Below, one piece after another: positions 1 to 64,000 of a stretch of DNA of 64,000 nucleotides (position 1 is the first letter of the stretch; every line of letters starts with the position of its first letter). This DNA comes from Pseudolabrys sp. (GTDB lineage: Bacteria; Pseudomonadota; Alphaproteobacteria; Rhizobiales; Xanthobacteraceae), in contig JAHCKG010000023.1 of the NCBI GenBank assembly GCA_026125895.1, positions 1 through 64,000 on the forward strand, read 5' to 3'. The position numbers and the translations under genes were made by a program. The notes under the pieces are model-generated. The model was given only the letters and a program-made list of their open reading frames with translations, made no database searches and was not told the DNA's origin.

Positions 1-1
1 C

Positions 2-1633
2 GTGCGTCACGTACTGGTCAGGCATGAGCAGGGCGCGGTGCACGCCGCCGAAGGCTATGCCCGCTCCACGGGCAAGGTCGGCTGCGTCCTGGTGACGTCC
101 GGCCCCGGCGCCACCAACGCGGTCACCGGCCTGACCGACGCATTGTGCGACTCGATCCCGCTGGTCTGCATCACCGGCCAGGTGCCGACGCATCTCATCG
201 GCAACGACGCCTTCCAGGAGTGCGACACGGTCGGCATCACCCGGCCCTGCACCAAGCACAATTACCTGGTGAAGCGCGTCGAGGACCTGCCGCGCATCCT
301 GCACGAGGCCTTCCACATCGCGGCCAGCGGCCGGCCGGGCCCGGTGGTCATCGACATCCCCAAGGACGTCCAGTTCGCCACCGGCACCTATTCGGTGCCG
401 AAGGAATTCCCGCACACCGGCTATCACCCGAAGGTCAAGGGCGACAGCGCCGCGATCAAGGCTGCGGTCGAACTGATGGCGCGCGCCAAGAAGCCGATCT
501 TCTATACCGGCGGCGGCGTCATCAATTCCGGCAAGCACGCCAGCCAGTTGCTGCGCGAACTCGTCAAGACCACCGGCTTCCCGATCACCTCGACGCTGAT
601 GGGTCTCGGCGCCTTCCCGGCGGCCGATCCGCAGTGGATGGGCATGCTCGGCATGCACGGCACGCTGGAAGCCAACATGGCGATGCACGACTGCGACGTC
701 ATGATCTGCGTCGGCGCGCGCTTCGACGACCGCATCACCGGCCGCATCGACGCCTTCTCGCCGGGTTCGAAGAAGATCCACATCGACATCGACCCGTCGT
801 CGATCAACAAGAACATCCACGTCGATATCCCGATCGTCGGCGATTGCGCGCATGTGCTCGAGGACATGTTGCATCTGTGGAAGGCGGAGAAGAAGCAGGC
901 CGACAAGAAGGCCATTGGCGACTGGTGGAAGCAGATCGATAAGTGGCGCAGCCGCAAGTCGCTCGCCTACCGGCCGTCGAACGAGGTCATCAAGCCGCAA
1001 TACGCCATCCAGCGGCTGTTCGAGCTGACCAAGGATCGCGACACCTACATCACGACCGAAGTCGGTCAGCATCAGATGTGGGCGGCGCAGTTCTATCACT
1101 TCAACGAGCCGAACCGCTGGATGACCTCGGGCGGCCTTGGCACCATGGGTTACGGCCTGCCGGCCTCGGTCGGCGTGCAGCTCGCGCATCCCAAATCGCT
1201 GGTCATCGACATCGCCGGCGAAGCCTCGGTGCAGATGACGATGCAGGAATTGTCGACGGCGGTGCAGTACCGCCTGCCGATCAAGATCTTCATCCTCAAC
1301 AACAGCTACATGGGCATGGTGCGGCAGTGGCAGGAGCTGCTGCACGGCAGCCGCTACTCGGAGAGCTACTCGGAAGCGCTGCCCGACTTCGTCAAGCTGG
1401 CCGAGGCCATGCATGCCGTCGGCATCCGCTGCGAGAAGCCGGGCGACCTCGATCACGCCATCAAGGAGATGATCGATATCGACCGCCCGGTGCTGTTCGA
1501 CTGCGTCGTCGACCAGAAGGAAAACTGCTTCCCGATGATTCCGTCGGGCAAGGCGCATAATGAAATGATCCTCGGTGACTCCGGCGTCTCGCTCGACGAC
1601 GCCATCACCGAGGAAGGCAAGATGCTGGTTTAG
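2..1633 (+). CDS. ilvB: Acetolactate synthase large subunit, 5'-truncated by the window edge
   Basis: ThDP/FAD/Mg-dependent enzyme condensing two pyruvates, or pyruvate with 2-oxobutyrate, in the first common step of valine, leucine and isoleucine synthesis. The visible 543 residues begin inside the N-terminal ThDP domain: the text around RHEQGAVHAAEGYARSTGK carries the cofactor-activating Glu, and LVTSGPGATN follows. The GTG at base 2 is only an internal valine; about 45-60 N-terminal residues lie outside the window. The central FAD domain (VGARFDDRITG) and the C-terminal ThDP domain (TSGGLGTMGYGLPA, then NNSYMGMVRQWQ) are intact. The usual GDG-type Mg-binding motif reads GEAS (Glu codon 1220-1222). 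ilvN follows after 173 bases of palindromic repeat, so the two are probably co-transcribed. Confidence 0.96.
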   Translation: MRHVLVRHEQGAVHAAEGYARSTGKVGCVLVTSGPGATNAVTGLTDALCDSIPLVCITGQVPTHLIGNDAFQECDTVGITRPCTKHNYLVKRVEDLPRILHEAFHIAASGRPGPVVIDIPKDVQFATGTYSVPKEFPHTGYHPKVKGDSAAIKAAVELMARAKKPIFYTGGGVINSGKHASQLLRELVKTTGFPITSTLMGLGAFPAADPQWMGMLGMHGTLEANMAMHDCDVMICVGARFDDRITGRIDAFSPGSKKIHIDIDPSSINKNIHVDIPIVGDCAHVLEDMLHLWKAEKKQADKKAIGDWWKQIDKWRSRKSLAYRPSNEVIKPQYAIQRLFELTKDRDTYITTEVGQHQMWAAQFYHFNEPNRWMTSGGLGTMGYGLPASVGVQLAHPKSLVIDIAGEASVQMTMQELSTAVQYRLPIKIFILNNSYMGMVRQWQELLHGSRYSESYSEALPDFVKLAEAMHAVGIRCEKPGDLDHAIKEMIDIDRPVLFDCVVDQKENCFPMIPSGKAHNEMILGDSGVSLDDAITEEGKMLV

Positions 1634-1663
1634 TGTTTCGCGGCAGTTGCTGCCGCAAACTCA

Positions 1664-1785
1664 TGCGTCATGCGCGGGCTTGGCCCGCGCATCCATGATG
1701 AAGATCGGCGAATGACGGCCTTACGAAAGGCCTGCGTATGTCGAGAGCCATCATGGATTGCCGGGACAAGCCCGGCAATGACAGG
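1664..1785. repeat. Palindromic intergenic repeat between ilvB and ilvN
   Basis: Two GC-rich hairpins, gcgcgggc-ttg-gcccgcgc (1672-1690) and attgccggg-acaag-cccggcaat (1757-1779), stand as mirror images. The segment between them is bounded by atccatgatg and its complement catcatggat, so the whole unit can fold into one cruciform. It resembles the small palindromic extragenic repeats of Bradyrhizobium/Rhodopseudomonas-type genomes. It sits inside the ilv operon and does not end in a T-run, so it need not terminate transcription. Confidence 0.6.
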
Positions 1786-1806
1786 GTCTGAAACAGGATT
1801 GAGACA

Positions 1807-2367
1807 ATGAACGCCAACGCCAACATCCCTTCGAGCACGTCGCATTATCCGAGCGCGCCGACGGCGCAGAAATCGGAAAGCCACACCCTGTCGGTGCTGG
1901 TCGACAACGAGCCGGGAGTACTCGCCCGCGTCATCGGCCTGTTCTCCGGCCGCGGCTACAACATCGAGTCGCTCACGGTGTCGGAGACCGAGCACGCCAA
2001 GCACCAGTCGCTTATTACCGTCGTCACCACCGGCACGCCGATGGTGATCGAGCAGATCAAGAACCAGCTCGATCGCCTGGTGCCGGTGCACCGCGTCGTC
2101 GACATGACCTTGTCGGGCCGCTCGATCGAGCGCGAACTCGCCATGGTCAAGGTCGCCGGCAAGGGCGACAACCGGGTCGAGGCGCTGCGGCTGGCGGACG
2201 CCTTCCGCGCCCGCGTCATCGACGCGACCACCGAGAGCTTCATCTTCGAGATCACCGGCAAGAGCGAAAAGATCGAGCAGTTCATCGCGCTGATGCTGCC
2301 GCTCGGCCTCGTCGAGGTGTCGCGCACGGGTATCGCCGCGATCGCGCGTGGGCCGGACACGATGTAA
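1807..2367 (+). CDS. ilvN: Acetolactate synthase small (regulatory) subunit
   Basis: 186 residues. The regulatory subunit binds the IlvB catalytic subunit and confers valine feedback inhibition. An ACT domain begins near residue 25 (HTLSVLVDNEPGVLARVIGLF, split over the first beta strand and helix, then GRGYNIESLTVSETE) and is followed by the C-terminal small-subunit domain, including ELAMVKVAGKGDNRVEALRLAD. The length is slightly above the usual 160-180 because of a Ser/Ala-rich N-terminal tail. The TAA stop is immediately followed by the ATG of the LysE-family gene, suggesting translational coupling. Confidence 0.95.
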   Translation: MNANANIPSSTSHYPSAPTAQKSESHTLSVLVDNEPGVLARVIGLFSGRGYNIESLTVSETEHAKHQSLITVVTTGTPMVIEQIKNQLDRLVPVHRVVDMTLSGRSIERELAMVKVAGKGDNRVEALRLADAFRARVIDATTESFIFEITGKSEKIEQFIALMLPLGLVEVSRTGIAAIARGPDTM

Positions 2368-2964
2368 ATGCCGTACGACGTGTTCGCGGCGCTGGTGCTG
2401 TTCGTCTTCGTGACGGCGTTCACACCGGGGCCGAACAACATCATGGTGACGGCGTCGGGCGTTAATTTCGGCTTCATGCGCACCGTGCCGCACATGGCCG
2501 GGATCACCGCCGGCTTCGTCGTGCTGGTGGTCGCCGCCGCCGCCGGCCTTGGCGCCATCTTTGCCGCGGCGCCGGGCTTGCAGACGGCGCTGAAGATCGC
2601 CGGCGCGCTCTATATGCTGTGGCTCGCCTGGAAGGTCGCCAATTCGCGCCCCGACAGCGGCGCCAAGGTCGATCTGGCAAGCCCGATGACGTTCTGGCAG
2701 GCGCTGGCCTTCCAGTGGGTCAACCCCAAGGCCGTGGTCATGGCCCTCACCGTGATTGCCATCTATGTGCGGCCGGAATACCGGGTCCGCGACGCGCTCA
2801 TCGTGCTCGCCGTCGAGGTGGTGGCGACCATCGGCACCGTGGTCGCCTGGACCGGCTTCGGCGTCGCCCTGCGCGGCCTGCTGGCCAACCCGCGCCACGC
2901 CAGAACCTTCAACATCGTCATGGCCTTACTGCTGGTCGTCAGCATCGTGCCAATGGTCTTTTAG
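2368..2964 (+). CDS. LysE/RhtB-family amino-acid exporter
   Basis: 198-residue inner-membrane protein with the family's N-terminal signature (FTPGPNN near residue 20) and about six hydrophobic segments. Typical length for RhtB-type exporters of amino acids such as threonine, homoserine or leucine. Its ATG abuts the ilvN stop codon with no spacer, and ilvC follows 91 bases later. A role in exporting a branched-chain amino acid or intermediate is therefore a reasonable inference, but the substrate cannot be read from sequence. Confidence 0.88.
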   Translation: MPYDVFAALVLFVFVTAFTPGPNNIMVTASGVNFGFMRTVPHMAGITAGFVVLVVAAAAGLGAIFAAAPGLQTALKIAGALYMLWLAWKVANSRPDSGAKVDLASPMTFWQALAFQWVNPKAVVMALTVIAIYVRPEYRVRDALIVLAVEVVATIGTVVAWTGFGVALRGLLANPRHARTFNIVMALLLVVSIVPMVF

Positions 2965-3046
2965 CGGGGCTTTTGGGCTTGTGGGCGCGTCCGGGGCGTC
3001 CTAGAAGCAGGGCCGAATTTCCGGGTAAGGCAACAACACCGAGTAG

Positions 3047-4075
<1,029 letters not shown>

Positions 4076-4091
4076 GAGAGCAAGAACTGAC

Positions 4092-4469
4092 GTGCGCAAG
4101 CACATCGTCATCGTTGCAACGGCCGCCCTTGTCGGGGCGGCCGTTTGCGCTTCTGCGGCCGAGCCGGACGAGGCTGAAAAGGGCTGCGACGGCTCGACCT
4201 ATGACATGGTCGAGTGTCTCAAGGGCAAGACCGATGCGTGGGACAAGCGGCTCAACGCCGCCTATCCGAAGGCGCTGGCGGCGGCGCAGCCGAAGCAGCG
4301 CGAGCAACTGCGCAAGGCGCAGCGCGCCTGGGTCGCCTATCGCGACGCCAATTGCCTGTACTGGGCGCTGGGCGAGGGCACCATCGCCCGCATTCAGGCG
4401 AGCGACTGTATGTACCGCATGACCAAGGAACGCGCCGAAGAGCTCGAAGGCGCGGTGGAACAGAACTAA
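4092..4469 (+). CDS. Small secreted LprI-like (DUF1311) protein
   Basis: 125 residues with a GTG start 16 bases after ilvC. A signal peptide (MRKHIVIVATAALVGAAVCASAA) precedes a short mature domain with paired cysteines (GCDGSTYDMVEC; ANCLYWALGEG; ASDCMYR) and the LprI signature around QRAWVAYRDANC. Members of this family are periplasmic or lipoprotein inhibitors of host lysozyme or proteins of unknown role. The function here is unproven. Confidence 0.8.
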   Translation: MRKHIVIVATAALVGAAVCASAAEPDEAEKGCDGSTYDMVECLKGKTDAWDKRLNAAYPKALAAAQPKQREQLRKAQRAWVAYRDANCLYWALGEGTIARIQASDCMYRMTKERAEELEGAVEQN

Positions 4470-4478
4470 CCGCTCCGG

Positions 4479-6023
4479 CTACTTCGCGCCGATTTCCTTC
4501 CACAGCCAGCGCGCCACTTCATCCGGCGAGGTGCCGGTATTGGCGCGCAGGTTGGCGTCGCGCATGGTCTCGACGTCGATCTTGCCGATCAGCGGCTTGA
4601 GCGCGTCGATGAATTTCGCATCGTTGGCGCGGGCGGGCGACACCAGCAATATCGCATCGTAGGGCGGCAACGATTGCTTGGGATCCTCGAGCACGACCAG
4701 ATCGTATTTTGCGATCAGCCCGTCGCTGGAAAAGGCAGAGACGACATCGACGTCGCCATTGGCCGCGGCCGGATACATGAACTGCGCCTGCATCTGCCGC
4801 TGAGACGCGAAGTTGAGCCCGTAGGCCGCCTTGACCGCGCGCCATTCCGGCCGGGCGAAGAATTCGTAGTCGCCGGCAATCGTCATCTGCGGCGCGTGGC
4901 GGGCGAGGTCGGCGATGGTCCGGATGCCGAGTTCTTCGGCGCGCTTGCGCGACATCGCCAGCGCATAGGCGTTCTCGAAGCCGAGGCCGCCGACCATGGT
5001 GATGCCGTGCTTCTCCTTGGCCCAGGCGCCGACTTCCGCCATCACCTCGCTGCGCGACTTGACGTCCTTGCGGCCCATCAGATTCGCCCAGATCGTACCG
5101 GTGTATTCGACATAGGCGTCGATTTCGTTGTTGGCGAGCGCGTTGAAGATGACGGTCGAGCCGAGACCCTCGCGCGTCGATGCCGTCATGCCGGCCGCAT
5201 CGACGCGCTGTTCCATCAGCGCCGCCAGGATGTACTGCTCGGCGAAGGTCTTGGCGCCGATCGAATAGCTCGACTGGACGCGGACGAAGTGCGGCGCCAG
5301 CGCCGCCAGCACGATCAGCGTCACTCCGCCGGCGCCGAGCGCGAAGATGCGCTGATTGCGCCGCGCGACGCCCAGTTCCATGGCGGCGAGGCAGCGATCG
5401 ACGAGGAGGGCAAGCGCGGCGGCGGCGAAGCAGCCGAACAGCACGAACACCCAGTTCTGCGTCTGCAAGCCCGCGAAGATGTAATTGCCGAGGCTGGTCT
5501 GACCGATCGGCGTCGACAAGGTCGCGGTGCCGATCACCCAGACGGTGGCGGTGCGGATGCCGGCCATGATGATCGGCATGGCGATCGGCACATCGATCAG
5601 CCAGAAGGTCTTGCGCCGCGTCAGGCCGAGCGCGCGGGCCGCGTCATGCACGCCTTCCTCGACCCCTGACAGTCCGGTAATCGAATTGCGCAGGATCGGC
5701 AGCATCGAATAGAGCGCCAGCGCCAGCACCGACGGCAGGAAGCCGAGCGCCGAGAAGCCGAAGCCGAGCGTCTTCTCGGTCAAGGTCGAGAGTGCCAGCA
5801 GCAGCGGGTAAAACAATGTCAGCAGCGCGAGGCCGGGAACCGTCTGGATCGTGCTGGCAACACCGAGCAGCACCGAGCGCAGCCGCGGCCGGCGCAAGGC
5901 GAAGATCGCCAGCGGCAGACTGATGCCGAGGCCGAGCGCCATCGCCACCATGCTGACCAGAACATGGCTGCCGAGATAATCCGGCAGGCGCGCGAAAGCT
6001 TCAGAAAATCGTAATCCCAGCAT
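4479..6023 (-). CDS. Glycine betaine/choline-type ABC transporter, permease fused to substrate-binding domain
   Basis: 514 residues. The N-terminal ~220 residues form a typical OpuAB/YehW-type permease with about six membrane spans and the ATPase-contact loop (EEGVHDAARALGLTRRKTFW). After a further membrane segment the C-terminal ~290 residues form a periplasmic QAT-type binding domain beginning near SSYSIGAKTFAEQYILAAL, with the conserved YVEYTGT segment. I chose the ATG at 6023 because the permease homology begins there (MLGLRFSEAFARLPDYLGSH); the 65 extra codons up to 6218 look non-native and run into the divergent gene's leader. No cognate ATPase is adjacent. Ligand (betaine, choline, carnitine) not determinable. 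Confidence 0.86.
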   Translation of the reverse strand: MLGLRFSEAFARLPDYLGSHVLVSMVAMALGLGISLPLAIFALRRPRLRSVLLGVASTIQTVPGLALLTLFYPLLLALSTLTEKTLGFGFSALGFLPSVLALALYSMLPILRNSITGLSGVEEGVHDAARALGLTRRKTFWLIDVPIAMPIIMAGIRTATVWVIGTATLSTPIGQTSLGNYIFAGLQTQNWVFVLFGCFAAAALALLVDRCLAAMELGVARRNQRIFALGAGGVTLIVLAALAPHFVRVQSSYSIGAKTFAEQYILAALMEQRVDAAGMTASTREGLGSTVIFNALANNEIDAYVEYTGTIWANLMGRKDVKSRSEVMAEVGAWAKEKHGITMVGGLGFENAYALAMSRKRAEELGIRTIADLARHAPQMTIAGDYEFFARPEWRAVKAAYGLNFASQRQMQAQFMYPAAANGDVDVVSAFSSDGLIAKYDLVVLEDPKQSLPPYDAILLVSPARANDAKFIDALKPLIGKIDVETMRDANLRANTGTSPDEVARWLWKEIGAK

Positions 6024-6230
6024 CTGTGGGGATAGTGCGATGATAAGTCCGGTACCGCAACCCGTTAATCGCTGTGCGAGGAAAAAACTCTGAGCCGACG
6101 CTGCGAATGCCGCGCAATATCGGCATATTTGCTCGATGGCGGCGTCGGTTGCAATTTGTCCGGCTTCGCGCGGCCCCTTCCTGCGGTGAAAGCGCCGTGC
6201 CACACTGACGGAAGCCAAGGGGAGGCCGAC

Positions 6231-6650
6231 ATGTCAGACCGCATGGAAATGGAAAGTCTCGTCCGCGCGCTCTATGCCGCGCGCGTTGGCAATGACATCG
6301 CGACCGTCGAGCGCCTGTTCGCCGACGACGCACAGTTCGAAATACTCGGCAGCAATCCGGCCGCGGTGAAGACGATCGGCAAGCGCAACATTGTCGCCGC
6401 CGCGCAAGCGCTCATGAAGACGTTCGTGATGGACGAATTGGAGATCGTCGCGCTGCTGATCGACGGCAATCGCGCCGCGGTGCACTGGCGGGTTCAGGTC
6501 AAGCCGGCAGGAAGTGGAACGTCGGCGCCGACCGACATGATCGACATTCTGACGATCGAGAACGGCCGGGTCACGGCGCTGACCGAAATATGCGATTCAG
6601 CGTTGGCCATGCGGCTCGCCGGATCCGCGCCTCGGCTGCAGATGGCCTGA
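6231..6650 (+). CDS. SnoaL-like / NTF2-fold protein
   Basis: 139 residues with the alpha+beta-barrel layout of the NTF2/SnoaL superfamily: an N-terminal helix (MESLVRALYAARVGNDIATVERLFADDAQFE), a central strand region and the closing DMIDILTIENGRVTALTEICD. The start at 6231 is preceded by AAGGGGAGG at ideal spacing; the frame is open upstream to 6129 but that part looks like leader. Divergently transcribed from the betaine-type transporter. No catalytic residues can be assigned. Confidence 0.8.
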   Translation: MSDRMEMESLVRALYAARVGNDIATVERLFADDAQFEILGSNPAAVKTIGKRNIVAAAQALMKTFVMDELEIVALLIDGNRAAVHWRVQVKPAGSGTSAPTDMIDILTIENGRVTALTEICDSALAMRLAGSAPRLQMA

Positions 6651-6760
6651 TCGCGCTTCGGATAATTGTGGGCCGGCACCGGCGGGAGCTTGTGCCGGAT
6701 TGCCGGGGAACCGTAATCCGGCCAGATTGCCGGCGGTGACACCACACGGGGGCGCTGCCG

Positions 6761-7273
6761 ATGCCGATCACAACGGAGTTCGTCGTCCGTCTGGCGAAAG
6801 TGCTGATGACCGCGGCGCTCGCGGCGTTTGCCTTCATCGTCACCTACGACAATCTGGTCGATTACGGCTCGAATTACGAGTTCGTCAAACACGTCCTGAG
6901 CATGGACACGACCTTCCCGGGCAACCGGCTGATGGATCGCGCCATCACCAGCCCGACCGCATGGGCGGCCGGTTACGCCGCGCTGATCGCGGCCGAGGGC
7001 GCAACCTGTATCCTGCTCGCGATCGGCGCGGTGACGATGTTGCGTGCCGTGCAGTTGCCGGCGTCGGCCTTCAATCGCGCCAAGGGCTGGATGGTGGCCG
7101 GTGCGACGTTGGGCTTCGGCGTCTGGTTCTTCGGCTTCATGGTGGTGGGCGGCGAGTTTTTCGCCATGTGGCAGTCGAAGACCTGGAACGGTCAGGAGGC
7201 GGCCTTCCGCTTTTACATGTCGTTGCTGGCGGTCCTCATCTTCGTCAATCAGCGCGACACCGACCCGGCCTGA
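6761..7273 (+). CDS. DUF2165-family integral membrane protein
   Basis: 170 residues with about four hydrophobic helices (near residues 10-28, 67-90, 105-130 and 148-163). It matches the family of predicted small membrane proteins with the conserved features TYDNLVDYGSNYEFVKHVLSMD and AFRFY near the end (motif split to stay short: TYDNLVDYGSNY, then VLSMD). Function of the family is unknown. It stands alone between the NTF2-like gene and the ABC operon. Confidence 0.8.
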   Translation: MPITTEFVVRLAKVLMTAALAAFAFIVTYDNLVDYGSNYEFVKHVLSMDTTFPGNRLMDRAITSPTAWAAGYAALIAAEGATCILLAIGAVTMLRAVQLPASAFNRAKGWMVAGATLGFGVWFFGFMVVGGEFFAMWQSKTWNGQEAAFRFYMSLLAVLIFVNQRDTDPA

Positions 7274-7408
7274 CGCCCGCTCGCACGGCGGCGCCAAATT
7301 CCGTTCCGCAACGGCAGGGGCCTGTTTTTCGCGGGCCGCTTTGGGTTGCAATACCGGCGTGAGCGGCTAGTTTGCGCGGGCTCGCGGGAGACCGGGGAAG
7401 GCAAAGAC

Positions 7409-8242
7409 ATGGCGGCGACGATGACCGCGACAGCGACGACGCACGGGGCGGCGGTGGCCCTGAACACGGTCGATGTGGCCTTCCGGCTCGCGGATGGCGG
7501 CACGTTCCGGGCGGTCAGCAATGCGACGCTCAACGTCGCCGACGGCGAGTTCGTCTCCATCGTCGGGCCGACCGGCTGCGGCAAATCCACGCTGCTCAAC
7601 ATCGCCGCCGGCCTGCTGGCGCCGGCCGCGGGTTCCGTCGACATTTTTGGCGCGCGTCTGTCCGATCTGAACCGCCAGGCCGGCTATCTCTTCCAGGCCG
7701 ACGCGCTGTTTCCGTGGAAGACCGCGCTGGAGAATGTCGCCATCGGTCTCGAGATCGTCGGCGTGCCGCAGACCGAGGCGAGGGCGCGCGCCAAGGACTG
7801 GCTCGGCAAGGTCGGGCTGGGCGCGTTCGGCGACCGCTATCCGCACATGCTGTCGGGCGGCCAGCGCAAGCGCGTGGGCCTTGCCCAGGTGCTCATTCGC
7901 GATCCGAAAATCCTGCTGATGGACGAGCCCTTCGGTCCGCTCGACGCGCAGACCCGGCAGATCATGGGCAACTTGCTGCTCGATCTGTGGAGCGCCGACC
8001 GCAAGGCGGTGCTGTTCGTGACCCACGACCTCGAGGAGGCGATCGCCTTGTCCGACCGCGTCGTCATCATGTCGGCGGGGCCGGCTTCGCGCATCATTGG
8101 CGACTGGCGGGTGAATCTGCCGCGGCCGCGCGACATTTCCGAGGTCAGGCTCGACCCCGGCTTCCATGACCTGCACCGCGATATCTGGCACATGCTCAAG
8201 GAAGAAGTCGTCAAGGGCTACGCCCAGGCGGAGGGCCGGTGA
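7409..8242 (+). CDS. NitT/TauT-type ABC transporter, ATP-binding subunit
   Basis: 277 residues. Walker A GPTGCGKST (near residue 53), Q-loop (AGYLFQADALFPWKT), signature LSGGQRKRVGLAQVL, Walker B ILLMDEPFGPLD and the switch His in FVTHDLEEA. Most similar in style to SsuB/TauB/NrtD. The start at 7409 is preceded by GGGGAAGG; the open frame extends to 7346 without a better start. Its stop codon overlaps the permease start (GTGATG), so the two are coupled. Confidence 0.93.
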   Translation: MAATMTATATTHGAAVALNTVDVAFRLADGGTFRAVSNATLNVADGEFVSIVGPTGCGKSTLLNIAAGLLAPAAGSVDIFGARLSDLNRQAGYLFQADALFPWKTALENVAIGLEIVGVPQTEARARAKDWLGKVGLGAFGDRYPHMLSGGQRKRVGLAQVLIRDPKILLMDEPFGPLDAQTRQIMGNLLLDLWSADRKAVLFVTHDLEEAIALSDRVVIMSAGPASRIIGDWRVNLPRPRDISEVRLDPGFHDLHRDIWHMLKEEVVKGYAQAEGR

Positions 8243-9030
8243 TGTCGCGCACCACCTTGCTCACCCTTCAGGTCGCGGTGGCCGTCGTCTTCGTCGCGGT
8301 CTGGTACGTGTTCACGACCTATCCGGTGTTCGGCCACATCTTGCTGCCGCCGTTCTTCTTCTCCAACCCGGTCGATGTCGTCAAACAGGTCATCGCCTGG
8401 TTCGTCTCCGGCGTGATCTGGAAGCACCTGTGGGTGACGTTGCTGGAATCGATGCTCGCCTTCGTCATCGGCTCGGTCGGCGGCGTGCTGGTCGGCTTCT
8501 GGTTCGCGCGCCAGCCGCGCACCGCCGCGGTGTTCGACCCTTACGTCAAGATGGCCAACGCGCTGCCGCGCGTGGTGCTGGCGCCGATCTTCACGCTGTG
8601 GCTCGGCCTCGGCATCTGGTCCAAGGTGGCGCTCGGCGTCACGCTGGTGTTCTTCATCGTCTTCTTCAACGTCTACCAGGGCGTCAAGGAAGTCTCGCCC
8701 ACCGTGCTCGCCAATGCCCGCATGCTCGGCATGAAAGAGCGCCAGCTGATGCGCCACGTCTACTGGCCGTCGGCGCTGTCCTGGATGTTCTCGTCGCTGC
8801 ACACCTCGGTCGGCTTCGCCGTGGTCGGCGCGGTCGTCGGCGAGTATCTCGGCGCCGCGGCCGGGCTCGGCTATCTGATCCAGCAGGCGGAAGGGGTCTT
8901 CGACGTCGCCGGGGTGTTCGCCGGCATGCTCGTGCTGGCCGCCTTCGTCATCGTCATCGACATGATCGTGACCCTGGTCGAGAAGCGGCTCCTGGTCTGG
9001 CGGCCCGCCGTGGGCGATGCGAGACCGTGA
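8242..9030 (+). CDS. NitT/TauT-type ABC transporter, permease
   Basis: 262 residues with about six membrane spans and the EAA-like loop (LANARMLGMKERQLMRHVYWPSA). Belongs to the SsuC/TauC permease group. The ATG at 8242 overlaps the TGA of the ATPase gene; a GTG three bases earlier is also in frame. The binding protein gene follows 85 bases later, making ATPase-permease-SBP order. Confidence 0.92.
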   Translation: MSRTTLLTLQVAVAVVFVAVWYVFTTYPVFGHILLPPFFFSNPVDVVKQVIAWFVSGVIWKHLWVTLLESMLAFVIGSVGGVLVGFWFARQPRTAAVFDPYVKMANALPRVVLAPIFTLWLGLGIWSKVALGVTLVFFIVFFNVYQGVKEVSPTVLANARMLGMKERQLMRHVYWPSALSWMFSSLHTSVGFAVVGAVVGEYLGAAAGLGYLIQQAEGVFDVAGVFAGMLVLAAFVIVIDMIVTLVEKRLLVWRPAVGDARP

Positions 9031-9115
9031 GGGGCGGGTTGCTTTTGAAAGGCTAGGCAATGCCCGGTGGCTCGCCTAGATTGCGCGCCAACGACAGCAC
9101 ATGAGGAGGAAACCG

Positions 9116-10138
9116 ATGTCTACTTTATTCCGGCGCGCCGCCATGGCGGCGGCCGCGTTCGTCGTCTCGACCGGCCTGATGGCCGGCGCGGCGCTCGCCC
9201 AATCCAAGGTCACGCTCGCCGTCGGCGGCGGTTCCTGCCTGTGCTACCTGCCGACCATGCTGGCCAAGCAGCTCGGCGAGTACGAGAAGGCCGGCGTCAA
9301 TGTCGAGGTCATCGATTTCAAGGGCGGCTCGGACGCGCTCAAGGCCGTGATCGGCGGCTCCGCCGACGTCGTCTCCGGCTATTTCGACCACTGCGTCAAC
9401 CTCGCCGCCAAGGGGCAGCACCTGCAGGCCTTCGTGGTCTATGACCGCTATCCGGGTCTGGCGCTGGTCGTGTCGCCGAAGCAGACCGACAGCATCAAGT
9501 CGGTGAAGGACCTTGCCAACAAGAAGGTCGGCGTGTCCGCGCCGGGCTCTTCGACCGACTTCTTCCTCAAATATCTGCTGAAGAAGGAAGGCGTCGATCC
9601 GAACTCGGTCGGCGTCATCGGCGTTGGCCTCGGCGCCACCGCCGTCGCCGCGATGGAGCAGGGCCAGATCGACGCGGCCGTCATGCTCGATCCGTCGGTC
9701 ACCGTGCTGCAGGGCCGCAACAAGGGCCTGCGAATCCTCAGCGACACCCGCACGCAGCACGACACGCTCCAGGTGTTCGGCGGCGAATATCCGGGCGGCG
9801 CGCTCTATACCCGCGCCGACTGGATCGCCAGCCACGAGAAGGAAGTGCAGGCGATGACCAACGCCATCCTGGCGACGCTGAAATGGATCCATTCGCACAC
9901 GCCCGAAGAGATCGCCGACAAGATGCCGCCGGAATACGTCGGCAAGGACAAGGCGGGCTACATCGCGGCGCTCAAGAACACGCTGCCGATGTATTCGGAG
10001 ACCGGCCGCATGGACCCGAAGGGCGCCGAGGCGGTGCTCGCGGTGTTCTCGCAAGGCTCGCCGGATGTCGCCAAGGCCAATATCGACGTGACCAAGACCT
10101 ACACCAACAAATACGTCGAAGCGGCCTCGAAGAAGTAA
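9116..10138 (+). CDS. NitT/TauT-type ABC transporter, periplasmic binding protein
   Basis: 340 residues. A signal peptide (about residues 1-28, ending GAALA/QS) precedes an NMT1/SsuA-like fold, with typical features such as the N-terminal SKVTLAVGGG strand and the hinge region KKVGVSAPGSSTDFFLKYLL. The start at 9116 is fixed by a perfect AGGAGG at 9104. Candidate ligands of the family are sulfonates, taurine, nitrate, thiamine precursors or aromatic acids; nothing in the sequence decides between them. A strong terminator follows. Confidence 0.92.
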   Translation: MSTLFRRAAMAAAAFVVSTGLMAGAALAQSKVTLAVGGGSCLCYLPTMLAKQLGEYEKAGVNVEVIDFKGGSDALKAVIGGSADVVSGYFDHCVNLAAKGQHLQAFVVYDRYPGLALVVSPKQTDSIKSVKDLANKKVGVSAPGSSTDFFLKYLLKKEGVDPNSVGVIGVGLGATAVAAMEQGQIDAAVMLDPSVTVLQGRNKGLRILSDTRTQHDTLQVFGGEYPGGALYTRADWIASHEKEVQAMTNAILATLKWIHSHTPEEIADKMPPEYVGKDKAGYIAALKNTLPMYSETGRMDPKGAEAVLAVFSQGSPDVAKANIDVTKTYTNKYVEAASKK

Positions 10139-10168
10139 CGTCGCGGCGACCAGCAAACAGGCATGTCA

Positions 10169-10200
10169 AAACGGCGGGGAACTTCCCCGCCGTTTCTGTT
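10169..10200 (+). terminator. Rho-independent terminator of the ABC transporter operon
   Basis: A 12-bp perfect stem (aaacggcgggga / tccccgccgttt) with loop act is followed by ctgtt. It lies 31 bases after the binding-protein stop and before pdxY. Confidence 0.85.
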
Positions 10201-10212
10201 ATTGTGGATCGT

Positions 10213-11097
10213 ATGAACCTCATCTCCATCCAGTCGCACGTCGTCTTCGGCCATGTCGGCAACTCGGCCGCGGTCTTTCCGCTGCAACGCATGGGCGTGG
10301 AAGTCTGGCCGATCCACACCGTGCAGTTCTCCAATCACACCGGCTACGGCGATTTCACCGGCGAGGTGTTCGGCGGCAAGCTGATCCGCGAGCTGATCGC
10401 GGGCCTCGAAAAACGCGGCGTGCTGCCGGAGTGCGACGGCATCCTGTCGGGCTACATGGGCAGCGCGGAGATCGCCGAGGCTATCCTCGAGGCGACCGCC
10501 ACCGTGCGGCGGGCCAATCCCTCGGCGCGCTATTGCTGCGATCCGGTGATCGGCGACATCGGCAAGGGCGTGTTCGTGCGCGAGGGCATTCCGGATTTCA
10601 TCAAGACCAAGGCGCTGCCGGCGGCCGACGTCGTCACGCCGAACCAGTTCGAGCTCGACTTCCTCACCGGCCGGCCTTCGAAGACCAAGGCCGAGGCGCT
10701 CGACGCGGTCAAGGCGCTGCACGATCTCGGGCCGCGCGCGGTGCTGGTGACGTCGCTGCACACCGACGAGACGCCGGAGGATGCGATCGACATGCTCGCC
10801 TCGGACGACACCGGCTGCTATTTGTTGCGCACGCCGCGGCTGCAGCTCGTCGCCAATGGCGCCGGCGATACGGTGGCGGCGCTGTTCCTGGCGCATTATC
10901 TGCGCGAGGGCGGCGCCAGGGCGGCGTTGTCGCGCGCCGGCAGCAGCATCTTCGGCATTCTGCAGAAGACGCTGGAAGCCGGCGCCAGCGAGATCCAGGT
11001 CGTGCTCGGGCAGGACGAGGTGGTCAAGCCGAGCCGGGAGTTCGAGGCCGAGCAGATCGTCGCGCCGCCGTTTGAGGAAACCGAAAGGCAGTTGTAA
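10213..11097 (+). CDS. pdxY: Pyridoxal kinase
   Basis: 294 residues (family about 287). ATP-dependent phosphorylation of pyridoxal in the vitamin B6 salvage pathway. Ribokinase fold: N-terminal ISIQSHVVFGHVGNSAAVFP, the substrate-loop region VQFSNHTGYG, CDPVIGD for Mg/ATP, VTPNQFELDFLTG and the catalytic anion hole NGAGDTVAALF. The ATG at 10213 is the first sensible start after the terminator; upstream in-frame sequence belongs to the previous gene in another frame. The stop TAA shares its last base with the ATG of the phzF-like gene. Confidence 0.95.
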   Translation: MNLISIQSHVVFGHVGNSAAVFPLQRMGVEVWPIHTVQFSNHTGYGDFTGEVFGGKLIRELIAGLEKRGVLPECDGILSGYMGSAEIAEAILEATATVRRANPSARYCCDPVIGDIGKGVFVREGIPDFIKTKALPAADVVTPNQFELDFLTGRPSKTKAEALDAVKALHDLGPRAVLVTSLHTDETPEDAIDMLASDDTGCYLLRTPRLQLVANGAGDTVAALFLAHYLREGGARAALSRAGSSIFGILQKTLEAGASEIQVVLGQDEVVKPSREFEAEQIVAPPFEETERQL

Positions 11098-11993
11098 TGC
11101 GCCGCCGTTTCATCACGCTCGACGTCTTCACCCGGAAGCGCTTTGCCGGCAATCCGCTCGGCATGGTGTTCGATTCCGAGGGTCTCGACACGCAGGCGAT
11201 GCAGACCATCGCCCGCGAGTTCAATTTTTCGGAGACCGTGTTCATCGCGCCCCCGCAGGATGGCGGCCACCGCGCGTCGATGCGCATCTTCACGCCGGGT
11301 TCGGAACTGCCGTTCGCCGGCCATCCGACGGTCGGCGCCGCGGTCGGGCTGGCGCGCGCCTCGGGCGGCGGCGAGCAGAGCTTCGTCATTGCCGAGAAGA
11401 TCGGGCCCGTCCCGTGCGACGTGCGCATGCACGATGCCGATTCAGGCTTTGCCGAATTCAAATTGCCGCAACTGCCGCAGGCGATCGGCGATCTACCGGA
11501 CGTCGCGACCCTGGCGGCGGGGCTTGGCCTCGAGCCGGCCGATATCGACACCGACGCATTCCCGCCGTCGCGCTGGTCGGCCGGCGTGCCGTTCGCCATC
11601 GTCGCGGTGCGCTCGCTCACGGCGGCCGCCAAGGCCAGGCCGAACGGCGAAGCGTTCACGCAGGCTTTCGGGCAGGGCGGGCCGGCCAAGGCCTATGTGG
11701 TGTGCGAGCAGGTCGCGGAGCCGGGACATCAGCTCCACGTCCGCATGTTCGCGCCCGGCATCGGCATTGCCGAGGACCCGGCGACCGGCGGCGCGCTGGC
11801 TGCCTTTTCCGGACTCTACGTCGCGCACAAGCGGCCAGCCGATGGCGTGCACAGATTGGCGCTCGAGCAGGGCTACGAGATGGGCCGGCCGAGCCTGCTG
11901 CACCTGACGCTCGACGTCGAAGGCGGCAGGCTGCGCGAGGCCGCGATCGGCGGCGACGCCGTCGTCGTCACCGAAGGCGTCATCGAAGCATGA
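11097..11993 (+). CDS. PhzF-family epimerase/isomerase
   Basis: 298 residues, a pseudo-symmetric PhzF/DAP-epimerase fold. The N-terminal half carries the conserved acid in EFNFSETVFI and the motif TPGSELPFAGHPTVGAA; the C-terminal half has AEDPATGGALAAFSG. Family members isomerise diverse acids and most have no known substrate, so phenazine synthesis must not be assumed. Translationally coupled to pdxY upstream (TAATG) and to the Nudix gene downstream (ATGA). Confidence 0.9.
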   Translation: MRRRFITLDVFTRKRFAGNPLGMVFDSEGLDTQAMQTIAREFNFSETVFIAPPQDGGHRASMRIFTPGSELPFAGHPTVGAAVGLARASGGGEQSFVIAEKIGPVPCDVRMHDADSGFAEFKLPQLPQAIGDLPDVATLAAGLGLEPADIDTDAFPPSRWSAGVPFAIVAVRSLTAAAKARPNGEAFTQAFGQGGPAKAYVVCEQVAEPGHQLHVRMFAPGIGIAEDPATGGALAAFSGLYVAHKRPADGVHRLALEQGYEMGRPSLLHLTLDVEGGRLREAAIGGDAVVVTEGVIEA

Positions 11994-12703
11994 CGATATC
12001 CGGCCGCGCCGAAGTCGTTCACGTCGATCGGCTCGAACTCGACTACGAGCCGAAGCCGTGGGCGTTTGCCGACGCCAATCGCCGGCAGATCGACGCGGTT
12101 TTCGCCGAAGCGCAGACCAGGAAGCCGGCGCTGTTCAACGGCCGGGTGCTGACCATGCACCGCTGCGCCATCGCCAACGGCGTCATGAGCGGCGGCTTCT
12201 TCGACACCGACTATGCCAGCTTCACCTACTGGATCGCCTCCGGGCGTCCGGAGGCGGCGGGTGTCTACGACTGTTTCGGTGCGGCGGCGGTCATGTCGGC
12301 CGACGGCGCCTTCCTGCTCGGCGAGATGGCGGCTCATACATTCAACGCCGGCCAGATCTATTTCCCGTGCGGCACGCCGGACCGCAGCGACCTGACGGGC
12401 AACACCGTCGATTTCGATTTCAGCGTGCGCCGCGAGCTCAAGGAGGAGACCGGGCTCGATCCGGCTGACCTCACCGACGAGCCGGGTTGGACCGTGGTCA
12501 TGGACAGCGAGGTGATATGCGCCATCAAGGTGATGCGTTCGACCATCGACGCGACGCCGCTGCGCGCGCAACTTCTTCAGCATCTCGCCCGTGAGCGACA
12601 GCCGGAACTGGCCGACATCAAGATCGTTCGCGGCACCCGCGATTTCCATCCGAAGATGCGGTCTTTCGCCCGCACCTTTCTCGCCGCGCGTTTTGCCGGC
12701 TGA
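11990..12703 (+). CDS. Nudix-hydrolase-like protein
   Basis: 237 residues. A central Nudix-like box reads RRELKEETGLDP, and the preceding segment (IYFPCGTPDRSDLTGN) occupies the position of the strand-loop before it; the canonical first Gly-x5-Glu is weak, so hydrolase activity is not certain. N-terminal ~70 residues look specific to a subgroup of alphaproteobacterial proteins. The ATG overlaps the phzF stop (ATGA) and the PPK2 gene follows after 17 bases, suggesting one transcript pdxY-phzF-nudix-ppk2. Confidence 0.78.
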   Translation: MTISGRAEVVHVDRLELDYEPKPWAFADANRRQIDAVFAEAQTRKPALFNGRVLTMHRCAIANGVMSGGFFDTDYASFTYWIASGRPEAAGVYDCFGAAAVMSADGAFLLGEMAAHTFNAGQIYFPCGTPDRSDLTGNTVDFDFSVRRELKEETGLDPADLTDEPGWTVVMDSEVICAIKVMRSTIDATPLRAQLLQHLARERQPELADIKIVRGTRDFHPKMRSFARTFLAARFAG

Positions 12704-12720
12704 AACGACATGAGGCAGCG

Positions 12721-13602
12721 ATGAAGCTCGATCAGATCGCCAAGCGTTTCCGCATCGACAAGCCCGACACCTTCAAGCTCGCCGATCACGATCCGGGCGA
12801 CACCGCCGGCCTGACGATCGACAAGGGCGACGCCAAGGATCTCCTGAAGGAAGGCATCGACAAGCTCTCCGACCTCCAGGAGAAGCTCTATGCCGACAAC
12901 CGTTGGTCCGTGCTGATCGTCTTGCAGGCGATGGACGCCGCCGGCAAGGACAGCCTGATCGAGCACGTCATGAGCGGGGTCAATCCGCAGGGCGTGCAGG
13001 TGTTCTCCTTCAAGGAGCCGAGCAAGGAAGAGCTCGACCACACTTTCTTGTGGCGCATCGCCCAGCGCGCGCCGGAGCGCGGCCGCATTGGCATCTTCAA
13101 CCGTTCGCACTACGAGGAAGTGCTGGTGGTGCGCGTGCACCCGGAATATCTCAAGGCGCAGCGCCTGCCGGACACTGCGAACGGCAAGGATATCTGGCAC
13201 CAGCGCTTCGACGACATTCGCGGCTTCGAGAAACATCTGGCGCGCAACGGCACGCTGATCCTCAAGTTCTTCCTCAACGTGTCGCGCGACGAACAGCGCA
13301 AGCGCTTCCTCGATCGCATCGACGAGCCGGCCAAGCGCTGGAAGTTCTCGATGGGCGATGTCAAGGAACGCGCGCTGTGGCCGAAATATATGGAGGCCTA
13401 TGAGGACATGATCCGCGAGACGTCGACGCCGGAGGCGCCGTGGTATGTCATTCCCGCGGACCACAAGTGGTTCTCGCGTCTGGTCGTGTCCGCCGCCATC
13501 GTCGATGCCATCGAGAACCTCAAGCTTGAATTCCCCAGGATCGAGGGCGCGGCGCTCGAGGAACTGGAAAAAGCCAAGGCGGCGCTGAAAGCGGAGAAGT
13601 AG
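12721..13602 (+). CDS. PPK2-family polyphosphate kinase
   Basis: 293 residues. Transfers phosphate between polyphosphate and nucleoside mono- or diphosphates. Walker A DAAGKDS at residues 72-78, the lid/basic region (HVMSGVNPQGVQVFSFKEPS), and Walker B in IGIFNRSHYEEVLVVRVH near residues 123-140. Size and the N-terminal extension (KRFRIDKPDTFKLADHDP) fit the single-domain class III-like, polyphosphate:nucleotide phosphotransferase type. Whether it acts on AMP, ADP or both cannot be read. Ends just before an intergenic palindromic repeat. Confidence 0.92.
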   Translation: MKLDQIAKRFRIDKPDTFKLADHDPGDTAGLTIDKGDAKDLLKEGIDKLSDLQEKLYADNRWSVLIVLQAMDAAGKDSLIEHVMSGVNPQGVQVFSFKEPSKEELDHTFLWRIAQRAPERGRIGIFNRSHYEEVLVVRVHPEYLKAQRLPDTANGKDIWHQRFDDIRGFEKHLARNGTLILKFFLNVSRDEQRKRFLDRIDEPAKRWKFSMGDVKERALWPKYMEAYEDMIRETSTPEAPWYVIPADHKWFSRLVVSAAIVDAIENLKLEFPRIEGAALEELEKAKAALKAEK

Positions 13603-13608
13603 CGCGTC

Positions 13609-13712
13609 GTCATTCCGGGGCGCTCGCGCCAGCGAGCGGACCCGGAATCCGGTGGCGGGCTCGGCGCGAGTTTCGGGATTCCGGGTCCGCGCTGCGCGCG
13701 TCCCGGAATGAC
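13609..13712. repeat. Palindromic intergenic repeat between convergent genes
   Basis: The element is bounded by gtcattccgggg and its near-complement cccggaatgac, with an inner pair cggacccggaatccgg / cgggattccgggtccgcg. The whole ~104 bases can form a long imperfect hairpin. It lies between two converging genes, so it can act as a bidirectional terminator. Same architecture as the repeat near 1.7 kb but a different core. Confidence 0.6.
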
Positions 13713-13717
13713 CGAAC

Positions 13718-14428
13718 TCACCAAACGCCCGGCACCAGCCGGTAGCGCACCTTGTCGCAATAGGCGGTGTAGCCGGACAGGTCGCGCTTGAGCACGCGCT
13801 CCTCGTCGAGCAAACGCCAGGCGAACACGGCCGCCAGCGGAATGACCAGCAGCAGCGCCCAATATGAGCCGAGGGCGAGCGGCGTCAGGCCGAACATCAG
13901 CAGCGCGCCGGAATACATCGGATGGCGCACATAGGCGTAAGGCCCGGTGCTGATCACGGGCTGATCGGCGCCGGTCGTGATGGTGGCCGCCGCGTAGCTG
14001 TTCACCGACAGGACGTAACAAACCAGGACATAGGACAGCATCACGGCAATGTCGGCGGCGATGACCAGCCATGCAGGGACGTGCGACCAGCCGAACAGAT
14101 GATCGAGACCGGGCAGGGCGAACAGCAGCACCACGCAGACCGAGGCGGCGGACATGATGAGCTTCTGGCTCTTTTCGGTCTCCGCCGTGGGGCCGACGGC
14201 GAGGCGCCGCTCGACCAGCGCCGGCTCGGTTTTGAGGAAATACAGCGAGCCGCCGATGGTGAAGGCCGCAAACAGCGCCCAATAGAGCCAGCCCTGCCAG
14301 TAGGTCAGGCTCAGCGATGGCAGCATGATGATGACGGCCAACGCGACGATGAATTTTGCCGAGCTTTCCAGCGTACGGCGCCGGAGCTCGGGGCTGGCTT
14401 GCGGGGAAGGGGTCATGGCAAGGGGCAT
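13718..14428 (-). CDS. Isoprenylcysteine carboxyl methyltransferase-like membrane protein
   Basis: About 236 residues with five or six hydrophobic segments. The C-terminal half carries the ICMT/PEMT-type cofactor signature GPYAYVRHPMYSG and, near the end, DEERVLKRDLSGYTAYCDKVRYRL (given in parts: DEERVL, then YCDKVRYRLVPGVW). Bacterial members methylate lipids or small molecules, or have no known substrate. The start is uncertain: ATGs at 14455, 14428 and 14416 are in frame and none has a strong ribosome site. Confidence 0.8.
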   Translation of the reverse strand: MPLAMTPSPQASPELRRRTLESSAKFIVALAVIIMLPSLSLTYWQGWLYWALFAAFTIGGSLYFLKTEPALVERRLAVGPTAETEKSQKLIMSAASVCVVLLFALPGLDHLFGWSHVPAWLVIAADIAVMLSYVLVCYVLSVNSYAAATITTGADQPVISTGPYAYVRHPMYSGALLMFGLTPLALGSYWALLLVIPLAAVFAWRLLDEERVLKRDLSGYTAYCDKVRYRLVPGVW

Positions 14429-14694
14429 GGGCGTCTTGTTCGATCCAGAACGCACGGGACGGGCTTCGGGTTGGCCCCGGCCCGCGGCGGGCAGCTATTC
14501 CGTATTAGAAGGGCGCCCGGCCTCAAAGCCGGGAAACAACAGCCCAAGGAGCTGCCTTAGGTGGCAAACGCATCAACTAGGCTGTGTACTCATTACACCG
14601 CTGGCCCCAGCCAGGAGCGGCGAGAAAGCGGACGTCTGCTGAGGTCGCCGAAGGGCCAACAGCGGAAGTCCGGATTCGTGCGCGGGGGCGAGGC

Positions 14695-14997
14695 CTACCT
14701 ATCAATGGGCGAGAATGTGCGCACGACCTCATACATGCCCGGCTCAAATTTCGCGATCGTGAGCGCTTCTTGGAGAAAGGGTAGCGGTCCAGGATCCTGG
14801 CGCATGGCCTCATAGTCTTCCGCGCTGCGCCACTGCGCATACATGGTCACCTTCGTGCCGTCGAGGCTCCGATGAAGGGTCGAGGAAACAAAGCCAGGTG
14901 CCCGGCTGACGAATTCATCGGTCGCGCGCGAAAGCAAATCGAGGAGCCGGTCCTGGTTGGCTGGATCTACCGTGAAGACATTTATTAGGCTGATCAT
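14695..14997 (-). CDS. Antibiotic-biosynthesis-monooxygenase (ABM) domain protein
   Basis: 100 residues, a single ABM ferredoxin-like barrel: ISLINVFTVDPANQDRLLDLL, split by the first helix, then APGFVSSTLHRSLDGTKV and the closing YAQWRSAEDYEAM. ABM proteins act as small cofactor-less oxygenases or are uncharacterised. The start at 14997 is supported by AGAGAGGA upstream on the minus strand; the in-frame extension to 15072 lies upstream of that ribosome site. Confidence 0.85.
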   Translation of the reverse strand: MISLINVFTVDPANQDRLLDLLSRATDEFVSRAPGFVSSTLHRSLDGTKVTMYAQWRSAEDYEAMRQDPGPLPFLQEALTIAKFEPGMYEVVRTFSPIDR

Positions 14998-15168
14998 ACG
15001 GTTCGGTCCTCTCTCTTGTTGCCTGATGCCTTGCCTATCACGAAGGGGGAGTTCCAATAGGACCGTCACCATTTCAGCCTCGCGCCGGATCGACCGCCCG
15101 AGGTCGTCGCTGGACGCAAATGACGCCCCTGAGAGAACCCTATCAAACCAAAGGTAGGCCGCACCGGG

Positions 15169-15597
15169 TCAAGGCCATTGATGCCCGTTGCGGGTCATAG
15201 CCATCTCGGCTGCTTTGGCGGCGCGGGCGGCGGCGAGAGCGGACCATCCAGTGAAAATCAGCGAGAGAGCGACTCCAATAAGGCCACCGATCCCGATTCG
15301 GGTTTGCCATTTAGCCCAGTCGACCGCGTCCTCAGCGGCTTGCGCCATCCGGACCTGCTGACACAGGTCATCCTCCTCTCGACCCTTAGCGGGGTCACAA
15401 CTGCGCTTGTAATTTCCGCTATCGGCTTTCTGCTCGGATTGTTGGGCAATTGGCGGCGGCAGTGGCTCGGGGGTCTATTGCTTCTGCTCGGACTGTGCGG
15501 CTTGGGCGGCACTATCGCTCTGTGCTTTGCATGGCCCTAGCGCCAGGACTAAGCATCCTCCAAGCGCAATGAAGTGCACCCAATCGCGTTTAAACAT
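15169..15597 (-). pseudogene. Small membrane-protein gene interrupted by an in-frame amber codon
   Basis: Reading the minus strand from ATG 15597, a signal-peptide-like start (MFKRDWVHFIALGGCLVLAL) is followed by a Gln/Ser/Ala-rich stretch and then TAG at 15475-15477. The same frame stays open for 101 more codons to TGA at 15169-15171. That second part contains a Cys-containing cytoplasmic or periplasmic segment (CDPAKGREEDDLCQQVRMA), a tryptophan-rich helix and one clear membrane span (IGIGGLIGVALSLIFTGW) followed by an Ala-rich coil. This is the layout of a common rhizobial accessory protein (Cys-pair, then DLC/E..RMA.AAE, then one TM). Either a single nonsense mutation killed the gene or the TAG is read through. 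The overlapping plus-strand frame 15178-15540 is a shadow. Confidence 0.6.
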
Positions 15598-15841
15598 TGG
15601 AGGAAGAACGCCCCTGAAAATCCGCCCCGGCGATCTTATTGGAGAGGTTGCGTTCTGTCTCGGGTACACCTGCAGGGTCCGGCCAACGGCGTCCGCCGAG
15701 ATCAGGCAGCAATGCTGACCTAAACCGCCGCTTGCAGCGGCGGCCCGCAATCGGCTAGAAACCCCCGTATCCGGTGGCGCTTAACGCAGGCTTTACCGGA
15801 ATCCGCGACCGTCAGGGTCGCATTTGAGGGTACTTGAGCCA
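15598..15841. other. Intergenic region upstream of the leuA leader
   Basis: No gene seen. The only clear structure is a perfect 8-bp hairpin, ccgccgct-tgc-agcggcgg, at 15725-15743. The leuA promoter must lie here or just downstream, but I could not find a convincing -35/-10 pair. Confidence 0.4.
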
Positions 15842-15958
15842 ATGCCGACGCGGCAGACCATCTGCGCGATCGACCCGGTGGCCGCCAAGCCGATTGGCAA
15901 GGCCCGGCCGGCGGCTACCCTCATTCTGGGCACGCTCCTTCTCCTTACCCGCCCCTGA
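15842..15958 (+). CDS. Leucine-rich leader peptide upstream of leuA (predicted attenuator peptide)
   Basis: A 38-codon frame from ATG 15842 to TGA 15956-15958, too short for ordinary gene calling. Its end reads ATLILGTLLLLTRP-stop: six Leu codons within ten codons (ctc, ctg, ctc, ctt, ctc, ctt), just before the stop and 113 bases upstream of leuA. The stop codon sits in the loop of a gccc-ctga-gggc hairpin (15951-15962), and further GC-rich segments that could pair alternatively (ctgggc repeats, gcccgg) surround it. Leu-codon runs ahead of leu genes are the classical signature of ribosome-mediated attenuation; that mechanism is inferred. No strong T-run terminator was identified. Confidence 0.6.
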   Translation: MPTRQTICAIDPVAAKPIGKARPAATLILGTLLLLTRP

Positions 15959-16071
15959 GGGCCGGCTGGGCATTGCGCCTGGGCACTCGGGGGACGGCGG
16001 TTCGATGAGCAAACCCCAATAGAGCGCCAACCGACCAGACCGGCGCCAGGATTTTGAGAAGGACAATTCCA

Positions 16072-17649
16072 ATGACGACCCAGACCCCGTCCGAGCAGGA
16101 CCGCGTCGTAATCTTCGATACCACCTTGCGCGACGGCGAGCAGTGCCCCGGCGCCACCATGACCCACGAGGAAAAGCTCGAGGTCGCCGAACTCCTGGAC
16201 ACCATGGGCGTCGATATCATCGAGGCCGGCTTTCCGATCGCCTCGGAAGGCGACTTCGCCGCCGTCAACGAGATCGCCAAGCGCGCCAAGAACGCGGTGA
16301 TCTGCGGTCTCTCCCGCGCCGCGCCGAAGGACATCGACCGCTGCGCCGAGGCCATCAAGCCGGCCAGGCGCAACCGCATCCATACCTTCCTGTCCACCTC
16401 GCCGGTGCACATGAAGTACAAGCTGCAGAAGGAGCCGCACGAAGTCTACGAGATGGTGATCGCGCAGGTGACGCGCGCGAGGAGCCATACCGACGACGTC
16501 GAGTGGTCGAGCGAGGACGGCACCCGCACCGAGATCGACTTCCTGTGCCGCTGCGTCGAGGCCGCGATCAAGGCCGGCGCCACGACCATCAACATCCCGG
16601 ACACCGTCGGCTACACCACGCCGGAAGAATACATGCGGCTGTTCGAGACGGTGCGCCAGCGCGTGCCGAATTCGGACAAGGCGGTGTTCTCGACGCACTG
16701 CCATAACGATCTCGGCATGGCGGTCGCCAATTCGCTGGCCGGCGTGCGCGGCGGCGCGCGGCAGATCGAATGCACCATCAACGGCATCGGCGAACGCGCC
16801 GGCAATGCCGCGCTCGAAGAGATCGTGATGGCGATCAAGACGCGCAACGACGTGTTTCCGTACACGACCGGCATCGACGCCACGATGCTGACGCGCGCCT
16901 CCAAGCTGGTCGCGGCGGCGACCTCGTTCCCGGTGCAGTACAACAAGGCGATCGTCGGCCGAAACGCCTTCGCGCATGAGAGCGGCATCCACCAGGACGG
17001 CATGCTCAAGAACGCGCAGACCTACGAGATCATGACGCCGGAGTCGGTCGGCGTGAAGCAGACCTCGCTGGTGATGGGCAAGCACTCCGGCCGTCACGCC
17101 TTCCAGCACAAGCTGGCGGAGCTGGGCTATCATCTCTCCGACAACCAGTTGCAGGATGCCTTCGTCCGCTTCAAGGCGCTCGCCGACCGCAAGAAGCAGA
17201 TCTACGACGAGGACATCGAGGCTTTGGTGGACGAGGAAATCGCGACCGCGCATGACCGCGTCAAGATCGTGTCCCTGACGGTGATCGCCGGCACCATGGG
17301 GCCGCAGACCGCGACGCTGACCGTCGATATCGACGGCAAGCACGTCACCCATCAGTCGTCCGGCAACGGTCCGGTGGATGCGATCTTCAACGCCATCCAG
17401 GCGATCGTGCCGCACGAGGCCAAGCTCGACCTCTATCAGGTGCACGCCGTGACCGAGGGCACCGACGCGCAGGCGGAAGTCTCGGTGCGGCTGTCGGCGG
17501 AAGGGCGCTCCTTTACCGCCAAGGGCGCCGACCCGGATACGCTGGTCGCCTCGGCCAAGGCCTATCTCGGCGCGCTCAACAAGATGACGAGCCGCAGCGG
17601 CAAGATGTCGGGCATCGAAAAGCGCATCCACGCCAACGACGCCGGCTGA
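16072..17649 (+). CDS. leuA: 2-Isopropylmalate synthase
   Basis: 525 residues. Condenses acetyl-CoA with 2-oxoisovalerate, the committed step of leucine synthesis. TIM-barrel: FDTTLRDGEQCPGATM near residue 15 (metal-binding Asp, catalytic Arg), STHCHNDLGMAVANSLAG (HxH metal ligands, near residue 205), and NGIGERAGNAALEE. The subdomains include GRNAFAHESGIHQDGMLKN (in two parts: GRNAFAHESGIHQ, DGMLKN) and the C-terminal LeuA allosteric domain from about residue 395, which mediates leucine feedback. The ATG at 16072 has AGAAGGA upstream; an in-frame ATG at 16054 lies before that site. Preceded by the Leu-rich leader. Confidence 0.96.
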   Translation: MTTQTPSEQDRVVIFDTTLRDGEQCPGATMTHEEKLEVAELLDTMGVDIIEAGFPIASEGDFAAVNEIAKRAKNAVICGLSRAAPKDIDRCAEAIKPARRNRIHTFLSTSPVHMKYKLQKEPHEVYEMVIAQVTRARSHTDDVEWSSEDGTRTEIDFLCRCVEAAIKAGATTINIPDTVGYTTPEEYMRLFETVRQRVPNSDKAVFSTHCHNDLGMAVANSLAGVRGGARQIECTINGIGERAGNAALEEIVMAIKTRNDVFPYTTGIDATMLTRASKLVAAATSFPVQYNKAIVGRNAFAHESGIHQDGMLKNAQTYEIMTPESVGVKQTSLVMGKHSGRHAFQHKLAELGYHLSDNQLQDAFVRFKALADRKKQIYDEDIEALVDEEIATAHDRVKIVSLTVIAGTMGPQTATLTVDIDGKHVTHQSSGNGPVDAIFNAIQAIVPHEAKLDLYQVHAVTEGTDAQAEVSVRLSAEGRSFTAKGADPDTLVASAKAYLGALNKMTSRSGKMSGIEKRIHANDAG

Positions 17650-17676
17650 TCGGGCCGGCGGTTCCATCTGCGCATT

Positions 17677-17714
17677 GCGCCGCGTCCGGTCCCGGGCGCG
17701 GCGCTTTGCTTTTA
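17677..17714 (+). terminator. Rho-independent terminator after leuA
   Basis: An 8-bp GC stem (gcgccgcg / cgcggcgc, 17677-17704) with a 12-base loop is followed by tttgctttta. It separates leuA from the TRAP transporter genes. Confidence 0.75.
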
Positions 17715-17835
17715 TCCCGCACTGCGACGTTCTGCCCCGGGTGGACCGGTCTCGGCCCTTGCCGGGGTGGCGATTTGGTGCCAACTTTCCGTCCAAAGGC
17801 CCGTCAGGGCTCATAAAATAACGGAGGGAACGTCG

Positions 17836-18849
17836 ATGCGCTCATGGATCGTCGCAGCCGCTGCTGCTGCTGCTTTTGCTGCTGCTTCTGCTGCTGCTTC
17901 TTCGCCCGCGGCTGCCGCTGATCCCATAATTATCAAGTTCAGTCATGTAGTTGCGCCCGATACGCCGAAGGGCAAGGGCGCCGAAAAATTCAAAGAGCTC
18001 GCCGAAAAATATACCGACGGCAAGGTCAAGGTCGAAGTCTATCCGAACTCGACCTTGTACAAGGACAAGGAAGAGCTCGAGGCCTTGCAGCTCGGCGCCG
18101 TGCAGATGCTGGCGCCGTCGAACTCGAAGTTCGGCCCGATGGGCATCAAGGACTTTGAGGTGTTCGACCTGCCGTTCCTGCTGCCTAACCTCGAGGCGCT
18201 GCGCAAGGTGACGGAAGGTCCGATCGGCAAGCGCATGCTCAAGCTGATGGATGCCAAGGGCATGGTAGGCCTTGCCTATTGGGACAATGGCTTCAAGCAG
18301 ATGAGCGCCAACAAGCCGCTCAAAACTCCGGCCGATTACAAGGGTCTGAAGTTCCGCATCCAGTCGTCGAAGGTGCTGGAAGCGCAATTCCGCGCCCTCG
18401 GCGCCGTGCCGCAGGTCATGGCCTTCTCGGAAGTCTATCAGGCGCTGCAGACCGGCGTGGTGGACGGCCAGGAGAACACCTGGTCGAACATCTACACCCA
18501 GAAAATGCACGAAGTGCAGAAGTTCATCACCGAGAGCAACCACGGCTACATCGGCTACGTCGTGGTCGTGAACAAGAAGTTCTGGGACGGCCTGCCGGGC
18601 GACGTTCGCCCGCAACTTGAGAAGGCGATGGCGGAATCGACGCAGTTCGCCAATAGCCAGTCGGCCAAGGAAAACGACGAGGCCAAGGCCGAGATCGTCA
18701 AGACCGGCAAGACCACGATCCTCACTCCGACCGCGGCGGAGACCGCCGAACTGCGCAAGACCATGGCGCCTCTTTACGAAGACATGGGCAAGCGCGTCGG
18801 CAAGGAACTGATCGACGAGGTCGTCAAGACCGTCGGCGGCCAGAGCTGA
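17836..18849 (+). CDS. TRAP transporter substrate-binding protein (DctP family)
   Basis: 337 residues. The signal peptide (to about residue 34) is unusually rich in alanine, encoded by a run of GCT codons, and ends in SSPAAAA/DP. The mature part has the DctP layout: FSHVVAPDTPKGKGAEKF at the N terminus, the carboxylate-binding Arg in KFRIQSSKVLEAQFRALGA, and EVYQALQTGVVDGQENTW. The start has GGAGGG upstream. Together with the next two genes it forms a complete three-component, Na+/H+-driven carboxylate uptake system; the ligand is unknown. Confidence 0.94.
   Translation: MRSWIVAAAAAAAFAAASAAASSPAAAADPIIIKFSHVVAPDTPKGKGAEKFKELAEKYTDGKVKVEVYPNSTLYKDKEELEALQLGAVQMLAPSNSKFGPMGIKDFEVFDLPFLLPNLEALRKVTEGPIGKRMLKLMDAKGMVGLAYWDNGFKQMSANKPLKTPADYKGLKFRIQSSKVLEAQFRALGAVPQVMAFSEVYQALQTGVVDGQENTWSNIYTQKMHEVQKFITESNHGYIGYVVVVNKKFWDGLPGDVRPQLEKAMAESTQFANSQSAKENDEAKAEIVKTGKTTILTPTAAETAELRKTMAPLYEDMGKRVGKELIDEVVKTVGGQS
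17858..17906. repeat. GCT-codon microsatellite in the TRAP signal peptide
   Basis: An imperfect gct trinucleotide run (five, then three, then three units broken by ttt and tct) inside the signal peptide coding region. Length changes would stay in frame and alter only the hydrophobic core. GCT is otherwise a minor alanine codon in this GC-rich window. Confidence 0.7.
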
Positions 18850-18858
18850 CAGAACATC

Positions 18859-18884
18859 GGAGCCGCGGCATTGTCCGCGGCTCC
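18859..18884 (+). other. Intercistronic hairpin between TRAP P and Q genes
   Basis: A perfect 10-bp stem (ggagccgcgg / ccgcggctcc) with loop cattgt, ten bases after the binding-protein stop. No T-run follows, so it more likely protects the upstream mRNA or partially attenuates the permease genes, giving more binding protein than permease. Confidence 0.65.
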
Positions 18885-19003
18885 GTCCATTTCTGGCAGA
18901 ATGCGCGGGCGGTGAGAGGGGCGCCGCCGGCCTTTTCACTTCAATCAGCTATCTGAGCTCGTCGTGACGACGAGGCGATCCCCCGTCAGTGCACGAGGTG
19001 GCG

Positions 19004-19609
19004 ATGTTCCTTCGCATCCTGGACCGGCTTGAGGAAATCCTGATCGCCACGCTGATCGCGGTGGCGACCGTCGTCATCTTTGTCGCCGTCGTGCACCGTT
19101 ACGCGGTCGGCGTCCCATGGCTTTACCCGCTGGTCTTCGACATCAACCTGACCTGGGCTCAAGAACTGTGCATTTACCTGTTCGTGTGGATGGCCAAGTT
19201 CGGTGCCGCCTATGGCGTGCGCACCGGCATCCATGTCGGGGTCGATGTTGCGGTCAACATGCTCAAGCCGCCGGCGCGCAAGAAGGTCATCCTGTTCGGC
19301 CTGATGTGCGGTGCGCTGTTCACCGCAATCGTCGGCACCATGGGCGCCAAGTTCGTCATCGAGCTTTATCCGACCGGGCAGGTGTCGCCCGACATGGAAT
19401 TCCCGCGGTGGATCATCTTCCTCGCGGTGCCGCTCGGTTCGTATCTGATGTGCTTCCGCTTCCTCCAGGTGGCCTGGGCGTATTGGCGGACCGGCGAATT
19501 GCCCCATCACGATCCCGGTCACGTCGAAGGCGTGGTCGAAAGCCCGTCGGCCGCCAGGGACCTGCGCGCCGAAGAGCTTGCCGATAACGCGCCGGGGGCC
19601 TCGCGATGA
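19004..19609 (+). CDS. TRAP transporter small permease (DctQ family)
   Basis: 201 residues with four predicted membrane spans (near residues 10-32, 45-65, 87-110 and 130-155) and the DctQ-type INLTWAQELCIYLFVWMAKF segment. The start is either ATG 19004 (GAGGTG just upstream) or GTG 18989. Its end overlaps the large permease start (ATGA), indicating coupled translation. Confidence 0.9.
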   Translation: MFLRILDRLEEILIATLIAVATVVIFVAVVHRYAVGVPWLYPLVFDINLTWAQELCIYLFVWMAKFGAAYGVRTGIHVGVDVAVNMLKPPARKKVILFGLMCGALFTAIVGTMGAKFVIELYPTGQVSPDMEFPRWIIFLAVPLGSYLMCFRFLQVAWAYWRTGELPHHDPGHVEGVVESPSAARDLRAEELADNAPGASR

Positions 19610-20931
19610 ACACCGCCATCATCTTCAGCCTGCTGATCGCGCTGATGCTGACGGGCATGCCGATTTCGATCGCGCTCGGCCTGACCGTGCTGTCCTTCCT
19701 GTTCGTCATGACCACGGTGCCGATCGAGTCGGTCGCGCTCAAGCTCTTCACCGGCATCGAGAGCTTCGAGATCATGGCGATCCCGTTCTTCATCCTCGCC
19801 GGCAACTTCCTCACCCATGGCGGCGTGGCGCGGCGCATGATCAATTTTGCCGCCTCAATGGTCGGCCATTGGTACGGCGGCCTCGGGCTTGCGGCGGTAG
19901 TGGCCTGCGCGCTGTTTGCCGCTATCTCGGGCTCGTCGCCGGCAACCGTCGTGGCGATCGGCTCCATTCTCATTCCGGCGATGGTCAATGCCGGTTACCC
20001 GAAGCGCTTCGGCGCCGGCGTTATCGCCACCTCCGGCGCGCTCGGCATCCTCATTCCGCCGTCGATCGTGATGGTGCTCTATGCGGTGTCCACCGGCGGC
20101 AGTGTTGCGATCGACCCGGAGGGCAAGCGCGTGCTGTCGGCTTCCGTCGGTCAGTTGTTCATGGCCGGCGTCATCCCAGGCCTGATGCTGGCGTTCCTGC
20201 TCGGCATGACGACGTTCTACCGCGCCTGGAAGAACGATTATCCGCGCATGCCGCGTGCCGACTGGATCACCCGCTTCAGGGCGTTCCGCGAATCGATCTG
20301 GGGCCTGCTGCTGATCGTCATTGTGCTTGGCGGCATCTACAGCGGCATCTTTACGCCGACCGAGGCGGCTGCCGTCAGTGCGGTCTATGCCTTCGTGATA
20401 GCCGTTTTTGTCTATCGGGACATGAAACTGCGCGATGTGCCGAAGGTGCTGCTGTCGTCGGCCAACATGAGCGCGATGATCCTCTACATCATCACCAACG
20501 CGGTGTTGTTCTCGTTCCTGATGACCAGCGAGCAGATCCCGCAGGCGATGACGGCGTGGCTCAAGAGCAGCGGCATCGGCTGGGTCGAGTTCCTGATGAT
20601 CGTCAACATCATCCTGCTGGTCGCCGGCAACGTGATGGAGCCATCATCGATCGTACTCATCACCGCGCCGATCCTGTTCCCGATCGCGGCGAGCCTCGGC
20701 ATTCATCCGGTGCACCTCGGCATCCTGATGACGGTCAACATGGAGGTTGGCCTATGCCATCCGCCGGTGGGGCTCAATCTCTACGTCGCGTCCGGCATCG
20801 CGAGAATGGGCATTACCGAATTAACCATTGCGACATGGCCGTGGCTGATGACGATGCTGGCGTTCCTCATCATCGTCACCTACGTGCCGGAACTGTCGCT
20901 GTTTCTGCCGCGAATGCTCGGCATGCTGTAG
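19606..20931 (+). CDS. TRAP transporter large permease (DctM family)
   Basis: 441 residues, about 12 hydrophobic segments, with the hallmarks AAISGSSPATVVAIGSI and the ILIPPSIVMVLYAV motif in the first half, and EVGLCHPPVGLNLYV in the second. Forms the transport channel of the TRAP system with the small permease. A 10-bp hairpin (20968-20991) lies 37 bases downstream. Confidence 0.94.
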   Translation: MNTAIIFSLLIALMLTGMPISIALGLTVLSFLFVMTTVPIESVALKLFTGIESFEIMAIPFFILAGNFLTHGGVARRMINFAASMVGHWYGGLGLAAVVACALFAAISGSSPATVVAIGSILIPAMVNAGYPKRFGAGVIATSGALGILIPPSIVMVLYAVSTGGSVAIDPEGKRVLSASVGQLFMAGVIPGLMLAFLLGMTTFYRAWKNDYPRMPRADWITRFRAFRESIWGLLLIVIVLGGIYSGIFTPTEAAAVSAVYAFVIAVFVYRDMKLRDVPKVLLSSANMSAMILYIITNAVLFSFLMTSEQIPQAMTAWLKSSGIGWVEFLMIVNIILLVAGNVMEPSSIVLITAPILFPIAASLGIHPVHLGILMTVNMEVGLCHPPVGLNLYVASGIARMGITELTIATWPWLMTMLAFLIIVTYVPELSLFLPRMLGML

Positions 20932-20967
20932 GCGCAGCGACAGCTCCGCCGGTGCATCGGTGTGACG

Positions 20968-20991
20968 GTGGATGAACGGCAGTTCATCCAC
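20968..20991 (+). terminator. Hairpin after the TRAP operon, possible terminator
   Basis: A perfect 10-bp inverted repeat (gtggatgaac-ggca-gttcatccac) followed by a moderately AT-rich stretch without a T-run. Placement after the last TRAP gene suggests a termination or 3'-stabilising role. Confidence 0.45.
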
Positions 20992-21104
20992 ATTGCGATG
21001 ATTTAATGTCTGTCCAATCATTAACTTGATGTGGCGGCGCAGGTTTTTTCTACTCACCTCCGTTGAATGGCTATCACTCGAAGCTGTTCACCAAGGAGGT
21101 GGCT

Positions 21105-21662
21105 ATGTTGAAATATGTTCTCGCCGGCACCACGGCTCTTGCGATTGCTGGCGGTTCGCTCGCCTACGCGCAGAAGGGACCCGATGGCCCCAAAGGCGCC
21201 GAGCGCTGGCGCCCGACCGCTCAGGACATGGCGGCGTTCAGCGATGCGCGCATCGCGGCGCTCAAGGCCGGGCTGAAGCTGACGCCCGAGCAGGAGAAGA
21301 ACTGGCCGGCCGTCGAGACGGCGATGCAGGATCTCGCCAAGCAGCGCTCCGAGCGCTTCGCTGCGCGCGCGTCTGCCGACAAGCCGCAGGATCCGATCGA
21401 GCGCATGAGCGTGCGGGCGGAGCGTATGACGCAGCGTGGCGAGGCGCTCAAGAAGCTCGCCGACGCTGCCGGCCCGCTCTACAAGAGCCTCGATGAAGGC
21501 CAGAAGCACCGCTTCATGGTGCTGGCGCGTCTGGGCGGTGAGGGCCATGGCTGGCGCCGCGGTCATCACGGCCACGGTCCCAAGCACCACATGCGTCACC
21601 ACGGTCCGCGTGGCGGCCAGGGCCCGATGGGCCCGGGCAACGACGCTCCGCGGCCGCAGTAG
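21105..21662 (+). CDS. Spy/CpxP-like LTxxQ-motif periplasmic protein
   Basis: 185 residues. Signal peptide (MLKYVLAGTTALAIAGGSLA, cleaved near YAQ), then a helical domain with LTPEQEKNWP (the LTxxQ motif), and a C-terminal His/Gly-rich tail (GWRRGHHGHGPKHHMRHHG). LTxxQ proteins such as Spy and CpxP act as periplasmic chaperones or stress sensors, and the His-rich tail could bind metal; both are inferences. The ATG at 21105 follows AAGGAGG at good spacing. Confidence 0.85.
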   Translation: MLKYVLAGTTALAIAGGSLAYAQKGPDGPKGAERWRPTAQDMAAFSDARIAALKAGLKLTPEQEKNWPAVETAMQDLAKQRSERFAARASADKPQDPIERMSVRAERMTQRGEALKKLADAAGPLYKSLDEGQKHRFMVLARLGGEGHGWRRGHHGHGPKHHMRHHGPRGGQGPMGPGNDAPRPQ

Positions 21663-21726
21663 GAACCCAGCTTCACGCCAAGTGGACGCGGCCTGGCTTT
21701 CTCCCGGAAGCCCGCCGCGCCCCAAG

Positions 21727-21757
21727 AACCGCCGGGGTTCGCCCCGGCGGTTTTTGC
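21727..21757 (+). terminator. Rho-independent terminator after the LTxxQ gene
   Basis: An 11-bp stem aaccgccgggg / ccccggcggtt with a TTCG tetraloop and a following T-run (tttttg). One of the clearest terminators in the window. Confidence 0.92.
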
Positions 21758-21883
21758 GTTTCGGAACACGAGGTTAGGGCAGTGGCAAAGTCGGGTATGG
21801 AGGGCTTTCGGTGCTTGCCATAGCGAGATCGCTTTGCTACAGGGACCGCCTTGCTGATGGAGCCCTCGGGCCGCCGGCAATCC

Positions 21884-21959
<76 letters not shown>

Positions 21960-22021
21960 TTCCCCTCGCATCGCGGCGAATGGCCCGGATAACGCCGAAA
22001 GGCGGGGCCCGGCCGTGCGGC

Positions 22022-22459
22022 TCAAGAGCCGACCACCCACTTCATGACGTGAACCCCGGCCATGCACAATTCGCCGGTCGATTTCGTCACCTCGACCTTG
22101 GAGCGGCTGCGCGCCGCCTGCGGGTCGATTTCCTCGACGGTGTAGCGCGCCGTCAGCGTGTCGCCGATGAAGACCGGGGCGATGAAGCGGATCTTGTCGT
22201 AGCCAAGCGACACCGACACCGCCTTGGCGCCGCGCTCGGCCGAACGCTTCGACATCATCGAGGCGCAGGACGACAAGAGGCCGAGCACCATGCCGCCATG
22301 GGCGATGCGCCTGCCGAAGGGCGACTTGCGCGCGAAGTCCTCGTTGACGTGGATCGGATCGAAGTCGCCGGTGATCGCCGAGAACATCGCCAGGTCGGTC
22401 TCGGTAATCGTCTTGGAGAATTCCGCGGTCTCGCCGACCTTGAGGTGACATTCAAACAC
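22022..22459 (-). CDS. MaoC-family dehydratase
   Basis: 145 residues, single hot-dog fold with the R-hydratase motif SAITGDFDPIHVNEDFA (catalytic Asp and His) followed by the glycine-rich RIAHGGMVLG. Family reaction: hydration of an enoyl-CoA to an R-3-hydroxyacyl-CoA. Last gene of a minus-strand operon; its start overlaps the end of the AroE-like gene by eight bases. Confidence 0.9.
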   Translation of the reverse strand: MFECHLKVGETAEFSKTITETDLAMFSAITGDFDPIHVNEDFARKSPFGRRIAHGGMVLGLLSSCASMMSKRSAERGAKAVSVSLGYDKIRFIAPVFIGDTLTARYTVEEIDPQAARSRSKVEVTKSTGELCMAGVHVMKWVVGS

Positions 22460-23279
22460 GGGCCTTCTCCGGGATAAGGTAGCCGGCGATCATCGCCGCC
22501 TGCGCCTGATACATCTGCACGCCGGTCGAGATGCGGCAGCCGCAGGCCTTGGCGTGCGCCAGCAGCGGCGTGATCTCCGGCGCGGTGACGACATCGGCCA
22601 CCACGATATTGGGATCGAGCTTGCCGAACGGCGCCGGCATGTTGGTGTCGGGCGCCATGCCGGTCGGGCTCGCATTGGCGATGAGGTCGAAGCCGTCTGC
22701 GCTGGCTTCGCCCACCGTGAAGAGGCACTGGCTGTGCGCCTGGCCGAGGCGGCTCGCGACATCGTTGGCTTTGGCCCTGTCGAGATCGACGATGGTGATC
22801 GCCGCTGCGCCGGCTTCCGCCAGCGCGTCGATGATGGCGCTGCCGGCGCCGCCGGCGCCGAACACCAGCGCACGCTTGCCCTTGGGCTCGAAGCCGGCCT
22901 TGCGCGCGGCGCCGACGAAGCCGACGCCGTCGAGCATGTCGCCGGCCCAGACATTGTCGCTCTCGCGGCGCACGATGTTGACGGCGCCGACGCGGCTCGC
23001 CCGCGGCGACGGCTTCTCGACATAAGGCAGCGCGCGCAATTTGTGCGGCACCGTGAGGATGAAGCCATCGCAGTTCACGGTCGCTTTCAGGCCGCGCACG
23101 ACGGTGTCGAAATCGGCGGGCCGCACATGCATCGGTACGCACAGCGCGTTGTGGCCGAGCGCGTGGAATTCGCCGCTGATGCCGGCCGGCGATTTCACCT
23201 GGGCGATCGGATCGCCAAGGATCGGGAACAGGCGGGTGGCGCCGTTGACGAGGGGCTTCGGGGCTTGCGGGTCGGTCAT
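22452..23279 (-). CDS. Shikimate/quinate dehydrogenase-family protein, divergent active site
   Basis: 275 residues, the AroE two-domain fold. The catalytic Lys is in LTVPHKLRALPYVEK and the nucleotide-binding loop is GAGGAGSAIIDAL. The residues that hold shikimate in true AroE differ: the usual paired serines read AQVKSPAGIS and the NTDG motif reads GDMLDGVGF. This matches a subgroup of AroE-like proteins found in catabolic operons, not the biosynthetic enzyme. It lies between a CoA-transferase (ATGA overlap with its end) and a MaoC hydratase, so its substrate is probably a hydroxylated alicyclic or branched acid; inferred only. Confidence 0.85.
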   Translation of the reverse strand: MTDPQAPKPLVNGATRLFPILGDPIAQVKSPAGISGEFHALGHNALCVPMHVRPADFDTVVRGLKATVNCDGFILTVPHKLRALPYVEKPSPRASRVGAVNIVRRESDNVWAGDMLDGVGFVGAARKAGFEPKGKRALVFGAGGAGSAIIDALAEAGAAAITIVDLDRAKANDVASRLGQAHSQCLFTVGEASADGFDLIANASPTGMAPDTNMPAPFGKLDPNIVVADVVTAPEITPLLAHAKACGCRISTGVQMYQAQAAMIAGYLIPEKARV

Positions 23280-24880
23280 TCGGCGGCCTTCGGCAGTTCG
23301 AGACGCGACGAACGCGGTGGCCGCTGCCGCTTGTCGAGATCGCCGGACAGGCGCAGCAGCCCCGGCTGGAACAGCCGCGCATCCATGGTGGCGAGCTGCG
23401 GCGAAATCTTCGGCCTGAAGCCCATGCGGGCGACGATGTCACGCTCGAGATCGACGCCGGGGGCGATCTCGATCAGCTCGACGCCGGCCTCGCCAAGTTG
23501 AAACACCGCACGTTCGGTGATGTAGAGCACGCGCTGGCCGCGTTGCCGCGCGTACTGGCCGCTGAAGGTGATCTGCTCGACTTGGCGGACGACCTTCTGG
23601 CTGTCGCCGTCCTTGGCGATCTGCATCCTGCCGCCGGGCCAGGCGAAGTCGCTCTTTCCGGCGGTGAAGGTACCGCTGAACACCGCCGTCTTGGCGTTCT
23701 GGCTGATGTTGATGAAACCGCCGGGGCCGACAATGCGGCCGCCAAAGCGGCTGACATTGACGTTGCCGGCCTCGTCGAACTCGGCAAAGGACAGAAAGGC
23801 GAGATCGAGACCGCCGCCGTCGTAAAAATCGAACTGATACGGCTGATCGACCATCGCCGCAAAGTTGCGTGCGGCGCCGGCCTCATTGCCGGAAGCGGGC
23901 GCGCCGCCGATCAGGCCCTGTTCGTTGGTGAGGCAAATGCGCTCGAGGATGTCTTCCTCCGCGGCGACGTTGGCGATGCCGGTTGAAATGCCGGAGCCGA
24001 GATTGCAGATGGCGCCGGGGCACAGTTCGAGCGCCGCGCGCCGCGCGATGATCTTGCGCGCGTCGAGCGGCAGTACCGGGATATCCGACAGCGGGATTTT
24101 CAGTTCGCCCGCATAAGATGGGCTGTAATAGGTGTCGTAAGTCTGGCTCTGCTGCGGTTCGACGACGACGAGGTCGACCAGGATGCCGGGGATCTTGACC
24201 TGTTTGCCGGGCAGGGTACCGGCGCGCGCCATGCGCTTGACCTGAACGATGACAACACCGCCGCAGCGCCGCGTCGCCTGCGCCTCGGACAACATCTCGC
24301 AGAACACGGCTTCCTCTTCCATGGTGACGTTGCCGTCTTCGTCGGCGGTGGTGCCGCGCAGGAAGCAGACGTCGAAATGGAACGGCTTGAAGAACAGGTA
24401 GTCGTCGCCGCGAAAATTGACGAGTTCGACGAGGTCTTCCTTGGCACACTCGCTCTGCCGGCCGCCGTTCTGCCGCGGGTCGACGAAGGTGTGCAGGCCG
24501 GTCTTGGTGAGAAGCCCGGCGCGGCCGCCGGCGATCTCGCGCATCAACTGCGACAGCGCGCCCTGGGGCATGGTGTAGCCTTCGATCTTGTCAGCCAATG
24601 CGAGATCGGAAATCGCTGGCGAATTCACAAAGGTGCCGGACACGACGCGTTTGAGCAGTCCTTCATGCGCCAGATGCCCGGCGCCGAGGCCCTTGCCGTT
24701 GCCGAGTCCGACCGGATGGACGGCGGTGATGTTCGCCGGTGCGCCCTCGGCGAGAAAGCGCTTCTCCAGCGCCGCCATCAGCGCCTCCGGCACGGCATGG
24801 CCGCCGCCGGAGCCGCCGATCAGAACCGTGTCGCCGGATCTTACGATCCGCACTGCTTCGTCAGCCGTCACGCGTCGCAC
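23276..24880 (-). CDS. Acyl-CoA:carboxylate CoA-transferase (propionate/acetate CoA-transferase type)
   Basis: 534 residues, a fused alpha-beta class I CoA-transferase of the YdiF/Pct type. N-terminal glycine-rich ISGDTV-like loop (VRSGDTVLIGGSGGGHAVPE); the beta half carries the catalytic glutamate in TNEQGLIGG (Glu320), with GSGISTGIANVAAEE before it. Such enzymes activate short carboxylic acids with a donor acyl-CoA. It sits directly downstream of a peptide-type ABC transporter, consistent with activating an imported acid. Confidence 0.92.
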   Translation of the reverse strand: MRRVTADEAVRIVRSGDTVLIGGSGGGHAVPEALMAALEKRFLAEGAPANITAVHPVGLGNGKGLGAGHLAHEGLLKRVVSGTFVNSPAISDLALADKIEGYTMPQGALSQLMREIAGGRAGLLTKTGLHTFVDPRQNGGRQSECAKEDLVELVNFRGDDYLFFKPFHFDVCFLRGTTADEDGNVTMEEEAVFCEMLSEAQATRRCGGVVIVQVKRMARAGTLPGKQVKIPGILVDLVVVEPQQSQTYDTYYSPSYAGELKIPLSDIPVLPLDARKIIARRAALELCPGAICNLGSGISTGIANVAAEEDILERICLTNEQGLIGGAPASGNEAGAARNFAAMVDQPYQFDFYDGGGLDLAFLSFAEFDEAGNVNVSRFGGRIVGPGGFINISQNAKTAVFSGTFTAGKSDFAWPGGRMQIAKDGDSQKVVRQVEQITFSGQYARQRGQRVLYITERAVFQLGEAGVELIEIAPGVDLERDIVARMGFRPKISPQLATMDARLFQPGLLRLSGDLDKRQRPPRSSRLELPKAAE

Positions 24881-24895
24881 GACAAGTCTCCTTCA

Positions 24896-27001
24896 TCAGA
24901 ACTGGCCCGGAAAATGGCAGGCCACGAAATGGTTGGGCTTCACCTCCGCGACCGGCGGCATGACCTGAGCGCAGATGCCTTGCGCGATCGGGCAGCGGGT
25001 GCGGAACGGACAGCCGGATGGCGGATCGACCGTGCTCGGCGGCTCGCCTTGCAGCGGCAGGCGCTGGCGCGTCGCCTCGATGGTGGCGTCCGGGATCGGC
25101 ACGGCGGAAATCAGATAGCGCGTGTAGGGATGCAGCGGCTCGGCGAACAGCATGTCGGCCGGCGCGATCTCCATGACGCTGCCGAGATAAAGCACGACGA
25201 CGCGGTCCGAGATGTGCCGCACCACGGCGAGATCGTGAGCGATGAACAGATACGTGAGCCCGAATCGCTCCTGCAGATCGATCAGCAGGTTGATAATCTG
25301 CGCCTGGATGTTGACGTCGAGCGCCGAGATCGGCTCGTCAGCGATGATGAAATCCGGCCGCACCGAGAGCGCGCGGGCGATGGAGATGCGCTGGCGCTGG
25401 CCTCCGGAGAATTCGTGCGGATAGCGGCCGGCCGCCTTCTGCGGCAGGCCGACGACGTCGAGCAGTTCGGCGATGCGCTCGCGCGTCTCCTTGTCGTTGT
25501 GTGTGACTTCGTGGAAACGCAGCGGCTCGCCGAGAATATCGCCGACGGTCATGCGCGGGTTGAGCGAGGCGTAAGGATCCTGGAACACCATCTGCATCCG
25601 CCGGCGCAGGGGCCGGATCTGCGCCTGCGAGGCATGGGCGATGTCCTGGCCGTGGAACAGCACCGAGCCGGCGGTCGGCTCGTGGATGCGCGCGACGACG
25701 CGCGCCAACGTCGATTTTCCGCAGCCGGATTCGCCGACGAGGCCGACGGTTTCACCTTGGGCGATATCGAGGCTGACGCCGTTGATGGCGTGCACCCACT
25801 TCTGCTGGCCGAACAAGGTGGTCTTCGGCAGTGGGAAGTGTTTGACGACGTTGCGCAGCTCCAGCATGCGCTCGCCGCGTTTGATCACCGTCTCGCCGGC
25901 GTGGCCGCCGCCGCCATGCGTCTTGGCCTCGGCCGGCGCGGTACGGCTCGTCTCCGGCGGCGGCAGATCCTGTCCGGCCTGCGTCACCCAGCAGCGCGAC
26001 TTGCGGCCCGGCGCAATCTCGAGGAGTTCGGGATGCTGCTCGCACTTCTCGATGCGGAACGGGCAGCGCGCGGCGAAGCGGCAACCCTCGGGCATATTCA
26101 GCGGGTCGGGCGGGGTGCCCTCGATGGTGACGAGGCGGCGCTGGCCGGGCACATGGCGGTCGATGCGCGGCACGGCGTTGATCAGCGCCCAAGTATAGGG
26201 ATGGCGCGGGTCCGCGAGGATCTTTTCGGTCGGGCCTTCCTCGACGATCTCGCCGGCATACATGACGACGACACGCGAGCAGACGCTGGCGATAACGCCG
26301 AGATTGTGGCTGATCAGGACGATCGCGGTCTTGAAGTCGCGATTGAGTTCACCAATGAGTTCGAGGATCTGCGCCTGGATGGTGACGTCGAGCGCCGTGG
26401 TCGGCTCGTCGGCGATCAGCAGTTGTGGCTCGTTGGAAAAGCCCATGGCGAGCATGACGCGCTGGCGCATGCCGCCGGAGAACTGGTGCGGGTAGCTGTC
26501 CACCGCGCGTTTCGGCGCCGTGATGCCCATGCGGCCGAGCAGCTTGATGGCGCGATCGAGCGCCTGCTCCTCGGTCAGGCGGCCGTGCACCACCATGGTC
26601 TCGACGAGTTGACGCGCGATCTTGAGCACCGGATTGAGCGACGTCATGGGGTCCTGAAAGACCATGGCGATGCCGCCGCCACGGATCTTACGCAGCTCTT
26701 CGTCCGGCAGTTTCACGACATCTCGGCCATCGAACACGATTTCGCCGCCGGCGATGCGCGCCGGGTCCTCGATCAGCCGCATCAGCGACAGCGCGGCCAC
26801 CGTCTTGCCCGAGCCGGATTCGCCGACGATGCCGAGCGTCTCGCCGGGCGCTACCGAGTAGTTGATGCCATCGACGGCGCGGACGACGCCTTCATCGGTG
26901 TAGAAGTAGGTGCGCAGGTCGCGCACGTCGAGAATGTTGCCGGCATCCTGCGATGCAGTCGTGTCGGCGGCGGAAATCCGGGTGAGGTCCTGCACTGTCA
27001 T
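24896..27001 (-). CDS. Peptide/nickel-type ABC transporter, two fused ATP-binding domains (DppD-DppF)
   Basis: 701 residues. First ATPase: Walker A GESGSGKT (near 64), signature FSGGMRQRVMLAM, Walker B LLIADEPTTALD, then the Cys-containing oligopeptide-transporter C-terminal segment (CRFAARCPFRIEKCEQHPE). Second ATPase from about residue 375: GESGCGKS, FSGGQRQRISIARAL, FIIADEPISALD, ending with a similar Cys motif (CPFRTRCPIAQGIC). Fusion of D and F in one chain is seen in GsiA/YejF-type systems. It ends four bases before the DppC-type permease start region and serves the two permeases upstream. Confidence 0.95.
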   Translation of the reverse strand: MTVQDLTRISAADTTASQDAGNILDVRDLRTYFYTDEGVVRAVDGINYSVAPGETLGIVGESGSGKTVAALSLMRLIEDPARIAGGEIVFDGRDVVKLPDEELRKIRGGGIAMVFQDPMTSLNPVLKIARQLVETMVVHGRLTEEQALDRAIKLLGRMGITAPKRAVDSYPHQFSGGMRQRVMLAMGFSNEPQLLIADEPTTALDVTIQAQILELIGELNRDFKTAIVLISHNLGVIASVCSRVVVMYAGEIVEEGPTEKILADPRHPYTWALINAVPRIDRHVPGQRRLVTIEGTPPDPLNMPEGCRFAARCPFRIEKCEQHPELLEIAPGRKSRCWVTQAGQDLPPPETSRTAPAEAKTHGGGGHAGETVIKRGERMLELRNVVKHFPLPKTTLFGQQKWVHAINGVSLDIAQGETVGLVGESGCGKSTLARVVARIHEPTAGSVLFHGQDIAHASQAQIRPLRRRMQMVFQDPYASLNPRMTVGDILGEPLRFHEVTHNDKETRERIAELLDVVGLPQKAAGRYPHEFSGGQRQRISIARALSVRPDFIIADEPISALDVNIQAQIINLLIDLQERFGLTYLFIAHDLAVVRHISDRVVVLYLGSVMEIAPADMLFAEPLHPYTRYLISAVPIPDATIEATRQRLPLQGEPPSTVDPPSGCPFRTRCPIAQGICAQVMPPVAEVKPNHFVACHFPGQF

Positions 27002-27004
27002 GCC

Positions 27005-27880
27005 TCACCAGCGCCGCGACTTGGGGTCGAGCCAGTCGCGCACGCCGTCGCCCATGAAGTTGAAGCCGAGCACGATCGACAGGATGGCCAGGCCGGGGAA
27101 GGCGGCGACCCACCACTGCTCGATCAGCTCGCGGCCTTCCGCCACCATCGAGCCCCATTCCGGCGTCGGCGGCACGACGCCGAGACCGAGGAAGGACAGG
27201 CCGGCGAAGGTGATGATGGCGTTGCCGACGTCGAGCGTCACGAGCACGATCAGCGGCCCGACCGAATTCGGGATGATGTGGCGGATGAGGATGCGCGCCG
27301 GGCTGTAGCCGACGACCATGGCGGCTTCGACATATTCCTGCGAGCGTTGCACGATGATCATCGAGCGGGCGAGGCGGGCGAATTTTGGCCACCACACGAC
27401 CAGCATGGCGATGATGGTGTTCACGGCGCCGATGCCGAGCGCAGCGGCGATCGCCAGCGCCAGGATGATCGGCGGGAAGCAGAGCACGAGGTCGGTGATG
27501 CGCATGGTCACCTCCTCGATCTTGCCCCGCGAGTAGGCTGCGATGCCGCCCACCAGAGTGCCGAACACCGCGGCGACCACGACGACGACGATGCCGGTGA
27601 ACAGCGAGATACGGGCGCCATACAGCAGGCGGGTCAGCACGTCGCGGCCGAGCATGTCGGTGCCGAGCCAATGCAGGTGTGACGGCGGCTGCAGCCGCTT
27701 GGTTACGTCGACCAGTTCCGGCGAATAGGGCGTCAGCAGCGGCGCGAAGATGGCCACCAGCACCCAGACGAGGATGATCGCCGCGCCGATGCCGGGCAGG
27801 CCGTAGCGCCGGAAATTGCGCCGCCACAGCGACCGCGGCCTGTCCACGGCGGCGGCGCCGGTTTCCGCGGTCACGCTCAT
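27005..27880 (-). CDS. Peptide-type ABC transporter permease (DppC-like)
   Basis: 291 residues, six membrane spans, N-terminal OppC_N segment (IILVWVLVAIFAPLLTPY; WLGTDMLGRDVLTRLLYG) and the EAA loop (YVEAAMVVGYSPARILIRHI). The start at 27880 overlaps the stop of the DppB-like gene (ATGA). The in-frame extension to 28201 is antiparallel noise over dppB. Confidence 0.93.
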   Translation of the reverse strand: MSVTAETGAAAVDRPRSLWRRNFRRYGLPGIGAAIILVWVLVAIFAPLLTPYSPELVDVTKRLQPPSHLHWLGTDMLGRDVLTRLLYGARISLFTGIVVVVVAAVFGTLVGGIAAYSRGKIEEVTMRITDLVLCFPPIILALAIAAALGIGAVNTIIAMLVVWWPKFARLARSMIIVQRSQEYVEAAMVVGYSPARILIRHIIPNSVGPLIVLVTLDVGNAIITFAGLSFLGLGVVPPTPEWGSMVAEGRELIEQWWVAAFPGLAILSIVLGFNFMGDGVRDWLDPKSRRW

Positions 27881-28887
27881 CGGATCACCCGCGGGTCGAG
27901 CAGGGCGTAGCTGATATCGACCAGAAGATTGATGACGAGGTAGGTGACGGCCACCACCAGGGTGATGCCCATGATGGCGGGGAAATCGAGCGCGGCGGCG
28001 CTGCGGAAGGTGTAACGACCGAGCCCGGGCCAGGAGAAGATCGTCTCGGTCATCACCGCGCCGGCGAGCAGGTTGGCGTAGGCGAGGCCGCCGAGCGTCA
28101 CCACCGGGATCAGCGCATTGGGCAGGATGTGGCGCATCACGATCTTGCGCTCGGTCAGCCCCTTGGCGCGGGCGACGCGGACGTAATCCTGGTGCATGCA
28201 CTCGAGCACGCTGGCGCGTGTCGTCCGCGTAATGAGGCCGAGCGTCGCCGCAGCCAAGACAATTGAGGGCAGGATGAGGTGTGCGACCGCGTCGCGGAAC
28301 GTCGCCCAGTCGCCGGCCAGGAGACTATCGATCAGGAACAGCCCGGTGACACTCGGCGGCGCGAAGGCGATCGGATCGAGGCGCCCGGGACCGGGCGCGA
28401 TTTGCAATTCGCCGTAGAAGATCGCCAGCACGATGAAGGCGAGCCAGAAGGTCGGCGACGACACTCCGATCAGCGACAGGAAACGCGCGACATGATCGAT
28501 CCATGAATCGCGGCGCACCGCGGCGATGACGCCGAGTGGCACGCCGATGACAACGGACATGAGAAAGCCAACGGTCGCCAATTCGATGGTCGCCGGCGCG
28601 TAATTCTTGATGTCCTCCAGCACCGGACGCTGTGACGCGATCGACAGGCCGAGATCGCCGTGTGCGAGCTCCTTGAGGAAGATGAAATAGCGCGTCCACA
28701 GCGGCTCATCGAGCGCCCACTTGGCGCGGAACGCCTTGAGGAAGTCGGGATTGGAGGCGGCGAGATCGCCGAGCTGCGCCAGCGCCGGATCGCCCGGCAC
28801 CGTGTTGGCGATCAGGAAGATCACCAGCGTGGCAAGGATCGCCATAACCACCGCAACGCCAAGCCGGGAGACGATGTAACGCGGCAT
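27877..28887 (-). CDS. Peptide-type ABC transporter permease (DppB-like)
   Basis: 336 residues. Starts MPRYIVSRLGVAVVMAILAT, the usual DppB N-terminal span, followed by a large periplasmic loop and EAA-type sequence (YVRVARAKGLTERKIVMRHI). First gene of the operon dppB-dppC-dppDF-CoA transferase-AroE-like-MaoC. Its upstream region contains a 16-bp palindrome proposed as LacI operator. The cognate binding protein is probably the gene at 33080-34705. Confidence 0.93.
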   Translation of the reverse strand: MPRYIVSRLGVAVVMAILATLVIFLIANTVPGDPALAQLGDLAASNPDFLKAFRAKWALDEPLWTRYFIFLKELAHGDLGLSIASQRPVLEDIKNYAPATIELATVGFLMSVVIGVPLGVIAAVRRDSWIDHVARFLSLIGVSSPTFWLAFIVLAIFYGELQIAPGPGRLDPIAFAPPSVTGLFLIDSLLAGDWATFRDAVAHLILPSIVLAAATLGLITRTTRASVLECMHQDYVRVARAKGLTERKIVMRHILPNALIPVVTLGGLAYANLLAGAVMTETIFSWPGLGRYTFRSAAALDFPAIMGITLVVAVTYLVINLLVDISYALLDPRVIR

Positions 28888-28993
28888 GGCGCTGCTATCC
28901 GTCCATCCGGCGGGCGGATGATGCTGGACTCGGGTGCTGTGCTCGTCGGCGGACGGTCAAGGCTCCCTCCCTTAAAAGGCTTATTTTACGCCT

Positions 28994-29009
28994 TTTAGAT
29001 CGTTCTAAA
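28994..29009. promoter_or_regulatory. Candidate LacI-family operator, copy 1
   Basis: tttagatcgttctaaa, a 16-bp near-perfect palindrome with a central CG, the format of LacI/GalR-family operators. It lies between the divergent dppB-type gene (start 28887) and the acyl-CoA dehydrogenase (start 29133). A second version of the same motif lies at 34813-34828. An adjacent repeat aaaaggc...gcctttt (28973-28997) overlaps it. Confidence 0.6.
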
Positions 29010-29132
29010 TTTTTGGTGACGACTTGTCAAATTCCGCTTAGGATATCCGTCATTGATAATATCCCCGCCGCAAAATCGGTGCGTTGCCGGGGACGGGACG
29101 GAACATCAAGCGGGGGCACAAGCCGCACCATC

Positions 29133-30284
29133 ATGAGCATAGCAGAAATCGAAAGCGATGCAGCCGATCGCCATCAGATGATGCGCGTGACGGCGCGCCA
29201 GTTCGCGGAGCGCGAGATCCGGCCGATCGCCGCGGAACTGGATGAAACCGAGCGTTTTCCGGCCGAACTCTACGCCAAGATGGCGCGGCTCGGCATGTTC
29301 GGCATCACGGTGCCTGATGAGCAGGGCGGCGCTGGCGCGGATGTCGTCTCCTACGCGCATGTGATGGAGGAATTGTCTCGCGGCTATGCCTCGGTCGCCG
29401 ATCAGTGTGGCCTCGTTGAGCTGGTCGGAACGCTGCTCTCGACCTACGGCACGCCGGAGCAGCGGCGCACCTTCCTCAGGCCGCTGCTCGCCGCCGAGCG
29501 GCGCTGTGCCTATGCCATCACCGAAGCCGAGGCCGGCTCCGACGTCTCGGGCATCAAGACCACGGCGGTTGAGACCGCCGATGGCTGGCGTCTCAATGGC
29601 GGCAAGCTGTGGATACACAACGCGCCTGTCGCGGATTTTGCCGTGGTGCTGGCGCGCACCGCGCCGGAGCTCGGCAAGCGCGGCATGAGCATCTTCATCG
29701 TCGAGCGCGATCGCAAGGGCTATCGCGTCGGCCGGCAGGAACACAAAATGGGCCAGCGCGCCTCGCAGGTCGGGGCGCTGCATTTCGACGACATCGAACT
29801 GCCGAAGTCGGCGCTGCTCGGCCCGCTCAACCGCGGTTTCCACATGATGATGAGCGTGCTCGACAAGGGCCGCGTCGGCATTGCCTCGCTCGCCGTCGGC
29901 ATTCTACAGGGCGCGCTCGATGCTTCCGTCGCCTATGCCAAGGAACGCCGGCAGTTCGGCCAGGCGATCAGTGAATTCCAGGCGGTGCAGTGGATGCTTG
30001 CCGACATGGCCAAGGATCTGCACGCCGCCCGGCTGATGACGTTGCATGCGGCGGCCGCGCTCGACAGCGGCGAGCGCGCCACGACGGAATGCTCTATGGC
30101 CAAGTGCTTTGCCGCCGATGCCGCAGTGGCACATGCCGCCAACGCCGTGCAGGTGCACGGCGGCATGGGCTATATCCGCGGCATGGAAGTCGAGCGGCTG
30201 TACCGCGACGCCAAGATCACGCAGATCTACGAGGGCACCAACCAGATCCAGCGCATGCTGATCGCGCGGCAGTTGCTGGCATGA
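29133..30284 (+). CDS. Acyl-CoA dehydrogenase
   Basis: 383 residues, FAD-dependent alpha,beta-dehydrogenation of an acyl-CoA. Motifs: AYAITEAEAGSDVSGIKTTA (FAD binding), FGQAISEFQAVQWMLADMA, VQVHGGMGYIRGMEVERLYRD in parts (VQVHGGMGYIRG, EVERLYRD), and the catalytic Glu in IYEGTNQIQRM near the C terminus. ATG 29133 is the first start in the homologous region; the frame is open to 29013. Coupled by ATGA to the SDR gene. Substrate chain not determinable. Confidence 0.93.
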   Translation: MSIAEIESDAADRHQMMRVTARQFAEREIRPIAAELDETERFPAELYAKMARLGMFGITVPDEQGGAGADVVSYAHVMEELSRGYASVADQCGLVELVGTLLSTYGTPEQRRTFLRPLLAAERRCAYAITEAEAGSDVSGIKTTAVETADGWRLNGGKLWIHNAPVADFAVVLARTAPELGKRGMSIFIVERDRKGYRVGRQEHKMGQRASQVGALHFDDIELPKSALLGPLNRGFHMMMSVLDKGRVGIASLAVGILQGALDASVAYAKERRQFGQAISEFQAVQWMLADMAKDLHAARLMTLHAAAALDSGERATTECSMAKCFAADAAVAHAANAVQVHGGMGYIRGMEVERLYRDAKITQIYEGTNQIQRMLIARQLLA

Positions 30285-31051
30285 GCGGGCGTCCTCGCGT
30301 TTTCATCACCGGCGGCCGGCGCGGCATCGGCCGCGGCGTCGCCTATGCTTTCGCCGAAGCCGGCTATGACGTCGTCGTCAACGATATCGTCCGCGACGAC
30401 GCCGCCGACGAGACCCTGGCGGGCCTGCGCCAGCGCCGCGCCGGCGCCGCCTTCGTCGAAGGTGACGTTGCCGATCTCGCCGGCCACGGCCGGCTGATCG
30501 ACGCCGCCTGGAACGCCTTCGGCGGCATCGACTGCCTGTTCAACAATGCCGGCATCACGTCGCGCGTGCGCGGCGACATGCTCGAACTGACGCCGGAGAG
30601 CTACGACGCGGTGATGGGCATCAATCTGCGCGGTCCGTTTTTCCTGACGCAGCAGATCGCGCGGCGCATGGTGGCGGCGCCCGCCGGCCCGCATCCGCGT
30701 TCGATCATCAACATCTCTTCGGCCAACGCGACCCTGGTGGCGCCGGAGCGCGCCGATTACTGCCTGTCGAAGACGGCGGTGTCGATGATGACCAAACTCT
30801 ATGCGGTGCGGCTCGCCGAGACCGGCATCGCCGTGTTCGAAATCCGCCCTGGCATCATCCGCACCGACATGACCGCTGTGGTGCGCGAGAAATACGACCG
30901 CCTGATCGGTGAGGGCGTCGTGCCGGCGAAGCGCTGGGGCGAGCCGGCCGATATCGGCAGGGCCGCTGTGGCGCTCGCCTCCGGCAGCTTCCATTACAGT
31001 TCGGGCGACGCCATTCACGTCGATGGCGGTCTCAACATTCAGCGATTGTAG
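30281..31051 (+). CDS. SDR-family oxidoreductase (FabG-like)
   Basis: 256 residues. Cofactor loop TGGRRGIGRGVAYAF, NNAG motif (LFNNAGITS), catalytic Ser in INISSANA and YxxxK as DYCLSK, with PGIIRTDM and the C-terminal GDAIHVDGG. Family role: NAD(P)-dependent 3-hydroxyacyl-CoA or ketone reductase. In this context it could be the 3-hydroxyacyl-CoA dehydrogenase step following the acyl-CoA dehydrogenase. Confidence 0.92.
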   Translation: MSGRPRVFITGGRRGIGRGVAYAFAEAGYDVVVNDIVRDDAADETLAGLRQRRAGAAFVEGDVADLAGHGRLIDAAWNAFGGIDCLFNNAGITSRVRGDMLELTPESYDAVMGINLRGPFFLTQQIARRMVAAPAGPHPRSIINISSANATLVAPERADYCLSKTAVSMMTKLYAVRLAETGIAVFEIRPGIIRTDMTAVVREKYDRLIGEGVVPAKRWGEPADIGRAAVALASGSFHYSSGDAIHVDGGLNIQRL

Positions 31052-31080
31052 GAGGGCCTGGCGTGCCGGCTCATGGCGGC

Positions 31081-32169
31081 TCAGCCCACCTTGCCAGCGG
31101 AGCGCCGCAACGGCTTGGTATGGTTGCCGAGCGGTTTGCCGCTCGACGCGCGCACGACCAGCTTGGGTTCGAGCGCGGTTTCGCGGCGCGGCGCCTTGTG
31201 ATCGGCGATGCGGTCGAGCAGCATCTGCGCGGCAAGTTCGCCCATGGCGGTGGTGTCGATCGCCACGGTGGTGAGCGCGGGGCTCCACAGCGCCGCCTCC
31301 CTGATGTCGTCCTGGCCGGTCACGGCAAAGTCGCGCCCCGGCTCCAGGCCCAATTGGCGCAGACCCAGCATCACGCCGAAGGCGACGACGTCGTTGAAGC
31401 AGGCCGCCGCGGTCGGCGGGTTCGGCATTGCGAGCAGCGCCTTGATGGCCTCTGCGCCTTTCTCACGGGTCGGCGTGGTGTGGACGACCAGCTTCTCGTC
31501 GAGCGCGATGCCGTGGGCGGCGAGCGCCTCGGCGTAGCCGGCGCGGCGCTCCCAGCCGGTGGAGATGAGGTCGAGGCCGCCGACCATGGCGATGCGGCGG
31601 TGGCCAAGCGAGATGAGATGCTCGGTGGTCAGAAACATGCCGCGGCGGTGGTCGTTGCCGGCAAAGTCGAGCTTGGCGTCGCGCACATAGCGCGAGATCT
31701 GCACGCAGGGCATGTCGATCTTGTTGAGCCGGTGCAGTGCCTTCGCGGTGGTGCCGGCGGCCGGGCAGATGATGATGCCGTCGGCATTGTATTCGCGCAT
31801 CGTGTCGATGAACTGATCCTGCCGCGCCGTGTCCTCGGCCGAATTGCTGAGGAACACCGAATAGCCCATGCGGTTGAGCGCACGCTCGATCGCGGCGGTC
31901 AGTTCGGCGAAGTACGGATTGGCGAGTTCGTTGATGGCGACGCCGACCGTGTGCGTGCGCTGCGTGCGCAGGCTGGCGGCGCCGCGGTTATAGACGTAGC
32001 CGAGCGTCCGCATCGACTCGACGACGCGCTCGCGGGTCTTCTCGGCCACCAGCGGGCTCTTGCGCAGCACCAGCGAGACCGTCGCCGGCGACACGCCGGC
32101 GTGCTCGGCGAGATCGCGCAGCGTAAGACGGCTGCGATTTCGCCCCGCAGTTTTAGAGCCGGATGTCAT
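31081..32169 (-). CDS. LacI-family transcriptional regulator
   Basis: 362 residues. N-terminal HTH LTLRDLAEHAGVSPATVSLV and hinge helix region (YNRGAASLRTQRTHTVGVAI, in two parts: YNRGAASLRT, HTVGVAI), then a periplasmic-binding-protein-like effector domain (NDHRRGMFLTTEHLISLGHR; VTGQDDIREAALWSPALTTV). The start at 32169 gives a normal family length; the frame runs on to 33309 only as antisense of the enoyl-CoA hydratase. It is the only dedicated regulator between 22 and 40 kb and the best candidate for binding the two palindromes at 28994 and 34813. Confidence 0.93.
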   Translation of the reverse strand: MTSGSKTAGRNRSRLTLRDLAEHAGVSPATVSLVLRKSPLVAEKTRERVVESMRTLGYVYNRGAASLRTQRTHTVGVAINELANPYFAELTAAIERALNRMGYSVFLSNSAEDTARQDQFIDTMREYNADGIIICPAAGTTAKALHRLNKIDMPCVQISRYVRDAKLDFAGNDHRRGMFLTTEHLISLGHRRIAMVGGLDLISTGWERRAGYAEALAAHGIALDEKLVVHTTPTREKGAEAIKALLAMPNPPTAAACFNDVVAFGVMLGLRQLGLEPGRDFAVTGQDDIREAALWSPALTTVAIDTTAMGELAAQMLLDRIADHKAPRRETALEPKLVVRASSGKPLGNHTKPLRRSAGKVG

Positions 32170-32247
32170 GGCTATCCACGATGTTCGCCGCGCGGCGGTC
32201 GCAGGGCGCCGCGCACGACATGAAACCGCAAGAAGCCGGAGGTCGTC

Positions 32248-33015
32248 ATGACTGAGGAGATCACATTTACCGTCGCCGATTACGTCGGCGAGATAATGCT
32301 CAATCGCCCGCAAAAGCACAACGCCATGACGCCGAAGATGGCGGCCGAATTGCAGGCCATATGTGCGGCGATTGATCGCGATGACACGGTCCGCGTCGTC
32401 ATGCTCAAGGGTGCCGGCGAACGGGCGTTCTGCTCGGGCAGCGACCTGAACTCGCTGGCCGAATACCCGAGCGCCTGGGCCTTCCGCAACCGCGTGATCT
32501 ACGAAAACGCCATCCGCACCATCAAGAAACCGGTCATTGCCGCGCTCAAGGGCTGGGTGCTCGGCGGCGGCGCCGAGATGGCGATGGCGGCGGACATCCG
32601 GGTCGCCGGCCGCAGCATGAAACTCGGCTTTCCCGAGGTGACGCGCGGCTGGGTTGGCGGTGGCGGCGCCTCGCAGATGCTGCCGCGCATCGTCGGCTAC
32701 GGCCAGGCCATGCGGCTCCTGCTGACCGGCGAGCCGATCGACGCTGACGAAGCCTACCGGCTCGGCCTGGTCGAATTCCTGGTCGATGACGCCGCGCTGG
32801 AGAAGGAAGCCCGCGCGCTGTGCACCAAGATCGCCGGTTACAGCCCGGTGGCGTCGCAGTCGGTCAAGGCGGCAACGCGCATGGCGCTGTCGTCCACGCT
32901 GGATGCCGGCCTGCGCTACGAGAACGAGATGAACACGCTGTGTTTCTCCGCCGGCGATCATCTCGAGGGCATCAACGCCTTCCGCGAGGGGCGCGCGGCT
33001 GAGTTCAAGCGCTAG
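32248..33015 (+). CDS. Enoyl-CoA hydratase/isomerase-family protein
   Basis: 255 residues, crotonase fold: oxyanion-hole segments GERAFCSGSDLNSLAE and KPVIAALKGWVLGGGAEMAMA, then FPEVTRGWVGGGGASQMLPR. Divergently transcribed from the LacI regulator with 78 bases between starts. Likely acts with the acyl-CoA dehydrogenase and SDR in beta-oxidation of the imported compound. Confidence 0.92.
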   Translation: MTEEITFTVADYVGEIMLNRPQKHNAMTPKMAAELQAICAAIDRDDTVRVVMLKGAGERAFCSGSDLNSLAEYPSAWAFRNRVIYENAIRTIKKPVIAALKGWVLGGGAEMAMAADIRVAGRSMKLGFPEVTRGWVGGGGASQMLPRIVGYGQAMRLLLTGEPIDADEAYRLGLVEFLVDDAALEKEARALCTKIAGYSPVASQSVKAATRMALSSTLDAGLRYENEMNTLCFSAGDHLEGINAFREGRAAEFKR

Positions 33016-33030
33016 CGGCATCCGAGAACG

Positions 33031-33060
33031 AAAAAAGGGCGGCCCTTGCGGCCGCCCTTT
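33031..33060. terminator. Bidirectional terminator between convergent genes
   Basis: A 10-bp stem aaagggcggc / gccgcccttt with a 7-base loop. On the minus strand a run of six T follows, fitting the end of the binding-protein gene; the plus-strand copy serves the enoyl-CoA hydratase. Confidence 0.88.
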
Positions 33061-33079
33061 GCGTTTCGAGTGCGGCCGC

Positions 33080-34705
33080 TCAGGCCTTTGGCTTGACGTC
33101 CTTGACGTCGAGCATCCAGCCTGCCGCGGTGAGCGGGAAGTCGCCGATCGTTTGGCGCACGGCGATCTGGTACACGGGCTGGAACAAGATGAAGTGATTG
33201 GCCTGATCGACCAGCACCTTCTGCCAGTTGATCCACATGTCGGCACGCTTCTTGGCGTCCTGTTCGACATAGGCCTGGAAGGCCAGATCGTAAACGTCCT
33301 TCGGCACATCCCAGTGCACGCGCTTGGCGACGCGCTGCACCACCGCCGCGGCCCACAGCAAATTGTCCACCGCCGGCGGGTTCCAGAAAGTGAGCACGCC
33401 GCCTTGCGATTTGCCGCCGGTGTAGGTCGTGCGCAGATTGACCTGGTCCATCGGCTTGAGTTGCGCCTTGATGCCGACCTGGGCGAGATCGGATTGGATT
33501 TTTTGCGCCAGATCCTGATAGGTCACGCCTTGCACGGCGGCATTGCCGTAGGAGATCTCGAACTCAAATCCATTCGGGTGACCGCCCTTGGCCAGCAATT
33601 CCTTGGCCTTGGCCGGGTCGTGGCGGAAGCCGATCTGCTTTGCGACTTCCTCGGTCGAACCTTCGACGCCGATCGGCAGGAAGTGCGCGGGCCGCAGCGC
33701 GGCGCCGCCGAGCATCGAGTTCTTGATGCCGTCGTAGTCGATGGCATAGCCGATAGCCTGCCGGCATTCCTTGACCGCGAGCGCCTTGTTGAACTCCGGC
33801 TCCTGCGTCAGCGCCATGTAGACGAAGTCGAGGCTCTTGAGCGGATCGAGGCGCACCTCCTTGTCGTCCTTGAGGGCCTTGATCTGCTCGGGGATCAGGT
33901 TGAACGCCGCATCGACGTCGCCGCGGCGTACAGCCAGCAATTGCGCGGCGCCGTCGCTGATGTGGCGGATGACGATGCGTTCATAAGGTGGCTTGCCGGC
34001 CCAGTAGTGGTCGTTGCGCACCAACTGGATCTGCGCGTTGCGCTCCCAGGCGGCGATCTGATAGGCGCCGGTGCCGGCCGACTTGGTGTTGAGCCATTGC
34101 GTCGCCTTGTCGGCGGTCTTGGCATCGGCTGCGGCCGTGCCGCCATTGGCTTCGACGACCGCCTTTTCCATGACGACGAATTCCGGCGCCGCCAGAACCG
34201 TCAGGATCGGCTGTTCCGGCTTCTTCAAGACGATGTCAAAGGTGTCCTTGTCGACCGCGGCGACGTGATCGATGTTCTCGACATATTGCGCCGGCTGATC
34301 CTTCAGGTTCAGCAGCCGTTCGAATGACCATTTGACGTCTTCGACCGTCATCGGCTTGCCGGAGGCGAATTTGACGCCGTCGCGCAACGTGAAGCGCCAG
34401 CCCTTGCCGTCCGGCGTGCGCGCCCACTTGGTCGCCAGCGCCGGTTTGACGTTGATGTAATCGCCGGGCGCCATGGTGACGAGCGGCTCATAGGCCGTGT
34501 TTACCGTCATCGGCGAGGTGTATTGCGCCAGCCGCGCCGGATCGAGCGTGATGGTGTCGCTGATATCGATGCCGAGAACGAGCGTCGTCTTGCGCGATTG
34601 CGCGAAGACGCGCGCGGGCAGGAGGCCCGTCAGCGCCGCCCCTCCGAGACCGAGAAGCTGCCCGACCTGACGGCGGTTGAGCCACATGCCTTGATCCGAT
34701 GCCAT
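33080..34705 (-). CDS. Peptide/nickel-type ABC transporter substrate-binding protein (SBP_bac_5)
   Basis: 541 residues. N-terminal secretion signal with a twin-arginine-like RRQVGQLLGLGGAALTGLL and cleavage near VFAQS. Family signature AYEPLVTMAPGDYINVKPAL is followed by the ligand-binding lobes. Probably the missing receptor of the dppBC-DF system encoded 4-10 kb upstream, because both have the same operator-like palindrome in their promoter regions. Ligands in this family range from peptides to opines and sugar acids. Confidence 0.93.
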   Translation of the reverse strand: MASDQGMWLNRRQVGQLLGLGGAALTGLLPARVFAQSRKTTLVLGIDISDTITLDPARLAQYTSPMTVNTAYEPLVTMAPGDYINVKPALATKWARTPDGKGWRFTLRDGVKFASGKPMTVEDVKWSFERLLNLKDQPAQYVENIDHVAAVDKDTFDIVLKKPEQPILTVLAAPEFVVMEKAVVEANGGTAAADAKTADKATQWLNTKSAGTGAYQIAAWERNAQIQLVRNDHYWAGKPPYERIVIRHISDGAAQLLAVRRGDVDAAFNLIPEQIKALKDDKEVRLDPLKSLDFVYMALTQEPEFNKALAVKECRQAIGYAIDYDGIKNSMLGGAALRPAHFLPIGVEGSTEEVAKQIGFRHDPAKAKELLAKGGHPNGFEFEISYGNAAVQGVTYQDLAQKIQSDLAQVGIKAQLKPMDQVNLRTTYTGGKSQGGVLTFWNPPAVDNLLWAAAVVQRVAKRVHWDVPKDVYDLAFQAYVEQDAKKRADMWINWQKVLVDQANHFILFQPVYQIAVRQTIGDFPLTAAGWMLDVKDVKPKA

Positions 34706-34812
34706 AACTTCCTCCCTCGTGGACTTTTATGTGCGGCTCGAACCGGTTACCCGCTCGATTGACGGGAGCCCGGGACTGCCGCGGCGGCGCCCCAACTGCC
34801 AATTTACCACCA

Positions 34813-34828
34813 TTTAGATCGATTTAAA
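34813..34828. promoter_or_regulatory. Candidate LacI-family operator, copy 2
   Basis: tttagatcgatttaaa, a 16-bp palindrome (one mismatched pair) with central tcga, matching the copy at 28994-29009 in 14 of 16 positions. It lies between the divergent binding-protein gene (start 34705) and the cyclodeaminase-family gene (start 34972), so it could control both. Confidence 0.6.
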
Positions 34829-34971
34829 ACGCCTGAATCCTGCTGTTTTGAGAATGCCGGGATATATAAGAGGCGCTTGTTGCAGTGCGTCGCCCGACGA
34901 AAGAGGATGCCGGCGTCGCTGGCGATCGGGTGGCAAACCGCCTTCAATTATGAAGAAGACAGGAAGATCAA

Positions 34972-35907
34972 TTGCGTAGCTATTCGGCCGCCGAAGTGAA
35001 CGCCGCTCTCGATTATCCCCGCCTTGTCGAAGCGTTGCGCGAAACATTCAAACAAGGCGGCGAGGCGATGCCGGTGCGGCAGAGTTACGAAGTCGGCGTG
35101 GCCGGCTCGCCCGCCCATCTGCTGACCATGCCGGCCTGGCAGCGCGGCAGAGCGCTCGGCGTCAAGCTGGTCACGGTGTTTCCACAGAATGCCGCGAAAG
35201 GCATCGGTGCGGTGTCGTCGCTCTATATGCTGTTCGATGGCGAGACCGGCGTGCCGCGTGCGACCATCGACGGCGAAGCCTTGACCAATCGCCGCACCGC
35301 CGCAGCTTCCGCGCTGGCGTCGTCTTATCTGTCGCGCGCGAACTCGAAGGTAATGCTCATGGTCGGCACCGGCCATCTCGCCGCGCATCTGCCGGCGGCG
35401 CACGCCGCCGTGCGGCCGATCGAAAAGGTGCTGGTCTGGGGGCGGCGACCCGAGCGCGCCGCTGCGCTGGCGAAAAAGCTCAACAAGGAAGGTTTGCACG
35501 CGGAGCCAGTGAGCGATCTCGCCGCCGCAACGGCCGAAGCCGACATCATCAGTTGCGCCACGACCGCGACGGCGCCGCTGGTGCTGGGACGATACTTGCG
35601 CCCCGGCACGCATGTCGATCTCGTCGGTGCCTTCACGCCGCAGATGCGTGAAAGCGATGACGAGGCGATCGAACGCGCGCGCGTTTATGTCGACACCTAT
35701 ACCGGCACCAAGGCGGAGGCCGGCGACTTGTTGCAGCCGATTGCCGCCGGGCGCTGGAGCGCCGACCGGATTTGTGGCGACCTGCATGAACTCGCGAGCG
35801 GCGCCAAACCCGGCCGCGGCGACGCAGGCGAGATCACATTGTTCAAGTCGGTCGGCGCGGCGATCGAGGATTTGACCGCGGCATCGCTTCTGGTGGGTAG
35901 CCCATGA
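34972..35907 (+). CDS. Ornithine cyclodeaminase / mu-crystallin family enzyme
   Basis: 311 residues with a TTG start preceded by AGGAAG. Contains the family Arg/Lys region (GGEAMPVRQSYEV; GVKLVTVFPQNAAKG), the nucleotide loop (MVGTGHLAAHLPAAHAAV) and VDLVGAFTPQMRE. Members include ornithine and lysine cyclodeaminases, ketimine (piperideine-2-carboxylate) reductases and alanine dehydrogenases. Followed by a pipecolate-oxidase-like flavoprotein (ATGA overlap) and an ALDH7-like dehydrogenase, so formation of L-pipecolate from lysine or its ketimine is my preferred reading, by context. Confidence 0.88.
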   Translation: MRSYSAAEVNAALDYPRLVEALRETFKQGGEAMPVRQSYEVGVAGSPAHLLTMPAWQRGRALGVKLVTVFPQNAAKGIGAVSSLYMLFDGETGVPRATIDGEALTNRRTAAASALASSYLSRANSKVMLMVGTGHLAAHLPAAHAAVRPIEKVLVWGRRPERAAALAKKLNKEGLHAEPVSDLAAATAEADIISCATTATAPLVLGRYLRPGTHVDLVGAFTPQMRESDDEAIERARVYVDTYTGTKAEAGDLLQPIAAGRWSADRICGDLHELASGAKPGRGDAGEITLFKSVGAAIEDLTAASLLVGSP

Positions 35908-37187
35908 ACGATGATGAGCGAAGCCACGGGCTTTGGGAGCGCTCGGCGCCGCCGGCGCCGTCGGCGCCGCCGTTGCGCGGCGATGTTGCGGCCGATGTCG
36001 CCATCGTCGGCGCCGGATTCACCGGCCTGTCGGCGGCGCTGCATCTGGCCGAAAGCGGGGCCAGGGTCGTCGTGCTGGAAGCGGCCGAGATCGGCTTCGG
36101 CGGTTCGGGGCGCAATGTCGGCCTGGTCAATGCCGGGCTGTGGGTGATGCCCGACGAGATCCCGGCGGTCCTCGGCGACACATACGGCCCGCGCGTGCTC
36201 GAATTGCTGGGCGGCGCGCCGCGCGTCGTGTTCGACCTGATCGCGCGCCACGCCATCGATTGCGAAGCGACGCCCGCCGGTACGCTGCATTGCGCCGTCG
36301 GCGACGACGGACTCGCCGAGATCAAGGAGCGCGCGCGGCAGTGGCAGGCGCGCGGCGCGCCGGTGCGGCTGCTCGACGCCGCCGAGACCGCGCGCAAGGT
36401 CGGCACATCCGCCTACACCGGCTCGCTGCTCGACGAACGCGCGGGCACCGTGCAGCCGCTCGCTTATGTGCGCGGGCTGGCGCAGGCCGCGATCAAGGCC
36501 GGCGCGGCGGTCCACACGCAAAGCTCGGTCGTTGCCGCCGACGACCAAGGCACATCATGGCGCTTGCGCACCGCGCAAGGCAGCGTCACCGCGCCCTGGG
36601 TCATCGTCGCCACCAATGCCTATACGACGACGCTGTGGCCGCAATTGCGGGCCGAGCTCGTGCACCTGCCTTACTTCAATCTCGCGACCAGGCCGCTGTC
36701 CGACAATCTGCGCCGCTCCATCCTGCCGGAACGGCAGGGCGCCTGGGACACGAAGGAGATTCTCAGCTCCTTCCGCTTCGACCGCGACGGCCGCTTCATC
36801 TTCGGCAGCGTCGGTGCGCTGCGCGGGCCGGGCCTGCCGATCCACCGCAACTGGGGCCGTCGCGCCATGGCCAAACTGTTTCCCCAACTCAAGGACGTGG
36901 ACTTCGAGACCGAGTGGTATGGCAAGATCGGTATGACGACCGACGCCGTGCCGCGCTTCCATCGCCTCGGCCGCAATGTCGTGTCTTTCAGCGGCTATAA
37001 CGGTCGGGGCATCGCGCCGGGCACGGTGTTCGGCCGCTGTCTCGCGCAACTCGTTGCCGGGCAGATCGGCGATGCCGACCTGCCATTGCCCGTGACCGAG
37101 CCGCAGGCGGCCCCCTTACGCGCCGCCAAGGAAATCTATTACGAAGTGGGCCTGCAGGTGGCGCATGCCGCCGGCGCCCGCTTCTGA
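35904..37187 (+). CDS. DadA-type FAD-dependent amine/imino-acid oxidase (pipecolate-oxidase-like)
   Basis: 427 residues, GR2-type flavoprotein. FAD-binding VAIVGAGFTGLSAALHLAES near residue 34 and GFGGSGRNVGLVNAG typical of the sarcosine/pipecolate/gamma-glutamylputrescine oxidase group; the C-terminal region has FSGYNGRGIAPGTVFGR. The ATG overlaps the preceding stop. Neighbours upstream (cyclodeaminase family) and downstream (ALDH7-like) parallel the amaA-amaB lysine catabolic pair of pseudomonads, so L-pipecolate is a likely substrate; other secondary amines are possible. Confidence 0.88.
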   Translation: MNDDERSHGLWERSAPPAPSAPPLRGDVAADVAIVGAGFTGLSAALHLAESGARVVVLEAAEIGFGGSGRNVGLVNAGLWVMPDEIPAVLGDTYGPRVLELLGGAPRVVFDLIARHAIDCEATPAGTLHCAVGDDGLAEIKERARQWQARGAPVRLLDAAETARKVGTSAYTGSLLDERAGTVQPLAYVRGLAQAAIKAGAAVHTQSSVVAADDQGTSWRLRTAQGSVTAPWVIVATNAYTTTLWPQLRAELVHLPYFNLATRPLSDNLRRSILPERQGAWDTKEILSSFRFDRDGRFIFGSVGALRGPGLPIHRNWGRRAMAKLFPQLKDVDFETEWYGKIGMTTDAVPRFHRLGRNVVSFSGYNGRGIAPGTVFGRCLAQLVAGQIGDADLPLPVTEPQAAPLRAAKEIYYEVGLQVAHAAGARF

Positions 37188-37221
37188 TACCGCCAACACC
37201 CCAGCAGGGATCGGATACACC

Positions 37222-38733
37222 GTGACGCAGATTGAGACCGAAGTTCGCACCATCCTCGACCAGCTCGGCGTGACGCCGGCGCAGACGCAAGGCGGCACGC
37301 TCAAGGTGGTGTCGCCGGTCGATGGCTCGGTCGTGGCCAGCGTGCCGGAGACGCCGGCGGCGGATGTCGCCAGGCTGATCGGCGAAGCGCACGAAGCCTT
37401 CCTGCAATGGCGTTCGGTGCCGGCGCCGCGCCGCGGCGAGTTCGTGCGCGTGCTCGGCGAAGAGTTGCGCGCCGCCAAGCCCGCGCTCGGCAGACTCGTC
37501 AGCCTCGAAGTCGGCAAGTCGCCGTCCGAAGGTTTAGGCGAAGTGCAGGAGATGATCGACATCTGCGATCTCGCCGTCGGCCAGTCGCGCCAGCTTTACG
37601 GTCTCGCCATCCAGTCGGAGCGCGAAGACCATCGCCTCACCGAGCAATGGCACCCGGCCGGCGTCGTCGGCGTCATCTCGGCCTTCAACTTTCCGGTCGC
37701 GGTGTGGTCGTGGAATGCGGCGCTCGCCTTCGTCTGCGGTGACTCCGTGGTGTGGAAGCCGTCGGAGAAGGCGCCGCTGACGGCGCTGGCAACCGCGGCA
37801 ATCTCGGCACGTGCGGCGGAAAAATTCGGCGGCGTGCCGAAGGGCCTGCTGACCATGCTGATCGGCGGCCGCGATGTCGGCGAGGCGCTGGTGGACGATC
37901 CGCGCGTCCCGGTCGTCTCCGCCACCGGCTCGACGCGCATGGGCCGCGCCGTCGGCGAGCGCGTGGCGCGCCGCTTCGGCCGCGCCATTCTCGAACTCGG
38001 CGGCAACAACGCCTCGATCGTGACGCCGTCGGCCGATCTCGATCTCACGCTTCGCGCCGTCGCCTTCGGCGCCATGGGCACCGCCGGTCAGCGCTGCACC
38101 ACCATGCGCCGGCTGATCGTGCACGAGAGCGTCTATGACAAGCTCGTGCCGAAGCTGGCGAGCGTCTACAAGTCGATCTCCATCGGCAACCCGGTCACCT
38201 CCGATGCGCTGGTCGGCCCGCTGATCGACGGCCGCGCTTTCGAAGCGATGCAAGCGGCGCTGGCGGCGGCGCAGAAATCCGGCGGCACCGTGCATGGCGG
38301 CGAGCGCGTCGATATCAACGGTCCGAAGTCGTTCTACGTGCGGCCGGCGCTGGTCGAGATGCCGTCGCAGACCGAGACGGTTTGCGAAGAAACCTTCGCG
38401 CCGATCCTCTACGTCCTGAAATACAAGACGCTCGACGAGGCGATCGCGCTGCATAACGGCGTGCCGCAGGGGCTGTCGTCGTCGATCTTCGGCACCGACA
38501 TCCGCGAGATCGAAACCTTCCTGTCGGCGCGCGGCTCCGACTGCGGCATCGCCAACGTCAACATGGGCACGTCCGGCGCGGAAATCGGCGGCGCTTTCGG
38601 CGGGGAGAAAGAAACCGGCGGTGGCCGCGAAAGCGGCTCGGACGCGTGGAAGGCCTATATGCGGCGGCAGACCAGTGCCGTGAACTACGGCCGCAAGCTG
38701 CCGCTGGCGCAGGGCGTCAAGTTCGATATCTGA
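37222..38733 (+). CDS. Aldehyde dehydrogenase, ALDH7 (alpha-aminoadipic semialdehyde dehydrogenase-like)
   Basis: 503 residues. NAD-dependent. Distinctive ALDH7 features: FNFPVAVWSWNAALAF, VWKPSEKAPLTA, ELGGNNASIV, and the nucleophilic Cys in GTAGQRCTTMRRL; CEETFAPILYV (Glu) near the end. I prefer the GTG at 37222 because homology begins there (TQIETEVRTILDQLGV); an ATG at 37165 would overlap the upstream gene by 23 bases. Homologues oxidise alpha-aminoadipate semialdehyde (AmaB/antiquitin) in lysine degradation. Confidence 0.9.
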   Translation: MTQIETEVRTILDQLGVTPAQTQGGTLKVVSPVDGSVVASVPETPAADVARLIGEAHEAFLQWRSVPAPRRGEFVRVLGEELRAAKPALGRLVSLEVGKSPSEGLGEVQEMIDICDLAVGQSRQLYGLAIQSEREDHRLTEQWHPAGVVGVISAFNFPVAVWSWNAALAFVCGDSVVWKPSEKAPLTALATAAISARAAEKFGGVPKGLLTMLIGGRDVGEALVDDPRVPVVSATGSTRMGRAVGERVARRFGRAILELGGNNASIVTPSADLDLTLRAVAFGAMGTAGQRCTTMRRLIVHESVYDKLVPKLASVYKSISIGNPVTSDALVGPLIDGRAFEAMQAALAAAQKSGGTVHGGERVDINGPKSFYVRPALVEMPSQTETVCEETFAPILYVLKYKTLDEAIALHNGVPQGLSSSIFGTDIREIETFLSARGSDCGIANVNMGTSGAEIGGAFGGEKETGGGRESGSDAWKAYMRRQTSAVNYGRKLPLAQGVKFDI

Positions 38734-38745
38734 GCGTATGCAACG

Positions 38746-40038
38746 TCAGGCGAAGCGCCGCGCCGAGAACGGCGTGGCGTCGTAACTTGGGGCGCGGCCG
38801 GCGATCAGCTTCGCCACCAGTTTGCCGGTCGCCGGTCCCTGGATCATGCCCACATGGCCGTGGCCGAAGGCGTGCATGACGTCGGCCGAGCGCGACGCCG
38901 CGCCGATGCAGGGCAGGCCGTCCGGCGTCGAGGGCCGGTGACCGAGCCAGTAATGTTGCGAGCCGGGCTCATTGGCGACGGCGTCGATCTTGGCGCCGAG
39001 TGACGGAAACATCGCGCGCGCGTAATTGAGCAGGATCTGCGCGCGCTGCCAGTTCGGCGGCGCGTCGGTCGAGGCGAGTTCGACCTGACCGGCGAGGCGG
39101 ATGCCTTGCGGCGTCCAGATGACTCCCATCTTGCCGTCCGACGGCATCAGGCCGACCGGAATGTCGAAGCCGGGATCGGGAATGACGACGTGATAGCCGC
39201 GCTCGGAGATCATCGGTACGTCGTCGCCGGCCTGCCGCGCCAAGTCGCGCGAATGCACCCCGGCGGCGATCACGGCGCGGTCGCAGGTCACGACGCCGGC
39301 GTTGGTCACGACCGCCGACAGCCGACCGCCGCTGAAATCGAAGCCGGTGGCGCGCGCCGCCTTGTGCGTGGCGCCGCGCCGCAGCGCCAGTTGAAACAGC
39401 GCATCGCAATAGGCGCCCGGATCGGTGATCTGGCCGCCGTCTTCCATGTGCATGCCGAGCTTGTAGACGTGGCCCAGTTCAGGCTGACGCTCGCGCAACT
39501 CGGCTTCCTCGATCTTGCGAAAGCGGATGCCAAGCTGCTGCCGCAAGGCCCACGTCTTCTGCTCGGCGTCGATGGCCGCCTGATCGGGATAAACGAACAT
39601 CAGGCCGTTGTTGCGGACGAGGTCGGGACGTCCGGCTTCCGCGGCGAGGGCGACGTGGTCCGCCGCCGTGCTCTTGCTCAGCTCGTGGCGCTGCGCCGCG
39701 ATGGTTTCGATCTGCGCAAAGGTGCGGCCGGCGAGCACGAAGCGGATCAGCCACGGCGCCAGCGCGGGCAGGTGGCGCCAGCGGATGATGAAAGGGCCGT
39801 TGGGATCGAGCAGAAAACCCGGCACCTGCTTCCACAGGCCGGGCGTGGACATCGGCAGCACCGAGCCGGGGTTGAGCCAGGTGCCGTTGCCATAGGACGC
39901 CGCCTGCCGCCCTCCCGGCGCGTCCGGCTCGATGAGGACGACGTCATGACCGTCGCGCTGCAATTCCAGCGCCGTGCACAGGCCGACAATGCCGGCGCCG
40001 ATGACGGCGATGGTCAGCTTTCGCTCGGGGGTGGTCAC
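38746..40038 (-). CDS. D-amino-acid dehydrogenase-like FAD oxidoreductase (DadA family)
   Basis: 430 residues with FAD loop IAVIGAGIVGLCTALELQ at the N terminus, GTWLNPGSVLPMSTPGLW (DadA-like substrate domain) and HAFGHGHVGMIQGPATGKLV at the C terminus. DadA enzymes deaminate D-amino acids to 2-oxo acids. Convergent with the ALDH7-like gene. Could feed D-lysine or another D-amino acid into the neighbouring pathway; specificity not readable. Confidence 0.9.
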   Translation of the reverse strand: MTTPERKLTIAVIGAGIVGLCTALELQRDGHDVVLIEPDAPGGRQAASYGNGTWLNPGSVLPMSTPGLWKQVPGFLLDPNGPFIIRWRHLPALAPWLIRFVLAGRTFAQIETIAAQRHELSKSTAADHVALAAEAGRPDLVRNNGLMFVYPDQAAIDAEQKTWALRQQLGIRFRKIEEAELRERQPELGHVYKLGMHMEDGGQITDPGAYCDALFQLALRRGATHKAARATGFDFSGGRLSAVVTNAGVVTCDRAVIAAGVHSRDLARQAGDDVPMISERGYHVVIPDPGFDIPVGLMPSDGKMGVIWTPQGIRLAGQVELASTDAPPNWQRAQILLNYARAMFPSLGAKIDAVANEPGSQHYWLGHRPSTPDGLPCIGAASRSADVMHAFGHGHVGMIQGPATGKLVAKLIAGRAPSYDATPFSARRFA

Positions 40039-40088
40039 GGCTTGCCTGTCTCGGGTCGCGTGGGAGATGGCTCAGCCATACACCAGGA

Positions 40089-40412
40089 TCAGCGGCCCTG
40101 ATAGGACGGCGTGCGCACGATCAGGCCGTCGAGCGCCTCGGTCACCTTGATCTGGCACGACAGCCGCGAATTGGCGCGCACGTCGAAGGCGGCGTCGAGT
40201 TCGGCATCCTCGTCGGGCGAGGGCGGCCCGACGCGCTCCAGCCAAGCCTCATCGACATAGACGTGGCAGGTTGCGCAGGTGCAGCCGCCGCCGCATTCGG
40301 CGACGATGCTGCTGATGTCGTTGCGCAACGCCGTCTCCATGACCGAGGCGCCGAGTTCGGCAGTCACGGTGTGCACGGTGCCGTCATGTTCGATGAAGGT
40401 GATCTTGGGCAT
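40089..40412 (-). CDS. [2Fe-2S] ferredoxin, adrenodoxin type
   Basis: 107 residues. Four cluster cysteines: AECGGGCTCATCHVYVD (C-x5-C-x2-C) and the fourth in RLSCQIKV. It lies 40 bases downstream of the ferredoxin-NADP reductase on the same strand and next to boxR/boxC/boxB, so it may carry electrons to the BoxB epoxidase. Confidence 0.93.
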   Translation of the reverse strand: MPKITFIEHDGTVHTVTAELGASVMETALRNDISSIVAECGGGCTCATCHVYVDEAWLERVGPPSPDEDAELDAAFDVRANSRLSCQIKVTEALDGLIVRTPSYQGR

Positions 40413-40452
40413 AGCGCTCGGACTCTTTTGTTCGTTTCTGTTGGGCGCGCGG

Positions 40453-41487
<1,035 letters not shown>

Positions 41488-42429
41488 TCACCCGGCCTTG
41501 GCCGGCTCCTTGCTTGGCGTTCTGCTGGGTGCGGCCGGCGCGATCATGCGCATGAGCTCGCTGAGGTTCTGCTCGGGCGAACGACCCGTGGTGGTGAGCG
41601 TCGCGTCGGCCCTGGCATAGAGCGGCTCGCGGCTGTTGAGAATGGAAATGAGATCGTCCATGGCGCGCGATGAGTTGGCCATCGGCCGCATGTCGCCTTG
41701 CGCCATCACGCGCTTCATGTGCTCGTGCGGCTCGGCCCTGATCCAGATCGTGAAGCAGGACGACAGTAGCACCTCCAGCGTGCCCGGCTCGGTGACGATG
41801 GAGCCGCCGGTCGCCAGCACGAAGCGGTCGTGGCGGTTGAGCACGTCTTCCAGCGCCTCGCGCTCGGCGCGGCGGAACATCTCCTGGCCGAACATGTCGA
41901 AGATCTCGCTCAAGGTCGCGCCGGCACGGCGCTCGACCTCGCGATCGAGTTCGATGAACGGCACATCGATATGTTCGGCGAGCAGGGCGCCCAGAGTCGA
42001 TTTGCCGCCGCCGCGCAGGCCGATCAGGGCGATGCGCTGGCGCTGCGCGGGCTCATCGCCCGGCGCGCTGCGGAAGCGTTCGGTGAGAATGCGCCGCGCC
42101 TCGACCAGGTCCTGCTGGGGCAGGCGTTCGAGAAATTGCGTCAGCAGCACGAGATCGAGCGGCGGGTCGCTGCCGTCATGGACAAGCTGGGTCACCGGCA
42201 TGCCGATGGCGCGGGCGATGCGGCGCAGCAGCACGATGGAGCAATTGCCGAGGCCGGCCTCGAGCTGCGCGATGTAGCGCTCCGATACCTTGGCCTGGCG
42301 CGCCAGCACCTTGCGCGACATGGCGCGCTGGCTGCGCAGCATGCGCACCCGTTCGCCCAGCCGGTGCAGGTAAGCATCGGATTCCCGGAGCGTTTTCCTC
42401 GGTGCGGCTTTTGTCGGGGCCGGTTTCAT
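41488..42429 (-). CDS. boxR: BoxR-type regulator: helix-turn-helix fused to shikimate-kinase-like domain
   Basis: 313 residues. The N-terminal Xre-type HTH (LGERVRMLRSQRAMSRKVLA; AKVSERYIAQLEAG) is joined to a shikimate-kinase-like effector domain with P-loop IALIGLRGGGKSTLGALLAE. This fusion is characteristic of BzdR/BoxR, repressors that sense benzoyl-CoA. Divergent from boxC. I chose ATG 42429; ATG 42444 would place the start inside a TGCA-type operator candidate. Confidence 0.93.
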   Translation of the reverse strand: MKPAPTKAAPRKTLRESDAYLHRLGERVRMLRSQRAMSRKVLARQAKVSERYIAQLEAGLGNCSIVLLRRIARAIGMPVTQLVHDGSDPPLDLVLLTQFLERLPQQDLVEARRILTERFRSAPGDEPAQRQRIALIGLRGGGKSTLGALLAEHIDVPFIELDREVERRAGATLSEIFDMFGQEMFRRAEREALEDVLNRHDRFVLATGGSIVTEPGTLEVLLSSCFTIWIRAEPHEHMKRVMAQGDMRPMANSSRAMDDLISILNSREPLYARADATLTTTGRSPEQNLSELMRMIAPAAPSRTPSKEPAKAG

Positions 42430-42443
42430 GGCCCTGCTTACCA

Positions 42444-42457
42444 TGCACTATAATGCC
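42444..42457. promoter_or_regulatory. BoxR operator candidate, imperfect half (TGCA-N6-TGCc)
   Basis: tgcactataatgcc: a TGCA and a TGCC six bases apart, overlapping a TATAGT-like minus-strand -10 element just ahead of boxR. Fits autoregulation of boxR. Confidence 0.4.
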
Positions 42458-42524
42458 AAAGCAATCGTCTTTCTCGAATTGGCATGAATTAAAACGTTGC
42501 TGGCTACCGAAGGCAATGCTACTC

Positions 42525-42544
42525 CTATGCAAAATAATGCATAG
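42525..42544. promoter_or_regulatory. BoxR operator candidate (TGCA-N6-TGCA palindrome)
   Basis: ctatgcaaaataatgcatag, a 20-bp inverted repeat containing TGCA-N6-TGCA at 42528-42541, 37 bases upstream of boxC. TGCA repeats are the known recognition element of BzdR/BoxR regulators. Confidence 0.65.
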
Positions 42545-42581
42545 GGCGCCATGCGCCCGCTGGTAGGGAAGACACGCCGGG

Positions 42582-44255
42582 ATGACCGACACCGCCAAGC
42601 CCGACATTGTGGACTATCGCACCGAGCCGTCGCGCTACCGGCACTGGCGCATCGAGATCGACGGCAACGTCGCCTCGCTGGTCATGGACGTCGATCCGGC
42701 CGGCGGCCTGCGGCCCGATTACGAGCTCAAGCTGAATTCCTACGATCTCGGCGTCGATATCGAACTCAACGATGCCGTGCAGCGGCTGCGCTTCGAGCAT
42801 CCGGAAGTGCAGACCGTCATCATCAAGTCCGGCAAGGACAACGTGTTCTGCGCCGGCGCCAATATCCGCATGCTCGGCAAGTCGTCGCATCAGTGGAAGG
42901 TGAACTTCTGCAAGTTCACCAACGAGACGCGTCTCGCCATCGAGGATGCCAGCGCCAACTCCGGCCAGAAGTACATGGCCGCGGTGTCGGGCGCCTGCGC
43001 CGGCGGCGGCTATGAGCTGGCGCTCGCGGCCGAGCACATCATGCTGATTGACGACCGCCGCTCCGCGGTGTCGCTGCCGGAGACGCCGCTGCTGGCGGTG
43101 CTGCCGGGCACCGGCGGCCTGACGCGCGTCACCGACAAGCGCAAGGTGCGCCGCGACCGCGCCGACTTCTTCTGTGCCACCGAAGAGGGGCTGCGCGGCG
43201 CCAAGGCGGTGGACTGGAAGCTGGTCGATGAGACGGTGCCGCCGTCGAAATGGCAGGACGCCGTGAGGTCGCGCGCCGCTGAACTCGCCAAGCAGTCGGA
43301 CCGCCCGGCGGGCGCCAAGGGCATCGCGCTGACGCCGCTCGAGCGCACGATCACCGAGGCCCGCGTGTCCTACGCGCATGTCGAGGTCGAGATCGAGCGC
43401 GACAAGTCGATCGCCACCATCATCGTCAAGGCGCCGACGGAAGCGCCGCCGGCTTCGGTCGAGGCGGTGCACGCGAAGGGCGCGGCATTCTGGCCGCTAG
43501 CCATGGCGCGCGAACTGGAAGATGCCATCCTGCATCTGCGCACCAACGAACCCACCATCAATCTCGTCGTGCTCAAGACCGAAGGCGACGCCAAGGCGGT
43601 GCTGAGCCATGACGATGTGCTACTGAACGGTCATGGCGATTGGCTGCTGCGCGAAATCCGTCATTACGTGAAGCGCGTGTTCAAGCGGCTCGATGTCACG
43701 CCGAAGACCTTGATGGCCTTGGTCGAACCCGGTTCGTGCTTTGCCGGCACGCTCGCCGAACTCGTTTTCGTCGCCGACCGCTCGGCCATGCTGATCGGCA
43801 CGCGCGAAGGCGACAACCGGCAGCCGGGGGCGATCACGCTCGGCAAGGCGAATTTCGGACCCTATCCGATGGGCAACGGCCTGACCCGCTTGCAGACGCG
43901 TTTTCTCGACGATGACGCGTCGCTCAAGGCGGCCGAAGAAAAGATCGGCGAGCCGCTCGAAGCCGACGACGCGATGGAGCTCGGCCTCGTCACCTTCGCC
44001 TATGAGGATTTCGACTGGGACGACGAACTGCGCGTGATGATGGAAGAGCGCGCTTCGTTCTCGCCGGATGCGCTCACCGGCCTCGAGGCCAATCTGCGCT
44101 TCGCCGGACCGGAGACCATGGAGACCAAGATCTTCGGCCGGCTGACCGCCTGGCAGAACTGGATCTTCCAGCGCCCCAACGCCATCGGCGAGCAGGGCGC
44201 GCTGAAACTGTACGGCAGCGGCGTCAAGCCGACGTTCAATAAAGAGAGAGTTTAA
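42582..44255 (+). CDS. boxC: Benzoyl-CoA-dihydrodiol lyase
   Basis: 557 residues, the typical double-crotonase length. Opens the ring of 2,3-epoxybenzoyl-CoA by hydrolysis, releasing formate and 3,4-dehydroadipyl-CoA semialdehyde. N-terminal crotonase half: KSGKDNVFCAGANIRML and AAVSGACAGGGYELALAA; further conserved parts include SLPETPLLAVLPGTGGLTRV. Followed by boxB after a palindromic repeat. Controlled by the TGCA palindrome upstream, by inference. Confidence 0.96.
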   Translation: MTDTAKPDIVDYRTEPSRYRHWRIEIDGNVASLVMDVDPAGGLRPDYELKLNSYDLGVDIELNDAVQRLRFEHPEVQTVIIKSGKDNVFCAGANIRMLGKSSHQWKVNFCKFTNETRLAIEDASANSGQKYMAAVSGACAGGGYELALAAEHIMLIDDRRSAVSLPETPLLAVLPGTGGLTRVTDKRKVRRDRADFFCATEEGLRGAKAVDWKLVDETVPPSKWQDAVRSRAAELAKQSDRPAGAKGIALTPLERTITEARVSYAHVEVEIERDKSIATIIVKAPTEAPPASVEAVHAKGAAFWPLAMARELEDAILHLRTNEPTINLVVLKTEGDAKAVLSHDDVLLNGHGDWLLREIRHYVKRVFKRLDVTPKTLMALVEPGSCFAGTLAELVFVADRSAMLIGTREGDNRQPGAITLGKANFGPYPMGNGLTRLQTRFLDDDASLKAAEEKIGEPLEADDAMELGLVTFAYEDFDWDDELRVMMEERASFSPDALTGLEANLRFAGPETMETKIFGRLTAWQNWIFQRPNAIGEQGALKLYGSGVKPTFNKERV

Positions 44256-44269
44256 CTTTTACTCCGCTC

Positions 44270-44323
44270 ATTCCCGCGCAAGCGGGAATCCAGAAATGAC
44301 TGGGTCCCCGCTTTCGCGGGGAC
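44270..44323. repeat. Double-hairpin intergenic repeat between boxC and boxB
   Basis: Two perfect 8-bp hairpins: attcccgc-gcaa-gcgggaat (44270-44289) and gtccccgc-tttc-gcggggac (44304-44323). The second shares its core with the repeat after boxB. Confidence 0.65.
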
Positions 44324-44352
44324 GAGCGGCCGGGTGGGAAAGGACTGAGCCC

Positions 44353-45798
<1,446 letters not shown>

Positions 45799-45804
45799 CT
45801 TCTT

Positions 45805-45887
45805 GTCGTCCCCGCGAAGGCGGGGACCCATAACCCCGGCACTATCGAGACGCTGCGGCGTATGGGCCCCGCCTTCGCGGGGACGAC
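45805..45887. repeat. Palindromic intergenic repeat after boxB
   Basis: Long inverted repeat: gtcgtccccgcgaaggcgggg...ccccgccttcgcggggacgac arms of about 25 bases around a 30-base centre. Lies between convergent genes (boxB and the thioesterase) and may terminate both. Confidence 0.7.
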
Positions 45888-45889
45888 TC

Positions 45890-46312
45890 TTACCGGAACG
45901 CCCTCACGACCTCATCCGGTATCGCCGCCGTCTTGATCTTCTCCGGATCGTCGGGGTGTTTCACCGCCCAGACGCGCGTTTCGTTGCCTTCATTACGCAG
46001 GTCGCCGCCGAGCAAAATCTTGTGCTCGACGGTGAAGCTCGAGCGGCGGAATTCGGCGATGCGCGACACCACCTCAATGGTGTCGCCATACTTCACCGGC
46101 TTCATGAAATTCGCCCCGGCATCGACCAGCGCGATGCCGATGATGCCGAAATGCGCGTTGATGTCGTGAACCTTCACGCCGGTGGCGGCCTCGAACATCA
46201 GCCAGGTATTGGCGTCGAAATAGGTGAAGAACTTCGGATTGAAGACGATGCCGGCGGGATCGCAATCGCCCCACGGCACTTCGAAGGAGCGGCGGTAGGT
46301 AAAGGACGTCAC
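45890..46312 (-). CDS. Acyl-CoA thioesterase, 4-hydroxybenzoyl-CoA thioesterase type
   Basis: 140 residues, hot-dog fold. The active-site motif PWGDCDPAGIVFNPKFF includes the catalytic Asp of Pseudomonas-type 4-hydroxybenzoyl-CoA thioesterase. I prefer the GTG at 46312, which overlaps the upstream gene's TGA (GTGA) and yields the usual family length; an ATG at 46354 would overlap 46 bases. Adjacent to box genes, so it may hydrolyse stalled benzoyl-CoA-type intermediates. Confidence 0.88.
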   Translation of the reverse strand: MTSFTYRRSFEVPWGDCDPAGIVFNPKFFTYFDANTWLMFEAATGVKVHDINAHFGIIGIALVDAGANFMKPVKYGDTIEVVSRIAEFRRSSFTVEHKILLGGDLRNEGNETRVWAVKHPDDPEKIKTAAIPDEVVRAFR

Positions 46313-46983
46313 GGAGCGCGCTTTCTGGACTTTGCCTTGCGAGGGTCGGGCCATTCGGTGCGATTATGCGCCGCCCGCTCGAAGGCTGTCGAGCGCCGCT
46401 GGCGCTTCAGCGCGGCCTTCGGCGCGATCGGCAGGTGCACCGCTTCGTCGAGCGCCACCATCAGCCAGTCGAGATCGTCTTCCGGCGTCAGCCAGCGCTC
46501 CGGTGCGTAGCGCGTCAGCGCGAAGGGCCGCGAATATTCGAGCAGCGATTTCTTGCCGCCGGGCAGGCAGTATTCGTGGACGTAGGACATCACCAGTTCG
46601 CGCGGGGACCGGTAGACCGGATCGCGCCAGCGCAGCACCGGGTGGTTGGTCTTGCTGATCGCGCCCCACAGTCCGCGCTCCCTGAACACCGTGATGATGT
46701 GATCCGAGTCGCTCGGCAGGGCGCGCAGGTCGATCAGCCACGATGGTTGGCCGTGAAAGGCCAGCGCCGCGACGGCGAACACCGCGCCTTCCGAGCAGTG
46801 CGCCACCTTGGCCTTCAGCATGGTCCGCGGCGACATCGCGGTATCGCCCGCGATGCCGAAATTGGCCGGCACCGCATCGATGAACGCCTGCACCTTGTGT
46901 GGCGCGTCGAGCCGCGCGAACACGCGGCGCTCGGCAGGCGTCAGCAGCGCAGTCAGGCGTTTGCGATAGGTGGGCGTGACCAT
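46309..46983 (-). CDS. Uncharacterised protein, possible transglutaminase-like fold
   Basis: 224 residues, not recognised by name. The middle contains KAKVAHCSEGAVFAVAALAF (Cys63) and, 30 residues on, LPSDSDHIITVFRERG (His95), spaced like a papain/transglutaminase-type Cys-His pair; a following SKTNHPVLRWRDP could supply a third residue. The C-terminal tail is Arg/Lys-rich. No signal peptide, so probably cytoplasmic. It is translationally coupled to the thioesterase gene. Confidence 0.8.
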   Translation of the reverse strand: MVTPTYRKRLTALLTPAERRVFARLDAPHKVQAFIDAVPANFGIAGDTAMSPRTMLKAKVAHCSEGAVFAVAALAFHGQPSWLIDLRALPSDSDHIITVFRERGLWGAISKTNHPVLRWRDPVYRSPRELVMSYVHEYCLPGGKKSLLEYSRPFALTRYAPERWLTPEDDLDWLMVALDEAVHLPIAPKAALKRQRRSTAFERAAHNRTEWPDPRKAKSRKRAP

Positions 46984-47103
46984 GGTCCGGGCAATCTAGG
47001 CGGTTCGGCGCTGCCGTCGCGCTCAGGCCCGGCGAGGTCCACAACTTCCTTGACCGCCGCGGGCCCGGTGTTTTGCCGCGATGCGGCTTTTTGGAAAGAA
47101 CTT

Positions 47104-47213
47104 TCCGTACCGGCCGACTAGACGGAACCGGTGTTCTTATTTCCCGCCTCATATTGCCGTTCCGCAGAATATCTTTCTATTTAAAGGACATAGCCCAGTA
47201 GGCGGACCTGCTC
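47104..47213 (+). promoter_or_regulatory. Upstream region of cysJ with inverted repeats
   Basis: Contains ttccgt-N13-acggaa (47104-47128) and atatt-N12-aatat (near 47153-47174), both in the format of LysR-type binding sites, in the AT-richer stretch ahead of cysJ. Regulator and exact promoter not identified. Confidence 0.3.
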
Positions 47214-48983
47214 ATGTCATCGATCTTCGCGACCATACCCAAGACGGCTCCCTTCAGCGAAGAGGACGTGGCGCTGCTCAATCAGGTGGTCGGGCCGGCA
47301 AGTCCGATCCAGCGCGCCTGGCTGGCCGGATTCCTGGCTGGCGTCGAGTCGGTGCAGGGCGGCGAAGGCACCGTTGCCGGCGCGCAACCCGCGGCGCCGG
47401 CCAAGCCGGCGGAGCCGATCACCATCGTTTTCGCCAGCGAGTCCGGGAACAGCGAGAAGCTGGCTTCCGACTTCGCCAAGAGCGCGCGCAAGAATGGCCT
47501 CAAGCCGACCCTCATCGACATGGCGGATCTCGAGTCGGCCAACCTGACCGCCGCCAGGAAACTCATCTTCATCGCCGCGACCTGGGGCGAGGGGGAGCCG
47601 CCCGCCCGCGCCGTGCGCACCTATGGCGAACTGATGGCGGACAATGCGCCACGCCTCGACGGCGTCGAATTCGGCGTGCTGGCGCTCGGCGACACCGCCT
47701 ATGCGGAATTCTGCGCCATCGGCAAGGCGATCGACGCCCGCCTCGAGGCGCTCGGCGGCAAGCGCGTCATCGACCGCGTCGATTGCGATCTCGATTTCGC
47801 CAAGCCGGCGGAAAAGTGGATCGGCGACGCCATCAAGAGACTGGCGCCGGAAGACCTGGGCCGCGGCCGCGTCATCGAGGTCGATTTCGGCGTCAAGCCC
47901 GCGGGCTTGCCGAACACCGAGATCGTCGAAGCCGAGGTCACCGATCTCATCAACCTGAACTCCTCGCGCTCCGACAAGGAGACGTTCCATGTTGCGCTGT
48001 CGTTCGACGGCCAGGCGCCGGAGTACAAGCCGGGCGACTCGCTCGATCTCTACGCCGACAACGATCCGGCTTACGTCGATGAACTGCTCAAGCTTGCCGG
48101 GCTGTCCGCCGACGCTCAATTGCGCGACGAACTGATCCGCACGCGCGACGTCACGACCTTGTCGCTGAAGACGGTCGAAACCTACGCGGCGCAGACCGGC
48201 CATACCTATGTGCGGCAATTGCTCGATGCCGGCGAAGCGAAAGCCTGGATCGTCGATCGCCAGCTCATCGACCTGATCGCCGAGTTTCCGACGGTGGTGA
48301 CCGCCGACACGCTGCGGGCGCTGACGCGGCCGCTGGCGCCGCGCGCCTATTCGATCGCATCGTCGCGCGCCGAAGTCGGCGACGAGGCGCATCTCCTGAT
48401 CTCCGCGGTGCGCTATCGCACCAAGGGCCGTGCCCGCAAGGGTGTCGCCTCGAACTACGTTGCCGAGCGCGTCAAGCGCGGCGGCAAGGTGCGCGTCAAG
48501 CTCAAGCCGAACAAGCATTTCGCGCTGCCGGCGACGGACAAGGACGTCATCATGGTCGGCCCCGGCACCGGCATCGCGCCGTTCCGCGCCTTCGTGCAGG
48601 AGCGCCGCGCCACCGAAGCCAAAGGCCGCAACTGGCTGTTCTTCGGCGACCGCCAGTACACCCACGACTTCCTCTACCAGCTCGAATGGCAGGATGCGCT
48701 CGCCGACGGCTCGCTGGCCAAACTCGACGTCGCCTTCTCGCGCGATACGCCGGAGAAGGTCTACGTGCAGCACCGCATTCTCGAGCGCCGCCAGGAGCTG
48801 GTCGAATGGCTGGACAACGGCGCCTCATTCTATGTCTGCGGCGACGCCAAGAGCATGGCCAAGGACGTACGCGCCGCGCTGGTGTCGGCCTATGCCGACG
48901 TCAAATCGCTGTCGCCGGTTGCCGCCGAGCAGGCGGTGGCGCAGCTCGAGAAGGACAAGCGCTACCAGACGGATACGTATTGA
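47214..48983 (+). CDS. cysJ: NADPH-sulfite reductase flavoprotein (alpha) subunit
   Basis: 589 residues. Order: a ~70-residue N-terminal segment, a flavodoxin-like FMN domain (TIVFASESGNSEKLASDFA, near 63; ATWGEGEPPARA), a connecting and FAD domain (RAYSIASSR; GVASNYVAERV), and an NADPH domain (GPGTGIAPFRAFVQERRA; FYVCGDAKSMAKDV), ending KRYQTDTY as in CysJ. Supplies electrons to the hemoprotein encoded next. First gene of cysJ-cysI-cysG. Confidence 0.93.
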   Translation: MSSIFATIPKTAPFSEEDVALLNQVVGPASPIQRAWLAGFLAGVESVQGGEGTVAGAQPAAPAKPAEPITIVFASESGNSEKLASDFAKSARKNGLKPTLIDMADLESANLTAARKLIFIAATWGEGEPPARAVRTYGELMADNAPRLDGVEFGVLALGDTAYAEFCAIGKAIDARLEALGGKRVIDRVDCDLDFAKPAEKWIGDAIKRLAPEDLGRGRVIEVDFGVKPAGLPNTEIVEAEVTDLINLNSSRSDKETFHVALSFDGQAPEYKPGDSLDLYADNDPAYVDELLKLAGLSADAQLRDELIRTRDVTTLSLKTVETYAAQTGHTYVRQLLDAGEAKAWIVDRQLIDLIAEFPTVVTADTLRALTRPLAPRAYSIASSRAEVGDEAHLLISAVRYRTKGRARKGVASNYVAERVKRGGKVRVKLKPNKHFALPATDKDVIMVGPGTGIAPFRAFVQERRATEAKGRNWLFFGDRQYTHDFLYQLEWQDALADGSLAKLDVAFSRDTPEKVYVQHRILERRQELVEWLDNGASFYVCGDAKSMAKDVRAALVSAYADVKSLSPVAAEQAVAQLEKDKRYQTDTY

Positions 48984-48985
48984 AA

Positions 48986-49119
48986 CTTGTCCCGGGCGCG
49001 GTGCGGCACAAAGTGACGCACCGCTGAACCGGGACCGCCCGAAAACCCGAGATTGGAAAGGTCCCGGCTCTGCAGCGCATCATTTCGCTGCGCTCATGCT
49101 GCGCAGCGTCCGGGACAAG
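48986..49119. repeat. Palindromic repeat between cysJ and cysI
   Basis: Bounded by cttgtcccggg and ccgggacaag; inside are gcggtgcgg.../...gcaccgc and gctgcgctcatgctgcgcagc-type hairpins. An intra-operon member of the palindromic repeat population in this window. Confidence 0.55.
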
Positions 49120-49128
49120 AGGCATCAC

Positions 49129-50856
49129 ATGACCGACGAACTCTCGCGTAACGAATACATCAAGGAAGCCAGCGCCTATCTGCGCGGCACGCTGGCCGAA
49201 GGCCTCGCGGAAAATTCGACCGCCGCCATCGTCGAGGACGACCAGCAGCTCGTCAAATTCCACGGCATGTATTTGCAGGACGACCGCGACCTGCGGCCCG
49301 AGCGCACGCGCAAGAAGCTGGAGAAGGCGTTTGCCTTCATGATCCGCGTGCGCATGCCGGGTGGGGTCGTCACGCCACAGCAATATCTGGCGCTCGACCA
49401 CATCGCCCAGACCTACGGCAACGATACCATGCGGCTGACAACGCGGCAGACCGTGCAGCTCCACGGCATCATCAAGTTCAATCTCAAGGCGACCTTGCGC
49501 GCCATGGACGACGTGCTGCTCGACTCGATCGCCGCCTGCGGCGACGTCAATCGCAACGTGATGGCCAATCCCAATCCGTATCAGAGCAAGGCGCACGCGG
49601 AGGCCATCGAGCTCGCCCGCACGATCTCGACGCATCTGATGCCGCGAACTCCGGCCTATCGCGAGGTCTGGCTCGACGGCGAGCGTGTCGCCGGCGGCGA
49701 GGAAGAGGTGGCCGAGCCGATCTATGGCAAGACCTATCTGCCGCGCAAGTTCAAGACCGTGATTGCGGTGCCGCCGTCGAATGACGTCGATGTTTATGCG
49801 CACGATCTCGGCTTCATCGCCATTCTCGATGGCAATGGCGAGGTCACCGGCTGGAACGTCACCGTCGGCGGCGGCATGGGCATGACCCACGGCGAGACCG
49901 ACACCTATCCGCGCACCGCCGATATGCTCGGCTTCTGCGCGACCTCCGACGCGGTGAAAGTCGCCGAGGCAGTGCTGACGGTGCAGCGCGACTGGGGTGA
50001 CCGCAAGAACCGCAAGCACGCGCGGCTGAAATACACCATCGAGGATCGCGGCCTCGATAGCTTCCGCGCCGAGGTGGAAAAGCGCGCCGGTCTCACATTC
50101 GAGGCGGCGAAGCCATTCAAATTCACCTCGACCGGCGACCGTTACGGCTGGTCGCAGGGCGACAACGGCAACGGCCACCTCACACTGTTCGTCGAAAACG
50201 GCCGCATTCACGATCGCCCCGGCGCCGCGCAGATGTCGGCGCTGCGCCTCATCGCGGAGATCCTCAAGGCGATTCCCGGCAGCGATCTGCGTATGACGGC
50301 GAACCAGAACATCATCATCGCCAATGTGCCGACGGCGCGGCAGGCCGAGATCGAGACCATCGCGCGCGAAGCGAAGCTGCTGGCGCCGTGGTCGGGCCTG
50401 CGCCGCAATTCGATGGCTTGCGTGGCACTGCCGACCTGCGGCCTGGCGCTGGCGGAGAGCGAGCGCTATCTGCCGTCGCTGATCGATGCGCTCGATGAAA
50501 GCCTCGGCAAGCACGGCCTGTCCGCCGACGACATCGTCATCCGCATGACCGGCTGCCCGAACGGCTGCGCGCGGCCTTATCTCGCCGAGATCGGCCTCGT
50601 CGGCCGCGGCCCGGGCCGCTATCACCTCTACCTCGGCGCCGCCTTCGACGGCTCGCGCCTGTCCAAGCTCTATCTGCCGGACGTCGATCACGACGGCATC
50701 ATCGCCGCGCTCGATCCGCTGTTCGCCGCCTATGCGGCGGGCCGCGAGAAGGGCGAGCGCTTCGGCGATTTCGTCATTCGGGCCGGCTATGTGGCGAAGA
50801 CCGGCAACGGCGCCGACTTTCACGCCAACACCGGAGCGCAGCGTCCGGCTGCATAA
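49129..50856 (+). CDS. cysI: Sulfite reductase hemoprotein (beta) subunit
   Basis: 575 residues. Six-electron reduction of sulfite to sulfide with siroheme and a [4Fe-4S] cluster. The two sulfite/nitrite reductase repeats are complete, and the cluster/siroheme cysteines are in ACVALPTCGLALAESER and MTGCPNGCARPYLAEIG. Arg-rich sulfite pocket: TMRLTTRQTVQLHGI. ATG 49129 has AAGAGG upstream. Length and motifs fit CysI rather than ferredoxin nitrite reductase. Confidence 0.94.
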   Translation: MTDELSRNEYIKEASAYLRGTLAEGLAENSTAAIVEDDQQLVKFHGMYLQDDRDLRPERTRKKLEKAFAFMIRVRMPGGVVTPQQYLALDHIAQTYGNDTMRLTTRQTVQLHGIIKFNLKATLRAMDDVLLDSIAACGDVNRNVMANPNPYQSKAHAEAIELARTISTHLMPRTPAYREVWLDGERVAGGEEEVAEPIYGKTYLPRKFKTVIAVPPSNDVDVYAHDLGFIAILDGNGEVTGWNVTVGGGMGMTHGETDTYPRTADMLGFCATSDAVKVAEAVLTVQRDWGDRKNRKHARLKYTIEDRGLDSFRAEVEKRAGLTFEAAKPFKFTSTGDRYGWSQGDNGNGHLTLFVENGRIHDRPGAAQMSALRLIAEILKAIPGSDLRMTANQNIIIANVPTARQAEIETIAREAKLLAPWSGLRRNSMACVALPTCGLALAESERYLPSLIDALDESLGKHGLSADDIVIRMTGCPNGCARPYLAEIGLVGRGPGRYHLYLGAAFDGSRLSKLYLPDVDHDGIIAALDPLFAAYAAGREKGERFGDFVIRAGYVAKTGNGADFHANTGAQRPAA

Positions 50857-50982
50857 GAAAGCAGCGCGCCTGCGCAAAGGCCGGGCAGGCGCTGCGCCGC
50901 GCCGATGAAAGGCACGACGAACCAATGGCTTAGGGCTCGGCACAAAGCTTGCTGACCGAGAGACCGAACGAGGACTTCACGC

Positions 50983-52434
50983 GTGACGATGGCCCGCACA
51001 CCCGAAGAGACCCGGCCCGGCAAGATGGCGCCCCTGGCGCGGCTGCCGGTGTTCTTCGCGCTCGCCGGCAAGCGCGTCGTGCTCGCTGGTGGATCGAATG
51101 CGGCAGCGTGGAAGGCCGAGCTGATGCTCGCCGCCGGCGCGCGGCTCGAGGTCTATGCCGAAGAATTCTCCGAGGAGATGCGCGCTGTCGCCGCCGACAC
51201 CGCGGCCGGCACCGTTGCGCTGATCGATCGCGCCTGGACGCCGAACGATCTTGCCGGCGCGGCGCTCGCGATTGGCGCCTTCGAGGATGACGAGGGCGCG
51301 GCGGCGTTCGCCGAAGCCGCGCGCGCGGCCGGCGTGCCGGTCAATGTCATCGACAAGCCGGCTTGCTGCGACTTCTCCTTCGGCGCCATCGTCAACCGCT
51401 CACCCTTGGTCATCGGCATCTCGACCGACGGCGCCGCGCCGGTGTTCGCGCAAGCGATCCGCGCCAAGCTGGAATCGTTGCTGCCCACCGGCTTCACCGC
51501 CTGGGCTGCCGCGGCGTCGCGCTGGCGCGACAAGGTCAAGGCCTCGGGGCTGTCCTTCGCCGGCCGCCGCAAGTTCTGGCAGGTGTTCACCGCGCACGCG
51601 ATGACGAATGCCGAGAGCGCGCCGACGGAAGGCGACTTCGAGCGTTTCGTCGCCGAGGTGAAGGGCCTCGGCGCCGCGGTCGAAAGCGGCACGGTCACGC
51701 TGGTCGGCGCCGGGCCGGGCGATCCGGAACTGCTGACCTTGCGCGCTGTGCGGGCGCTGCAATCCGCCGACGTCATTCTGTTCGACGATCTCGTCTCGCG
51801 CGGCGTTCTCGACTTCGCCCGGCGCGAGGCGCGCAAGCTGCTGGTCGGCAAGACCGGCTTCGGTCCGTCCTGCAAGCAGGAGGACATCAACGCGCTGATG
51901 GTGTCGCTGGCGAAGCAGGGCAAGCGCGTGGTCCGCCTCAAGGGCGGCGATCCCTTGATCTTCGGCCGCGCCGGCGAGGAGCTCGATGCCTGTGCGGCGA
52001 ACGGCATCAAGGCCGAAATCGTGCCCGGCATCAGCGCCGCGCAGGGCGCCGCCGCGTCGCTCGGCCTGTCGCTGACCGACCGCAAGCATTCGCGCCGCCT
52101 GCAATACATCACCGGCCATGCGCAGAATGGCCGGTTGCCTTCCGACATCGACTGGCGGGCGCTGGCCGATCCGGTCACCACCACGGCGATCTACATGCCG
52201 GTGCGGACGCTCGAGACGCTGGTCGCAACAGCACTGCACAATGGTCTCGATCCGGCGACGCCCGCGGCCGCCATTGCCCGCGCCACGCGGCCCGATCAGC
52301 AGGTGGTGCGCGCCGCGATCGCCGATCTGCCGGCGCGGCTCGCCGAGGCGAAGCTGCCCGGCCCGGTGCTGGTGATGCTCGGCGCCACGGTGGGCGCGGT
52401 CGCGCCGGCTCAGCCTGCCGCCGCGCGGATCTGA
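50983..52434 (+). CDS. cysG: Siroheme synthase (multifunctional)
   Basis: 483 residues. N-terminal precorrin-2 dehydrogenase/ferrochelatase module (VFFALAGKRVVLAGGSNAAA), C-terminal uroporphyrin-III C-methyltransferase (VTLVGAGPGDPELLTLRAVR near 238; VVRLKGGDPLIFGRAGEE; EIVPGISAAQGAAA). Makes the siroheme needed by CysI. Start is GTG 50983 or ATG 50989. Its TGA ends two bases from the stop codon of the convergent TPR gene. Confidence 0.95.
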   Translation: MTMARTPEETRPGKMAPLARLPVFFALAGKRVVLAGGSNAAAWKAELMLAAGARLEVYAEEFSEEMRAVAADTAAGTVALIDRAWTPNDLAGAALAIGAFEDDEGAAAFAEAARAAGVPVNVIDKPACCDFSFGAIVNRSPLVIGISTDGAAPVFAQAIRAKLESLLPTGFTAWAAAASRWRDKVKASGLSFAGRRKFWQVFTAHAMTNAESAPTEGDFERFVAEVKGLGAAVESGTVTLVGAGPGDPELLTLRAVRALQSADVILFDDLVSRGVLDFARREARKLLVGKTGFGPSCKQEDINALMVSLAKQGKRVVRLKGGDPLIFGRAGEELDACAANGIKAEIVPGISAAQGAAASLGLSLTDRKHSRRLQYITGHAQNGRLPSDIDWRALADPVTTTAIYMPVRTLETLVATALHNGLDPATPAAAIARATRPDQQVVRAAIADLPARLAEAKLPGPVLVMLGATVGAVAPAQPAAARI

Positions 52435-52436
52435 CT

Positions 52437-55400
52437 TTATCGCAGACTGATGACGTTGCGCGGCCGCGGCTGCGGATGTGGTGTCGCCCGCGGCTTCACC
52501 TGCGGCGGCGGCGCGACGGACCGCGTCGTCACCCGGCGCGGCGCTGTATGCGGCCGGGCCTGTGGCATCGGCACCGCATCGGCATCGGTTGCCTGAGCAT
52601 GGGCGGCCGTGGCCGCCGGCGCTTCGGCGCGCGGTGACGGAGCCGCCGCGGGCGCATCCACCTTGGCTTCCGGCTTCGCCGGCGCGGCGGCGCTGGCCGG
52701 CCCGAGCAAGGCCGGGCTCGGCGGCGGGAAGGTCTCCGGCGAATAGGCGTAGCTGTTGTACTGGTTGTTGCGGATCGGCTGGCTGGCGTCGCGGATGATG
52801 CGGTCGCCCTCGCGGCGGTTCTCGTAGGCGACGCCGCGGCCGGAGAAGTTCGCCGCATAAGCCGGCTTCTGCTCGATCAGCGCATCCGCCGTTGCAATGG
52901 TGCGGTCGAAGTCGCGGCGGTCGGTGGTGAGGCCGCGATCCAGCATGGCGGCGGCGAAATTGGCGTTGAGCTTGATCGCCTGGTTCATGTCGCGGCTCGA
53001 CTTGTCGAAGTCGCGGGTGTCGTAGTGGGCGAAACCGCGGTTGTAGAGCGCCAGCGCATAATTCGGATCGATGGCCAGCGCCGCGTTGTAGTCGGCGATG
53101 GCGCGCTCCAGGTCGCGCTTGTTGCGGAAGGAGAAGCCGCGGTTGTTCAGCGCGCGGGCATTCTTCGGCTCCAGCTTGAGCGCCTGGCTGAAGTTCTGGA
53201 TGGCGCTGTCGAAGTCGCCTTTGGCATCGTAGGCGAGGCCACGGCCGTTATAGGCGTCGGCGAAGTTCGCATCGAGCTTGATCGCCATGTCGTAGTCGGC
53301 AATGGCGCGGTCGAAATCGCGCTTGTCGACATAGGCGCTGGCGCGGTTGAAATAGGCAAGCACGTAATTGGCGTCGATCCGGATCGCCTCGCCGAATTCG
53401 GCGATGGCGTGGTCGGCGTCGCCCTTGTTGCGCAACGCGAAGCCGCGGTTGTTATGGGCGACGGCGTTGCCGGGGTCGAGCTTGAGCGCGGCGTCGAAAT
53501 CGGCGATCGCGGCGTCGTTCTCCCCGCGCAGGCCGCGCGTCGTGCCGCGGTCGGTGAGCGCCGCGGACGACTTCGGATCGAGCTTCACCGCGTGGTCGAA
53601 GTCGGCGAAGGCGCGCTCGGTGTCGCCCTTCATGCGCAGGGCGCGGCCGCGGCTCTGATAGGCCAGCGCCTCCTTCGGATCGAGCCGGATCGACTGGGTG
53701 AAGTCGGAGGCGGCGCGGTCGAAGTCACGCTTGTCGCGCCAGGCGACGCCACGGCGGTAATAGGCCTCGGCGGAGTTCGCATCGTAGCGCAGCGCTTCGG
53801 TGAAGTCGGCGATGGCGCGATCGACGTCCTTGCGCTCGTAGGCGGCGCTGCCGCGTTGCAGATAGGCGAGCGCGAACTTGCCGTCGAGCTTGATGGCATC
53901 GCTAAAGTCGGACGCGGCGCGGTCGATATCGTTCTTCAGCCGATAGGCGATGCCGCGGTTGTAGAAGGCGAGCGCATTGGAGCGGTCGTAGCGGATCGCC
54001 TCGGTCAGATCGATGATGGCCTTGTCGGCGTCACCGGTGGCGCCATAGCTCAGGCCGCGGTCGTAATAGGCGATGGCGAAATCAGGCTTCAGCTTGATGG
54101 CGGCGCCGAAGTCGGCGATGGCGCGCTCGTACTCGCGCTTGGCCTGCCAGGCGCTGCCGCGGTTGTAGTACGCCACGGCATAAGTCGGATTGAGCTTGAT
54201 CGCCTGGTCGAAGCTGGCGATCGCCTGATCGAGCTGACGCTTGTCGCGCAGCGCCAGGCCACGGTTGTAGAAGGCAAAGCCGTTGCCGGGATCGAGCTTC
54301 ACCGCCTGCTCGAAATCGGCCAGCGCGCGATCGACATCGCCGCGGGCGCCGTAGGCGACGCCGCGGTCGTTGTAGGCTTGCGCGAATCCGGGATTGAATT
54401 TCACGGCCTGGGTGAGATCCGCCAGCGCCTTGTCGAAATCGCGGACATTGGCATAGGCGTTGCCGCGGTTGTTGAGCGCGGCGGCGTCGGCCGGCGACAG
54501 CTTCAGCGCGCTCGAATAGTCGGCGGCGGCGGCGGCGTAGTCGCCCTTGTCGTATTTGGCGTTGCCGCGGTTGTAGTAGGCTGCGGCGTAACTCGTGTTG
54601 AGCTTGATCGCCTGGTCGTAATCGGCGATGGCGCGGTCGAGTTGGCCCCTGGCGGCCTGGACGATGGCGCGGTTGTTGAAGAGCGGCGCGTATTGGCCGT
54701 TGATGGCGATGGCCTGGTTGAAGTCGGCGAGGGCGCGGTCGGTGTCGCCCTTGATGCCGAAGACGATGCCGCGGTCGTTGTAAGCCAGCGCCTGGCCGGG
54801 GCTGAGCCGCACGGCCTGGGTCAGGTCGGCGAGCGCCTTGTCGTAGTCGCCCTGGCTCGCCAGCGCATAGCCGCGGGCGCTGTAGGCGACCGGCAGCTTG
54901 CCGTCGATGTTGAGCGCCTGGTTGTACTGCTGGATGGCGCGGTCGAACTCGTTTTTCTCCTGGAACGCGGTGCCGAGATTGTAGAAAGCCTGCGCGTTCT
55001 TCGGATCGAGTTTCACGGTCTGCTCGAAATCGGCGATGGCGCGGTCGAACAGCTCGCGGTCGTAATGCGCCACGCCGCGGTCGTAATAGGCCAGCGCGTC
55101 CTTCGGATTGAGCTTGATCGCGGCGTTGTAGTTGGCAACCGCCTTGTCGATGTCACGCTTCTGATAGAAAGCATTGCCGCGGTTGTAATAGGCGGCCGAG
55201 AAATTCGGATTGATCTTCAGCGCGCGATCGAAATCGGCGATGGCGCTGTCATGATCTTTCTTCGCGGCGGCGGCGATGCCGCGGTCGTTGTAGGCGAGCG
55301 CGAAGATCGGGCTGACCTGGAGCCGGACCTCGTCGTCCTGGGTGTCGCGGTCGTAGCCGCGCTGGCCGCGGATGTCGCTGCCGCGCGGGCTCGCGGCCAC

Positions 55401-58400
55401 CGCATAGCTCGGCGCCAGCTTCACCGCCGCCTCGAAATCGGCGATGGCATGGGCGTAGTCGCGCTTCTCGTAATGCAGGATGCCGCGGTCGTGCAGAGCG
55501 AAGGCGTCCTTGCCGTCGATCTTCATCGCCTTGTCGAAGTCGGCGAAGGCGCGTTCGGTCTGACCCTTGTCGGCGAAGGCGTTGGCGCGGTTGTAGTAGG
55601 CCGCCTCGTAGTTCTCGTTGAGTTTGATCGCTTCGCCGAAGTCGGCGATGGCGCGGTCGGTGTCGCCCTTGCGGCGCCAGGCGACGCCGCGGTTGTTGAA
55701 GGCGACGGCATTGGCCGGGTCGAGCTTGAGTGCGGCGTCGAAATCGGCGATGGCCTTGTCGGTGTCGCCCTTGGCGCCATAGGCGATGCCGCGGTCGTAG
55801 TAGGACTTCACCGAATTCGGATTGAGCTTGAGCGCCTGCGTCAGGTCCTGGATGGCGCGTTCATAGTCGCGCTTGTCGTAATAGGCGATGGCGCGGTTGG
55901 AGAAGGCCATGGCGAAGTTCGGGTCGATCTTGGCGGCCTGGCTGAAATCGGCGATCGCGCGGTCGCGTTCGCCACGCGCGCGCCAGGCGATGCCGCGGCC
56001 GTTATAGGCGGCCGCCAGTTTGCCATCGAGCTTGATGGCCTGGCTGAGGTCGGCGATGGCGCGCTCATAGTCCGGCTTGCCGACATAGGCCTGGCCACGC
56101 GCCAGATAGGCGTCGGCGTTGCCGGGATTGAGCTTGATCACCTGATCGAGATCGCGGATGGCGCGGTCGTTATAGCCGCCGGACTGCAAGGTCTCGCCGC
56201 GATTGAGCAGCGCCGCCGAGAAGCCGGCATTGATGGCGATAGCCTGGTCGAAGTCCTTCAGCGCCTTCTCGGTCTGGCCCTTGGCCTTGTAGGCGAGGCC
56301 ACGGCTGTTATAGGCGAAATCGGAATGCGGATCGGCCTTGATGGCGCGGTCGAAGTCGGCGATGGCGCGGTCGAAGTCGCCCCGCTCCTGGTACAGCGTG
56401 CCGCGGCTCGCCAGCGCCAGCGCGAAGTTCGGATCGAGGCGGATCGCCTGATCGAGATCGGCCAGCGCCTTGGCCTGCTCGCCCTTGCGCAGCCAGAGCT
56501 GCGCGCGGCTGTTGAAGACGCCGGCATAGTTCGGGTTGAACTTGATGGCCTGCTCGTAGTCCTGCAGCGCGCGATCGATCTTGCCGCGCAGCGCATAGGT
56601 GTTGCCGCGCTCGGTGAAGGCGGCGCCGTATTTGGGATCGAGCTTGATCGCCAGGTCGTAATTGGTGATGGCGCGGTCGTAGTCGCCCTTGCCCTGATAG
56701 GCGTTGCCGCGATCGACGTAAGCCGCGGTGAACTTCGGGTCGAGCCGGATGGTCTGGTCGAAATCGGCGATGGCGCGGTCATAGTCGCGCCGTTCGCGAT
56801 AGGCGAGGCCGCGGGCATGGGCGGCGACCGCATCACGTGGGTCGAGCTTAACCGCCTGCGACAGGTCGGCGACGGCGCGGTCGTAGTCGCGCCGCGCATG
56901 GTTGGCGACGCCGCGGTTGTAGTAGGCGGCGCCGAAGTTGGGGTTGAGCCTGATCGCCTGGTCGAAATCCTGGAAGGCGTGTGCGTCGTCGCCCAGGCCC
57001 TGATAGGCGAGCGCGCGGCCGTTATAGGCGGCGGCGTTGTTCGCATCGAGCTTGATTGCCTGCGTGAAGTCGGCGACCGCCGCTTTGAAGTCCCGCTTGT
57101 CCTGGAAGGCGAGGCCGCGGTTGAAGTAGGTGCCCGGATAATTCGGGTTGGCCTTGATCGCCTCGTTGAAGTCGGCGATGGCGCGGTCGTAGTTGCGCTT
57201 CTTCTGGTAGGCGTCGCCACGGTTGGCCAAGGCCGGCGCATAGGCCGGATCGATGCGCAGCGCGGTGTCGTAGTCGGCAATGGCGCGGTCGCCTTCACCC
57301 TTGGCGCCATAGGCCATGCCGCGTTGATTGAGCGCCGCGGTATAATCCGGCTTGATGTTGATCGCCTGGTTGAAGTCGCTGATGGCGCGGTCGTAGTCGC
57401 GCTTCTCGAACAGCACGGTGCCATGCTCGTACCAGGCCTGCGCGTTCTGCGAATCGAGCTTGATCGACTGCTCGAAGTCGGCCAGGCCGCGCTCGAGCTC
57501 GCCGCGCGCGCGATAGGCCAAGCCGCGCTGGAAGAAGGCCAGCGCGTTCTTGCCGTCGAGCTGGATCGACTGGCTGAAATCGGCGATGGCGCGCTCGCCA
57601 TTGCCCTGCGCCTTCAGCGCCAGGCCGCGGTTGTAGAAGGCCTGCGCGTTGCGCGGGTCGATCTTGATCGAGCGGTCGAAGTCGGCGATGGCGCCGTCAT
57701 TGTCGCCGCGGGCGATGTTGACGACGCCGCGGTTGTAATAGGACAGCGAATCCTTGGGGTCGAGCTTGATCGCCTGCGACAGGTCGCTGAGCGCGCGGTC
57801 GTAATCGCGCTTGGCGAAATAGGAGACGCCGCGGTCGTAATAGGCGAGTGCGTATTCGTTATCGAGGCCGATCGCCCGGTCGTAGTTGGTGATGGCGCGG
57901 TCGTAGTCATGCTTGTCGTAATAGGCGTTGCCGCGGTTGTAATAGGCCAGCACGTAATTCGGGTTCAGCAGCACCGCCTGGTCGTAATCCTTGATGGCGC
58001 GATCGGTCTCGCCGCGATTGCGGTAGGCGAGGCCGCGGTTGTTGTAGGCAAAGCCGTCGCGCGGATCGAGCAGAATGGCCTGGTCGAAGTCCTGAATGGC
58101 GCGCTCGACCTGCCCCTTGGCGGCATAGGCGATGCCGCGGTCGTTGAGCGCCAGGATGAAGTCGGGCTTGAGCCGGACCGCCTGGTCGAAGTCCTGGATG
58201 GCGCGTTCGTAGTCGCGAAGGTCACGGTAGGCGAGGCCGCGGGCGTGCAAGGCGACGGCGTCGCCGGCATTGAGCTTGATGGCGCGATCGTAGTCCGGAA
58301 TGGCCCGGTCCGGCTCGCCCTTGGCGCGATAGGCCATGCCGCGATTGAAATAGGCGATGTTGTCGTTGCTGTTGAGCTTGATCGCCGCATCCAGCGTGCC

Positions 58401-58919
58401 GATGGCGGCGTCGTATTTGCGGCGGTCGTAATAAAGGTGGCTCAGCGATTTGAGGGCTTCGCCGTTGCGGCCGTCGAACTTGATCGCCTGCTCGAAATCA
58501 CGGAGCGCGCGGTCGCTGTCGCCGCGGTCGCGCTGCGCCAGTGCGCGATTGTAATAGGCCTCCGCATTCTTGCCGTCGAGCGCGATGGCCTCGTCGAAAC
58601 TGCGGATGGCGCCTTCGGCGTCGCCGCGCGTGCGCTTGTCCTTGCCGGCGGCGAGGAGATCTTCCGCTTTCTTCTGCTGCTGGGCGGCCTTGTTCTTGGC
58701 GAACTTCGCCTTGTTGCGCTGCGCGGCGGCGCGTTGCTTGGCGTTGTGCGAGCCGGCGACGATGGCATCGCAGGCCGCGATGCGCTGCTCGTTGCTCGCT
58801 TCGCCGAGGCCGTCGCATTGCTTGATCTGATCCTTGGTCACGGCAACAGCCGGCGTCGCCGCGATGGCGACGATCGCGGCGGCGAGAATCAAAGTTCCTG
58901 TGCGCATTCCCAGAATCAT
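52437..58919 (-). CDS. Giant secreted tetratricopeptide-repeat protein (about 58 TPRs)
   Basis: 2160 residues. Signal peptide (MILGMRTGTLILAAAIVAIA, cleaved near AVAV), a short Cys-containing and Lys/Gln/Ala-rich helical segment, then an uninterrupted TPR array (bases 52758-58670), and a ~105-residue Pro/Ala-rich tail ending PRPRNVISLR. I counted 58 units of exactly 34 residues (consensus like AYYNRGxAYxxKGDYDRAIADFDQAIKLDP, given in halves: AYYNRGxAYxxKGDYDRAIA, DFDQAIKLDP); unit 33 of the array is degenerate and the last two decay. Units differ enough that the array is not a recent tandem expansion. A perfect superhelix this long would be a periplasmic or surface protein scaffold; role unknown. 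Start 58919 or 58907 (ATG). Confidence 0.92.
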   Translation of the reverse strand: MILGMRTGTLILAAAIVAIAATPAVAVTKDQIKQCDGLGEASNEQRIAACDAIVAGSHNAKQRAAAQRNKAKFAKNKAAQQQKKAEDLLAAGKDKRTRGDAEGAIRSFDEAIALDGKNAEAYYNRALAQRDRGDSDRALRDFEQAIKFDGRNGEALKSLSHLYYDRRKYDAAIGTLDAAIKLNSNDNIAYFNRGMAYRAKGEPDRAIPDYDRAIKLNAGDAVALHARGLAYRDLRDYERAIQDFDQAVRLKPDFILALNDRGIAYAAKGQVERAIQDFDQAILLDPRDGFAYNNRGLAYRNRGETDRAIKDYDQAVLLNPNYVLAYYNRGNAYYDKHDYDRAITNYDRAIGLDNEYALAYYDRGVSYFAKRDYDRALSDLSQAIKLDPKDSLSYYNRGVVNIARGDNDGAIADFDRSIKIDPRNAQAFYNRGLALKAQGNGERAIADFSQSIQLDGKNALAFFQRGLAYRARGELERGLADFEQSIKLDSQNAQAWYEHGTVLFEKRDYDRAISDFNQAINIKPDYTAALNQRGMAYGAKGEGDRAIADYDTALRIDPAYAPALANRGDAYQKKRNYDRAIADFNEAIKANPNYPGTYFNRGLAFQDKRDFKAAVADFTQAIKLDANNAAAYNGRALAYQGLGDDAHAFQDFDQAIRLNPNFGAAYYNRGVANHARRDYDRAVADLSQAVKLDPRDAVAAHARGLAYRERRDYDRAIADFDQTIRLDPKFTAAYVDRGNAYQGKGDYDRAITNYDLAIKLDPKYGAAFTERGNTYALRGKIDRALQDYEQAIKFNPNYAGVFNSRAQLWLRKGEQAKALADLDQAIRLDPNFALALASRGTLYQERGDFDRAIADFDRAIKADPHSDFAYNSRGLAYKAKGQTEKALKDFDQAIAINAGFSAALLNRGETLQSGGYNDRAIRDLDQVIKLNPGNADAYLARGQAYVGKPDYERAIADLSQAIKLDGKLAAAYNGRGIAWRARGERDRAIADFSQAAKIDPNFAMAFSNRAIAYYDKRDYERAIQDLTQALKLNPNSVKSYYDRGIAYGAKGDTDKAIADFDAALKLDPANAVAFNNRGVAWRRKGDTDRAIADFGEAIKLNENYEAAYYNRANAFADKGQTERAFADFDKAMKIDGKDAFALHDRGILHYEKRDYAHAIADFEAAVKLAPSYAVAASPRGSDIRGQRGYDRDTQDDEVRLQVSPIFALAYNDRGIAAAAKKDHDSAIADFDRALKINPNFSAAYYNRGNAFYQKRDIDKAVANYNAAIKLNPKDALAYYDRGVAHYDRELFDRAIADFEQTVKLDPKNAQAFYNLGTAFQEKNEFDRAIQQYNQALNIDGKLPVAYSARGYALASQGDYDKALADLTQAVRLSPGQALAYNDRGIVFGIKGDTDRALADFNQAIAINGQYAPLFNNRAIVQAARGQLDRAIADYDQAIKLNTSYAAAYYNRGNAKYDKGDYAAAAADYSSALKLSPADAAALNNRGNAYANVRDFDKALADLTQAVKFNPGFAQAYNDRGVAYGARGDVDRALADFEQAVKLDPGNGFAFYNRGLALRDKRQLDQAIASFDQAIKLNPTYAVAYYNRGSAWQAKREYERAIADFGAAIKLKPDFAIAYYDRGLSYGATGDADKAIIDLTEAIRYDRSNALAFYNRGIAYRLKNDIDRAASDFSDAIKLDGKFALAYLQRGSAAYERKDVDRAIADFTEALRYDANSAEAYYRRGVAWRDKRDFDRAASDFTQSIRLDPKEALAYQSRGRALRMKGDTERAFADFDHAVKLDPKSSAALTDRGTTRGLRGENDAAIADFDAALKLDPGNAVAHNNRGFALRNKGDADHAIAEFGEAIRIDANYVLAYFNRASAYVDKRDFDRAIADYDMAIKLDANFADAYNGRGLAYDAKGDFDSAIQNFSQALKLEPKNARALNNRGFSFRNKRDLERAIADYNAALAIDPNYALALYNRGFAHYDTRDFDKSSRDMNQAIKLNANFAAAMLDRGLTTDRRDFDRTIATADALIEQKPAYAANFSGRGVAYENRREGDRIIRDASQPIRNNQYNSYAYSPETFPPPSPALLGPASAAAPAKPEAKVDAPAAAPSPRAEAPAATAAHAQATDADAVPMPQARPHTAPRRVTTRSVAPPPQVKPRATPHPQPRPRNVISLR
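52758..58670 (-). repeat. Tandem 102-base TPR-coding array
   Basis: Fifty-eight consecutive 102-base units in phase with the 34-residue TPR. Each encodes helix A (xAYYNRGxAY) and helix B (DRAIADFDQAIKL). Unit conservation is patchy, with YNRG and DRAIADF nearly invariant. Confidence 0.9.
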
Positions 58920-59104
58920 GGCGGCTTGTCTCGTTTCCCCCGGTGACCGGCCTGCATGACGCCGTCTCCCGCCTTGAGCGGCAGACGCAGGCAATCATGC
59001 AGCGAGTGGAAACGATATGCGCGCACAAGCCGCAGTTAACATTAATCCGCCCGGCGCGCGGGCGGACCTGCGGAATTAACAATGTTGGGTGGCTGGCGCC
59101 GTTT

Positions 59105-59141
59105 AATAAACAAAGCGCCGCCCGTTGCCGGCGCGGCGCTT
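59105..59141 (-). terminator. Terminator of the CHAP-like gene
   Basis: Read on the minus strand, a 9-bp stem aagcgccgc / gcggcgctt with an 11-base loop is followed by tttgtttatt. It lies between the CHAP-like stop and the start region of the TPR gene. Confidence 0.75.
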
Positions 59142-59165
59142 AGGCAAGGAACAGGTCTGGACCTA

Positions 59166-59762
59166 CTACTGCTGCTGCTGTTGTTTGATCGCGGCAGCAC
59201 GGGCGGCGTTGGTGATCTCCTTGAGCACGTAATCCGGCGGCATCACGTAGGCCAGGACCTTTTCCTTCGGATAGGCCGACTGGCGCACCATATTTCCGCT
59301 GTTGCCGGAGATCAGGATCGGGTTGCCCTGGCCGTCGGTGCCGCGCACCACGCCGACATGGCCGTTTTGCGGGCCGCCGCGGCGCAGGATGGCGATGGCG
59401 CCGACGCGCGGGCCGTCGAGCCTCTTGCCGAACTCGAGGAACGAGCGCGCCGCGCGCGAATGCGTGCCCTTGGCGCCGGCTTTCTTGATGACGAAGTTCA
59501 TGAAATCGGCGCACCAGAGTTGCGCCGGCAGGCCGAGCTGCTTGGCGTTGGCGCCGCGGTAGCGCAGGGCTTCGAGCAGGATCGAAGCGCCGCCCGGCAC
59601 CTGCGCGGCCTGATCGGCGGCTTCGGCGCGGCTGCGCGAGATGGTTTCGAGCGGCTCGACGTTGGCGAACCGTTCGTTGCGCTTCACGGTCGCAGCGGAC
59701 GACGTCGATGCGATGCCGACGACCAGACTGCAAACCAGCGCTGTTGCGTAAGATCGTTTCAT
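59166..59762 (-). CDS. Secreted CHAP-like (TIGR02594-type) protein
   Basis: 198 residues. Signal peptide to about residue 23 (STSSAA), then an NlpC/P60-CHAP fold with Cys84 in LWCADFMNFVIKKAG, His135 in GHVGVVRG and a polar residue in SGNSGN, the order of the Cys-His-Asn triad. Such proteins cut or bind peptidoglycan. The C terminus is a run of five Gln. Neighbours the giant TPR gene and the TonB operon on the same strand. Confidence 0.87.
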   Translation of the reverse strand: MKRSYATALVCSLVVGIASTSSAATVKRNERFANVEPLETISRSRAEAADQAAQVPGGASILLEALRYRGANAKQLGLPAQLWCADFMNFVIKKAGAKGTHSRAARSFLEFGKRLDGPRVGAIAILRRGGPQNGHVGVVRGTDGQGNPILISGNSGNMVRQSAYPKEKVLAYVMPPDYVLKEITNAARAAAIKQQQQQ

Positions 59763-59999
59763 GATGTCCCAACCCGAATTGCCGGGAGATCCCCTTGTTT
59801 ATTCTCTTCGATGTCACAAGCGGCGAGCCGCGAGTGATTTATCAATTGTTATCCATTCCAAGTTCGGGGGGCGACCGCAAGAATGTACAGAGCCGGAGCG
59901 CTACACGTTTATCGCAATGGTTAATCAGCGGCCGGTATGTGCGTCGTTTCGGGACGCTTTACCGTCGAAATCGTTGTAAACGAGTTGTTTGTTTATAAA

Positions 60000-60842
60000 T
60001 CAGCGAATGCTGTAGCTGATCGGGATGACGATCGCGATGCGGGAGCCCGGCACTTCGGCGGGCGGCGCCGGCAGCGGCGAGGCCCGTTCGATCATCGCCA
60101 AGGTCTCGCGGTCGAGAAGTTGCGAGCCCGATGAGCCGACCACGCGCGCATTGTGCACGCCGCCCTGACGGTCGATGCTGAACGACAGCCGCACCACGCC
60201 GCGGTCGCCGCGCGATTGCGCTTCCGCCGGGTAGCGCTTGTGGCGTTCGATCTGGGCGAACAGCCGCGACTTCCAGTTCGGCATCGCGTTGGAATCGCGG
60301 TTGGCACCGGGAGTGGGCGCCGCGGCGCGGTCGGCGCGGTGGTCGGCCGAGCTCGGCGCCGAGGCGAGCGAAGCCTGCCGCGGCTGCGGTTTCTTCTTTT
60401 TGACTTCCTTCTTCTTCTCGTCCGGCTTCTCTTCCGCCTTCTGCGGCGGCCGCGGCGGCGGCAGCATCGCCACTTCGGCCTGCGGCTCCGGCTTCATCTC
60501 GACCGGCTTCTCGGCTTCGGGCTCCGGCTCGGTCTTGGCCTCTTCGACCGGCTTTTCCGGCTCGGGCAGCGGCTCCGCCTTCTCGACGACTTCTTCCGGC
60601 TTCTCGGGCGCCTTCTCGACGCCGGTCTGCATTTGCCGCGCGACCGAATCCGGCGGCACTTCCGTCGGCGTCGTTTGCGGCGCGACGGCGACCGGCGCGA
60701 GATCGAGCATGATCACCGGCGCGCTCGCCAGTTGGTCGGCGTCATCGCTCCAGCGCGCCATCAGCACCGCGGCTCCGCCGGCATGGATGCCGAGCGCGGC
60801 GACAAAGCACAGGCTCCAGCGGGCGAGCGATGCCGGTTTCAT
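60000..60842 (-). CDS. tonB: TonB-family energy transducer
   Basis: 280 residues. One N-terminal span ([20 protein letters not shown]), a long Pro/Glu/Lys-rich periplasmic linker ([33 protein letters not shown]) and a C-terminal TonB domain ([40 protein letters not shown]). Transfers proton-motive force from ExbB/ExbD to outer-membrane receptors. Last gene of exbB-exbD-tonB, four-base overlap with exbD. Confidence 0.92.
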
Positions 60843-61270
60843 CGGGGCGGCGCCGTCCCGGTATCGAGCCCGACCAGCGCGACGTGCAGATAGCCGCCGC
60901 TGCGCAGTTCGTTCATCAGGTCCATCAGGTCGCCGTAAGGCACGGTCTTGTCGGCGCGCAGGAACACGCGCTGGTCCTTGTCGCCGGTGGTGGCGCTGTC
61001 GAGCGCGGCGGTGAGCGAGGCGCGCGGCACCGTGTCGTTGTTCAGCGCCAGCGACAGGTCGGACTTGAGCGTCAGGAAGATCGGCTTGTCCGGCCGCGGC
61101 GACTTCTCGGCATTGGCCGCGGGCAGATCGACCGAGACATCGACCGTCGCCAGCGGCGCCGCGATCATGAAGATGATCAGCAGCACCAGGATGACGTCGA
61201 TGAAGGGCGTGACGTTGATCTCGTGGATCTCGCCCAGACTGTCGTCGCCGTGATCGAGCCGCACGCCCAT
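60839..61270 (-). CDS. exbD: Biopolymer transport protein ExbD
   Basis: 143 residues, one membrane span near the N terminus ([20 protein letters not shown]) carrying the conserved proton-relay Asp, and the periplasmic domain including [20 protein letters not shown]. Overlaps tonB (ATGA) and follows exbB after six bases. Confidence 0.94.
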
Positions 61271-61276
61271 GGGTCG

Positions 61277-62224
61277 TTACTCCGCGGCGGCGACGCCGCG
61301 GCGGCGGCGGTCGAAGGCGCCGCGTTCGAGCTCGCGGCTGACGAGGCGCATGATCGAGGCGGTGGCGTCGGCGTTGAGCGCGCGATATCCGGCGATCCAG
61401 CGCGAGAAGAAGTTGTACATCACCACGGCCGGGATGGCGGCGACGAGGCCGAGCGCGGTGGCGAGCAGGGCCTCGGCGATGCCCGGCGCGACCACGGCGA
61501 GATTGGTGGTGTGCGCCTTCGAGATGCCGATGAACGAGTTCATGATGCCCCAGACGGTGCCGAACAGGCCGACGAAGGGCGCGGTGGCGCCGACGGTGGC
61601 GAGAATGCTGGTGCCGCGCATCATGGCCCGGCCGGCGGCCGCTTCGGCGCGCTCGAAGCGCGAGGCGATGCGTTCCTTGACGCCGTCGGGCGAGACCGCA
61701 TGCGCGCCCGCCGCTTCGACCGAGAGCTGCAATTCGGCATCGGCTTCGCGCAGCAACGGCGCGACGCCGCCGCTGGCGCCGAGCTGCGCCCGGGCGTCGT
61801 CCCAGGTGCGCGCCGCGCCGATGGCGGCGATGCCGCGGCGCAGCCGCCCGCTCGCCCGCGCCAGTTCGAGGAGCTTCGCCAGCCAGATGGTCCAGGTCAG
61901 CACGGAGGCAAAGGCGAGGCCGACCATGACGGCTTTGACGACGATGTCCGCCGCCATGAACATGCCCCAGGGCGACAGGTCGCGCGGCAGCGTGATCGCC
62001 GCCGGCGCAGCGGCTGCGGGAGGACTTGCGGCAGGACTTGCGGGCGGACTTGCGGGCGGACTTGCGGGAGCGGCTGCCGGCGCGGTCGTCGCGCCCGGAG
62101 GGACGGCCGTCTGCGCAGCTGTCAAAACGGGAGACGCCAGGATCGCGATGAGTGCGAACGCCGCCCCGACGGCGCGACGGGTCATGATTGACTTGGCCGC
62201 TGGGAGTTTCGAGTTCACCGACAT
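61277..62224 (-). CDS. exbB: Biopolymer transport protein ExbB
   Basis: About 315 residues. A secretion-signal-like N terminus ([20 protein letters not shown]) and a Pro/Ala/Ser-rich linker with repeated [10 protein letters not shown] precede the three-span MotA/TolQ/ExbB core ([40 protein letters not shown]). The long N-terminal extension is the alphaproteobacterial form of ExbB. Start uncertain (62230, 62224 or 62185). An Irr-type motif lies ~150 bases upstream. Confidence 0.92.
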
Positions 62225-62375
62225 TCTCATTCCGCTGGGAGAAGGTTCCGGCGGGCCCTGATGCCCAAGGGGCGTCATGCTAGCCGACCGATCGGCGCGA
62301 CCCTATAGCAGCAATGCAACGCCGAAAACCCTTATTCGGGTGCGCCGCGTAGATTTTAGTCATTCAAATCAGAGG

Positions 62376-62392
62376 TTTAGAAGGGTTTTAAA
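62376..62392. promoter_or_regulatory. Irr (iron-response) ICE-type motif upstream of exbB
   Basis: tttagaagggttttaaa against the Irr consensus TTTAGAA-N3-TTCTAAA: left half perfect, right half with one mismatch (ttttaaa). It lies in the divergent region between exbB and the DUF1993 gene. Irr controls iron-uptake genes in rhizobial alphaproteobacteria. Confidence 0.6.
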
Positions 62393-62527
62393 AGGCGCGG
62401 CAAGGCGCGCTTTCGCTTGCCGGATATGCGGGGAGCGGCGGCCGCGATCGATTGCCCGGCGGTTTGCCGCCATGTCATTGTCCCGCCGCCGTCTGGGGAC
62501 GGCGTTTCAGCCCGAAGGAAGAAGCCT

Positions 62528-63049
62528 ATGTCCTACTCGATGTCGCAAGCCCTGCTACCGATCGTCACCACCGGGCTCGAGGCGCTCTCCGGCATTATCG
62601 ACAAGGCCGCCGCCCATGCCGCGGCGAAGAAGATCGATCCGTCGGTTCTGCTCGGCTGGCGCCTGGCGCCGGACATGTTCGCCTTTGCCCGCCAGGTGCA
62701 GGTCACCTGCGACCAGGCCAAGAACGGCCCATCGCGGCTCGCCGGCATCGACCCGCCCAAGTTCGAGGACAACGAGACCACCATCGAGCAGCTCAAGGAT
62801 CGCGTCGCCAGGACGCTGGCGCACGTCAGGTCGCTCGATGCCGCCGCCATCGATGCCTCGGGTGCCCGCGACATCGTCTTCCCGCTGGGGCCGAAGAAGG
62901 GCCAGATGAAGGGCGTCGATTATCTCAACCACTTCGTGCTGCCGAACTTCTTCTTTCATCTGACCGCCAGCTACGCGATCGCGCGCAATTTCGGCGCCGA
63001 TCTCGGCAAGCAGGATTTTCTCGGCAAGATCCCGATCACGGTCGTCTGA
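62528..63049 (+). CDS. DUF1993-family protein
   Basis: 173 residues, all-helical DinB-like fold of the DUF1993 family: LGWRLAPDMFAFARQVQVTC and the C-terminal YLNHFVLPNFFFHLTASYAI. Starts at 62528 with GAAGGAAGAAG upstream; the frame is open to 62417. No known function. Divergent from exbB. Confidence 0.85.
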   Translation: MSYSMSQALLPIVTTGLEALSGIIDKAAAHAAAKKIDPSVLLGWRLAPDMFAFARQVQVTCDQAKNGPSRLAGIDPPKFEDNETTIEQLKDRVARTLAHVRSLDAAAIDASGARDIVFPLGPKKGQMKGVDYLNHFVLPNFFFHLTASYAIARNFGADLGKQDFLGKIPITVV

Positions 63050-63090
63050 CGCATCGTCGGGCGAGGGCGCCTTGATCGCCCGCGCAAACA

Positions 63091-63128
63091 AAAACCGCCC
63101 CGGAGGCTTTCGCGTCCGGGGCGGCTTT
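63091..63128. terminator. Bidirectional terminator
   Basis: A perfect 10-bp stem ccgccccgga / tccggggcgg with A-rich and T-rich flanks (caaaaac... / ...cttt), between the converging DUF1993 and secreted-protein genes. Confidence 0.88.
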
Positions 63129-63154
63129 GTCCGTTTGTCCGTTAACGAGAGGCG

Positions 63155-63670
63155 TTATTCGCGATACGAAACCCGCTGCCCGTCGTAGTCGCCGCCGCCC
63201 GAGTAGCGAGCGCCGCCATCCGGACCGCAGTTACAGTTGACGCCGCGAACTTCGCGCCGCTCGTTGATCACCCGGGTGCCGCCTGCAACGTAACGGTTGA
63301 CCGTTTCGTTGCGGGCCTCGGTGGTGAACCGGTTGGTGGTGTTCACCTTGTGCAGGGTGATGTTGCGGACCACCGTGTTCTGACGGTGCACCACGACTTC
63401 ACGATTGACCACCGGCTGGACGTGAACGACCAGGCGGTTTTCCTGACGCAGGTGCGTACGCTTCACCTCGCGGGTGTGATCGACGTAGCGAACGCGGGTG
63501 TTAACCCGGGGCGCGCCGCGGACCACTTTGCGGGTGTTGTATTCCGAGTCCGGCCTGCGGCAGTTACAGACCGAGTCGTAGTAGGTGCCGGCGGAAGCAG
63601 GCGTCGGGGCGATATTCGCCAGGCCGATCACCAGCAGAGCACCGCCGATGAGTGAGGTAAGGTGTTTCAT
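63155..63670 (-). CDS. Secreted Val/Arg/Asn/Thr-rich protein, function unknown
   Basis: 171 residues. Signal peptide (MKHLTSLIGGALLVIGLANI, cleaved near ASA/GT), a Cys pair CNC at the start and another CNC near the end (NCNCGPDGG), and between them runs of alternating hydrophobic and polar residues (RLVVHVQPVVNREVVVHRQN) that predict a beta-rich fold. No family recognised with certainty. ATG 63670 gives a standard signal peptide; upstream in-frame ATGs give none. Confidence 0.75.
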   Translation of the reverse strand: MKHLTSLIGGALLVIGLANIAPTPASAGTYYDSVCNCRRPDSEYNTRKVVRGAPRVNTRVRYVDHTREVKRTHLRQENRLVVHVQPVVNREVVVHRQNTVVRNITLHKVNTTNRFTTEARNETVNRYVAGGTRVINERREVRGVNCNCGPDGGARYSGGGDYDGQRVSYRE

Positions 63671-63799
63671 TTTGATACGCCCGTTAACCATATAAGTGAT
63701 GCCGCCATCTATATTTTTTGCCTTGTTAACCATTTTTGTAAAGCATTTTTTTACGCCGCCGGCGCGCCAGGCGGGTAATTCAAGCCGTAGTGGCGCGTT

Positions 63800-63822
63800 G
63801 TTTATTCTGCCGCAGAATAAAC
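63800..63822. promoter_or_regulatory. Perfect 10-bp palindrome, unknown site
   Basis: gtttattctg-ccg-cagaataaac, a perfect inverted repeat in the gap upstream of the secreted-protein gene. No T-run, so not a terminator; looks like a binding site. Confidence 0.45.
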
Positions 63823-63924
63823 ACCATTAGTAGGCGCGGCATTGGCTTTGAGCGGCGGCGGCGTTAGGCCTCCGAGGGCCTGTAGGGCCACGGGAGATTG
63901 TTTATTCGCCGGCCGGGCGTCGCG

Positions 63925-64000
63925 TCAGGACTTGAGCCTGGAGATCGCGTTCAGCATTTGTGCCCGGTCCTGGTCGAGCGTTTTCCGGACGCTGTCGTCC
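63925..64000 (-). CDS. C-terminal end of a minus-strand gene running off the window
   Basis: From the right edge the minus strand reads DDSVRKTLDQDRAQMLNAIS then RLKS and TGA at 63925-63927. Only 25 codons are visible, so the protein cannot be identified; the amphipathic helix composition is plausible for a coding end. Confidence 0.4.
   Translation of the reverse strand, partial: DDSVRKTLDQDRAQMLNAISRLKS

Follow-up and report, generated by a model that had tools for sequence, protein, structure and literature searches.

The number of units in a tandem-repeat protein can rise or fall. The TPR superhelices of OGT and SPINDLY, like those designed from a consensus, run to about 8-16 repeats, and protein phosphatase 5 carries three TPRs. 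In the bacterial envelope, BcsC, PgaA and AlgK organise enzymes by means of TPR arrays in the periplasm. A further TPR protein, NlpI of E. coli, is described as docking endopeptidases, with which it forms complexes, and as joining, together with PBP4, those of PBP1A/LpoA (PMC7049810; PMC11211486). For arrays of constant length, Zhu et al. set out a scenario, b, for ancient differentiated arrays: amplification preceded the ancestor, the repeats then diverged and their number was fixed, the TPRs of protein phosphatase 5 being an example (PMC5074805).

The protein considered here is much larger. It is encoded in a window of 64,000 nucleotides, the whole stretch of DNA analysed, from the soil bacterium Pseudolabrys.

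Architecture of the giant protein

The gene lies on the minus strand (52437-58919, stop codon included) as a single open frame that encodes 2160 aa, as a sequence-only reading of the window had proposed, and is supported by profile matches and orthologues. That reading saw about 58 perfectly phased TPRs with no linker. The phase stands: a single 34-residue register runs from residue 85 to 1988, and the unit shows the TPR signature positions (PF00515 and its clan). The count and the lack of a linker do not. The profile check that had been proposed gives 52 TPR_1 (PF00515) matches inside the gene at E<=0.001 (the search returned 69 rows, of which 17 lie on other contigs), with a full-length score of 1190 bits. 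The structural check gives 55 TPRs: in AlphaFold2 models of residues 27-1036 (mean pLDDT 93.6) and 1003-2075 (88.4), 55 units form antiparallel helix pairs stacked as a solenoid, in two blocks (32+23) with one repeat-length linker between them; unit 2 is included, although its first helix belongs to a longer helix, and units 34, 58 and 59 are not. The model aligns with a designed consensus TPR chain (9qhb, TM 0.95 of target) and with the TPR chain of OGT (6eou, TM 0.91 of target). No higher-order duplication was seen in the array, as mean unit identity is flat (0.37-0.41) at lags of 1-29.

All regions lie on the minus strand. A probable Sec signal peptide (residues 1-26; 58842-58919), read from the sequence and the orthologue alignment, consists of a hydrophobic stretch ending in the cleavage motif A-V-A, in which A24 and A26 are invariant in 7 aligned orthologues; the export signal already suspected is thus plausible. 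Read by eye, the cleavage region (AVA-VTKDQ) has no lipobox cysteine, the first cysteine standing at 35. Alignments and the model define an N-terminal cap (27-84; 58668-58841) with C35 and C50, the only cysteines of the protein; both are invariant in 23 aligned sequences, and a disulfide between them is possible. This pair of cysteines adds to the plausibility of export. TPR block 1 (32 units, 85-1172; 55404-58667), delimited by PF00515, phase and models, includes units 5-10 (187-390; 57750-58361), where the array is best conserved; conservation along the array is uneven and position-specific. The spacer that follows (unit 34, 1173-1206; 55302-55403) has no PF00515 match, is non-helical in the model, and carries small indels in 6/11 aligned rows. 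Block 2 (23 units, 1207-1988; 52956-55301), again defined by PF00515, phase and the model, gives way to degenerate C-terminal units with a conserved YENRREGDRI-type motif (1989-2060; 52740-52955), recognised from alignments and the model, where units 58-59 (1989-2056) are not TPR-folded. The Pro/Ala-rich tail (2061-2160; 52440-52739) is real, as first described, though poorly conserved in alignments; all five outgroup proteins have further TPR-like sequence at the end in its place.

Two artefacts were considered. An assembly error is rejected, because the gene occurs in two single-contig genomes (as frames of 2176 aa in G004 and 2152 aa in G010) and in an isolate, Pseudolabrys sp. Root1462. 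A long antisense frame (53025-58946, plus strand) is an effect of codon use: its 2094 codons, stop to stop, compare with a mean of 1654 and a maximum of 2157 in 100 synonymous shuffles, and a frame of more than 2000 codons occurs in only 3/13 orthologues examined (range 478-2138). A promoter and terminator scan gave nothing above shuffles.

Repeat number across orthologues

Comparison of repeat number in neighbouring genera, also proposed at the outset, found no variation. The first alignment held 31 rows, with L054 (794 aa, 41%), L056 and L057 left out; six rows were not counted as complete (G009, L037, L042, L045, L049 and L053), owing to a contig edge or a broken frame, the latter accounting for the many ragged gaps of L053, and a second alignment contributed four more complete rows (G030, G061, G033 and G161). 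Among the resulting 29 complete orthologues, from four genera and at 47-88% identity, some of them closely related to each other (L043 and L050, for example), not one whole repeat has been gained or lost. The largest indel in the array is 9 residues (L041); none is of 34. The constancy extends to distant relatives: 23 of the 29 are less than 70% identical, with no whole-unit change among them. Units also stay in place, the best match of a unit being the one at the same position for 58/58 in G004, down to 25/58 in G001. For the orthologues compared, the array predates the split of the four genera. The gene is under purifying selection (dN/dS 0.10-0.23 in 5 orthologue pairs).

The control was another secreted TPR protein from the genus, shorter, with about 13-14 units. 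Whole-unit differences occur in 18/27 of its relatives, with L105 (unclear gaps) and L107 (cut) scored as unchanged; the six nearest relatives (72-89% identity) show none, and 18 of the other 21 are changed. These changes fall at five distinct positions, so the events behind them may be as few as about five. Nor does divergence between units appear to explain the frozen number: neighbouring units of the control are less alike (27% aa identity, perhaps an underestimate given its less regular phase, against 40% in the giant array), yet their number changes, so that a shortage of substrate for recombination does not account for the fixed length. The number of repeats in the giant array is probably held by selection.

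In a search of 397 genomes across the order, only the gene's own genome appeared at E<=1e-75 among the best candidates scored, at most five per genome; this is weak evidence of absence, because so few candidates per genome were scored among the rows listed. No report of this giant TPR protein appeared among the papers listed in the literature searched, which for the genus name were 20 of 379 and whose coverage excluded most subscription papers.

The gene pair and its neighbours

Next to the giant gene lies a gene for a putative exported peptidoglycan hydrolase of the CHAP/TIGR02594 type (59166-59762, minus), which passes the cut-offs of PF05257 (30.8 against 26) and TIGR02594 (103.8 against 70.55). 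Not every enzyme with a CHAP domain cuts walls. In all 28 aligned CHAP rows, two of them from other genera, LWCADF, GHVG and SGN are invariant, the first two of which we take to be the motifs with the catalytic Cys and His; the sequence had no match at E<=1 among solved structures. Between the two genes is a terminator-like hairpin, of a kind matched less often here than in shuffles.

Of the 43 genus genomes, 28 have the giant gene, and precisely these 28 have a CHAP orthologue (E<=1e-56), related genomes here not being independent of one another; in the remaining 15, a search at E<=1e-25 gives either nothing or matches no better than 1e-33. Several of these 15 are incomplete; counting good genomes only, the giant gene is present in 19 of 28. 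A single deletion would remove both genes, since they are adjacent. By linkage within the genus, then, CHAP is the partner of the giant gene, and the two form a two-gene cassette that is present or absent as a unit.

The cassette site is flanked on one side by genes identified by profile match as tonB (60000-60842), exbD (60839-61270) and exbB (61277-62278), all on the minus strand, and on the other by a cysG-like siroheme synthase gene (50983-52434, plus), named from its sequence. The exbB, exbD, tonB and CHAP genes stand beside the giant gene in all 26 positive loci with enough flank for comparison. Six of the 15 negative genomes were inspected for the empty site. Five keep exbB-exbD-tonB, with tonB abutting cysG (four cases) or the gene after it (one); the sixth, G146, which was left out of the tree, has a 39% TonB match beside that same next gene and neither ExbB nor ExbD. 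The TonB system is thus a mere neighbour, since it remains where CHAP and the giant gene are missing, and a partnership with the giant gene is unlikely. The loci fetched from other genera show nothing near the giant gene that matches TonB, ExbB or ExbD at E<=1e-3.

What those loci do have is a class A penicillin-binding protein gene, which in 5/5 complete loci from three other genera faces the giant gene head to head (domains checked on the L060 protein); CHAP is within 7 kb in four, G033 being the exception. In Pseudolabrys the PBP gene is not adjacent, and a 345-aa protein encoded beside the outgroup PBP is absent from 11/11 genus genomes checked. Six genomes of the family that were retrieved for their 345-aa gene have no giant frame; in 5/6 of them the PBP and 345-aa genes stand together, so the PBP does not need the giant protein.

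The sequence-only reading was right to set a TPR superhelix of extreme length, probably exported, next to a CHAP-type wall enzyme and a TonB system. The context is informative, because CHAP shares the same 28/43 genomes and a class A PBP adjoins the giant gene elsewhere; the TonB system is only flank. The observation is partly confirmed, being real and stronger than was said, and its interpretation partly supported.

A proposed periplasmic scaffold, its rivals and known systems

We lean, with confidence a little short of even, towards a soluble TPR scaffold of fixed length that serves peptidoglycan enzymes in the periplasm. Five results suggest it: the 55 TPR hairpins, a number frozen where that of the control changes, purifying selection, CHAP co-occurrence and class A PBP adjacency. 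The protein would be exported and kept in the periplasm; a partner, with CHAP as first candidate, would dock on the conserved face of units 5-10; other stretches of the array might hold more wall enzymes, or the wall itself, and cutting would therefore, we propose, be set at a fixed distance from synthesis; the constant length would be what selection protects. Such a scaffold would work like NlpI from outside the NlpI family. TPR geometry gives a 55-unit superhelix a length of about 40-50 nm, and a more specific version, which we consider doubtful, makes the protein a periplasmic molecular ruler of that length: each of the 55 units would be kept individually, a dedicated hydrolase would sit on the conserved N-terminal patch, spaced from the sites of peptidoglycan synthesis, and the whole would be gained and lost as a two-gene cassette.

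Great length and a probable export signal would also suit a long stiff rod, structural or adhesive, at the surface or secreted, with CHAP easing its passage across the wall; a present/absent cassette might likewise befit a surface trait. This is unlikely: neither the sequence nor the 25 Pfam families listed show a surface anchor, a lipobox, an autotransporter barrel or a known secretion tag, the tail lacks conservation and is replaced by TPR-like sequence in the five outgroup proteins, and the linked genes are of wall-enzyme types. Known exopolysaccharide exporters have periplasmic TPR arrays that act as scaffolds, and the giant protein could serve export or processing as the TPR parts of BcsC, PgaA and AlgK do, CHAP opening the wall; we find this quite unlikely, as the neighbours scanned, part of the window's genes, include no barrel or glycan synthase, the two models have no barrel-like region, and the neighbour in other genera is a class A PBP.

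TPR grooves, as a family, bind peptides, and the protein could be a general periplasmic chaperone or holdase, with CHAP acting independently; its strict pairing, inside the genus, with a single enzyme family and its uneven, position-specific conservation make that improbable. The unbroken association in 26/26 loci would fit a machine in which TonB-ExbB-ExbD pulls on or moves the superhelix, a very improbable one given the five cassette-negative genomes that retain the TonB genes and the other genera where no match to them was found. Finally, the array arose by amplification, because all units have one consensus, and might have grown by neutral duplication to a meaningless length; an array that predates the separation of four genera, with 0/29 unit changes against 18/27 in the control and dN/dS of 0.10-0.23, makes this hardly credible.

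The NCBIfam NlpI model scores 516 bits on the giant protein against a cut-off of 250, but passing is no test of membership, because the score sums 23 repeat stretches; cut-offs for MamA, PrsT and PilW are also passed, but by sums over 8-19 stretches, with models of 204-899 positions and a far longer protein. The likeness to NlpI would be that of a TPR protein tied to wall enzymes, here through linkage to CHAP, a putative hydrolase of the wall, and to a class A PBP in outgroups. NlpI is an outer-membrane lipoprotein with four TPR-like repeats per monomer, whereas the giant protein has 52 by profile and 55 by model, in a two-block array without a lipobox. With OGT, SPINDLY and designed superhelices it shares, in the models, a local fold; those are cytoplasmic or synthetic, with far fewer repeats than 55, and we know of no function in common. 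BcsC, PgaA and AlgK serve polysaccharide export with barrels or synthases, of which there are none among the neighbours scanned.

An unchanging array of 55 units, beside a sister TPR protein of the genus that changes, is probably a clear-cut example of selection on length, and it makes testable why the cell envelope should need one particular scaffold length. If the giant protein does bind CHAP, it would take to an extreme the kind of TPR adaptor that coordinates wall cutting with synthesis. In its history it resembles scenario b of Zhu et al. (PMC5074805), with 55 repeats against the three of protein phosphatase 5.

Anatomy of the giant protein

The giant TPR gene (52437-58919, minus strand) encodes 2160 residues, of which 85-1988 run in one phase with 34 residues in each unit; the whole-protein score against Pfam TPR_1 is 1190 bits, and the gene holds 52 of the 69 TPR_1 matches of its own genome (E<=0.001). 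The sequence-only reading had it as 58 TPRs without a linker. AlphaFold2 models of residues 27-1036 and 1003-2075, built on 23 aligned sequences apiece, make that description close but inexact: units 2-33 and 35-57 are modelled as helix pairs, giving 32 + 23 = 55 TPRs (unit 2 included, its first helix being common to a longer helix); a spacer without helices takes the place of unit 34 (1173-1206); and units 58-59 show no TPR fold and are in part of low confidence. Mean pLDDT is 93.6 for the first model and 88.4 for the second, and pTM is ~0.5; thus the models can be trusted for local folds but not for the path of the superhelix as a whole. TPR superhelices have 7-8 units and 5.5-7 nm per turn, a geometry from which the length of 55 units would be an estimated ~40-50 nm. 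The periplasm is narrower than this; therefore the protein would run along the wall or bend at the spacer.

At the N-terminus a hydrophobic stretch ends in AVA, and both alanines of this AxA motif are invariant in seven aligned orthologues. Two cysteines, the only ones in the protein, lie at the start of the mature chain, are invariant across 23 aligned sequences, and as a pair would suit the oxidising periplasm. No lipobox or membrane anchor was seen by eye. The protein is probably exported, and would sit in the periplasm rather than outside the cell.

Conservation peaks in units 5-10 (187-390), with a mean major-residue frequency of 0.85-0.89 against 0.64-0.84 in most other units; the tail is the least conserved part (one pair compared). 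Few of the conserved residues differ from the array consensus: 16 at the thresholds used, of which units 4, 5, 7 and 8 hold seven. Units 5-10 would be the first place to look for a candidate binding face.

Antisense to the gene, on the plus strand, is a 1973-codon open frame (53025-58946). Since synonymous shuffles give frames of similar length, codon use explains it, and it is rejected as meaningful.

A fixed number of repeats

With the window protein as reference, the whole array is covered in 25 of the 31 rows of one alignment and four of another; these 29 orthologues are 47-88% identical to it. A check of repeat number in neighbouring genera, suggested by the sequence-only reading, finds it constant: no whole unit has been gained or lost in any of the 29. 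Indels in the array are of 1-3 residues, with one of 9 (L041). The spacer takes many of them (6 of 11 rows of the second alignment), and a one-residue insertion common to most rows, at 1998-1999, falls directly past the last regular unit. The units keep their places: the same-place unit is the best match for 58/58 units in genome G004 and for 25/58 in G001, whose protein is 55% identical.

The same genome encodes a secreted-looking TPR protein of ~13-14 units (L082, 1114-3669) whose unit number varies within the genus, and it served as control. Among 27 genus relatives of the control, 42-89% identical across the TPR region, 18 differ by at least one whole 34-residue unit, counted per row and not as tree events; five distinct positions account for the changes, and several rows have one ancestral change in common. 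Adjacent units are ~40% identical in the giant protein and 27% in the control (amino acids), so the chance of unequal recombination should be higher in the giant gene, not lower. Below 70% identity, whole-unit change is found in 0/23 rows for the giant and 18/21 for the control. As dN/dS of the giant gene is also 0.10-0.23 (five pairs), the frozen unit number is best explained by selection on length.

Distribution and gene company

Scanning genome contigs yielded 31 loci, most with titles that name Pseudolabrys, Rhizobiales or the like; one is from Pseudolabrys sp. Root1462, whose title lacks the MAG label. Within the genus, 28 of 43 genomes match the giant gene at E<=1e-90 (19 of 28 among those >=90% complete and <=5% contaminated). 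Across the family sample, 27 of 198 genomes match at E<=1e-60; a frame >2000 residues is present in 13 of these, eight in the genus and five from three other genera, and the gene is split or broken in two more family genomes (G074, G168).

The order exbB, exbD, tonB, CHAP, giant gene holds in 26/26 positive Pseudolabrys loci with enough flank to compare. The sequence-only reading set the giant gene beside both the CHAP-type wall enzyme (59166..59762, minus strand) and the TonB system. Both do lie close to it; TonB as partner is unlikely, since exbB-exbD-tonB is intact in five of six negative genomes inspected (of 15), where tonB abuts cysG (L075, L076, L079, L080) or the next gene (L078). In the sixth, G146 (L077), TonB is matched at only 39%, beside the same next gene. 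A CHAP orthologue (E<=1e-56), by comparison, occurs in exactly the 28 genomes that carry the giant gene; in ten of the 15 negatives every match is at E 1e-33 or weaker, and the remaining five show none at E<=1e-25. CHAP, not TonB, is therefore the predicted partner. Its motifs LWCADF, GHVG and SGN are invariant in 28/28 rows (26 from the genus, two from other genera). In an ExbB+ExbD tree, from which G146 was left out and whose inner support is low in part, the five negatives are not monophyletic (at least three changes; AU test p 0.006); thus the pair behaves as a cassette, gained or lost more than once.

A terminator-like hairpin between the two genes (59115-59134, minus strand; in a scan not above chance) suggests that they may be separate transcripts. 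A second CHAP-like gene lies on contig 2 of the same genome (L083, 4407-5471), sharing 52% identity with the CHAP of the window across 153 residues and adjoining a gene that by eye is clpB-like; much of the genus has similar paralogues. In the window cysI is followed directly by cysG; three negatives (L076, L079, L080) have between them an extra, distant cysI-like and cysJ-like pair (25-27% and 39% identity). At 63155-63733 (minus strand) is a 192-residue exported-looking protein matching no Pfam or NCBIfam model, with relatives near exbB in many Pseudolabrys loci.

Outside the genus the company differs. In all five complete loci (G153, G203, G030, G061, G033) a class A penicillin-binding protein (PBP) gene is head to head with the giant gene, identified by Transgly and Transpeptidase domains in the L060 protein and by tblastn elsewhere; CHAP is within 7 kb in four of the five, and the array continues into more TPR-like sequence where the Pro/Ala tail would be. 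Next after the PBP is a 345-residue exported-looking protein (L060, 13889-14929) with no Pfam match, which has relatives in 46/198 family genomes and adjoins a class A PBP in ten inspected loci. Six family genomes with this gene and no giant frame were fetched for comparison: five (L115, L116, L117, L118, L121) have it together with the PBP, and L119 has it where PBP and CHAP are absent. The pair of PBP and 345-residue gene can thus stand alone, and may be older.

A possible scaffold, and known TPR systems

The anatomy of the protein (fold and fixed unit number) and its gene company (the CHAP pairing and neighbour genes) are what the models and genome comparisons show; the likeliest reading of them is a scaffold for wall enzymes, predicted in its periplasmic location, its binding of partners and its activity. 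NCBIfam models such as MamA, PrsT and NlpI exceed their cut-offs on it by summing scores over many repeats, and its name should not be taken from them. No report of the protein was found in the literature searched.

Published counts are 2-20 TPRs per protein in one review (PMC7279152) and 28 for a human example in another (PMC11514114). NlpI, whose monomer has four TPR-like repeats, is described as docking endopeptidases, and PBP4 as able to bind NlpI and PBP1A/LpoA simultaneously (PMC7049810; PMC11211486); the giant array, by contrast, is >10 times longer and of fixed length. Zhu et al. report TPR arrays that were amplified recently as well as others that are ancient and differentiated (PMC5074805); the giant array is an extreme example of the latter.
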